This document shows, in pieces, positions 1 through 36,211 of a DNA stretch of 36,211 bases (positions are counted from its first letter, which is position 1; every line of letters starts with the position of its first letter). Source of the stretch: a virus; the IMG/VR virus record IMGVR_UViG_3300028569_000090, positions 1 to 36,211 of that record; one strand, 5' to 3'. A program made the translations under genes and the position numbers. The notes under the pieces are model-generated. The model ran no database searches. It saw only the letters and a list, made by a program, of their open reading frames with translations, and was not told the DNA's origin.

Positions 1-388
1 CAGCTTGACCGACCGCAGCCAGGATGCCCTGACGGCGACGACGCTTTGCGTCCTCTCCAGTGGTGGTGAGACCGATGACCTGGGCTGCCGGTGGCACCAC
101 GGGAGCGACCGGGCCGGGAACCGGAGTAGTCGGCAAGGTGACAGGAACCACGACCGGTGCCGTGGGTGGCTTGGTCAGGTTCTTCGGAAGGGTTGCCTTG
201 ACGGCACCGGGTCGAGGAGGAGTGATGACAGGGCGATCTCGCTCCTTCTTCTCCTTCTTCTCCTTCTTCTCCTTCTTGGGTGCGCTCGATCCGCCACCCT
301 TATAGGCGGCGAAGTCGAGAATGTGAAAGGGTGCATCACCAGGGACTGGCGTGTCATGTAAGGCGTGGATGGATGGTGTGAGTATCAT
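1..388 (-). CDS. Small phage protein next to terminase, 3' end cut by window edge
   Basis: An open frame of 129 codons runs from an ATG at 388 off the left edge without a stop. The start follows the stop of the upstream gene directly (TTAACATG). The protein begins with about 30 ordinary residues, then a strongly charged Lys/Glu repeat (KKEKKEKKEKKERDR), then a Pro/Val/Thr-rich linker, and ends at the edge with GEDAKRRRRQGILAAVGQA. From memory, podoviruses often carry a small protein here, between terminase and portal, ending in a basic stretch followed by a short Gly/Leu-rich segment; the visible end fits that pattern. Function is unknown, possibly a minor virion or internal protein. The Lys/Glu repeat is a short codon repeat (AAGAAGGAG) that could vary in copy number. 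Confidence 0.7.
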   Translation of the reverse strand, partial: MILTPSIHALHDTPVPGDAPFHILDFAAYKGGGSSAPKKEKKEKKEKKERDRPVITPPRPGAVKATLPKNLTKPPTAPVVVPVTLPTTPVPGPVAPVVPPAAQVIGLTTTGEDAKRRRRQGILAAVGQA

Positions 389-389
389 G

Positions 390-737
390 TTAAGCCATTC
401 GCGGGATGAACTTGTCAGACCGGTAGATGCGGAGGCAGTTATTTCGCTCGAACTGGATAAAAGCAAGGGGATTCTCTAACAGAAACCTACTGCCATAACG
501 CCAGTCCCCAGCCGCAACGTGGACGTGCCAGCAATCTGCCTGCCCAGGCTCAGCAACATAGATGGGATCGGTGGCGGTGTGGTAGTCCCAGGCAGAGCAG
601 ACTGGGCGCATGGCACCGAAGAAGGTCGGAGTGCTGATAACGATGCCGGTGAGTAGCAGAGTCCTGATCTCCTCATCGAACGACCGGGCGCACGCTTCGC
701 CCTCCCACACCGCCATCGCTCGGAGGAATGGTGTCAT
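390..737 (-). CDS. Hypothetical protein downstream of terminase
   Basis: This 115-residue frame starts with an ATG overlapping the terminase stop codon (ATGA), so it is probably translated by coupling. I recognise no family with certainty. The C-terminal half has aromatic residues and an NN-x-LRIYRS segment that could be read as the end of an acetyltransferase-like (GNAT) fold, which some podoviruses carry as a small virion-assembly protein, but the core acetyl-CoA motif is not visible. No signal peptide or membrane segment is apparent. Position between terminase and the presumed portal region suggests a role in head or virion assembly. Confidence 0.65.
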   Translation of the reverse strand: MTPFLRAMAVWEGEACARSFDEEIRTLLLTGIVISTPTFFGAMRPVCSAWDYHTATDPIYVAEPGQADCWHVHVAAGDWRYGSRFLLENPLAFIQFERNNCLRIYRSDKFIPRMA

Positions 738-2302
738 GCCAGGATAGACCCTCCCTCGGCGTGGACGTTGCGGTGCCGGACTGCCATGTCGTGAGGTGAG
801 ACCATGCCTTGGCTATACGCCTCGACGAAGGTGCGCCATGCGTCGGCGCAGTGCGAGGTGTGGTCGTGGATCGGCATCGTCCGCAGTGCGACACCGTCAG
901 CCACCACCGGCTTGCGATATCCTGCCAGGAGGTCGAACCCTTGCTGCGCGTCCTCGTGGACAAGCACGATGTCGAGGAGGTTCCGCCCCTGGTTGATCCC
1001 GATGTAGACGTCCGGAGTGACCGGCACCACGGTAGCCGGGGTGATCCCTGCTTCCCTGGCATCACCCACAAAGGTCCGGCCCGATTTCGACCGGTGGTTG
1101 GCATCGTGAGGGAAGAGGTGCTTGGTGATGGGGTAGCGGAGCTTCCACTCGTCCAGCTTCCTGGCAAAGTGTTCCACGGGTTCCCCGGATGCCTCGTAGT
1201 AGTTCAGCAGTCTGATGTCGGTCTTGGTGACTTGGATGCACCACATCGCCATAGCGTCAGCCTGACCAAGATCCCAGGCAATGACGCAGGGATAGCGACC
1301 TTGCAAGGGGAACTGGCAGAGTCTGCCCTCGGATTGCAGCCGGGTGAGTCGATCACCGTAGATGGAACCCTCGACCGGGGCGCGGAAGACGTCGGCAAGG
1401 CAGGCTGGGAACTCTCGAAAGGTGTCCTCCTTGAGGGTGCGGAACTCGTTCGCCCAGAATGCCTTCTGCTCGGGGGTCAGCCGGATCCCGCTGTTCTCCC
1501 ACTCCGCGAAGATCTGTGCCTCGTCCCTGCGGATGGTGATCGTGCGAGGGTCGAGGACGTTCTTCGGGTTCCGTTGGAACGGGAAGAAGAGCATCTTGAA
1601 CTGCCTCTCGTTGTGGATCTGCCCGAGGCGAGCAGTTGCCTCCTTGATCAGGTCGTAGTGGGGACCGGACTTCCCGCCCTTGTGGGTGGACTCGAAGAAT
1701 GCCATGTTCCCCATCCCTACCGCAGGCAGTGCGCCGGTCAGGATGTCCTTGGCATCCTGCGGTCGTGCCATTGCCAGGGGCCCGAACTCGGAGACGTGGA
1801 GATACTGCAAGGCACCGCCACGGAATGTGGTAGAGCAAGAGAAGACGGACTTGTTCCCGAACTTCAGTTCGTCCGTGGTTGGGTCGCAGGGGAATCGGTC
1901 CTTGATCCAGGCATTGACTGCCATGCCTTGCTCTACCTTAAGACCTGGGATGTTCTGTCCGATGGTGTCGTAGGAGAATGCCATGCCCGCCAACTTCTTG
2001 CGAGCGTCCGGCAGTTTGAAGTCAATCAGCCCGACGTTCTGCCGGGGGTTGAAAATGGCCCGGTCGAGACCCTTGAGGTCAATAGCAGTGGAGAACCCGA
2101 GACGTCTCGCCTTAACGATCAACGTCCACCACGAGTGTTCCTCGAAGAACCAGTCCTGGCCCGAGTTGGGTCGGAACGGGATGACCTTGGCATCCTCGTT
2201 GATGATCGTGTAGAGGTTGCGGATCCTCCAGTCGGGATCCGACAGCCTCCTGATCAGGGCATCGATGGTGGGATCACTCACCCATCTCCCCCGTGATCGC
2301 AA
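734..2302 (-). CDS. terL: Terminase large subunit (ATPase/nuclease)
   Basis: The 522-residue protein is the packaging motor that pumps DNA into the prohead and cuts it. An atypical Walker A (KARRLGFST, residues 64-72) is followed by a Walker B (LHVSEFG, 168-174, catalytic Glu172). The RNase H-like nuclease domain shows its first acidic residue in AWDLGQADA (Asp344) and the C-terminal one in SHCADAWR (Asp487). Length is normal for the family. The annotated ATG overlaps the upstream gene by 29 nt; a GTG at 2281, overlapping the upstream stop by only 8 nt, is an alternative start and would remove seven N-terminal residues. The downstream gene starts within its stop codon. It lies in a lysis/packaging group as in T7-like phages. 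Confidence 0.95.
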   Translation of the reverse strand: MRSRGRWVSDPTIDALIRRLSDPDWRIRNLYTIINEDAKVIPFRPNSGQDWFFEEHSWWTLIVKARRLGFSTAIDLKGLDRAIFNPRQNVGLIDFKLPDARKKLAGMAFSYDTIGQNIPGLKVEQGMAVNAWIKDRFPCDPTTDELKFGNKSVFSCSTTFRGGALQYLHVSEFGPLAMARPQDAKDILTGALPAVGMGNMAFFESTHKGGKSGPHYDLIKEATARLGQIHNERQFKMLFFPFQRNPKNVLDPRTITIRRDEAQIFAEWENSGIRLTPEQKAFWANEFRTLKEDTFREFPACLADVFRAPVEGSIYGDRLTRLQSEGRLCQFPLQGRYPCVIAWDLGQADAMAMWCIQVTKTDIRLLNYYEASGEPVEHFARKLDEWKLRYPITKHLFPHDANHRSKSGRTFVGDAREAGITPATVVPVTPDVYIGINQGRNLLDIVLVHEDAQQGFDLLAGYRKPVVADGVALRTMPIHDHTSHCADAWRTFVEAYSQGMVSPHDMAVRHRNVHAEGGSILA

Positions 2303-2696
2303 AGGTCTGCCACCGGCTGCGCTCTTGGATCACTGCCAGGGAGACTGCGGTCTTGCGGTGTTCGAGTTGCTCCTCCTCCAGTGCCTCGACCCTGCTGGCA
2401 AGTGGGTCGAGTGCCATCTTGCCACACCCTCCCACGATCGCTAGGATCAGCATCAGGAACCCGACAAAGAGGGGCCAATCCGTGCCCTTGTTCTGGCGAC
2501 TGGCGATGCCCTCAAGGAGGGTCTTGACGTCAACAAGATCCGTCCGGACCCCCTTGACCTCGGTGTCTAGCCGGATGATGTCCTGCCGGTCCTGAGAGAT
2601 CAGCCGGAACAGGTCACCAATCTTGTCAGCGTGTTCTACCACTTGAGCGGAGGAGGTGGAGGCAGGTTGTCTCCTCTTGTCATGCCGACGAGACAT
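2274..2696 (-). CDS. Membrane-anchored coiled-coil protein, probable lysis protein
   Basis: About 140 residues: a basic, Ser/Thr-rich start, a heptad-rich helix (roughly residues 20-65), one strong membrane segment (WPLFVGFLMLILAIVGG, about 74-90), then a second charged coiled-coil region rich in Glu. This suggests a membrane protein with a helical domain on each side, such as a spanin- or holin-associated factor; no specific family is recognised. The start is uncertain. ATG at 2696 lies inside the preceding tiny membrane gene, while GTG at 2642 overlaps that gene's stop by a few bases and would give 122 residues without the low-complexity start. The gene lies between tail fibre and terminase, where T7-like phages keep lysis genes. 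Confidence 0.7.
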   Translation of the reverse strand: MSRRHDKRRQPASTSSAQVVEHADKIGDLFRLISQDRQDIIRLDTEVKGVRTDLVDVKTLLEGIASRQNKGTDWPLFVGFLMLILAIVGGCGKMALDPLASRVEALEEEQLEHRKTAVSLAVIQERSRWQTFAITGEMGE

Positions 2697-2731
2697 AAGC
2701 CGATGAGAACCCAGGCAATGACCTCGACCAT
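2636..2731 (-). CDS. Tiny single-span membrane protein, possible holin or spanin part
   Basis: A 31-codon frame starts with an ATG that overlaps the upstream stop codon (TAATG). It encodes a hydrophobic helix (VEVIAWVLIGLCLVG) followed by a short tail with five prolines and a final KW. Tight coupling to the gene before it, a stop codon that overlaps a GTG start of the gene after it, and the membrane-helix-plus-proline design all favour a real gene. Very small hydrophobic proteins beside the terminase are commonly lysis proteins; the role is inferred from context only. An unrelated explanation is a chance frame covering the leader of the next gene. Confidence 0.5.
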   Translation of the reverse strand: MVEVIAWVLIGLCLVGMTRGDNLPPPPPLKW

Positions 2732-2988
2732 TAGATCGGGTTGAGTTGGTCGGTGTCGTCGTCAGGGACACCGATGAACGCACGCAGTGCGGTGAGGGAT
2801 GCCAGAGCGATGCCCCGCTTGAGGACCGGCTTGGCTGCCTGATTGGTGGCGATGCGTTTCTCGATCCGGTCGAGGATGGCATCCTTCTGGTCAGGAGTGA
2901 AGAAGTCGAAGACGTCTGCGAGGATCTGGGCGATCTCGATCAGCTTGAGACCACGGAATGCGGTCAGGATAATCATGAATACTTGCAT
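2731..2988 (-). CDS. Small helical protein, possible lysis-associated or holin-like
   Basis: This 85-residue protein has two moderately hydrophobic helices, one at the N-terminus (MQVFMIILTAFRGLKLIEIAQ) and one near residues 58-75, separated by a charged helix, and an acidic tail. Hydrophobicity is borderline for membrane spanning, so a holin role is only a possibility. The leader is clean and lacks a Shine-Dalgarno sequence; it carries CCAACCAACT and GCTAAGCC just before the ATG, a leader type seen before several genes here. The stop overlaps the next tiny gene. Confidence 0.65.
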   Translation of the reverse strand: MQVFMIILTAFRGLKLIEIAQILADVFDFFTPDQKDAILDRIEKRIATNQAAKPVLKRGIALASLTALRAFIGVPDDDTDQLNPI

Positions 2989-3013
2989 GGCTTAGCGTGT
3001 TTAGTTGGTTGGT

Positions 3014-3256
3014 TTACTCAGGAGATTCTTCTTCGGTGGGTTCCGGTGCCGGTGGCGCGAAGGATTGCTCAGGCGAGAGACCCTGCCAGATCGCCCTGTT
3101 TGAGGAGGGTCCGACTAACGTGAATCCTCGCCCGACATAGAAGGAGTCCTCGACCACCACGTAGATCTGACCACGCTCAGCCGGGTTTGCTTCGGGTTCT
3201 CCGGTGCCTACGTTGAGGACTATGCGGGTTGCTCTATCGATGATGATGACTTTCAT
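3014..3256 (-). CDS. Small tail-fibre-associated protein
   Basis: 80 residues with the pattern MK-hydrophobic-D...VLNVGTG...VGRGFTLVG, ending in a Pro/Glu-rich tail. I recall a family of small phage proteins with this layout (short beta strands, then a V-G-x-G-[WF]-T motif) found next to tail fibre genes. Their exact role, perhaps fibre assembly, is not settled. The start ATG lies 3 nt after the tail fibre stop codon (TAAGCCATG), so the two genes are coupled. Confidence 0.65.
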   Translation of the reverse strand: MKVIIIDRATRIVLNVGTGEPEANPAERGQIYVVVEDSFYVGRGFTLVGPSSNRAIWQGLSPEQSFAPPAPEPTEEESPE

Positions 3257-3259
3257 GGC

Positions 3260-5044
3260 TTAGAAGAATTCGGTAATGATGATGAGACCGGCGAACCCGT
3301 CACCACCAGCACGGGCTACGGCGGTGGAGACTAACGCACCGCCACCACCACACCCGTAGGTATCTGCGATGACCCCGGCGTTGTTCTCGGAAGAGGCGCG
3401 ACCACCACCGATGAAGGGAGCATCACCCTGCTTTGATCCAGGGAACGGGATCGTGCCGCTTGAACGTCCGGCAGAACCACCATGACTACCCCTGAAGTTG
3501 ATCAGACCGGTTGTGCCATAGCCAGCAATTCCACCGATTCCAACCACTGTGGAGGCAGTGCCAGCAGTGCCAGCAGCACCACCATTCCCTCCACCACCAA
3601 TGGCACGGGCAGTCGCTCCAGCTACCCCACCGAAGAAGGTCGAGTCGCCACCGGCGGTGCCAGGATTCGATCCTGCCGCACCACCCACACCGGCTGCTCC
3701 AACGGTATATTTGAAGACCTGGGTCATGTCGGTGATGAACACTTCGGAGTAGCCACCACCACCACCTGACATGCCGAACCCGACCTGGGAAGCGACACCG
3801 TTAGAACCACCACCACCAGCACCGGCACCCCAAACCCTGGCAAGCAAGGCACGGGCACCGGTCGATGGAGTGAACGTGGCGGCAGTGCCTGACGACAGAA
3901 AGAAGTCTGACCGACGCATAAATGGCGCACCGTAGAGCTTGGACCCTACGATGTTCCCGTCCAGCACCTTGTCGTTCGTGACCGAGTTGAGGGCAAGCTT
4001 GCCTGCCGTGATGTTGAGATCCGCCACCTTCGCAGTCGTGATGGCAAGGTCAGGCACCGATGCCGTCGTGATGTCGAGAACCACCCAGGAACCGGCAGAC
4101 ACTGCGCTGCCGATGTAGATGGATGCCATCCGGGGGGATGCGATGAGATCGACCTGCACGGCAAGCTGACCGATGAAGTCCGGCGTGGCTGCCGTCCTGG
4201 CTGCGTTGTTGGCAAAGACCTGGGCAGGACGATCGGCTGCAATCGTCTTGGATCTCGTGAGGGTAGCCTCTGCTACCTGGGCTGCCGTGATGGTCAGGGC
4301 TGCGATCTTGGCTGCCGTGACGCAGAGGTCATTCAGCTTGGCCGTCGTGATTGCCAGATCGGGGATGGATGCCGTCGTGATGTTGAACACAGACCAAGAT
4401 CCGGCAGTGGCCGCTGTTGCGACGTAGAGGCACGCTAGACGGGGGGATGTGATGAGGTCGAGTCTTGTCCCTACTTGGCCGACAAAGTCCGGCACAGAGG
4501 CACTCATGGCTGCGGAATCGGCAAACGTCTTGGTGGGACGGTCAACCAGGGAACCATCGACGTTCAAGAGTTCCACCAGTTGGTCGATGGTCAGCATCGA
4601 CGTGGCACCGTTGCCGGTCGTGCCGACGACAGCCGGGACCGTGCCGAGGGTCAGGGCATCCTGGGCTGCCGTGCCGGGTGCATAGCGGACGGCGATTGCC
4701 AGCAGGGCAGAGAGTTGCTGGGCGATGTAGGTCAGACGGTCCAGAGACTTCTCGATCTCCTCGGGCGGCATGGGTCCACCTTGCGTCAGGTCGAGGGTAT
4801 GGGTGTTGGGAATCGACCGGTAGCACAACAGCAGACCAGTCGAGGGACCGGCTGCCGTCATCGTGATGGATCCGGTCGAGCCATTGCCGCCGGTGACGGT
4901 GTAGTGGGTCGTGAGGGTCTTCAGCACACCGGCTGCCAGGACGACGAGGTCGGAAGCATCGAAGAACACGAACGGGATGCTGACCGTCTGCAACGGTGCG
5001 GTGAGTGTGACCTCGACCTGGGTGGTGGTTGATGATACACTCAT
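3260..5044 (-). CDS. Tail fibre / receptor-binding protein
   Basis: 594 residues. The N-terminal part (about 1-140) resembles the virion-attachment domain of T7-like fibres, including a stretch GGPMPPEEIEKSLDRL followed by a short helix ending in AIAVRYAPGT. The middle contains two copies of a repeat of about 95 residues (each with FxGQ, DLI-SPR, GSW and ITTAS-PDLAITTAK blocks), which form the shaft. The C-terminal 200 residues are very glycine-rich (GAGAGGGGSNG, GGGGGYSE, GGGGNGG), typical of receptor-binding tips made of glycine-rich loops. It is the first gene of the leftward group that continues through terminase. Just upstream, a 17-codon frame (5046-5096) ends one base before its ATG and may be a leader peptide or chance. 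Confidence 0.88.
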   Translation of the reverse strand: MSVSSTTTQVEVTLTAPLQTVSIPFVFFDASDLVVLAAGVLKTLTTHYTVTGGNGSTGSITMTAAGPSTGLLLCYRSIPNTHTLDLTQGGPMPPEEIEKSLDRLTYIAQQLSALLAIAVRYAPGTAAQDALTLGTVPAVVGTTGNGATSMLTIDQLVELLNVDGSLVDRPTKTFADSAAMSASVPDFVGQVGTRLDLITSPRLACLYVATAATAGSWSVFNITTASIPDLAITTAKLNDLCVTAAKIAALTITAAQVAEATLTRSKTIAADRPAQVFANNAARTAATPDFIGQLAVQVDLIASPRMASIYIGSAVSAGSWVVLDITTASVPDLAITTAKVADLNITAGKLALNSVTNDKVLDGNIVGSKLYGAPFMRRSDFFLSSGTAATFTPSTGARALLARVWGAGAGGGGSNGVASQVGFGMSGGGGGYSEVFITDMTQVFKYTVGAAGVGGAAGSNPGTAGGDSTFFGGVAGATARAIGGGGNGGAAGTAGTASTVVGIGGIAGYGTTGLINFRGSHGGSAGRSSGTIPFPGSKQGDAPFIGGGRASSENNAGVIADTYGCGGGGALVSTAVARAGGDGFAGLIIITEFF

Positions 5045-5150
5045 GTTAGTTCAGGGGAAGGTAGAAGTCGATGCCATCGAGTGTGAAGAACGGGGCCATG
5101 TCGCGCACATGTCCTACCGGTTGCGAAGATAGCAACCCCCAGTGTGTGTT

Positions 5151-5374
5151 TTTTTTTCCTCGCGTGTGAGTGTACTTCCTTTCCCTTTCCTTTCCTTTCC
5201 TTTCCTTACGTATCAACACAGTCAATAGCACTCCTATTGCCAGTGGCATATGGCACTCCTATCAAGTGTTTCTTTCCTCGCGTGTGAGTGTACTTCCCTT
5301 TCCTTTCCTTTCCTTCCGTATCTAGGCACCTAATAGCACTCCTATTGCCAGTGGCATATGGCACTCCCATCAAG
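5151..5374. repeat. Tandem copies of palindrome plus pyrimidine-tract element
   Basis: The 382-nt stretch 5045-5426 has no convincing gene. It holds two direct copies, about 110 bp each (roughly 5151-5264 and 5270-5374). Each has CCTCGCGTGTGAGTGTACTTCC, a run of CTTTC units, a CGTATC segment, then TAGCACTCCTATTGCCAG and TGGCATATGGCACTCC. The same composite, reading from the palindromic core out through a purine tract to CACTCGCACACG, recurs once inside the gene at 13762-14805. Candidate roles are a replication origin or a packaging signal near the small-terminase-like gene. The CTTTC runs are mirror repeats able to form unusual DNA structure. Confidence 0.75.
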
Positions 5375-5388
5375 CATACCCATTCCGC

Positions 5389-5417
5389 TTGCCTGAACCC
5401 TGACACTCTGCTATGCT
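5389..5417 (+). promoter_or_regulatory. Candidate sigma70-type promoter, near-leaderless transcript
   Basis: TTGCCT (5389-5394) and TATGCT (5412-5417) are separated by 17 bp. A start about 7 bp downstream would fall at 5424, only three bases before the ATG at 5427, so the message would have almost no leader. No Shine-Dalgarno sequence is present, which agrees with this reading. Promoter calls from sequence alone are weak. Confidence 0.4.
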
Positions 5418-5426
5418 CGGACACCC

Positions 5427-5660
5427 ATGAAACCACACGCAGAGATCGAGATGAGTGACAGCGCACGAACCCTACTGGATGCCATGACTGCGTTCAGCAA
5501 ACCCACCCCGAAGGGGGGCAGGTCGCTCTGTGCCGACACAGTCGGGCTGCGGCAGATCTCAGGGATCCCACACCGGCTGATCTATCTGGTCCTGGGAGAG
5601 CTACGAGGCAGGGGTCTCGTCAGCTATTCGTCCCGTGGCTACTATCAGATCCTGGGGTGA
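5427..5660 (+). CDS. Small winged-helix DNA-binding protein
   Basis: 77 residues (or 69 from the second ATG at 5451). After a polar N-terminus, the region from about residue 30 reads as a winged helix: RSLCADTVGLRQISGIPHRL (recognition helix), a helix VLGELRGRGLVSY, then a short wing SSRGYYQIL. That resembles small MarR/GntR-like phage regulators. It is a lone plus-strand gene whose last 41 nt overlap the end of the convergent gene at 5620-6198. It lies directly next to the repeat element, so it could bind that element; this is inference. Confidence 0.65.
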   Translation: MKPHAEIEMSDSARTLLDAMTAFSKPTPKGGRSLCADTVGLRQISGIPHRLIYLVLGELRGRGLVSYSSRGYYQILG

Positions 5661-6198
5661 TCCCCTCCCCTTCCTCGTGCTTGTGTTTGGGCACGAACAC
5701 AGTGGTGTCGGGCAGTGCCAGGATAGCGGCAGCCTCTGCCAGTTCCTTGCCGTCTGCCTGCTTCTCTGGCACGTCGTAGGACAGATACTTCATGACCAGG
5801 GCAGCGGCAGCGATCCTGTCCTTGTCCTTGGTGTTGCGGTCGAACGCGATCCCCTGGAAGAGCAGGAGATACCGGTTCTTGCCATAGATCACCCTGGTAT
5901 GCTGCCCGTCATCCTCGTCTGATTCATCCTGCCTCTCGACGAACACCTCTGTCACGGGTGTCTCCTTGAAGATCTCCACCGGCATGCCTCCCTCTGCCTC
6001 GGCCAGGATGGCACGGTATGTCACTGCCCCCTTGCTCGCCCATGTCCTGGCAGCCTTGGAATAGGTGTCAGGCACGATGTCAGCCCGCTCCATCCCCTTG
6101 GCTACGACATAGGCATCGATGCGTGACGTGCCCTCCTGGCAGAGGTCCACGAACCTCATGACCCATGCCTTGACAGGCATCCCGTTGGATAGTGACAT
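5620..6198 (-). CDS. Terminase small subunit-like protein
   Basis: 192 residues. The N-terminal 65 residues look like the helix-turn-helix region of small terminases: a helix VMRFVDLCQEGTSRIDAY, then a second helix with YSKAARTWASKGAVTYRAIL. After an acidic linker (DESDEDD) comes a helical block with KDRIAAAALVMKYLSYD, similar to the oligomerisation helices of that family, and a His/Glu/Ser-rich tail. The role would be recognition of the packaging site and loading of the large subunit. It is separated from terL by the fibre and lysis genes, and the assignment rests on pattern only. An unrelated DNA-binding protein is possible. Confidence 0.5.
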   Translation of the reverse strand: MSLSNGMPVKAWVMRFVDLCQEGTSRIDAYVVAKGMERADIVPDTYSKAARTWASKGAVTYRAILAEAEGGMPVEIFKETPVTEVFVERQDESDEDDGQHTRVIYGKNRYLLLFQGIAFDRNTKDKDRIAAAALVMKYLSYDVPEKQADGKELAEAAAILALPDTTVFVPKHKHEEGEGITPGSDSSHGTNS

Positions 6199-6276
6199 GC
6201 CATGACACTGTCACCAAACGGCAGTAGTGTCAAAAGACCGTTTGGCACTATGGCATGATAGTGTCATCGTGCCATC
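6199..6276. promoter_or_regulatory. Divergent promoter/operator region with inverted repeats
   Basis: This 78-bp gap separates divergent genes. CCAACGG-type arms (CCAAACGG and CCGTTTGG) form an inverted repeat with a 16-nt spacer. Outside them, ATGACACT and AGTGTCAT form a second inverted pair, and TGACACTGTCA at the left is itself palindromic. The layout suggests operators for a dimeric regulator controlling both genes. No clear -35/-10 pair stands out. Confidence 0.5.
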
Positions 6277-6861
6277 ATGACACCTAAGCGATGGCACAGA
6301 CTCCCCTGGATGGTTATGGTCTTCCTGCTGCCACTGACATGCCTTGCCTTTGCAATGTCAGCCTCGACCCTGGCAGAGTTCGCCGAGCGTCACACTATGC
6401 CACTGCCCTACGTCTTCCCCTGGATCGTGGATGGCAGTCTGATCGGGTTCAGTGTCGCGACACTCAATGCCAAGATGGATGGCAGACCGGCGGCGTGGTA
6501 TGTCACCCTGACAGTGTTCTTCACCCTGGTCTCGATCACGTTCAACGTGTGGCCTGCTGACGGACCCGGCTGGATGACACAGGTGTGCCATGCCTATCCT
6601 CCGGTTGTCATCCTGGCACTGTTCGAGGTCATGCTGCGGGAGGTTGCCATGTCACACCGGAAGCATGACACTGTGACACCACCTGTGCCGAGTGTGACAC
6701 CCTCTGTGACTTCCCCTGTGCCATCTGTGCCATCGGTTGTGACACGGGTGGCACAGAGTGCCGGTGCCTGTCGTGTCACCGTGGCAGACCGTGCCAGAGA
6801 GGCAGGGGTGTCAGTGCGTCAGTGGTATCGCAAGAACGCTGCCATCAAAGCGGCAGCGTGA
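6277..6861 (+). CDS. DUF2637-like membrane protein with C-terminal HTH
   Basis: 194 residues with four membrane helices: about 8-30, 44-66, 71-92 and 104-122. The second contains PWIVDGSLIGFSVATL, close to the PxxVDG-x-I signature I know from DUF2637 (SpdB-like) proteins of actinobacterial plasmids and phages. The fourth ends in LALFEVMLR, also typical of that family. A Pro/Ser/Val/Thr linker follows, then a short HTH-like segment (VTVADRAREAGVSVRQWY) at the C-terminus. The protein therefore looks able to tie DNA to the membrane. Its gene and flanks are packed with TGACA/TGTCA (about 20 in 800 bp). Function in phages is not established. Confidence 0.75.
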   Translation: MTPKRWHRLPWMVMVFLLPLTCLAFAMSASTLAEFAERHTMPLPYVFPWIVDGSLIGFSVATLNAKMDGRPAAWYVTLTVFFTLVSITFNVWPADGPGWMTQVCHAYPPVVILALFEVMLREVAMSHRKHDTVTPPVPSVTPSVTSPVPSVPSVVTRVAQSAGACRVTVADRAREAGVSVRQWYRKNAAIKAAA

Positions 6862-6865
6862 CACG

Positions 6866-7069
6866 TCACACTGACCGAGATCGAAGGTCAGTGACGGTCG
6901 TCTCGGTGATGTTGATCTGGACGATGCCACAGACTGCTGCCAGTGACAGTTCACACTTCCGGCTGACGTCACCTAGTGACATGCCGTTCCGTATTTCGGT
7001 TAGGACTTCCTGCCGTAGCCCGATGGACAGTGCCATCGCTTCCATGTTGCATTGCTCTATCCAGTTCAT
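6866..7069 (-). CDS. Small HTH DNA-binding protein
   Basis: 67 residues; the middle (VLTEIRNGMSLGDVSRKCELSL) reads as a helix-turn-helix like those of small Trp-repressor or transposase-type regulators. It converges with the DUF2637 gene, 4 bp apart, and follows the HNH-type gene at a gap of 6 nt, so it is the last gene of the leftward small-gene operon. No partner domain is present. Confidence 0.6.
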   Translation of the reverse strand: MNWIEQCNMEAMALSIGLRQEVLTEIRNGMSLGDVSRKCELSLAAVCGIVQINITETTVTDLRSRSV

Positions 7070-7075
7070 GATGAT

Positions 7076-7495
7076 TCAGAAGACTGCGTCAGGGTCAGCG
7101 TTCCAGTAGTCCTCGGTGTGACGTGCCACGGCAGCGTCCCATGCATCCTCCCAGGGTTGCATGACACGACCTCTCTCACCGACTGCCTTGGCAAGGTTCT
7201 CTGCCGCTGTCACCACCCTGACATTGTCCGGCAGATAGCCACGGGTGGCATCGATCCGGTCGAGGTGGAGATCATCGACTGACCTGCCTCTGCCGGTGAC
7301 GTAGCCGGTAGCCTCTGCCAGTGTCGTGAAGAAGTCCCACGGCAGAGCGAACTGGATGCCCTTCCTGCGGGCTCGGTCCCTGATCTGGGCATAGGCAGTC
7401 AGAAGAGGGTTGGCTGCCCTCTGGGATGCCCTCCTGCATCCAGGGCACCGTGTCCTGTTCTTCTGGGCGGTAGCACCGCACTGGCATAGCTTCAT
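7076..7495 (-). CDS. HNH-type protein with zinc ribbon
   Basis: 139 residues from the ATG that overlaps the upstream stop (ATGA at 7492-7495); a longer frame upstream is out of step with the operon and is not preferred. A Cys4 zinc ribbon (CQCG at about 4-7, CPGC at about 18-21) comes first. The core then reads LHLDRIDATRGYLPDNVRVVTAAENLAKA. This is the S-x-D-R-I-x-x-x-x-G-Y-x-x-x-N-V-R pattern found in many phage HNH endonucleases and HNH-like DNA-binding proteins. The catalytic first His is not obvious, replaced by the DDLHLDRID segment. It may be a nicking enzyme, a free-standing homing-type endonuclease or an inactive relative. Confidence 0.7.
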   Translation of the reverse strand: MKLCQCGATAQKNRTRCPGCRRASQRAANPLLTAYAQIRDRARRKGIQFALPWDFFTTLAEATGYVTGRGRSVDDLHLDRIDATRGYLPDNVRVVTAAENLAKAVGERGRVMQPWEDAWDAAVARHTEDYWNADPDAVF

Positions 7496-7740
7496 GCCGG
7501 GAACCCTAGTAGTCGGCTGCGGAGTGAATCCATAGTGACCCGTGCCATCTGGATGGACAGGTCGAGGTTTGCCTCGTGGGGCACCTTGTCCTGTTTCTCC
7601 AGCCATGCCATCAGATCGGCAGCCTTGATCAGGTGAGGCAGTGCCTCTTGGATGTGGCAGGCTGCGCTGACTACTGCCTTGCTCTTGATGTCGTTCATGT
7701 GGGGAACGCTAGGGTTCTGTTCTCGTGGTTCTACGGTCAT
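7492..7740 (-). CDS. Hypothetical small helical protein
   Basis: 82 residues, not recognised. It looks alpha-helical, with one central amphipathic helix (AACHIQEALPHLIKAADLMAWLEKQ) and a second near the C-terminus. It is coupled on both sides by ATGA overlaps with its neighbours. An internal ATG at residue 15 is an alternative start. Confidence 0.6.
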   Translation of the reverse strand: MTVEPREQNPSVPHMNDIKSKAVVSAACHIQEALPHLIKAADLMAWLEKQDKVPHEANLDLSIQMARVTMDSLRSRLLGFPA

Positions 7741-7937
7741 GACTTCGAATAACAGGCTACGAGGATATTATTGGCGAGAGTGATGGCAGCCTCACGATGG
7801 AGGACCGAGATGCCGGACGGGCACCGGATCTCGACGACCTCCTGACCGCCGACGACGTGACTGCAGGCTTGGAGTAACTCAGGCAGGGAGGACCCAAAGG
7901 TCCAGCCGGTCTCCTGCGGTGTGGCTTGGTTGCTCAT
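7737..7937 (-). CDS. Hypothetical small protein
   Basis: 66 residues, not recognised. Alternating short strands and a helix (VEIRCPSGISVLHREAAITLANNIL) suggest a compact alpha/beta fold. The ATGA overlaps at both ends show that it is part of the same translationally coupled chain. Confidence 0.6.
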   Translation of the reverse strand: MSNQATPQETGWTFGSSLPELLQACSHVVGGQEVVEIRCPSGISVLHREAAITLANNILVACYSKS

Positions 7938-8176
7938 GCGTCGATCCTCCCGCAGTAGTCGCAGACAGAATACTCACCAACGAGACGGCACTGCGGCTCA
8001 TTGAACCGGCGGAACACCATCGTGCCACGGCACTCAGGATCTGGGCAGGACGTCTCGTCCCTGTTGAGCGAGTCGAGAACCTCTTGGAGGTGATCGATCA
8101 CCGAGGTGGTGAAGAGGACGGGGATGGGCTTGGATGGGTGGGTCATGGGAATCTTAGGAAGGAAGTGGGACAGCAT
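7934..8176 (-). CDS. Small zinc-ribbon protein
   Basis: 80 residues from ATG 8176, or 70 from ATG 8146. The C-terminal half has CPDPEC and CDYCG pairs, a Cys4 zinc ribbon, with an FRRFNEP segment between them. The second start is preceded by CTAAGATTCCC, the first by TAACTGCA right after the upstream stop; both fit leader patterns used here. Likely a nucleic-acid- or protein-binding adaptor; function unknown. Confidence 0.6.
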   Translation of the reverse strand: MLSHFLPKIPMTHPSKPIPVLFTTSVIDHLQEVLDSLNRDETSCPDPECRGTMVFRRFNEPQCRLVGEYSVCDYCGRIDA

Positions 8177-8181
8177 TGCAG

Positions 8182-8511
8182 TTATGAGTGGATGACGATT
8201 GGGGTTGTGATAGGGTGCAGAGTCATGATGTGACCGACGACGGTCTCCTCCAGCCAGTCATCGCCGAAGCGAGGCTCGACCAGAACGATGTAGGGCACTC
8301 CGATGATGCGGGACAAGTCGAGTGTGACCTCCTCGTCCTTGGGTGGGCAGTAGCACTCGAACGCCCCGTGCGGCCCATTGCCCGTGAGCAGGAACCCGGT
8401 GCTGCCCTCATCGGGGACGACGTGAAGCTCGAACGGTGCGGCACCGTCAGCCTGGGCATAGTGGATCTCCTTGATGGGAGCGTAGACGGCGAGGGTAGAT
8501 AGATCGGACAT
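8182..8511 (-). CDS. Hypothetical protein of the small-gene cluster
   Basis: 109 residues from ATG 8511. This start is preferred over an upstream one at 8562 because it has the CGCTACCATG context shared by neighbouring starts and because the upstream codons run through the operator element. Sequence is beta-rich (FELHVVPDEGSTGFLLTGNG, EEVTLDLSRIIGVPYIVLVE), unknown family. It is first in the leftward chain that runs to 6866. Confidence 0.65.
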   Translation of the reverse strand: MSDLSTLAVYAPIKEIHYAQADGAAPFELHVVPDEGSTGFLLTGNGPHGAFECYCPPKDEEVTLDLSRIIGVPYIVLVEPRFGDDWLEETVVGHIMTLHPITTPIVIHS

Positions 8512-8540
8512 GGTAGCGGTGGTCAGTGGAGTGGTTTTGG

Positions 8541-8601
8541 GTGTGCGACAACAATCGCACATTGTCGCACCTCGTCTACAAATTTGTGCGACTTTCTGTA
8601 A
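8541..8601 (-). promoter_or_regulatory. Operator/promoter element A, before 8511
   Basis: Reading leftward: TTACAG (8601-8596), 17 bp, TAGACG (8578-8573), with GTCGCACAA between them, a perfect ACAAATTTGT palindrome, and GGTGCGACAATGTGCGA after them. Almost 45 bp match element B at 10057-10107. TGCGAC/GTCGCA half-sites occur four times (8542-8550, 8553-8560, 8562-8570, 8583-8592). The spacing fits a repressible promoter, though TAGACG is a weak -10. Confidence 0.6.
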
Positions 8602-8610
8602 ATATTGTAA

Positions 8611-8838
8611 TTAAACGGAGAAGAACTTCCGAACATGGTCCGCAGAGTATGGTCCCATCCCGCACGGGCTGCCGTCGTAGCGGATGAACCACTTCGGGGA
8701 GAGTGAGTAGGGTCGCCCCATGGGGGTGGTCCCCCGTTGAATGTGGCACGTCAGCGTGGCGTCTCCGTGCTTCAGGTTGGTGCGGATGGATCGGGCGACC
8801 TTGATGAAGGGTCCGTGGTTCTTTCGTATGGTGGTCAT
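8611..8838 (-). CDS. Hypothetical small protein
   Basis: 75 residues, basic, with an LSPKWFIRYDGSPCGMGPYSADHVRKFF segment that looks like a small beta-hairpin domain followed by a helix. Unknown family. It starts in the CACTACCATG context and is the last gene before operator element A. Confidence 0.65.
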   Translation of the reverse strand: MTTIRKNHGPFIKVARSIRTNLKHGDATLTCHIQRGTTPMGRPYSLSPKWFIRYDGSPCGMGPYSADHVRKFFSV

Positions 8839-8847
8839 GGTAGTGTC

Positions 8848-9099
8848 TCAGAACTTGGGGTTGAGGTCGATGCTGACACCCTTGTCCGCATTGCGGAAGG
8901 TGCGGAAGATCGGAGGGAACAGGCACGAGGCGAGTTCCTTGCGGAGGGTCTTCTCGGTCTTGCAGAAGATGTAGCCACCATCGACGAGGATGACGAACTG
9001 TGCCTTGGCATGCGGGTTCAACTTCTGCCCCTTGCGGAGTCCCTTCGCCATGGCGATGAGGGTTTCGAGTTCAGGTGCGTCCAGATATTTTGCGGTCAT
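8848..9099 (-). CDS. Hypothetical small protein
   Basis: 83 residues: a helix (LETLIAMAKGLRKGQ), a strand-rich centre (AQFVILVDGGYIFCKTE) and a basic C-terminal half. Not recognised. Start context CACACTACCATG with ACTAAGC a little upstream, no Shine-Dalgarno sequence. Confidence 0.65.
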   Translation of the reverse strand: MTAKYLDAPELETLIAMAKGLRKGQKLNPHAKAQFVILVDGGYIFCKTEKTLRKELASCLFPPIFRTFRNADKGVSIDLNPKF

Positions 9100-9132
9100 G
9101 GTAGTGTGTAGCTTAGTATTGTGGTTGGGTTC

Positions 9133-9450
9133 TCAGATCTTGGGAGTGCGGAGATGGATGACCTCGGAGGTCCGGCTGACCTTGAGGTGGAGGCAGCGTG
9201 TCCACACCCCCCAGAAGATCGACCGGTATGCCTCGACGATGAACGGACGATTGTGCCCCACGCTGAGATTGCGAACGACGCACTGATGACCCCTGGTAGG
9301 GATGTGACGGGTCTCCACCGGCAGGTTGTCCGGCGTGGTGATGGTGAAGATGAAGTCGTCGCTGCCCTCGGCAGACCTGACAGTGACTTCGAATTCTTCG
9401 CCGGGGACGGTATGGGCGAAGTGGATGCTGTTATCTGTGATGGTGTGCAT
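9133..9450 (-). CDS. Hypothetical beta-rich protein
   Basis: 105 residues with many predicted strands (FEVTVRSAEGSDDFIFTITT, NRPFIVEAYRSIFWGVW). Unknown family. Start context CCACTACCATG. It sits in a set of similar-sized unknown genes downstream of operator element B. Confidence 0.65.
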   Translation of the reverse strand: MHTITDNSIHFAHTVPGEEFEVTVRSAEGSDDFIFTITTPDNLPVETRHIPTRGHQCVVRNLSVGHNRPFIVEAYRSIFWGVWTRCLHLKVSRTSEVIHLRTPKI

Positions 9451-9459
9451 GGTAGTGGA

Positions 9460-9639
9460 TCAGTTGGAGGGTTGTTGCTGACGGGCGAGTTCGAGGATGA
9501 GACCGCGCCCCTGGAAGAACCCCATGGGGACGAGAGATCCGTCCGGCTCGATGCAGAGCACTGAGTTAGTGAGGAGGTTAACGATGAAGTTGAACCCGAA
9601 GAGGGTGACCGGGACGGCATGGGGAGAGTGGTGTCTCAT
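9460..9639 (-). CDS. Hypothetical 59-residue protein
   Basis: An ATG at 9637-9639 in the context ATCACTACCATG opens a frame of 59 codons ending in TGA at 9460. The protein has a hydrophobic N-terminal half (VTLFGFNFIVNLLTNSVLCIE) and a helix GLILELARQQQ. The conserved start context and exact fit between its neighbours support it. Function unknown. Confidence 0.65.
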   Translation of the reverse strand: MRHHSPHAVPVTLFGFNFIVNLLTNSVLCIEPDGSLVPMGFFQGRGLILELARQQQPSN

Positions 9640-9675
9640 GGTAGTGATAGGGTGAGAGGGTGGGGGACTCGGGTC

Positions 9676-10050
9676 TCAGGAAAGGTAGGCGATGATCTCG
9701 ATGACCGGCTCGGTCATGGTGCCGAGGTTCTCCCACACGAAGCAGATCATGTGCTTCTCGATCTCGGGATGCTCGTAGCCGCAGACTGCGTTCTCGTGCG
9801 TCCGGCGGAACGGGAGGAGTCGGCTGCCCTTCTTCTCGGAGGCGAGGAGGCTGACCATGTCGAGGTCGAACCCGAGTCCGTGAAGGATGACGCACACTGC
9901 GGTCAGTCCACGACCTACACCGCCGGTGCGGTCGTTACCGGTGAGGATCGGGTCAGCCTGGATGGCGGAACGGATGGACCGGATCTCCCTGGTGGAGAGG
10001 CGGGTAAGGGAAGCGTTGAGGGGAGGGACGGGGCAGGCAGTGCTTTGCAT
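9676..10050 (-). CDS. Hypothetical protein, first gene after operator element B
   Basis: 124 residues from ATG 10050, chosen because the upstream extension of the frame reads through the operator. A polar N-terminus leads to helices (TREIRSIRSAIQADPIL) and a mixed C-terminal half with a HEN-x-VCGYEHPEIEKHMICFVWENLG stretch containing two Cys and three His that could bind metal. Unknown family. Confidence 0.65.
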   Translation of the reverse strand: MQSTACPVPPLNASLTRLSTREIRSIRSAIQADPILTGNDRTGGVGRGLTAVCVILHGLGFDLDMVSLLASEKKGSRLLPFRRTHENAVCGYEHPEIEKHMICFVWENLGTMTEPVIEIIAYLS

Positions 10051-10056
10051 GCCGTC

Positions 10057-10107
10057 ATTGTCGCACAATGTCGCACCTCGTCTACAAATTTGTGCGACTT
10101 TTTGTAA
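10057..10107 (-). promoter_or_regulatory. Operator/promoter element B, before 10050
   Basis: Leftward: TTACAA (10107-10102), 17 bp, TAGACG (10084-10079), with the same ACAAATTTGT palindrome and TGCGAC half-sites as element A. Between the last TTGTGCGACAATG and the gene start there are only a few bases, so a bound regulator would also cover the translation start region. Confidence 0.6.
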
Positions 10108-10147
10108 TTTACATAGAAACAAGGACCGCTACCCCGTGGAGTAGCGT

Positions 10148-10537
10148 TCAATTGAGCAGTGATTCGACCTCCTGAAGGAGAGCAATGATCCTCTCGCGGG
10201 AGGGATTGCTCTGTCCGATCGAGATCGGGAGGGAGAGATCGCCCCTCGACTGGGCACGCTCCAGTGCCTGCACCACCATAGAGAGGAGGCTGACCGGCTC
10301 GACTCCGGTCTTGATTGCGATGGGTTCCACCCTCTTCTGGACCTGGGCAAACTCAGGACTGAGCATCACCCCTTTAAGTGGGTCACCCCCTTGGGCCGCG
10401 TGATCGAGCATCGCACCCACTGCGATCTTCGCCAGGGTCGAGGCACTCACTCCCGTCCCGATTGCCAACCGCTCCAGCCGGTCAGCCATGTCTCTGTCCT
10501 TCTGTGCCCAGCGGATCGTCAGCGTGTCCTTGTTCAT
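10148..10537 (-). CDS. Ribbon-helix-helix-like regulator
   Basis: 129 residues from ATG 10537. The N-terminus has a strand (DTLTIRWAQ) and two helices (DRDMADRLERLAIGTGVSAS, TLAKIAVGAMLDHA), the layout of MetJ/Arc-type ribbon-helix-helix DNA-binding proteins. The rest is helical and ends with a helix (RERIIALLQEVESLL) suited to oligomerisation. It is divergent from the HTH gene at 10721, with TGCGAC sites between, so it is the best candidate for the protein that binds those sites. The family call rests on pattern only. Confidence 0.6.
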   Translation of the reverse strand: MNKDTLTIRWAQKDRDMADRLERLAIGTGVSASTLAKIAVGAMLDHAAQGGDPLKGVMLSPEFAQVQKRVEPIAIKTGVEPVSLLSMVVQALERAQSRGDLSLPISIGQSNPSRERIIALLQEVESLLN

Positions 10538-10720
10538 GGCGGCATTACGGGACACAAATTCGGCCCGATGTCCACAAAAACCTACCCGAGTCCTACGGAA
10601 AGCATGGGTTTCTACGGGGTGTCGCACTTTCTTTTGCGAAAGTCGCACAATTTATTTGCCATAGATCCCAGAGGTATTACTTTGTGCGACAACGAGATCA
10701 CAAATCCCACATCCACCACC
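10538..10720. promoter_or_regulatory. Divergent control region with TTGTGCGAC operators
   Basis: Sites are GTCGCAC at 10621-10627, GTCGCACAA at 10642-10650 and TTGTGCGACAA at 10682-10692. The first two are direct repeats 21 bp apart around a small hairpin (CTTTC...GAAAG). The third is inverted and lies 29 bp before the plus-strand start. A weak rightward promoter (TTTGCC, 17 bp, TACTTT) falls between sites two and three. This is the layout of a phage genetic switch. Confidence 0.55.
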
Positions 10721-11002
10721 ATGAAAGCCACCACCATGAAAGCCACCACCATGAAAGCCACCGACACCGAGCCGAAGCTTCTGACCGTCCGAGAGACGGC
10801 AGTATTCCTCCGCATCCCCCTGCCCACCGTTTACTACCTGCTCCAGAACGGGAAGCTTGCCGGGTGCCTCATCGGGGGACGTTGGCGCATCTGCCGGTCC
10901 ACCTTGGAGGAGATGATCATCCCGAAGCTCTACACCAAGGCTGACGACGGCAGCCTCGTAGCCCAGGCTGACGACGGCAGCCTCGTAGCCTTAGCCGACT
11001 GA
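10721..11002 (+). CDS. Excisionase-like HTH protein
   Basis: 93 residues from the first of three ATGs. The core LTVRETAVFLRIPLPTVYYLLQNGKLAG...GGRWRICRSTLEEMI is a helix-turn-helix of the MerR-related excisionase family (HTH_17): recognition helix at about 32-42 and a wing with the GGRWRI turn. Such proteins act as Xis or as transcription regulators. The start lies in a 15-bp tandem repeat (ACCACCATGAAAGCC, three copies), so 10721, 10736 and 10751 are all possible starts. The C-terminus ends with a duplicated ADDGSLVA. It opens the rightward operon and faces the RHH-like gene. Confidence 0.75.
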   Translation: MKATTMKATTMKATDTEPKLLTVRETAVFLRIPLPTVYYLLQNGKLAGCLIGGRWRICRSTLEEMIIPKLYTKADDGSLVAQADDGSLVALAD

Positions 11003-11054
11003 GTCCCACCCTTTCTTCTCCCAACCAACCAACGACACTAGCCTAACCCCCATC

Positions 11055-11852
11055 ATGGACATCACCCACCTCACTCCCGCCATGGCGGCAGACCTCGCAC
11101 TCGCTCAAGGCGAGGTCGAGAATGCCATCAAGTCCTCGGACAATCCCTACTTCAACAGCACCTATGCGGACCTCGCCCAGGTGCTGGCAACGGCACGACC
11201 GGTCTACGCTCGGCGCGGTCTGTCCCTCCTCCAGGGCAGCAGCTTCGACGGCACCCTGGTGACCGTCACGTCCTCGCTCTGCCACAAGTCCGGTGGCTAC
11301 GTCACCTCTGCCATGTCCTGCAAACCGGGCAGCGTAGACAAGAAAGGGGAGTTCAAGGAACGACCGGACGCGCAAGGTGTCGGAGGTGCCACCACCTACC
11401 TTCGCCGGTATGCTGCGGCAGCCATGTATTGCATCGCGCAGGTCGATGACGACGGCAACGGCACCGGCGAGAACTACCGGCGGGACCGGGACGACGACCG
11501 GCGGGACGATCACCGGGACGACCGGCGGGACGATCACCGGGACGACCGGCGGGACCACCGGGAACCAGTGCGCCAGTCCCTCCCGACTGCTGGGTTCCTG
11601 CCCTCGCAGTCCCTTATTGATGCCGTCGAGAAGGCGGGTGCCTCGATCAATGCGTGGAACGACATCAATGGACGCTACGAGAAACGCTACACCGACCTCC
11701 AGGCGCAGGATGCGCGGGATGCCTGGGACTGGATCGTCGCCCAGGCCAAACGTGCCGGACTCACCCCTGACCCTGACGGTGCCGGGTTCATCAAGTCTGC
11801 CCTTGCCAAGCCGATGGAACCGTCTGCCCTGCCTGACTTCCTCCGTGCCTGA
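11055..11852 (+). CDS. erf: ERF-family single-strand annealing protein
   Basis: 265 residues. The N-terminal 145 residues follow the ERF pattern: LALAQGEVENAIKSSDNPYF-x-STYADLA, then LATARPVYARRGLSLLQG, then a region ending QGVGGATTYLRRYAAAAMYCIAQVDDDGN, which is the most conserved ERF block. ERF proteins pair complementary single strands during phage recombination. An Asp/Arg-rich linker follows (repeats of DDRRDDH, 24-bp DNA repeats at about 11480-11565), then a helical C-terminal domain ending in FLRA. The exonuclease at 12340 is its expected partner. Leader: CCAACCAAC and CTAAC, no Shine-Dalgarno sequence. Confidence 0.9.
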   Translation: MDITHLTPAMAADLALAQGEVENAIKSSDNPYFNSTYADLAQVLATARPVYARRGLSLLQGSSFDGTLVTVTSSLCHKSGGYVTSAMSCKPGSVDKKGEFKERPDAQGVGGATTYLRRYAAAAMYCIAQVDDDGNGTGENYRRDRDDDRRDDHRDDRRDDHRDDRRDHREPVRQSLPTAGFLPSQSLIDAVEKAGASINAWNDINGRYEKRYTDLQAQDARDAWDWIVAQAKRAGLTPDPDGAGFIKSALAKPMEPSALPDFLRA

Positions 11853-11889
11853 CCCTCTCTCAATCCAACCACACTAACATACCCACGAT

Positions 11890-12153
11890 ATGAAATTCGA
11901 CGAAAACTCAGAACTGATCTCCAAGAGAATCCGGCACCTGAAGAGACTCAAGAGACAGCGTGAAACCTACGCCGGATATCAAGCCGACACCCTCGATCAG
12001 GTAATGCTTGCCGGTTACACTTGGTGTGAGATCGAGGACGCTGCCGTCATGTCCAATAGACTCCCCCTCAAGAGCTTAGCTCTGTCCCTCGGGAGAACCT
12101 ACTGGGCAGTCACCAATCGCCGCGCAAAACTCCGCAGACTAGCAGCCCAGTGA
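11890..12153 (+). CDS. Small DNA-binding protein, Myb/SANT-like C-terminus
   Basis: 87 basic residues. The C-terminal part LALSLGRTYWAVTNRRAKLRRL resembles the third helix of small Myb/SANT-type HTH domains in phages, and matches the C-terminus of the protein at 13428. The N-terminus is a basic amphipathic helix. The next gene begins with a GTG inside its stop codon. Confidence 0.6.
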   Translation: MKFDENSELISKRIRHLKRLKRQRETYAGYQADTLDQVMLAGYTWCEIEDAAVMSNRLPLKSLALSLGRTYWAVTNRRAKLRRLAAQ

Positions 12154-12353
12154 ACTACACCTACAACTCCCAGGACCACACGATCGAGGAAGTGGACACC
12201 GAAGAAGGGAACACCACGGCAGCCGTTCTCCTCGACTCCATCAGCCCTGACAAAGCCCTATCAATCGTCGCTTCCCTCAACAACGAGGCAGTCTATAAGT
12301 TCTACTCACCCAGTCGCTTCACTCTAATCTTTCCTGACCATGAATCTAACTGA
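12150..12353 (+). CDS. Hypothetical small acidic protein
   Basis: 67 residues, start GTG overlapping the previous stop, end overlapping the exonuclease start by 14 nt. An acidic N-terminal third is followed by an alpha/beta part (DKALSIVASLNNEAVYKFYSPSRFTLIFP). Not recognised. The double overlap supports translation. Confidence 0.55.
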   Translation: MNYTYNSQDHTIEEVDTEEGNTTAAVLLDSISPDKALSIVASLNNEAVYKFYSPSRFTLIFPDHESN

Positions 12354-13419
12354 ACAACCATCCTATCGTGCCTCATCCCTTGCGAGGATCGAGGCTTGCC
12401 CTGCCTCCGTCGAACTGTCCAAGCTTGCCCAGGCTGACACCGGCAGCGAGATCGCAGAGCGTGGAAACCGCATTCACGCAGCCATTGCTGCGACATTCAC
12501 TAGGGGGGCGGAGACACCGAACCTTGAGGATGGAGAGGCGGAGGTGGTCCAGACGATTCTAGACCGGATCTCTCGTGTCTATGCAGCTAAGCCCGACGAG
12601 ATCCTCGTCGAGCATACCCTGGAACTCCAGGGTCCAGGGTTCAAGCTGACAGGCACAGTCGATATGGTTATGTTTTTCGGCGACCATGCCGTGGTCATGG
12701 ATCACAAGACGGGATTCAAGCCTGTGGCACCGGCAGGCGAGAACATCCAACTCCTTACCTACACCCTGATGCTGGCGTCAAAGCGCCGGGACATTAAGTC
12801 ATTCACCCTCCTCATCAATCAACCGATGGTGAAGGGTGGTGGCACTGAGGCGAGGATCGAGATCTCAGACCTACGAGACGTGTGGCAGCGGCTCGAACGG
12901 CTTGGCAGGAGCGTGACGCCTGACGCCACGCCGACACCTTCGGAGTCTGCCTGCCAATACTGCCCCGCCCTGGAACTCTGCCCCGCTCACAAGGCGAACC
13001 TCGCGACGGTGTCCAAGCTGGACATCGTGCATAGCTGGGCAAGCCTGACGGTTGCCGACAAGGTGGTCCTCTGGAAGCAGCTTCGCCTCGCGACTGCCGT
13101 CATCGGCAAATACGAGACGCTGTTCCGCTCCGAGTTGGAGGCGAACCCTGACGCATTCCCAGGCGAGATCCGGCTGACGGCAGGGAAGAAGATGACCAAG
13201 ATCAAGAACCCGTCCGGTCTGTTCAAGGTGCTGGCTGCCCTCGGTCTGACTGGCGACCAGTTCGCCGCCTGCGTGGACATCAAAAAGACTGAGCTTGAGA
13301 AGGTAGTCAAACCACTGACCGGTCGCAAGGGCAAGGAGTTCGATGGGTGGTGGAAGTTTACCCTGGCACCATTCGTCGAAGAGTCCACCACCAGGGGTAG
13401 TCTCGAAACCGTCAAGTGA
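12340..13419 (+). CDS. Cas4/RecB-like PD-(D/E)XK exonuclease with Fe-S cluster
   Basis: 359 residues, DUF2800-like. The N-terminal SSLARIEACPASVEL supplies Cys20; RGNRIHAA gives the family His46; the nuclease core is GTVDMV (Asp108), then VVMDHKTG (Asp121, Lys123) and NIQLLTY (Gln137). A C-terminal cluster CQYCPALELC (Cys205, 208, 214) with Cys20 can hold a 4Fe-4S cluster, as in Cas4 and AddB. The enzyme would resect DNA ends to give ssDNA for the ERF protein. It is transcribed with it in one rightward operon. Confidence 0.85.
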   Translation: MNLTEQPSYRASSLARIEACPASVELSKLAQADTGSEIAERGNRIHAAIAATFTRGAETPNLEDGEAEVVQTILDRISRVYAAKPDEILVEHTLELQGPGFKLTGTVDMVMFFGDHAVVMDHKTGFKPVAPAGENIQLLTYTLMLASKRRDIKSFTLLINQPMVKGGGTEARIEISDLRDVWQRLERLGRSVTPDATPTPSESACQYCPALELCPAHKANLATVSKLDIVHSWASLTVADKVVLWKQLRLATAVIGKYETLFRSELEANPDAFPGEIRLTAGKKMTKIKNPSGLFKVLAALGLTGDQFAACVDIKKTELEKVVKPLTGRKGKEFDGWWKFTLAPFVEESTTRGSLETVK

Positions 13420-13427
13420 TTACTGCC

Positions 13428-13760
13428 ATGGCTAAGAAAACAAACACGGAAAGGTCCAGGGCATGGAGGCTGCGGAATCCTGACAAGCATTATGAATCCA
13501 CTATCAACTGGCGTAAGAATAACCGGGATGCTTCACTGGCGATCCAACGGAAGTCAAATAAAAAACAGAACGCAGGATGGGAACAGGCACCTGCTCGCCA
13601 TCAACCGTGGGAGTTGCACGAGGAGAGTCTGCTGATGTCTGGTAAGCACACCGACAAAGAATTAGCTGTAATGCTAGGAAGAAGTAGGTGGGCAATCTAC
13701 TGCAAACGCTGCCGCATCAACCAACAGAACGGCGGCGACGCTATCGAACTTACATCCTGA
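13428..13760 (+). CDS. Basic HTH/Myb-like DNA-binding protein
   Basis: 110 residues from ATG 13428 (an in-frame GTG at 13416 overlaps the exonuclease stop and adds four residues). The N-terminal half is very basic (RSRAWRLRNPDKHYESTINWRKNNRD). The C-terminal half WELHEESLLMSGKHTDKELAVMLGRSRWAIYCKRCRI is a Myb/SANT-like three-helix motif. Such proteins are common small companions of phage nucleases. It ends just before the initiator gene. Confidence 0.65.
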   Translation: MAKKTNTERSRAWRLRNPDKHYESTINWRKNNRDASLAIQRKSNKKQNAGWEQAPARHQPWELHEESLLMSGKHTDKELAVMLGRSRWAIYCKRCRINQQNGGDAIELTS

Positions 13761-13761
13761 C

Positions 13762-14805
13762 ATGCTCTACATCAACATCCCCATCTCGGTCCTGTCATCC
13801 TCCGAATACCGGCGGTGCAAACCCCTCAAGCGTGCCACTTGGCTTAACCTACTCGGCTACTGCTGCATCCAGGAGAATGGTGGCAGGATCGTAGGGGCGG
13901 CAGACTGGGATGACCGTGAGTGGCAGCAGATCGCTGCCGTCACCCTGGAGGAGGTGCGGATGGAGTCCACCCTCTGGACCTGGGATGGGGATGACGTGGT
14001 CGTGTGGGCATACCCAGCCGAGCAGGAACTGGTGATGCGTGCGAAGAGGGAGGGAGGGGTGAAGGGTGCCGCCAAACGGTGGGCAGCAAAGCCTGACGCT
14101 GAGACCCCGATCCCTCCCTCTGTGCCTGACCTATTCCCTTCCTCTGTGCCTGACCTATTCCCTCCCTCTTTGCCTGACCCTGTAGCACTCCCATTGCCAG
14201 TGGCAATAGGTAAAGAAAGGGAAGGAAAGGAAAGGGAAGTAAAGGAAAGGGAATCACTCGCACACGGGGACGGCGAAGCGATCCGCCGGATGGTCCGGTC
14301 GTATGGTGAAGCGTCCGGCAAGGCACCGTCCGGCGAGGCAGAGAAGGCAGCCATGCGTCTGATCCAGGCAGGAGAGGTCACCCTCGACGATCTCGTCGCC
14401 AAGGTGGACGCGATCTGCACTGCCTGCCTGGAGGTGCCCCTGCTCCGCAAAGGGTTCCTGCCACGACCCTACGATCTGTTCGCGGAGAACGGGTGGCTAG
14501 TCTCTCCCGAGGTTTACCGAGCGACCGGGATGCGGGCACCCAAGACGGTGGATCCCTCCCCAGGGACGGCACCGAAGCGTCAGGACTGGCAGATCCGCAA
14601 GGACATCGATGCCGTCACGCTGGAGGTCACCAAGATCCGCAGCAAGGATGCCAACTGGCGGCACTACCAGCACCAACCAGATCCAGAGTCCGATTTCACT
14701 GAGCCACGGAAGGCACTGAAGAAAGCTGCTGCCGAGGAGATCGCAGCCCTGACTAAGAGACTGGATGCTTTGAATGATGAGATAAAAACCGCACTACCCA
14801 ACTGA
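13762..14805 (+). CDS. Replication initiator-like protein (origin within gene)
   Basis: 347 residues. The N-terminal 110 residues look like a phage replisome-organiser winged helix (LSSSEYRRCKPLKRATWLNLLGYC, then VGAADWDDREWQQIAAVT). The middle is a low-complexity linker made of SVPDLFP repeats and Lys/Glu-rich GKEREGKEREVKERE. The C-terminal half has a helical domain with FLPRPYDLFAENGWLVSPE and ends in a charged helix. As in lambda O, the DNA coding for the linker carries iterons and a palindrome, which suggests that the protein binds its own gene. No helicase or polymerase gene is in the window, so host enzymes would be recruited. The assignment is by layout, not by clear homology. Confidence 0.55.
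   Translation: MLYINIPISVLSSSEYRRCKPLKRATWLNLLGYCCIQENGGRIVGAADWDDREWQQIAAVTLEEVRMESTLWTWDGDDVVVWAYPAEQELVMRAKREGGVKGAAKRWAAKPDAETPIPPSVPDLFPSSVPDLFPPSLPDPVALPLPVAIGKEREGKEREVKERESLAHGDGEAIRRMVRSYGEASGKAPSGEAEKAAMRLIQAGEVTLDDLVAKVDAICTACLEVPLLRKGFLPRPYDLFAENGWLVSPEVYRATGMRAPKTVDPSPGTAPKRQDWQIRKDIDAVTLEVTKIRSKDANWRHYQHQPDPESDFTEPRKALKKAAAEEIAALTKRLDALNDEIKTALPN
14117..14276 (+). other. Candidate replication origin inside initiator gene
   Basis: Three elements in a row. First, 2.7 direct repeats of 24 bp (14117-14188; core CCTCTGTGCCTGACCTATTC). Second, TAGCACTCC followed by the perfect 15-nt palindrome ATTGCCAGTGGCAAT (14193-14207). Third, a purine-only-like tract of GGAAA units (14211-14252) ending in CACTCGCACACG. 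The last two elements recur twice in the non-coding stretch at 5151-5374. Iterons plus a strand-biased tract within an initiator gene is the lambdoid origin design; function here is inferred. Confidence 0.5.
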
Positions 14806-14806
14806 T

Positions 14807-15067
14807 ATGAGTCAACCTGAATTGTTTGAATGTCCAATCGTGCTGTCCCCTCGGGTGAGGTGGATGAAGCGGCACGGCATCGAGATTGCGCCGAAGGTGG
14901 CGGGAGTCCCGCACTACGACGACGCAGGTCTGCCTTATCCTACGGCGGTGTCCTGCGGCGAAGGTGAGGACGCAGTCAGAACCTACGGGATCGACCTGAG
15001 CGAGGCACTGATCTTCATGGCCATGAACCTGGGCATCCGTCTCTGGAATGAGGAGGCATCACGATGA
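14807..15067 (+). CDS. Hypothetical small protein
   Basis: 86 residues, not recognised. PRVRWMKRHGIEIAPKVAG then a Gly/Asp-rich turn and a C-terminal helix (SEALIFMAMNLGIRLWNEE). It begins one base after the initiator stop and ends in an ATGA overlap, so it is part of the operon. Confidence 0.6.
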   Translation: MSQPELFECPIVLSPRVRWMKRHGIEIAPKVAGVPHYDDAGLPYPTAVSCGEGEDAVRTYGIDLSEALIFMAMNLGIRLWNEEASR

Positions 15068-15351
15068 CCGTCTCCGAACGCATCAAAGATCTGCGCCCGG
15101 CGGACAGCATCGGGTTCCTGGCGCGGGAGATGGACAGCGTCAGGCAGTCCATCGGTCTGCCGGTGGACGACCAGATCGATCTCCTCGACCTCATCGCGCT
15201 GAGCGATCGGACAGGGATCTCCCTGCTCACCATCCGCAATGCGATCATCAAGGCAGGGGGCAAGACCATCTTGCTGGGAACGAAGCGATTCGTCCGCAAG
15301 ACGGTGTGGCTTGAGGTTCTGCAAGGGCTGGAGAAAGGACTCGACTCATGA
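15064..15351 (+). CDS. Small HTH protein, excisionase-like wing
   Basis: 95 residues. DLIALSDRTGISLLTIRNAIIKAGGKTILLGTKRFVRKTVWLEVL reads as an HTH with a following hairpin (GGKTILLGTKRFV), similar to the winged HTH of MerR/Xis-type proteins. This could be a second candidate excisionase besides the gene at 10721. ATGA overlaps at both ends. Confidence 0.6.
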   Translation: MTVSERIKDLRPADSIGFLAREMDSVRQSIGLPVDDQIDLLDLIALSDRTGISLLTIRNAIIKAGGKTILLGTKRFVRKTVWLEVLQGLEKGLDS

Positions 15352-15713
15352 GCAGATACCGAGACGACGAAATGCCGGACTACGGGTGCGACGATGCCGA
15401 GTGCCGGTGCGGTGGCTACTTAACCGAGGTGCCCACCCGGTGCGAGCATGGTCAGGAATACCAGCACTGTTTCCTCTGCCACATCCAGGGCAAGCCACGG
15501 TCCACCCTGATCACGTTCGAGTGTGAGGACTGCCTCGCCATCACGACCATGGATCTGGTGCAGGAGGAACCCCCCGACTGGGAGGAAACCCTGCCCTGGA
15601 ACACCGAGGTGGCTGACCGGCATCAACTCTGCCCGCATGGGGAGGACGGTGACTGCGATGCCTGCCACGTCCTGCCCGACTTTGCCTACGACGCATGGAG
15701 GGAGAGACGATGA
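15348..15713 (+). CDS. Cys/His-rich zinc-binding protein
   Basis: 121 acidic residues with many Cys/His: CDDAECRCGG, CEHGQEYQHCFLC, CEDC, CPHGEDGDCDAC. The pattern suggests three zinc ribbons or knuckles. No enzymatic motif. Adaptors of this type are often early phage proteins that bind host factors; that is inference. Coupled on both sides. Confidence 0.65.
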   Translation: MSRYRDDEMPDYGCDDAECRCGGYLTEVPTRCEHGQEYQHCFLCHIQGKPRSTLITFECEDCLAITTMDLVQEEPPDWEETLPWNTEVADRHQLCPHGEDGDCDACHVLPDFAYDAWRERR

Positions 15714-15931
15714 TCAGTAAGACCACCCCGACCGGTCGCGTTGACCTCACCCTCACCGGCTGCGCCTGCCCTCCCACTACCGCAGGCCCCTGCGGCTGCC
15801 CCTTCGACCATGCCCACCACTGGGTCCGGTCGAGCGGGGGGCAGTGGATGGAATCCCCACGGGGATCGAAGACCCTGGCTGACATTGTGGCGGGTCGCAC
15901 AATTGTGGAAATAATGTGCGACAAGGTGTGA
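15710..15931 (+). CDS. Small Cys-rich protein
   Basis: 73 residues from ATG 15710 in the previous stop (ATGA). CACPPTTAGPCGCPFDHAHHW has four Cys and three His, probably one zinc site. The remaining part is short. Its 3' end carries operator sequence (GTCGCACAATTGTG and TGTGCGACAA), so codons and operator overlap there. Confidence 0.6.
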   Translation: MISKTTPTGRVDLTLTGCACPPTTAGPCGCPFDHAHHWVRSSGGQWMESPRGSKTLADIVAGRTIVEIMCDKV

Positions 15932-15943
15932 CCTTTGTGCGAC
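15894..15943 (+). promoter_or_regulatory. Operator cluster before 15985
   Basis: GTCGCACAATTGTG (15894-15907), TGTGCGACAA (15915-15924) and TTGTGCGAC (15935-15943) lie within 50 bp, the first two inside the end of the upstream gene. They match the sites at 8541-8601, 10057-10107 and 10621-10692. A shorter partial site (TTTGCGACAA) lies at 16265-16274 before the SSB-like gene. They suggest a separately regulated promoter for the operon's last two genes. Confidence 0.55.
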
Positions 15944-15984
15944 CATAGAAACCAGCAACGGACCCACCTACCATACACATCACA

Positions 15985-16263
15985 ATGTTTAAGACACCAT
16001 CAGTGTTCCTCCCCATCCTCGCCTTTCTTGGTGTGACTGGGGGCAAGCCTATCTTACCACCTCAGAGGAGGACTGGCGAGAAGAGACCTCGTCGCCTGCC
16101 CAGGCTCGGACGGTGGAACGAGAGACCGACCGAGCCGAACCGGCACTGGAATGCCTACGCTCTGCGGAAGGCGGGCCTGAGAAAATACAGGGTCTTCTCG
16201 AAGGGTAGGCGTCTCACGATGCTGGTCCCCGTTGGAGACTGGGAGACCCTCATGGGTCATTGA
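15985..16263 (+). CDS. Hypothetical basic protein, possibly secreted or membrane-linked
   Basis: 92 residues: a hydrophobic start (FKTPSVFLPILAFLGVTGG, which might be a signal or membrane segment) and then a very basic stretch (RRTGEKRPRRLPRLGRW) and an ALRKAGLRKYRVFSKGRRLTML segment. Not recognised. Begins about 40 bp after the operator cluster. Confidence 0.55.
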   Translation: MFKTPSVFLPILAFLGVTGGKPILPPQRRTGEKRPRRLPRLGRWNERPTEPNRHWNAYALRKAGLRKYRVFSKGRRLTMLVPVGDWETLMGH

Positions 16264-16304
16264 CTTTGCGACAAACTGAACTAACACACCACACTAAGAA
16301 AAAT

Positions 16305-16883
16305 ATGGCAAGACGTCCAATCAAAATCAGGATCGACCTCAAGAAGATCGATCAAAGCCTCTGCTACCGCTCCGACAAGACGGGTGCAGTCTACCTCGAT
16401 CTCGTCGCCTGGGAGGTGGATGACTCCCGCTACGGTGAGACCCACCGGGTCAGCCAGGACGAACCGAAAGACTACGACGGAGATCGTCTCCCGATCTGCG
16501 GCAACCTGACCGACCCCGAAAAAGTCCGCGATGAAGATCGCCGGGATGATCGCCGGGATGACCGGCGTGAACCCTCACGGGACCGAAACGACGATCGGCG
16601 TGGAGATCGCCGGGACGATCGCCGGGAACCCTCCCGTGATCCCCATGGCCGGGACCGGTCCACCTACCGTGGACAGGGTGGCACCGATGGCAATCCTCGG
16701 GACGATCGCCGGGGAGACCGCAGGGAGGATGACCGCCCGAACCCACGCCAGGAACGCAGTCCTCGTGAGGCTGCCCAGCCTGCCTACCAGCAGGAGCGGG
16801 AACCCCGTGAGACCTCCCGGGCCGGGAACTGGGGCAGGGAGAGACCGACCTCGGTTGACTCACAGGACGAAATCCCCTTCTGA
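16305..16883 (+). CDS. SSB-like protein with Asp/Arg repeats and DEIPF tail
   Basis: 192 residues from ATG 16305 (leader ACTAAC and CACTAAG). The N-terminal 80 residues (KIRIDLKKIDQSLCYRSDKT, GAVYLDLVAWEVDDSRYGETH, ICGNL) match a phage family I recall as small OB-fold-like ssDNA-binding or hypothetical proteins. The middle is a long run of DDRRDDRRE repeats. The end, DSQDEIPF, resembles the acidic DDDIPF tail by which bacterial SSB recruits partners. The gene would protect ssDNA for the ERF/exonuclease system and closes the rightward operon. The ssDNA-binding role is inferred. Confidence 0.65.
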   Translation: MARRPIKIRIDLKKIDQSLCYRSDKTGAVYLDLVAWEVDDSRYGETHRVSQDEPKDYDGDRLPICGNLTDPEKVRDEDRRDDRRDDRREPSRDRNDDRRGDRRDDRREPSRDPHGRDRSTYRGQGGTDGNPRDDRRGDRREDDRPNPRQERSPREAAQPAYQQEREPRETSRAGNWGRERPTSVDSQDEIPF

Positions 16884-16914
16884 CCTAAGCCTGGAGGGGG
16901 CGAACTAAAGACAG

Positions 16915-16939
16915 GGGGGGGACGAGAGTCCTCCCCTTT
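16915..16939 (+). terminator. Rho-independent terminator of rightward operon
   Basis: A nine-pair stem (GGGGGGGAC with GTCCTCCCC, one G-T pair) closed by a GAGA tetraloop and followed by TTT. It lies between the convergent SSB-like and integrase genes. The T run is short, so termination may be partial. Confidence 0.65.
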
Positions 16940-16945
16940 GTCGTG

Positions 16946-18130
16946 TCAGGATGCAGCCAGGGCAGCGATCGATTCGTAGGTCAGTGCCCAGTATTCGGCA
17001 GCCTGCTCCTTGCTCCGGGTGTTCCGGTAGTGCCGCTGGAAGGTCTTGATGGTGGTGTGCCCCATCTCCTCCCGCACCTGATCGGACGGCACGGTGGGTG
17101 CGAGGTAGGATCCGAACGAGTGCCGGGTCAGGTCTCTGTTTGCGAGGGACCATTCCGCGATGAGGCTGCCATCAGGACGGCGGATCAGGTGCCCCCGCCT
17201 CTTACGGTAGTTGACCGGACAGAGTCTCCCATTGTCCTGCTTGTAGGCCGTCAGCCAGGACAGCAGGGTCGGATTGAGGGTGACATAGCGCATCACGGCA
17301 CCGGTCTTCTCAGCGTTCTTCTTGTCGCGGATCGCCAGGATTCCTTGTGACCATTTGACGTCAGCCCAGGTGATGCCGTTGTCTGACTCGAACTCTCCCG
17401 TGGGACGCAGACCGGCGAAGCAGAGGACGGCGAAGTAGAGACCCATGGGTCGGTCCTCACGCAGGCACCTGACCAGCAACTCACGAAGCTGCTCGGGCTG
17501 GAGGATCACCACCTCACGTGCCTCCAGGGACTTCACCCGGATGGCAGTGATGGGAGACCGGATGACCTTGCCGTTGGCGATAGCGTGAGAATAGAGGGAC
17601 CGCAGCATCTTGACTGCGGTGTTGTGGGTCTTGGGTGCCCACTTGTTCCGCTTGTCGGCGGCAGCGATCTCGTCCCTCCAGAAATCGATGTCCATGGTGC
17701 CGACTCTGTGATCCCAGAGTCCCGGGGTGAACTTGCGCTCCAACCAAGTCCACGACACTGCCACTGATTTCTTCGGGTGATCAATCAGATAAGCCGTAAG
17801 CAGGGCGCGGAGGGTAGGGGATCTCCGCTCCGCTGAGACCCGGTCGAGCATGACGTTGCAGAAGTCCTCCAGTCCATCATACCCAAGCATCTGTGCTTCC
17901 TGATCGACCCTGACGGCGACCTCGATCAGGGCAGTGGGTGCGGTCGAGACGTTCCGGCCCGAGGTCTTCATCGACTTCCTGACCTGATCAGCCCGCGCCT
18001 CGGCTGCCCCCTTTGTTGGGAAGTTTTCCCTGGATCGCTTCCCCGTAGGGCTGAGCGAGGGAGGGATGGACAACTGCCAAGACCCTGACTGTTGGTCTTG
18101 GATCGGAGTTAGTGAGGCTACTCTTGGCAT
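16946..18130 (-). CDS. int: Tyrosine-recombinase integrase
   Basis: 394 residues from ATG 18130, which follows TAAAGCC, the junction used between other genes here; the frame is open to 18181. An N-terminal arm-binding region and a SAM-like core-binding domain (about 95-200) precede the catalytic domain. Its residues are FAGLRPTG (Arg242), IRDKKN (Lys270/271), DLTRHSFGSY (Arg336, with Asp where the usual His of H-x-x-R stands), MGHTT (His358) and the nucleophile in FQRHYRN (Tyr368). It joins attP to the host tRNA-Lys gene. The terminal AAEYWAL recalls integrases of Verrucomicrobia/Planctomycetes. attP lies 1.2 kb away, beyond the amidase. Confidence 0.95.
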   Translation of the reverse strand: MPRVASLTPIQDQQSGSWQLSIPPSLSPTGKRSRENFPTKGAAEARADQVRKSMKTSGRNVSTAPTALIEVAVRVDQEAQMLGYDGLEDFCNVMLDRVSAERRSPTLRALLTAYLIDHPKKSVAVSWTWLERKFTPGLWDHRVGTMDIDFWRDEIAAADKRNKWAPKTHNTAVKMLRSLYSHAIANGKVIRSPITAIRVKSLEAREVVILQPEQLRELLVRCLREDRPMGLYFAVLCFAGLRPTGEFESDNGITWADVKWSQGILAIRDKKNAEKTGAVMRYVTLNPTLLSWLTAYKQDNGRLCPVNYRKRRGHLIRRPDGSLIAEWSLANRDLTRHSFGSYLAPTVPSDQVREEMGHTTIKTFQRHYRNTRSKEQAAEYWALTYESIAALAAS

Positions 18131-18134
18131 GGCT

Positions 18135-18269
18135 TTACTTGACGTGATCGCAGACACGGCACCGCCATCCCCGGATGGCACCCTTCCTCCATTCGATGAT
18201 GTCGTGACCGGCGGGTTGGTGGCATGGCCCGAGGTCAGAGGGTGGTTCTCTTGGTGGTGCGGGCTGCCT
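18135..18269 (-). pseudogene. Start-less zinc-finger-like frame before integrase
   Basis: A 44-codon frame ends in TAA five bases before the integrase ATG, the typical spacing of genes here. It reads GPCHQPAGHDIIEWRKG and GWRCRVCDHVK, like a small zinc ribbon (Cys/His, then Cys-x-x-Cys). No ATG, GTG or TTG exists in the frame before a stop. It may be a remnant with a frameshift or lost start, or chance. Confidence 0.3.
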
Positions 18270-18287
18270 TCAGTAGGGTGAACTACT

Positions 18288-19229
18288 TCACTTCTTCACC
18301 TCCGACTGCACGAGGTAGGTGACGATGCCGGTGAAGTAGACCTTCGCCAGGGCATCGTGCTTGTCGCCCCACCGTGCCCACTCCTCCGGGTTGTCCGCGA
18401 AGAACGGTTCGAGCAGGGCGGCAGGGCAATGGGTCTCGGTCAGGAACTTGTCGCCCCTGCCGTGGACCGGGGTCTTGAGACCACGACGGAAGCCGACCTT
18501 GCCCTGCTCCATCGCTCCGATCATGGCCGCGCCCAGTGCGCTCTTGAGGGTGTGTTCGATGACCTCGAAACCCTTCGCCCTGCCTACCGTTGCACCCGGT
18601 TCTTTGTAGGCGTTGAAGTGCAACTCGACTGCCATGGTGCAGCCTGCTGCCTTGAGTTGCCGAGCGATGTCGGTCATGGCGGATCCGTAACCCTCACCGG
18701 CATACCGATCGAACACCGTAGCCTTGATCCCCTGCGCCCGCAGTAGGTTCCAGAGGGACCGTGCCACCCGGGAATTGTAGTTCCACTCGTTGGTCTTGCC
18801 GTCCGCTGCCAGGGCACCACGGTCACCGGGGCGAGAGTGCCCCACGCAGATGCCAACGTGGGCACCAGCAGGGATTGTGGCCGGACGACCACTCAGACCG
18901 GCGGTGTCGCCGGACGGCGGCATGTTGGCGAAGGTGAGAGGAACATCACCCCCACGTTCGAGCATCGCCTCCCTCCTGGCAATGATCTCGGATGCGGTCA
19001 TCCTCTCGCCGCGAGGGAGTCCGAAGTTGATCTTGGACGAGTCGGGAATGAACCCAGGAGGCAGCGGGACCACGGCACCCGGTAGATAGTCGAAGGCGGC
19101 TGCGAGAGGTGCGTCCTTCAGGATGGCAGCTTCCAGTTCGTTCGTCAGTGACCGGATCAGGGAAGGAGACCTGCGGTCGACTGCACCGTGGATCTCGATG
19201 CAGATGTCGGGGATGGTTCGATGGTTCAT
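18288..19229 (-). CDS. N-acetylmuramoyl-L-alanine amidase endolysin
   Basis: 313 residues from ATG 19229; earlier in-frame codons overlap attP arm sites and are not preferred. The C-terminal 190 residues are an Amidase_3 domain: GHSRPGDRGA (His131), TNEWNYNSRVAR (Glu148), VELHFNAY (His204) bind zinc, and PAALLEPFF (Glu274) is the catalytic acid. It cuts the bond between muramic acid and the stem peptide at lysis. No signal peptide is seen, so release needs a holin, perhaps from 2274-2988. The N-terminal 120 residues have no recognised cell-wall-binding motif. It is unusual that the lysin lies between int and attP. Confidence 0.88.
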   Translation of the reverse strand: MNHRTIPDICIEIHGAVDRRSPSLIRSLTNELEAAILKDAPLAAAFDYLPGAVVPLPPGFIPDSSKINFGLPRGERMTASEIIARREAMLERGGDVPLTFANMPPSGDTAGLSGRPATIPAGAHVGICVGHSRPGDRGALAADGKTNEWNYNSRVARSLWNLLRAQGIKATVFDRYAGEGYGSAMTDIARQLKAAGCTMAVELHFNAYKEPGATVGRAKGFEVIEHTLKSALGAAMIGAMEQGKVGFRRGLKTPVHGRGDKFLTETHCPAALLEPFFADNPEEWARWGDKHDALAKVYFTGIVTYLVQSEVKK

Positions 19230-19248
19230 GACCCTGACTTTATAGTAG

Positions 19249-19517
19249 TTGTGGCACTCTATCAAACACCATTGTGGCATTTTAGTGGCACTCGCTTTCC
19301 TATTGTCCTGACCTGCACACCCCTCAAACCGCATCCCACATCGGGGTGATTAGTAAATGGACAGGCTGGGACTCGAACCCAGGACCAATTGGTTAAAAGA
19401 CAAGAGGGAATGGGCTGGAATTTCGGAATACCCCGTAGGATTCCCCCTACTTCCCAGCAAAACTGGGCAGAAAGTATGGTTTTTGAGGCATTCTTAGTGG
19501 CACTGTAGTGGCACTCG
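19249..19517. other. attP: attP: tRNA-Lys core with five arm-type sites
   Basis: On the minus strand, 19399-19358 is identical in layout to the 3' part of tRNA-Lys(UUU): anticodon loop CTTTTAA, variable loop, T arm CTGGG-TTCGAGT-CCCAG, acceptor strand CCTGTCC and discriminator A, with no encoded CCA. The 5' half is absent, so this is an attachment core, not a gene. Direct repeats of T[AT]GTGGCACTCG flank it: at about 19250, 19272 and 19283 on one side, and 19495 and 19506 on the other, each neighbouring pair 11 bp apart. These fit integrase arm-binding sites. The rest of 19230-19599 has no gene. Confidence 0.85.
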
Positions 19518-19599
19518 TGTATCTGAACATCACCTCCCGAGTGGCTGGATGCCAGGACTGAAGGTGGTGTAGGGTTGCAGATCCTTAGTGCGCTGTCAA

Positions 19600-22500
19600 T
19601 CAGTTGGAGAGACCGTCGATCTGGTCCTCGACCGACCGGGAAAGGATGCCGACAGCCCGCCACCGGCGAAGCTGCTCCTCTCTCGCGCCCGAGGGCAGCC
19701 GGTTCAACTCGGTTGCCATGGCGGCAGCCTTGGCCCCTGACGCAGTGCCCATGCCTCTGAAGGATTTCTCCAACTTGGTCAGGGTGGGCTTGGTGCCGGT
19801 GACTTCGATGTCCTCGGCGATCTCGGACAGGAGTCTGCTCTCGTCCGAGGTGATGCGCCCTGCCTTGAGCAGACCCTCGACCTTGGCCTGCGCCTTGGCC
19901 GGATCTTTGCGGATGTCCTCGGTCAGCTTGTCCCACCGTTTGTCTGTCTCTCTTCCCTTGGTGACTGCGGCAGGCTCAAAGAGCGCACGCTCGGTGTCAT
20001 CCCCCAGTCCGAAGGAACGGACGGTGCGGGCACCGATGTCGTAGATCAGGGTGCCGTTGCCGGACAGCCTGCCCGCAGCCTGTGCGGTGTGGTGCGCTGC
20101 CAGGGTTAGGTCGTGCAGGTTGAGACCGTTCTCCGTCATGTTCCAGAGATCACCCAGAGGGCGAGCAACGGACTCCAGGGATTGGAGGATCGGCAACTCT
20201 GCGCCGGACCCTGCGTTCCCCACGGCAGCGCCGGCGATCGAGGCGAGCCCTTGGCCGAACAAGAAGATCCCGTTGAGGGGACCGAGGATGGCACCGGCGA
20301 CGTAGTCCCCCCACTCGAAGTCTTCCTCGTCGTCGTCATTGAACGGGGCGCGGATCAGGTCCGAGGCAAGCTGGAAGATCAAGGGCAGGATGAGGTGACC
20401 CACCACCACCCTCTTGGCGAAGTCTTTCCCGGCACCGGCACGACCGGCACGCATGTCGGCGAACGCTTCCCAGGTCGATTGGAGATACTGCCGAGGCGAG
20501 GTCAGATACATCGTGAACACCCTGGCAATGCTGCCATCCATCTCGAAGGTCGAGAGGTCTTTGATGTTGCCAGCCTGCTGGTTGCGGTCGGTTGCCATCT
20601 CAAAGGCCAGGACGGCGAAGTCCTCGATCTCCGCCTCGGTGGCAGCCGGGTTGCGTTTGACGGCAACGTCCCTGGCGTGCATGTAGGCAGAGTAGCCGCC
20701 GATGATGACCGGGATGATGTCCCCCGCCCTGCCGGTCACCATGCCGAACTCGATCGACTGCATCAGACCGGATTTCGGTTTCTGCTTACCACCGACCATG
20801 CGGTCGATGTTGCCCGAGATGGTCGCCATGATGTCCCGGTCGTAGCCGTTCTGGAAGCGGGCTTGGGTGTAGGCGAGGGATGCCATCTTGTCCCAGTTGC
20901 CCTTGGGGTCAGTCCAGAACTTGGCTTGATACTTCGTGAATGCACGGAACGGCACGTCGAACAGGTAACCAGGGAACGCAGTCAACTGCTTGAAGAACAC
21001 CCCCCAGTTGTAGCTGAGCGAGGCGAGGACGTGCGCCCTGCGGATCGCATCGAGTTTACCGACCATCTTGGCACCACGGTTCCCTCCGTCCGCGAAGTAT
21101 TGCAAACGTTGCTGGATGGCATCGTTCAACTGCCTGGACGCATACTGGGTGATTCCCTTCTGGACGTCTTTGTGTCCTAGCACGGAGCGCAACTCTACCA
21201 TCGGCTCAGCCCACACCGTGAAGTGCTTCGCCTGGGCAACGTGCTGGGTGTAGAGCGAGAGTGCCCCGACCGACGTGTCCGGCTCAGCCTTGTGGTTGAT
21301 CCGTCCCGACAGGAACCCTGGCGAGAGTGCCCCTCCTGCGGGGATGTTTGAGTCGATCAGGTTGTCGATCTTCACCCGGTCGGAGACGAACCGGAGCGGA
21401 GAATAGTGCCGGACCTTCGGCAGGCTTGCACCGTAGACCCTGCGGTAGACCTGATTGATCTCGTCGTAGCCGGTCTCGTATCGCTCGGATAGGAAGTCTC
21501 GGATCGCTAGGGACTCGGGGGTCAGGTAGTCCTCGATCTGGTTCATGGTCTCCTGGGAATACCCGTGGAACTCCATGGTCTGACCGACACCCTCCTGCCT
21601 CCACATCATCGAGAGGTTGATCGCCTGATCCTGGGACAGCCTCATCTCCTCGTCGGTGACCATCGTCTCGTTGACGAATTCGATCTTGGACAGGTTCTGC
21701 TTCTTCTCCAGGGTCTTGATGCGGCCCTCAAGTCGTTTGATCTCCACCTTATCGGTTGCCGCTACCAGGGTAGTCCTAAGCCCGCTGAGAATGTTGTTGT
21801 GTTCGTCGAGTGCCAAGAGGATTCTCGACTCCTCGTCTACCGACAGATCTAAGCTGACTGCGGTCAGGGTGCCGTTCGCCAGTCCCCGTGCTTGCACAAG
21901 CGGGATGTTCTTAGTATAGCGGGCACCCTTGGGGATGTTCCGCCGCATGACACCGGTGTCGTCATGCTCCTGGGTTTGCTCGACGTGCTTGACTGCGACC
22001 TTGTTCTTCCACATGGGCTGCGCCTTGTCGAGGAGGGAGCCCCCCGTCCGGTCGATCCCGTAGATGTCTGCCAGGAATTCTGCTAACCGGTTGATCTCGT
22101 TGCCGACCTCGTTCGCCTCCCGGTGGGTGGCACGGTGGACGATCTTGGTGCCCCACTCACTGAGCGCACTGCCGAGGGTTCCGGTCGTCAGGTCAGCCCG
22201 GGATGCCGCATTGAGCAACCACTCCCAGGAGATCAGGTTAGCGTGGAACTGGGCGAACTTGGCACCCTCACTGCTCTGCTCGGCTGCCTTGCGTTTCGCG
22301 TCTGAGTCATTGAGGAGACCGGCACCGCCGGTGATCGTCTCCAGCATGGTGGCGCGGACGGCATCGATCCTGACCTTGCGATCAGCTTCGAGGGTCGTGC
22401 GAGTGAGTCTCCCCTCACTGATCATCGCCTCGATCTCCTCGGCAATCTCTGCCAGATCCTCCACGGACTTGGACGTCGGGGCACCGAACCGGACCACCCG

Positions 22501-25500
22501 AAGCAACTCCACGCTCTTTGCCATGGTGACGTCGTCGTCCTGACTAGCAGCGATTGTGGCATCAAGCCCCCTGATCTTCTCACCGGCTTGCTCTGCGTCC
22601 AGTTCTAACTCGACAGCAATCAGCTTCAACTCGTCGGTGACGACGTGCCCGACGTTCGAGATGTCGCGGTTCTTGTGGTCCTTCCTCGCGAGTCCCTTAT
22701 CCATCAGGTTGTCGATCTGATTGAGCAGGCTGCGCTTCGCCTGTGCATCGGTCAGAGCGTAGACACGCTCGATCCGGTCTTGCAGCTTGGTGAGACGCTC
22801 GAAAGGGGTGCTGGATTGGATGAGGGCACCGAACCCTCCCAGGCTGACCCGGGTCTCACGGGGCAACGTGGCGATGATCCTCTCAAGGGTGCGAGCGTGA
22901 TCGATCAGCCGCATCCTGGCTGCCAGGGTTTGCCGTGGCGTGTAGTTGAGATCGACCTTGAGGACGGTCTTCCGTTGAAGCTTCGCCAGATCCCCCTCGG
23001 TCTTCGCCTCGGTGATAGCCCTCTCGTGCATCGTCACTGCCTGGACGATCTCGGTCTCTTGGGCTGGGGTCAGGGTTGGCATGCTCAGCCGGACGGCGGC
23101 AGCGGCAGGCCCGCCCGCCTTGAGTTTCTGGGCATCGGCGATCTTGACCGAGATCACCTTCGGATTGAGCCCGCCGGACTTGATCAGGCTGCTACGGTTG
23201 CCACGGGTGGCAACGCTGTTGCGATCCTGAGCGACCTCACGGGAGATCTCTGCCAGGGCGGTGCGTGCAGCCCTGACACTCTCCAGGGATGCCTTGGTCT
23301 CGACCAGGGGACCACGTCCCACTGATAGGGTGGGACCGATCTCTCTGCCCTCCTCCTGCACCCACAGAGGCAGGAGGCCCACCTTCTGCGGGGCATACTC
23401 GGTGGATCCTCCGTCTGCCTTCTGGTTCTTCTCACCGTGAGGTCCGAAGTTGACCCAGGAGTTCTGCCCCCGAGTCTCTGCGGTCATGGCAGGAAGGGCA
23501 GCCGGGGAATACATGGCTGCGTGAGACTGCCACGCATTCTCCTCACCGGCGGCACGGAATCCGAACCCTTCCTTGATGTGTCCGAAGTAATCGTGGACGA
23601 CCCGGAAGACGTCGTTCGCGACCATCGTGTGACCGTTGATCACCTCGCCGGTCTCGACTAGCATCGGGTTCTTGGACACGTCCAGGGCGGCACTCTCAGG
23701 ACCACCGAACCCATCGGAGGTTGGGTAGAACCAGAGGTGACCGTTCTCGACCACATCGAGGATGGCATTGCGAGGGTTGCCGTAGGGATCCGGCTCACCG
23801 GAAGGGATCGGTTCGATCTTCAGACCGGTTGACTTGACGAATTCGTATTGCGCCAGGGTCTCGTCGATCATGGCCGAATAGGACGCAGCAACGGCAGGGT
23901 TGTCCGGTTCGTTCTCCATGTCGTCGAACGCGGCTGCGATCCGAATGGCACGGGACTTCTTGACGTTGACGTAGCGGGAGGGTGGCGTGTAGGTCAGGCC
24001 CCTGCTGGCAGTGTAGTCGATGGCAGCCTGACGGGCAGGCATGTGAGGACCGAACTCAACCTCGGTCTCCTCGGTGGCACCAACTCGCACCACCTTGGCA
24101 AAGACCGGCATGCCCTCCAGGGCGCGACTGCCAACCGACAGGGTGACGCCGACCCCGACCTTGATCTGGACGTCCTCACGGGCGGCGTCTTGGATCGGGA
24201 TTGCTTCATCGTAGCCAACCAGTGGGACGGTGCTGGCATCGTATTTGTCCGCAGGCCCGTGGTCTTCTGACCGGACCATGAAGACAACGTCAGGCTCCCC
24301 GAGGGTTTCGTAGGTCCACCCCTCCGGGGCATACTCACGATTAAACGCAACTCGGGCGACCGGACGGAACCCGTAGGGGGCATAGAGGTTGGGCAGGAAC
24401 CCGCCGATCTCGAATGCGTCGAGACGGTTGGCATACTGTGATGCCTCGGCCAGGATCGGCTGGATGTCAGCCTTGGACCCTGGTAGTTTATAGACGCTGA
24501 CGAGGTCACCATCGGAGGTGACCGCAACACCGGCGGTGTTGTCCGGTGAGGTGAATAGGGAGGTGGCGGGATCGAGATAGAACTCGATCGGCTTGATCGC
24601 AACAGCCTTGCCTTGCCGATGCGTGTCGCGGACACGCTGGAGGGCATCACGGAATGCTAGACCTCGGGCGTCTCGCTGCTCCCTTGTTTCTCCTCTTCCT
24701 GCAAAAGATCCTGAAGATAGACCCCCATTCCGAGTTGCGACTTGTGCCGTTCCATTTCGGCTGCCTTTTTCTCTGCCGTTTTCTTTGCCGACAGGGCTGC
24801 CAATGCTAGAGCGAAGTCCTTCATCTTGTCCGGCGGGATCTGGGCTGCCAACTCGTGAGGCTCGATTCCTCGCGTCGAGTGCTTGCTGTCCGAGTCCTCG
24901 TTGTTCTGCGAGTTTGAAGAATTCTTCGTCATAGGATGATTTGAGTTTGTCAGAGTTATTTTTGCCGGTCAGCTTAGCCCAGAGATCCTTCTCGGGATAC
25001 CACAAAATTGCCTGGATGTCAGCATTGGAGACCTCGTGCCCCATTGCGCGGAGTCTCTCCCTGACATCATTCACGATCGCAGAGATGATGCGCCGGTCAG
25101 CCCCCGCAGGGGAGTCCGTGACGGCAGGCAGCATGGTCTTGGAGGCGGCTGCCCACTCGGGCTTGAGCCCGCCCGCATCCTTTGCCCTGAGTAGGTCCGG
25201 GGGCATCTGTAGGGTGCGACCGGCTTTTGCATAAGCCTTGGACATGATCGCAATCTTCTCGCCCGCCTTCATCCGTGGGTTTGCCTTGAGAGGGGCGAAG
25301 AGAGACCGGCGACGGAACTGCTCTATCGTGGCAGCCAAGTCGAGGATGTTGAGAGACCCGTCACGCAGGGCGGCAACCTCACTCGGGGTGAGCATTGCTG
25401 CGGTGAATCGGTTATTGTCGAATTGTTCCTGCGTGACATCACCTGCTGCCAGGGATGCCTTCTCCTCCGGGGTAGCCTGCCTCGTCTTGCGAAACAGGTC

Positions 25501-28500
25501 ATAGATCTTACTCCACCTATCAAACAGCACCTTGGCATCAGCCTGCAAGGCAGACATATCAAGGTTCGCCATGTCCTCCTGGGACACCTCCGATGCCTTC
25601 TGTTTTCCGCTCTTTGAGAACACCTCGTGAACCTTAAGGCCGCGCAGTGATTCGGGCAGTGGCATGCCTGACTCGGCTAGTGAGGTGATTAGGCGGGCAG
25701 CCTGAACCCCGGTGGCTTGGTCCTTCAGGGAATCGCCAGTCCAGCGTCCCCAGGTCCGGCGCATCCAGAGATCAATGGTGACTGGGTTAAATTTACCCAT
25801 GAGGTTCTGCAAGAACCCTTGACCGATCTTGGGACCGAACAGGGCGGCACCCTGGACGATGTCGTCCTTCCTGCCTTCGATGCTGGTCTTCTTCCCGGTC
25901 AGCAGGAATGCGAGGTCTTCGAGTTCCCTGACCGAGTAGTCGTTCTCGATGATCTCGTAGAGTCTGTCGAACCCAACTTCCTCGATCAGTTTGTTGGCTA
26001 GTTCGAGGTTAGCTTTGATAGCCGGTCCCTTGGAACCGTATTTGCGGTTCGGATTGAACCTGCCCGTGGTCTTGTAGATGAAGAACTGCTCCTCGGCATA
26101 GACCGAGTTCTGCGCCACCGTCAGGTTCTGCGAGGTGATTGCCATCGCTAGATAGAAAGTCAGCTTTGCGTTCCTGGCCTTGCCGTCAAACACCTTGCCC
26201 GCCTTCGCATCGCTCCCCATCTCGGGGTGAAGCACGGTCGCGATCTCCATGGCAGACCTAACCGAAGTCGTATACCAATTTGCCGCGTTCTTGCCGGACT
26301 CCTTGAGTGCATAGAGAGCCTCCTGTAACGTGTTTGCGGTGATCTCCTCCAACTCCTCCGGGGTGATGTCGGTCGAGGTGATCTTCCTACCCCAATACGA
26401 AACTGCCGTGGCTTTGAGGTATGCGGCTGCCCCGATGTGGGAACGTCTCGCCTTCTCGGTCTCACCGTAGAGCAGCTTGACGGCAGAGGTAGGCATTGCT
26501 TCCTTGGTCTCAACGGAGAGGGTAGGACCGACCGTGGTCTTGGCCTCCGACCGGCGGAGGTTCTCCGCATAGGCAGTGATGACAGCTTCCGAGGTGTCGT
26601 CATTCTTGCGAAGGTAGGCATCAGCCTGATCCGGTGTGAGGGGCAGCATCCTGGCAAGTTGCCCAGCTTCATCGTTGGTCAGCCCAGCATAGGGGTTGAA
26701 CGTCGTGCCGGTCTGCAAACCGGAGGACTGTGCCAGGGCAGACTCGAACCGGGGAGCGACGGCACCACCGGCAATCGCCTTCTGCAATCCGATCGCCCGG
26801 TGCATGATCTCCTTGCTCCAGGCTGCGAGCATGGTGAGGAATTCACGCACGCTCTTGGGCATGCTCTTGGTCTCGACGGACTTGCCGACGAGGTAGTCGA
26901 GGGCAGCGTCAGAGAACCACTCTACCATCCCCTCGGGGGTGGCAAGGTGAGAGGACTCTGCACCGGCGAACTTCTCGACCGATGCCCGCCACCCTCGGAG
27001 GTCTTCCATCGTGACGTTGCCGTCCTCAAGCCCACGCTTCACCCACTCCTGGGACTTCTCCCTGACGAGGTGATCGGGCCGGGAACCCTGACGGAGTGCG
27101 ATGACACCCTTCTTGATGCCCTCCCGTGCCTCGGTCCAGTTGCTGCCGAAGACTTGGAACTCTGCCAGGAGGGACTCGGTGGTCCGCTCCGTGCCCTCGC
27201 GCATGGGTGCCGTGGCAGCGTCCAGGGCGGCGACCATGCCGTCGCTCGACGCAGCCATGGTGACATCGATCAGTTCTTTCTCGGTGCCGTAGATGGTCAC
27301 CTCACTGCGTGCGATTCCACGCCGGTCGTCCATCCGGTCGTAGTGATCCACGAGGTCGGAGAGTGCCATGGTGTTGAGGTCAGGCTCGACTACTACGTCC
27401 TTGGTCTGAGCCTGGAATGCCGCAACCACCTTACCAACTCCCGCCTTGGCATTGACACCCAGTGCCGTGCGGATCTCGGTGCGCTTCGCTGGGCTCAGAG
27501 TGCCCCACTGCTTACGGAATTCACCCTCGTCGCCGTCCCGTAGGGTGATGACGTCAGCGTCCTCCATGATGCCGGTCAGGACGTGCTTCCGTGGTGCGTC
27601 CTCATCGACATCGGCGTCCTTATCGGAGGAGACCTCGGACAGGTCCGGCTTGAGACCTTCGACCTGGGCAGCCTCGGCGATGTGACCATTGGACTCGGTC
27701 GCTGACTCCAGTAGGGCGCGGGCATTGCCCTGCCATTCACCCAGCATCTTGCGCCCCTCGTTGGCGACCACCTCGTCCGAGGCAGTACCAAGCATGCGCT
27801 CCATGTGACGGACGGCAGGGTGGGAACCGTCGAGGATCTTGGAGGCAGTCTCGATGGTGATGGTGTTCATCGCCTTCTGCGCCTTCATCAGGATGACCTT
27901 GTCAGAGCGTTCCATCCCGTGCATGGCTGCACCGGTGAGGAATGCCACGCCTGCTGTCCGGGTCATCTTCTCAGGATCGAGGAGGACACGGTCAGGATCG
28001 ACACCCCCAACCTTCTCGGAGAGATCGACGAGGAACTGGGAAGACAATTCCTGTCCCATCTCCCCTACCCCGCTGAAGACTGCCCGACCGAGACCGGTCT
28101 CGACATAACGCCCTACCGTTGCCGCAACCATCTTACCGACCGGCGTTGCCTTGAAGACCTTGCCGCCGACACCACCAAGACCGAGACCTTCGAGAGATCC
28201 GATGGCACCCTGGACGTAGGTCTGAATTCTGCGACCGTCAGCGTCAAGCCCTGCATCCTCGGCATTGTTGTAGCCACTGGCAGCCTGACCGGTCACCCCG
28301 AGGGCAATCGTTCCTGCACCTCCAGTGGTGGCACCGGCAGCGATGAACCCTAACGCAGAACCGAACCCTGACGGAAGATCACCGAACAGGAAGGTCTCTG
28401 CCAGGGCGGGGTTCTTGCGGAGGACTTCCTCGACCTTGGACTTGGTGCCTGCACCGAGGCGACGACCGACCTCTCTCGTGATGTAGCCATAGGCTGCCTC

Positions 28501-29031
28501 ATTGAACCGGTTTGTCTCTGCCCAGGATTCGGCATCCGTGAACATGGTCTTGAATGCGGTCAGGTAGTCACCCTCCAGCATTGCGGCACCAGTCTTCGAG
28601 GCTTGGTATCGTGCCAGGACGTTAGCCTGGGCGCTATCGAAGGTGGAGTAGTCCTTGCCGTTCTCCTCGTGAGGGACGGCAGACATCGTGCCCATGCCCT
28701 CAATGCCCGAGGCAAGCAGGTCAGAGATAGAGGTGACCAAGGAGGATGTCGCACTCTCGTAGCCAGGGACATCGTTATCGATGGCATTCATCCTCCACAT
28801 CTTGAAGAATTCCTTGGATCGTTCCTCGGTAGCGACCGGGTCCGCTCCGTTCTGGATCATGTATTGCGCTGCCTGACCAGCGTAAGAGGTCAGCAGTGCC
28901 ATGCGTGCTGCGGCATCACCCTTCTGGTAAGCATCTCCCCCACGGATGTCGTCCCATTCCAGGGGTGCCACCACTCGGGCGGCACTCTTGTTGACGTTTT
29001 CTCTCGGGTCAGTGTAGGTGGGCGGGGTCAT
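19600..29031 (-). CDS. Giant internal virion / polyvalent ejection protein (3143 aa)
   Basis: One frame of 3143 residues, far longer than T7 gp16. It starts in the stop of the upstream ejection protein (ATGA). Blocks seen: a Gly-rich hydrophobic segment (about 220-320, possibly membrane-active); a helical region around 900-1100 with NAANWYTTSVRSAMEI and GPKIGQGFLQNLMGKF followed by WMRRTWGRWTG; a domain at about 1500-1580 (VAVTSDGDLVSVYKLPG, GGFLPNLYAPYGFRPVAR) of GNAT-like look; and a domain at about 1750-1870 with VHDYFGH and ETRGQNSWVNFG. Long coiled coils follow, then hydrophobic helices near 2880-2950. I recall these blocks from large phage polyvalent proteins injected with DNA; enzymatic roles are unproven. 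An overprinted gene lies at 24657-24932. Confidence 0.85.
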   Translation of the reverse strand: MTPPTYTDPRENVNKSAARVVAPLEWDDIRGGDAYQKGDAAARMALLTSYAGQAAQYMIQNGADPVATEERSKEFFKMWRMNAIDNDVPGYESATSSLVTSISDLLASGIEGMGTMSAVPHEENGKDYSTFDSAQANVLARYQASKTGAAMLEGDYLTAFKTMFTDAESWAETNRFNEAAYGYITREVGRRLGAGTKSKVEEVLRKNPALAETFLFGDLPSGFGSALGFIAAGATTGGAGTIALGVTGQAASGYNNAEDAGLDADGRRIQTYVQGAIGSLEGLGLGGVGGKVFKATPVGKMVAATVGRYVETGLGRAVFSGVGEMGQELSSQFLVDLSEKVGGVDPDRVLLDPEKMTRTAGVAFLTGAAMHGMERSDKVILMKAQKAMNTITIETASKILDGSHPAVRHMERMLGTASDEVVANEGRKMLGEWQGNARALLESATESNGHIAEAAQVEGLKPDLSEVSSDKDADVDEDAPRKHVLTGIMEDADVITLRDGDEGEFRKQWGTLSPAKRTEIRTALGVNAKAGVGKVVAAFQAQTKDVVVEPDLNTMALSDLVDHYDRMDDRRGIARSEVTIYGTEKELIDVTMAASSDGMVAALDAATAPMREGTERTTESLLAEFQVFGSNWTEAREGIKKGVIALRQGSRPDHLVREKSQEWVKRGLEDGNVTMEDLRGWRASVEKFAGAESSHLATPEGMVEWFSDAALDYLVGKSVETKSMPKSVREFLTMLAAWSKEIMHRAIGLQKAIAGGAVAPRFESALAQSSGLQTGTTFNPYAGLTNDEAGQLARMLPLTPDQADAYLRKNDDTSEAVITAYAENLRRSEAKTTVGPTLSVETKEAMPTSAVKLLYGETEKARRSHIGAAAYLKATAVSYWGRKITSTDITPEELEEITANTLQEALYALKESGKNAANWYTTSVRSAMEIATVLHPEMGSDAKAGKVFDGKARNAKLTFYLAMAITSQNLTVAQNSVYAEEQFFIYKTTGRFNPNRKYGSKGPAIKANLELANKLIEEVGFDRLYEIIENDYSVRELEDLAFLLTGKKTSIEGRKDDIVQGAALFGPKIGQGFLQNLMGKFNPVTIDLWMRRTWGRWTGDSLKDQATGVQAARLITSLAESGMPLPESLRGLKVHEVFSKSGKQKASEVSQEDMANLDMSALQADAKVLFDRWSKIYDLFRKTRQATPEEKASLAAGDVTQEQFDNNRFTAAMLTPSEVAALRDGSLNILDLAATIEQFRRRSLFAPLKANPRMKAGEKIAIMSKAYAKAGRTLQMPPDLLRAKDAGGLKPEWAAASKTMLPAVTDSPAGADRRIISAIVNDVRERLRAMGHEVSNADIQAILWYPEKDLWAKLTGKNNSDKLKSSYDEEFFKLAEQRGLGQQALDARNRASRVGSPDPAGQDEGLRSSIGSPVGKENGREKGSRNGTAQVATRNGGLSSGSFAGRGETREQRDARGLAFRDALQRVRDTHRQGKAVAIKPIEFYLDPATSLFTSPDNTAGVAVTSDGDLVSVYKLPGSKADIQPILAEASQYANRLDAFEIGGFLPNLYAPYGFRPVARVAFNREYAPEGWTYETLGEPDVVFMVRSEDHGPADKYDASTVPLVGYDEAIPIQDAAREDVQIKVGVGVTLSVGSRALEGMPVFAKVVRVGATEETEVEFGPHMPARQAAIDYTASRGLTYTPPSRYVNVKKSRAIRIAAAFDDMENEPDNPAVAASYSAMIDETLAQYEFVKSTGLKIEPIPSGEPDPYGNPRNAILDVVENGHLWFYPTSDGFGGPESAALDVSKNPMLVETGEVINGHTMVANDVFRVVHDYFGHIKEGFGFRAAGEENAWQSHAAMYSPAALPAMTAETRGQNSWVNFGPHGEKNQKADGGSTEYAPQKVGLLPLWVQEEGREIGPTLSVGRGPLVETKASLESVRAARTALAEISREVAQDRNSVATRGNRSSLIKSGGLNPKVISVKIADAQKLKAGGPAAAAVRLSMPTLTPAQETEIVQAVTMHERAITEAKTEGDLAKLQRKTVLKVDLNYTPRQTLAARMRLIDHARTLERIIATLPRETRVSLGGFGALIQSSTPFERLTKLQDRIERVYALTDAQAKRSLLNQIDNLMDKGLARKDHKNRDISNVGHVVTDELKLIAVELELDAEQAGEKIRGLDATIAASQDDDVTMAKSVELLRVVRFGAPTSKSVEDLAEIAEEIEAMISEGRLTRTTLEADRKVRIDAVRATMLETITGGAGLLNDSDAKRKAAEQSSEGAKFAQFHANLISWEWLLNAASRADLTTGTLGSALSEWGTKIVHRATHREANEVGNEINRLAEFLADIYGIDRTGGSLLDKAQPMWKNKVAVKHVEQTQEHDDTGVMRRNIPKGARYTKNIPLVQARGLANGTLTAVSLDLSVDEESRILLALDEHNNILSGLRTTLVAATDKVEIKRLEGRIKTLEKKQNLSKIEFVNETMVTDEEMRLSQDQAINLSMMWRQEGVGQTMEFHGYSQETMNQIEDYLTPESLAIRDFLSERYETGYDEINQVYRRVYGASLPKVRHYSPLRFVSDRVKIDNLIDSNIPAGGALSPGFLSGRINHKAEPDTSVGALSLYTQHVAQAKHFTVWAEPMVELRSVLGHKDVQKGITQYASRQLNDAIQQRLQYFADGGNRGAKMVGKLDAIRRAHVLASLSYNWGVFFKQLTAFPGYLFDVPFRAFTKYQAKFWTDPKGNWDKMASLAYTQARFQNGYDRDIMATISGNIDRMVGGKQKPKSGLMQSIEFGMVTGRAGDIIPVIIGGYSAYMHARDVAVKRNPAATEAEIEDFAVLAFEMATDRNQQAGNIKDLSTFEMDGSIARVFTMYLTSPRQYLQSTWEAFADMRAGRAGAGKDFAKRVVVGHLILPLIFQLASDLIRAPFNDDDEEDFEWGDYVAGAILGPLNGIFLFGQGLASIAGAAVGNAGSGAELPILQSLESVARPLGDLWNMTENGLNLHDLTLAAHHTAQAAGRLSGNGTLIYDIGARTVRSFGLGDDTERALFEPAAVTKGRETDKRWDKLTEDIRKDPAKAQAKVEGLLKAGRITSDESRLLSEIAEDIEVTGTKPTLTKLEKSFRGMGTASGAKAAAMATELNRLPSGAREEQLRRWRAVGILSRSVEDQIDGLSN
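24657..24932 (-). CDS. Overprinted 91-residue protein inside the giant gene
   Basis: A same-strand frame, shifted relative to the giant gene (its residues about 1367-1458), encodes 91 residues: a Ser/Asn-rich start, PHELAAQIPPDKMKDFALAL, a Lys/Ala/Glu coiled coil (AALSAKKTAEKKAAEMERHK), then GMGVYLQDLLQEEE. It looks like a natural small helical protein. Its codons keep the G/C-rich third positions normal here. In the same stretch the giant frame becomes Gly/Arg/Ser-rich and uses unusual codons such as CGA, GGA, CAA and AGA. This is the signature of two-frame coding. Family unknown. Confidence 0.6.
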   Translation of the reverse strand: MTKNSSNSQNNEDSDSKHSTRGIEPHELAAQIPPDKMKDFALALAALSAKKTAEKKAAEMERHKSQLGMGVYLQDLLQEEEKQGSSETPEV

Positions 29032-30581
29032 TTGTCTTGGGTAGGATAAGCCTTAAATTTCGTCCACGGTGGTGGAGTGGTAGGGAGTAGGGTGTCGAAC
29101 CCTCGGGTCTGTCCGTCAGGGGTGGCGAACTTCACTGCGCTCCGGTCGAACACACCAGGGGCACCGATCAGGTTGTAGGCATGATCTAAATCCTTCGCCT
29201 CCTTGATAGTGATGCCCATGGACTCAAGAAAATCCTCACCCTCTTTGCGGGGTGCGTCCCTGTGCTGCGCCCGCCAGTCGCTATATTCTTGATGTGTTAG
29301 GAGTTCGAACTTCTTCGCCTCATATTCATCCGCCCGTGGCGCATACTTCTTGACCATCGAACTGATCAGTTCATGCCCGTGCTTGAGGACCGGATCGGTC
29401 CCCTCACTCATCGAATCGGACAGGACACCCATCAGGTATTTACGCATCTTCGGTGGTGCCTCGGAGTTGATCCGGGTCTCCATGGCATACCTTTCATGGA
29501 GCGGGGTATTCACCGTCATGCCCTTGGTGACATCATCGCGGAGTGCATAGATCTTCTCGAAGTCCATCTTGCCTCCATCCATCCACCGATCGGTGAGTGC
29601 TTTCCGAGCTTCGTTGGTGATGCCCTTGACGCTGTCCAGCATGGCATCCTTCGTCTTCTCGTCCATGTCAGGATACTGGTCGAGCGACAGGGTGGCATTC
29701 TCCACGCCGTCCCTGGTGACCCTGCCCTTCTGCTCCTCGATATACTTGCCGAACTTGTAGCGATCGTTCTCGGTCATCCAGGGCATCTTGACTGCCTTGA
29801 GGATCTCCTCTGCCTTCCACGGGTCGGTCTCTGCCGTCCGGCTGAGTGCGGTCTTGCCGATCTTGGCATCGGCATCACGCATGCGGATACCCTCCAGTTC
29901 TGGCGTTGATAGACCGGCAGCCACCATGGCAGCGGAGACCTCGGCGAACTTCTCCATGTCACCGTTCTCGATCGCATAGTCCTGGGCTGCCCTGCCCTTG
30001 ACCTTGGCGATAGCGATGTTCTGCCGGATCGACATCGAACCCAGCCGGGTCGAGGTCTCTGCGTCCCAGGCAGTAAGGTTGCGCTCCAGCTTGCGGGTGA
30101 CCGACCGGCTGCGCTTGAGGCTAGGGTCGAGGATCGATGCCCTGACTGCGTCCGATTTCAGCTTCCAGTCGGCATCCCAGTTGGATGGATCTTCTGGTAG
30201 GGCTGCGGCATGCAACTCCCACGCCTGGGTCATGCGTTGATCAGCCTCGACCAACTCCATGGACTCCCGAGCATGAAGGACTTTCTTGCCAATGGCGGAG
30301 AGACCCTCACCGATGGCACCCACTGCTTGAGCCGCAGCACGTCCTGTGGAGAGGGCAGCCTCTGCCTGGGCACGTTCTGCCATGGATAGGGCACTACCGT
30401 CCTGCAAGACACCGCCTTGGCGCACCTCGCCCGCAGGGGCGGCAGTGCTGAGACGGATGCGTCCAGCCTTGACCGGTGAGACCTGACGTTGCGCGTCCCC
30501 TACCCCAGGCATGATCTGAGAGATCCCTGCGCCCGGGTTGGGACCGTTAGGGATGCGGATGAGTTGCCGTTCTTTTGCCAT
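29028..30581 (-). CDS. Internal virion / ejection protein (gp15-like)
   Basis: 517 residues, mostly long helices after a proline-rich start. IPNGPNPGAGISQIMPGVGDAQRQ near the N-terminus and a central run of helices (KLERNLTAWDAETSTRLG and following) match the general look of podovirus second ejection proteins. It ends by overlapping the giant gene start by 4 nt. Ejection proteins leave the capsid with the DNA and form a channel across the envelope. Assignment is by position and composition. Confidence 0.7.
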   Translation of the reverse strand: MAKERQLIRIPNGPNPGAGISQIMPGVGDAQRQVSPVKAGRIRLSTAAPAGEVRQGGVLQDGSALSMAERAQAEAALSTGRAAAQAVGAIGEGLSAIGKKVLHARESMELVEADQRMTQAWELHAAALPEDPSNWDADWKLKSDAVRASILDPSLKRSRSVTRKLERNLTAWDAETSTRLGSMSIRQNIAIAKVKGRAAQDYAIENGDMEKFAEVSAAMVAAGLSTPELEGIRMRDADAKIGKTALSRTAETDPWKAEEILKAVKMPWMTENDRYKFGKYIEEQKGRVTRDGVENATLSLDQYPDMDEKTKDAMLDSVKGITNEARKALTDRWMDGGKMDFEKIYALRDDVTKGMTVNTPLHERYAMETRINSEAPPKMRKYLMGVLSDSMSEGTDPVLKHGHELISSMVKKYAPRADEYEAKKFELLTHQEYSDWRAQHRDAPRKEGEDFLESMGITIKEAKDLDHAYNLIGAPGVFDRSAVKFATPDGQTRGFDTLLPTTPPPWTKFKAYPTQDK

Positions 30582-30586
30582 AACAA

Positions 30587-31522
30587 TTATCCCTGTCTCA
30601 AAGTCGCACCCTTGTAGGCAGCATCACCGAACGCTGACACAACACCAAGACGTCCCTGCGTGCGGGTTGCTGCGGCACCGGTCACACCGGCGGCATAGCG
30701 GGCCCTTCCTTCCTTGGCAGCAAGGTCACCTTGGCGGCGAAGGTCTTCCGCTTCAGAGCGAAGATTGTAACCATCCATCTTGCCCTTCTGTAGAGCGAGG
30801 ATAGCCTCCTGCCGGGTGTTCCACGCATCGATCCTGGCATCGAACTTCCCTAGCTCAGCACTAAACCGGATGCCCCGCTCTTGCTCTGCACCGTCCCAGG
30901 CTGCGACGTGCCCCTCGTAGCGGGACACCTCACCGGCGAACCGGATGCGGCGGGACTCTTGTGCGCTCGATGTGAGGATGTCGAGACGCTCGGTCTCCAG
31001 ATTGGCAGCGGACTCCTCCAGCAGATCCAACTCGGTGCCGGACTCGACGAACCCAGCCTGCGCGGTCTTGATCCTCTGGTTCCCGAGGAACTGCTGACCG
31101 GATCTCCACTGCCGGTATGCAGACTCGCTCCCAGCCTTGTCATTGATCCCAGCCTCGACGTCTAACTCTGCCGCCTTGGTGTAGGCAAACTGCAAGGCAC
31201 GAGCAGAATTCTGCCGGACTACATCGGCAGCCCTGACGTTCTCCCTGTAATCGATGCCCGCCAGTGCTTGGTTGATCTTCGCCTGCTCCCGCAGCCGGGT
31301 AGCCTGGAACTGTCCAGCCCACTCCGCATGCGCGGCGTTAGCCTCGGCCACACTGGCACGTTCGTAGAAGATGCCCTTGTTGTCCTCGGCAGCCTGACGC
31401 TCGATCAGTGCTGCTGCGAGGGTGGCATCGGCAGACTTCTTTGCGGCGGCATTCTGACCGATTCCTCCAGCAATGGACGAACCGATGCTTGCTCCAGCGA
31501 GTAGTAGTAGTGGAAGCGGCAT
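30587..31522 (-). CDS. Internal virion / ejection protein (gp14-like)
   Basis: 311 residues. The short hydrophobic Gly/Ala-rich N-terminus (PLPLLLLAGASIGSSIAGGIGQNAAAKKSADA) followed by long Ala/Glu/Arg-rich helices is the standard pattern of the first podovirus ejection protein, which lies between the tail nozzle gene and the larger ejection genes, as here. A gap of only 5 nt separates it from the next gene. The 56-nt gap upstream (31523-31578) holds a near-palindrome (GTGCCATGCATAGCAC) of unknown meaning. Confidence 0.8.
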   Translation of the reverse strand: MPLPLLLLAGASIGSSIAGGIGQNAAAKKSADATLAAALIERQAAEDNKGIFYERASVAEANAAHAEWAGQFQATRLREQAKINQALAGIDYRENVRAADVVRQNSARALQFAYTKAAELDVEAGINDKAGSESAYRQWRSGQQFLGNQRIKTAQAGFVESGTELDLLEESAANLETERLDILTSSAQESRRIRFAGEVSRYEGHVAAWDGAEQERGIRFSAELGKFDARIDAWNTRQEAILALQKGKMDGYNLRSEAEDLRRQGDLAAKEGRARYAAGVTGAAATRTQGRLGVVSAFGDAAYKGATLRQG

Positions 31523-31578
31523 AGCTCGGTGCCATGCATAGCACTGAGTCGAATTCCCACAACCTTGAATTCCAACAA

Positions 31579-33843
31579 TTACAGAGCTTCCGTCTGATCC
31601 CAGTTCACGGTCATGCAGAGTATGGTGCCGGGTAGACCGTTGTTCTGCCGGAACTTCAGACGCGGCTGCCTATCATGACCACCGGCAACGGTGAGTTTGA
31701 GAGGTCCGGTCTGCAACGGTGGCGGGATATTCGGGTTGTTGCTTCCAGCGTGAGACTGGCATTCATACCACTGCTCCCTGGTCGCGTCCGAGTATTGCAG
31801 GCCGAACGTGTTGTAGACCTCGATGATCACCTGATTGATCCTGGCAATGAAGTGCCGGGTCGATCCCTGCTGAGTCTGCGCGATCAGTGGCAGGGTCTCC
31901 ATCGTGGACGTGAACGGCAGCCCCACTGCGATCTTGGTGCCTGCCCTTGCCAGGGTGATCGATCCCCCTGACACCACCCTCGTGGGGTGGGTGCCGCCGT
32001 CCACCATGACGCTGACGGTCTTGCCATTGAGGTGCGAGAGACCGGAGACGGTAGTGCTGGAGGATTGCACGATCAGGAGACCGGAGTCCCAGTAGAGGCA
32101 CTCTGCCGGGATGTTATCCAGGGCACGGTCAGGGGTGGTCGGGTGCAGTCTCTCGATGCGCGTGGTGCCGTCGCGAAGGACGGCAAGCCAGATCTCATCG
32201 TTGACCGGTCCCGGGATCACTGCCACGCTCAGAATGGTGCCCTCAGTGGTGTGCCGGTGCCACCCTATCACGCTCTGGGTCCGGTCGTAGTTGAGACCGA
32301 TCAGGTTCCCACCGACGATGCACCAGAGAACAGGGTCAGGTTCTTTCGAGATTGCCATCTGATCGATCCCCAGCCGGGTGATGTGTTCTGCGACCAGTGT
32401 CAGGTCATCGGCGGCATAGGGATCTCGTGCGAGGTCGTCGTTTGTGGTGTCGAGACCGATGTAATCCCTGACCCTGCGACCACGACGCTCGACGAACAGC
32501 AGGCTGTCATTGAGTTCTACCACACCCACGGCATTCGATCCGTAGGAACTGGACCGGCGGGCACTGGCATTGACGGGATCACCCTCGTATTGCACCACCC
32601 ACTCATCACCGGCGGTGCCGATGATCAGGGCACCGTTGCGGGATGCCAACCACTGGATCTGGTCCGCAGTCGGTGAGTATAGCTGACGTCTGATGCCAAG
32701 GGCAGAGGCACCAGGGAAGCGACCGAACGCACCGAAGTTGTCAACCTCGCTGCCCCAGTAGGTCAGCGGTTCCGATACCGTCCCGGCGAAATAGAGTCGC
32801 CCGTCGTGCAGGATGACCTGCCGAGGATACCCGTTCCTCGCATTCCACGAACCCTCTGCCCAGTTGGACGTAGCACTCGTGGTCTGCAATTGACTCTCCA
32901 CCGTTGCGTTGACGACGGTCGAGGAGGTGAATCCGGTGACCACGACCACGCCAGTCACGATAGGGTTCTTGGTGTCGAGATAGGCAATCGGAGTCCCCGT
33001 GCATGAGGTCCATGCCGTGATGTTGACTCTGAGCCTGATGGTGGACGCAGAGAACCCGTTCACCTCAAGGTTTGCATCACTCACCCTGACCCACGACCCG
33101 AGGGTCGTCCACGTTGCCCCGTTGTCGTAGGATGCCTCAAGCGCAATCGTGGCAGCCCACACACCCGTCGTGCGGAAGGTGTAGTCACCCTGGACGATCG
33201 GAGTGGATGACGTGCCGGTTGCGGTGATGTTGATGGAGAAAGTGTTAGTCGCCCGGGTGTGACTGATGGCGAACCGGCTGCCAACGTGCGTAGACAGGAA
33301 CGTCGCTGCCGATGCAGTCAGTGTGATGGCACCAGTGGCTGCACTCGGGGTGATGGTCGTGGCAGTCGCATTCGCATCCATGAACGGATAGGAGTCGATC
33401 GTCATTGCGGTCAGCGTCCAGTTGGTGTCCGTCACCCGGAAGAGTCTCTGCTGCGGGTAGCGTGGGTGGGTCAGGTAGACCGCATCCAGAATCTGCTCGG
33501 CACGAATGTCGTCGAGGTCATCTGCCGGGTAAGGCGAGACCAGTTCAAGCGGGATGCCGCCACTAAGGACAGGAACCCCGTTAGCGTAGAACCTGACCTT
33601 GAGGTCACCGAATGCGATGATGAATGCGGTCCCGGCAGAATAGCGGAAGTCGAGTAGGCGCACGTTGTCGTTGTCCCACTCGGCAATGTGTTCCATGCCG
33701 GGACGACGGGTGATGCCACCGTAAGGCAGCGTCAGTAAGTTGGTCAGTTCATCGACGCTGGAGAGATACCGTGGTAGGTCGGAGCGACCCCACAATCGGC
33801 GGGAGATCTCTCCCCCGTTGAATGAGTAGACGGGTGAATTCAT
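31579..33843 (-). CDS. Tail tubular protein B (nozzle, gp12-like)
   Basis: 754 residues. The start SPVYSFNGGEISRRLWGRSDLPRYLSSV followed by LPYGGITRRPGMEHIAE is the conserved N-terminus of podovirus tail nozzle proteins. The body is beta-rich with LQTTSATSNWAEGSWNARNGYPRQVILHDGRLYFAG, a block I recognise from this family, and typical length. It forms the tube's distal part and is bound by fibres. Its start overlaps the stop of tail tubular protein A (ATGA). Confidence 0.92.
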   Translation of the reverse strand: MNSPVYSFNGGEISRRLWGRSDLPRYLSSVDELTNLLTLPYGGITRRPGMEHIAEWDNDNVRLLDFRYSAGTAFIIAFGDLKVRFYANGVPVLSGGIPLELVSPYPADDLDDIRAEQILDAVYLTHPRYPQQRLFRVTDTNWTLTAMTIDSYPFMDANATATTITPSAATGAITLTASAATFLSTHVGSRFAISHTRATNTFSINITATGTSSTPIVQGDYTFRTTGVWAATIALEASYDNGATWTTLGSWVRVSDANLEVNGFSASTIRLRVNITAWTSCTGTPIAYLDTKNPIVTGVVVVTGFTSSTVVNATVESQLQTTSATSNWAEGSWNARNGYPRQVILHDGRLYFAGTVSEPLTYWGSEVDNFGAFGRFPGASALGIRRQLYSPTADQIQWLASRNGALIIGTAGDEWVVQYEGDPVNASARRSSSYGSNAVGVVELNDSLLFVERRGRRVRDYIGLDTTNDDLARDPYAADDLTLVAEHITRLGIDQMAISKEPDPVLWCIVGGNLIGLNYDRTQSVIGWHRHTTEGTILSVAVIPGPVNDEIWLAVLRDGTTRIERLHPTTPDRALDNIPAECLYWDSGLLIVQSSSTTVSGLSHLNGKTVSVMVDGGTHPTRVVSGGSITLARAGTKIAVGLPFTSTMETLPLIAQTQQGSTRHFIARINQVIIEVYNTFGLQYSDATREQWYECQSHAGSNNPNIPPPLQTGPLKLTVAGGHDRQPRLKFRQNNGLPGTILCMTVNWDQTEAL

Positions 33844-34424
33844 TGGTAGCGGGCACGGACGAGGTCTGACTGAGCCACAAGGTCCACCCGGTAGGGGCGG
33901 GATTCATTCACCCCTTGCTGGATCGCAACAGGTAGGAGATAGGTGAGGGCGTGCCCCTCCAGTTGGGAAGCCTTGCCGACGTCCCCGGTGATGCCTGGGC
34001 AGATCCTGGCAGCCAACAGGGTGGCGAAGGTCTCGGTGAAGTCTCCCGGGTAGGTGGCAGGGTCTTCTTGGAGGCTGACGTAGCGCACCTTGCAGGAGTC
34101 GGCATCGCATAGGATCATGCCACCCTCGATCTCGAACGGTGGATCGACCGAGTCCTCGGTGCTGTAGCTGTTGACCTCAAGGATGTGGATGCACCCGGCA
34201 GGGATCTGGTATGCTTTCGACCAACCCCAGGCTGGAGCGGTGAGGGCAGGGACGACAGCCCGCAGGATAGCGAAGGACCAAGGGGCCTTGCGGAGGATCT
34301 CTGCCAGGACGGCATCGTAGTGCGTCCGCAGATGCTCAGCGTTGACGGTGTTCTCGCCGGTGCTGACGATAGGGGTTGCCCCGAGCTTGGACAGGGCGAG
34401 GTTGCAGATTGCGGTCTTGGTCAT
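33840..34424 (-). CDS. Tail tubular protein A (adaptor, gp11-like)
   Basis: 194 residues. The beginning TKTAICNLALSKLGATPIVS, then HYDAVLAEILRKAPWSFA, and IPAGCIHILEV are hallmarks of the podovirus adaptor that joins portal and nozzle; length is normal. The leader has CTAACGTC before the ATG and no Shine-Dalgarno sequence. A terminator hairpin separates it from the capsid gene, so it may depend on read-through or its own promoter. Confidence 0.9.
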   Translation of the reverse strand: MTKTAICNLALSKLGATPIVSTGENTVNAEHLRTHYDAVLAEILRKAPWSFAILRAVVPALTAPAWGWSKAYQIPAGCIHILEVNSYSTEDSVDPPFEIEGGMILCDADSCKVRYVSLQEDPATYPGDFTETFATLLAARICPGITGDVGKASQLEGHALTYLLPVAIQQGVNESRPYRVDLVAQSDLVRARYQ

Positions 34425-34441
34425 GACGTTAGGTGGCGCGA

Positions 34442-34482
34442 GTTAAAGAAAAGGGGGTAGGCGTCTCCCAACACCTACCCCC
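34442..34482 (-). terminator. Rho-independent terminator after capsid gene
   Basis: Leftward: a perfect nine-pair stem GGGGGTAGG/CCTACCCCC with a 12-nt loop, then TTTTCTTTAA. It lies between the capsid gene and tail tubular protein A. The structure allows much more capsid than tail message. Confidence 0.85.
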
Positions 34483-34506
34483 ACTGACACATCCACAAGA
34501 AAGGGG

Positions 34507-35427
34507 TTACTCGTTGACGAGGATCTTGACGACCTTCTTGTCGTAACGACGCACACCACCCATCCGAGCGACGGCACGCACCTGACGGGCGTGGGAGTTC
34601 TCGGGCAGGGGATCGATGTGAGTCCGTTGGTCGCCGAAGAAGAAGTGGACGCCGGACGGCACCCAGGCGAGGAGGTTGCGGACACCGGCGGCAGTGGTAA
34701 GCTGCTCGGAGCGGATGAACTTGATACCGAGGAACTCATCAACCTGCCCAGTCACGAGAGGCTGCATGTTGTTGTAATCGGCACTGGTCACCTTGACCTC
34801 GTCGAGCATGCTGTCCAGATCGGTCTGGCTGACGGCCATGATGATCTTGGTGTCACGGTTCTGGGCGATCCCAGAACCCACGACCTCGTTGATCCCGAAG
34901 AGGGACTTGACCCGGCGCAACTTGTCGAGCGTCAAGCCCGAGTTGGCAGGGCTGCCGGTGCGGACGTAGTCGCGAGCGACGGTCTGACCGGCAGTGAAGG
35001 CAATGGACCCAGTGCCGTCTTCTCCAGTGATGGCAGTGCCTTCAAGGGCAGCGAAGATCCGCAAGTCCACGAGACGTTCCATGTTGGCTTGGATCAACGC
35101 GAGGATCTGGCTGTCAGGGCGACCAAGAGCAGCGAGTTGGACGTCGTCCCACTCATCGATCACCTTGGTGGATGCGTAAGGCTTGGCAGTGATCCAGCGA
35201 TGAGCCGAACTCAGGTCACTGCGGACAGTGGTCCCGGCACGGACGGTAACTTCTTCGGCTGCGTTGTCGGCATCGAAGTCGTCGAATCGCTTGCGGGCAC
35301 CATTGAGAGAGGTCTCAAGGGTGACGAATGCTTTCATGCGAGACAGCATCTGCTGTGCTTGCATTCCCCAGTTCTCATTGAACAGGTCAATGAAGTGGTT
35401 CGGTAGGTTGGTAACAGCTTGGCTCAT
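34507..35427 (-). CDS. Major capsid protein
   Basis: 306 residues. Features of podovirus/HK97-fold capsid proteins are visible: a helical start, a strand-rich E-loop-like part (ARKRFDDFDADNAAEEVTVRAGTTVRSDLSSAHR), a long helix (ALIQANMERLVDLRIFAALEG) and the C-terminal GIKFIRSEQLTTAAGVRNLLAWVPSGVHFFFGDQ-x-THIDPLPENSHARQVRAVARMGGVRR, which resembles the P-domain end of this capsid family. It is followed by a strong terminator. A decoration-like and a scaffold-like gene precede it, the usual order. Confidence 0.88.
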   Translation of the reverse strand: MSQAVTNLPNHFIDLFNENWGMQAQQMLSRMKAFVTLETSLNGARKRFDDFDADNAAEEVTVRAGTTVRSDLSSAHRWITAKPYASTKVIDEWDDVQLAALGRPDSQILALIQANMERLVDLRIFAALEGTAITGEDGTGSIAFTAGQTVARDYVRTGSPANSGLTLDKLRRVKSLFGINEVVGSGIAQNRDTKIIMAVSQTDLDSMLDEVKVTSADYNNMQPLVTGQVDEFLGIKFIRSEQLTTAAGVRNLLAWVPSGVHFFFGDQRTHIDPLPENSHARQVRAVARMGGVRRYDKKVVKILVNE

Positions 35428-35468
35428 GTTATTGCGTTAGTTTGTGTTTCAGGTTTTGAGTGGTGGGC

Positions 35469-35834
35469 TTAGGCAGCCTGGACTTCGTTGACGGCGACCC
35501 ATGCAGTGCCGTTGTAGGCAAGGTCGATGATGCGAGTCTTGGTGGCGGCGATGACACCGACACCGGCGGCAGCGACGTTGAGCAAGGCAGGCGACAGGAT
35601 GGCGGCATCCAGAGTCAGGGTGCGGGCACTCGCATCTGCCGTGAGGAAGTAGCGAACACGTTGTCCCGGCTTGGGATTGGTGGGTGGTTCGAGTTCGACG
35701 TTGCCGGTCAGGGCAATACGGACATCGGCGATGACTGGAATCAACGCTCCATCCAATACGAAGGATGCAGCATAGGTGCCGGTCTTGATGGTGTGGGGTC
35801 CGTGTTGTTGGACAGTGGTTGCGATATTGCCCAT
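35469..35834 (-). CDS. Probable capsid decoration or head-fibre protein
   Basis: 121 residues, beta-rich, starting NIATTVQQHGPHTIKTGTY and ending in TRIIDLAYNGTAWVAVNEVQAA, with the T-W-V end of many phage surface-exposed beta domains. Its place between scaffold and major capsid genes fits a small abundant head protein. Its leader carries CAACTAAGATC before the ATG. The 90-nt gap upstream (35835-35924) has CTACTCTAGTAG and no gene. Confidence 0.6.
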   Translation of the reverse strand: MGNIATTVQQHGPHTIKTGTYAASFVLDGALIPVIADVRIALTGNVELEPPTNPKPGQRVRYFLTADASARTLTLDAAILSPALLNVAAAGVGVIAATKTRIIDLAYNGTAWVAVNEVQAA

Positions 35835-35924
35835 GATCTTAGTTGCTGGTTTTCAAGTTGTTGGTTCTACTAGAGTAGCTGGATGTCTTAATCACCGTTC
35901 TGGCGATGCAAGGATATTCTCGAA

Positions 35925-36211
35925 TTATTGTTGGTGCGCCTTGGCAAACAGGTCATCGACCATCTTGATCGCAGCCGGATCGTTAGCGTGGTAGCGGGCG
36001 TGCATCGGGTTTGCCGGGTTGCGGATGATGTCCAGCCCATGCGCCCGAGGGTTCTCTGCCATGATTGCCAATGCCTCGGCAGGCATACCGATCGCCGTCC
36101 GCATCTTAGGGTCTGCGGTAGTCCACTCGTGGAGCTTCTGGAACAGCTTGATCAGTCCGGCATCGTTGTGGGCGTCGAGGTCCACGTTGAACTTGGCAGC
36201 GACAGCGGCAG
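35925..36211 (-). CDS. C-terminal part of probable scaffold protein, cut by window edge
   Basis: The frame is open to the right edge; eight codons (AAVAAKFN) precede the GTG at 36185, so the real start lies outside. About 94 residues are visible: helical, with DLDAHNDAGLIKLFQKLHEWTTADPKMRTAIG and ANDPAAIKMVDDLFAKAHQQ. The position before the capsid genes, helical content and basic C-terminal helix fit a scaffold, whose C-terminus binds the capsid protein. No protease motif is seen in the visible part. Confidence 0.6.
   Translation of the reverse strand, partial: AAVAAKFNVDLDAHNDAGLIKLFQKLHEWTTADPKMRTAIGMPAEALAIMAENPRAHGLDIIRNPANPMHARYHANDPAAIKMVDDLFAKAHQQ

Follow-up and report, generated by a model that had tools for sequence, protein, structure and literature searches.

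Why does a coding stretch of a putative replication initiator gene share its sequence elements with a non-coding region of the same viral genome? This question was raised by a 36,211-bp virus record (the window), which carries an integrase, an Erf recombinase, an exonuclease, an endolysin and tail genes. To our knowledge, an origin in the initiator gene with a distant non-coding copy has hitherto been described mainly in the Bacillus phage SPP1. Our analysis suggested that the window most likely represents a virus of Verrucomicrobia-type bacteria whose replication would start within the gene that encodes its own start protein; a second, non-coding copy of this site lies 9 kb away.

The gene and the elements of the gene-borne site are listed below.

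13762..14805, plus strand: initiator gene, 347 aa; 71% identical in G001, the sole close relative found; its N-terminal domain is common to Verrucomicrobia/Akkermansia phages and prophages
14111..14182, plus strand: three 24-bp direct repeats TCCCTCCCTCTGTGCCTGACCTAT, iteron-like and coding, from the repeat listing (lag 24, p 0.02, the smallest value that the synonymous shuffle could give)
14183..14210, plus strand: core TAGCACTCCCATTGCCAGTGGCAATAGG with near-palindrome ATTGCCAGTGGCAAT, from repeat and motif searches
14212..14253, plus strand: coding purine tract of GGAAN/GAAAG repeats KEREGKEREVKERE, a candidate unwinding element whose position is conserved in relatives
14254..14267, plus strand: TCACTCGCACACGG, the right edge of the shared composite, from the alignment of the copies

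The original prediction placed copies of the core at 5226, 5334 and 14183 with at most one change, and the repeat search agreed. The 23-mer TAGCACTCCTATTGCCAGTGGCA matches perfectly at 5226-5248 and 5334-5356, whereas the copy at 14183-14205 carries a single change. The shorter ATTGCCAGTGGCA occurs exactly three times in the window, and allowing up to 2 mismatches gave 5 matches versus 0.83 expected. Alignment of the three copies, which had been proposed as a check, gave a gapped composite of about 80 bp, with the 5.2-kb copies read leftward and the 14.2-kb copy rightward; it was also detected as inverted repeats. All copies share the order AATAGG, GTAA(A/G)GAAAGG, GGAAA tract and CACTC-n-CAC(A/G)CG. 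The predicted run from AATAGG through the GGAAA tract to CACTC-x-CACACG thus aligned, but not uniformly: the gap between AATAGG and the purine tract is about 24-26 bases longer in the non-coding copies, and the final motif is CACTC-A-CACGCG there and CACTC-G-CACACGG in the gene. The cluster, predicted to begin at 14117, is present in the gene, but the three 24-bp repeats that precede the composite begin slightly earlier (first base 14111). In the whole genome, the best match of the gene linker outside its own gene was the 5.2-kb intergenic region, with a score of 55. None of 240 genome-wide dinucleotide shuffles reached this score (maximum 38).

The 5.2-kb site and its neighbours are arranged as follows.

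3260..5044, minus strand: tail-fibre-like gene, transcribed away from the non-coding site; one of the flanks that is syntenic in G001
5149..5174, minus strand: unit 1, CACTCACACGCGAGG and then a minus-strand A run; a low-stability stretch
5175..5215, minus strand: unit 1, ATACGTAA and minus-strand GGAAA repeats
5225..5262, minus strand: unit 1, overlapping near-palindromes ATAGCACTCCTAT / ATTGCCAGTGGCAT / ATGGCACTCCTAT at a spacing of 12-13 bp
5277..5323, minus strand: unit 2, GGAAA repeats and CACTCACACGCG
5333..5370, minus strand: unit 2, near-palindromes as in unit 1
5427..5660, plus strand: gene of a 77-aa protein with a weak, sub-threshold match to TrmB (winged-helix)

Both units lie between the leftward tail-fibre gene (start codon 5044) and the rightward 77-aa gene (from 5427), and the site stands at the head of the leftward late genes. 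The units are in tandem, 108-118 bp apart. Near-palindromes are more numerous here than in the gene copy, and their enrichment is statistically suggestive, giving modest support. Short minus-strand frames span the 5.2-kb copies. These frames are not conserved in G001, so a coding explanation was ruled out and the label of non-coding stands, as does the predicted arrangement of one coding, rightward copy and two tandem, leftward, non-coding ones. A crude consensus scan found no sigma70-like promoter at the site, and the region had no Rfam match. The stretch of 5-6.3 kb had no match in the phage collection, and no viral contig searched contained the core pattern of the 23-mer, GCACTCCNATTGCCAGTGGCA.

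G001 (38.7 kb) can be aligned with the window along most of its length, at about 65-86% identity over the aligned blocks. It carries the pair of gene and intergenic site at syntenic places and in the same relative orientation, and the 77-aa protein is conserved beside its non-coding site (57% identical). Overlapping ATRG-n-CYAT near-palindromes, 12-13 bp apart, occur in the intergenic regions of both genomes. The bases differ: G001 has GGAAC/CGTAA where the window has GGAAA, and this version is found both in its gene linker (GTAAAGAAACGGAACGGAACGAAACGGAA) and, on the opposite strand, in the syntenic intergenic region (GTAAAGAAACGTAACGTAACGGAACGAAA). The best match of the G001 gene linker outside its own gene was this intergenic site (score 38; runner-up 27), and 1 of 240 shuffles reached 38, with matches counted anywhere in the genome rather than at the syntenic place only. 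In the reverse direction, the intergenic site matched its own neighbouring block best (44) and then the gene (38). Scores between the gene of one genome and the non-coding site of the other were lower: 23 for the window gene linker against the G001 intergenic region, equal to the shuffle maximum of 23, and 32 for unit 1 of the window against the G001 gene. The two sites are therefore more alike within a genome than between genomes, since the G001 pair shares its own GGAAC/CGTAA version. Pairing and layout were kept between the window and G001 while the bases changed.

To define how widely a second site occurs, 38 related records were scanned for the patterns, and 25 records, mostly of near-complete length, were each compared with themselves. 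A second site with the same elements in the non-coding late region, as in SPP1, was found in the window and G001, and no clear one in the 23 other, mostly near-complete, relatives. In G023 there was a weak match (score 33) at the end of the record. Searches with the 77-aa neighbour and with a 2-member initiator profile returned G001 only, and the two closest proteins had no match in a genome-contig search. The lineage evidence for paired sites thus comes from two genomes.

The 347-aa protein is predicted to have a winged-helix N-terminal domain (about residues 8-110), a disordered linker (118-166), which is the candidate origin, and a helical C-terminal part. The disordered linker coincides exactly with the repeats. 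The structure model is confident for the N-terminal domain, which ends in helix-helix-strand-strand, the winged-helix order; a poor single-sequence model of this domain was set aside. Residues 9-85 matched the winged helix of NtcA weakly (Z about 5.5, a level where fold similarity is common), and Foldseek found no significant match for the whole model. The window protein itself had no significant Pfam or PHROGs match, and the family profile had no sequence match among solved structures. Besides the winged-helix-like N-terminal model, the support for an initiator comes from matches that belong to its relatives. None of the genes in the window was recognisable as a helicase gene.

When viral contigs were searched with a profile built on the N-terminal domain, 193 relatives were recovered (80 kept), and a search of genomes gave 8. 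Of 388 genomes sampled from the phylum to which a Verrucomicrobiaceae MAG belongs, 10 carry the domain at E 1e-15 or better. About 100 additional proteins related to the 347-aa protein were collected, and the 54 left after dereplication formed the set analysed. The relatives come largely from Verrucomicrobia/Akkermansia phages and prophages. Their PHROGs matches included replication initiation (9 of 43), O-like (3) and primosomal (3) families, and a DnaB-type helicase was the following gene in 6 of the 7 relatives picked for a large following gene. The members of this initiator group that were tested matched no Pfam or NCBIfam family. In the family, the linkers (about codons 125-160) hold a purine tract, commonly GGAAAGGAAAGGAA (period 5) or a period-6 version. 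Just upstream of the tract there are repeats with a length of 11/12 bp or a multiple of it, such as CCAAGCAnAAC in several copies or AAGCnnnGCTT palindromes. The search of related phages for the composite, which the original prediction had called for, thus recovered the pair in G001 and iterons with a tract in most linkers, but no clear second site elsewhere. In two records, L054 (at 9048) and G019 (at 14364; the record of L059), near-identical second GGAAN-like arrays lie about 1 kb upstream of the initiator gene (2 mismatches in L054).

The linker DNA is conserved beyond the need of the protein. In the 54 dereplicated relatives, the purine/GGAAN tract went beyond synonymous shuffles (p<0.05) in 83%, and repeat phasing did so (p<0.05) in 72%; these tests count the relatives as independent, which they are not fully, and the effect sizes matter more than the exponents. 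The repeats preceding the tract keep an 11/12-bp phase, with a lag-12 identity of 0.43 versus 0.26 in control coding sequence, and in some relatives the period is 11 bp, not a multiple of the codon. With the linker picked by protein composition alone, the ratio of AGR to CGN codons for Arg was 79:21 inside and 192:899 outside, that of GGR to GGY for Gly 143:11 and 491:616, and that of GAA to GAG for Glu 186:39 and 607:657. These results show that codon choice, and not just amino-acid choice, makes the tract and repeats of the linker.

This layout resembles that of lambda O, whose gene likewise carries iterons in the stretch that joins the N-terminal DNA-binding domain to the C-terminal part, with a purine-rich tract after them. 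In the same shuffle test, none of 200 synonymous shuffles was as good as the lambda iterons. They are followed by AAAAGAAAAAAGAAAAGA at codon 150, where the family has its tract, although the lambda purine segment alone was not significant (p 0.23). The likeness is one of layout: the family profile had no detectable homology to lambda O (hhalign probability 0.1%), and lambda has one origin with an AT-rich tract, whereas the window has a GGAAN-repeat tract and 11/12-bp phased iterons. As in a lambda-type origin, a strand-asymmetric or easily melted tract adjoins the repeats, both in the window and in most of its relatives. The purine tract of the window is unusually unstable (top 0.5%), but the stability of the G001 gene tract is not unusual, and so the name of unwinding element rests on position and periodicity. 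The GC skew, another check proposed earlier, had no clean switch across the window. The comparisons of iterons and tract, synonymous constraint, PHROGs and DnaB context and lambda layout strongly support the predicted origin in the initiator gene, and the gene-borne site is very probably of the lambda type.

For the pair of sites, the precedent is SPP1. Its oriL lies within gene 38 and its oriR between genes of the late region, and gp38 binds both (PMC6316719; PMC3485210). Replication forks are thought to stall at oriR, which leads to recombination-dependent concatemer synthesis (PMC6316719; PMC3485210). By its published description, SPP1 is like the window in having one origin in the initiator gene and the other between late genes (about 12-13 kb apart versus 9 kb in the window), and a recombinase and exonuclease available for the theta-to-sigma switch. 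It differs in being a lytic phage of Bacillus, whereas the window phage has an integrase, and in having AT-rich unwinding elements instead of GGAAN purine repeats. The Akkermansia phages Chambord, Chantilly and DTMo-2021a share the homologous N-terminal domain and purine linker with the window, but identity (about 44%) is limited to the N-terminal 100 residues, and they have no second site. In Chambord and Chantilly the initiator-type gene lies just upstream of a DnaB-like helicase.

Two genes just upstream of the initiator gene bear on a role in recombination.

11055..11852, plus strand: Erf-type single-strand annealing recombinase
12340..13419, plus strand: PD-(D/E)XK exonuclease (DUF2800)

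Their presence suits a fork-barrier or recombination role for the 5.2-kb site, without proving it. We propose that the winged-helix initiator would bind the phased iterons within its own gene, and that the GGAAN purine tract beside them would open and pass to a DnaB-type helicase. The 5.2-kb version, which stands where the leftward late operon begins, would be bound by the same initiator. Like oriR of SPP1, it could then serve late as a second origin, or form a fork barrier that aids a recombination-driven switch to concatemers, which the neighbouring Erf recombinase and exonuclease would synthesize. The composites, their syntenic recurrence in G001, the greater similarity within than between genomes, and the family iterons and tract under DNA-level constraint are established at the level of sequence. 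At 5.2 kb, the two units probably form a second site for the initiator, of the oriR type and confined to the lineage of the window and G001. The joint reading, with the linker as a lambda-type origin and the 5.2-kb pair as its second, non-coding version (late origin or fork barrier), appears reasonably likely to us.

The 5.2-kb copies could instead serve a single, gene-borne origin as initiator-binding operators or titration sites, which would control the timing of the late leftward operon or of the initiator level. The position at the head of the late genes, the excess of near-palindromes over the gene copy, and the 23 relatives that manage without a second site all agree with this. It is nonetheless unlikely, as a mere operator would not need the purine tract that is retained alongside the binding motifs, and the crude scan found no promoter. 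The copies might also be what remains, without function, of a duplicated segment of the initiator gene, since the leftmost copy of the window reads in frame MPLAIGVLLTVLIRKERKGKERERK..., resembling the linker. A relic would not be expected to track the lineage-specific GGAAC version of the gene. G001 keeps the layout at the syntenic place despite differing bases, and its short frames are unrelated, which makes this explanation quite improbable.

Terminase sites usually lie within or beside the small terminase gene. The 5.2-kb region starts the late operon a few kb from a terminase gene, and both sites would give purine RNA of the same sense, so a packaging (pac/cos) or RNA-level leader element sharing motifs with the linker by chance was considered. 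With such a usual place for terminase sites, no Rfam match and motif sharing specific to the initiator gene, it has very little probability, and nothing found supported the packaging site of the original prediction. K/E/R/G-rich linkers do recur across the family, and the tract and repeats might simply reflect a favoured low-complexity protein linker. The synonymous-codon tests, the repeat periods of 5 and 11 bases and the non-coding copies in two genomes leave this hardly credible. A second origin near 5.2 kb, syntenic in G001 and with SPP1 as precedent, is the best reading of that half of the prediction.

What appears most unusual is that a coding linker and a non-coding site have changed together, a claim with two genomes behind it. 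Tentatively, and with some doubt, we suggest that the two evolve jointly, either through gene conversion or because both adapt to an initiator that itself changes, that a regulatory DNA site would in this way shape part of a protein sequence, and that an SPP1-like origin duplication arose independently in this lineage. Our results indicate a likely replication origin for a broad group of Verrucomicrobia/Akkermansia phages, account for the odd K/E/R/G-rich linkers of these phages as origin DNA embedded in the gene, and offer a second natural case, beside SPP1, for asking why some phages keep two initiator sites. The sites are short and lineage-specific, which makes direct binding and plasmid-replication tests simple.

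Other repeats were observed in the window. Positions 8555-8601 and 10061-10107 hold a 47-bp repeat (96% identical) with GTCGCAC/GTGCGAC elements; it also occurs in G001 and is operator-like, possibly for a lysogeny repressor. The early region has 12/24-bp tandem repeats at 11493-11561 and 16536-16627 (GACGACCGGCGG, GATCGCCGGGAT), which are mutually similar. The minus strand contains a 3143-residue open frame (19600-29031), long for a 36-kb phage, whose PHROGs matches are families of unknown function. The tail-fibre gene includes a 160-bp direct repeat (3993-4152 and 4302-4461, 72%), and G001 has a comparable internal repeat.
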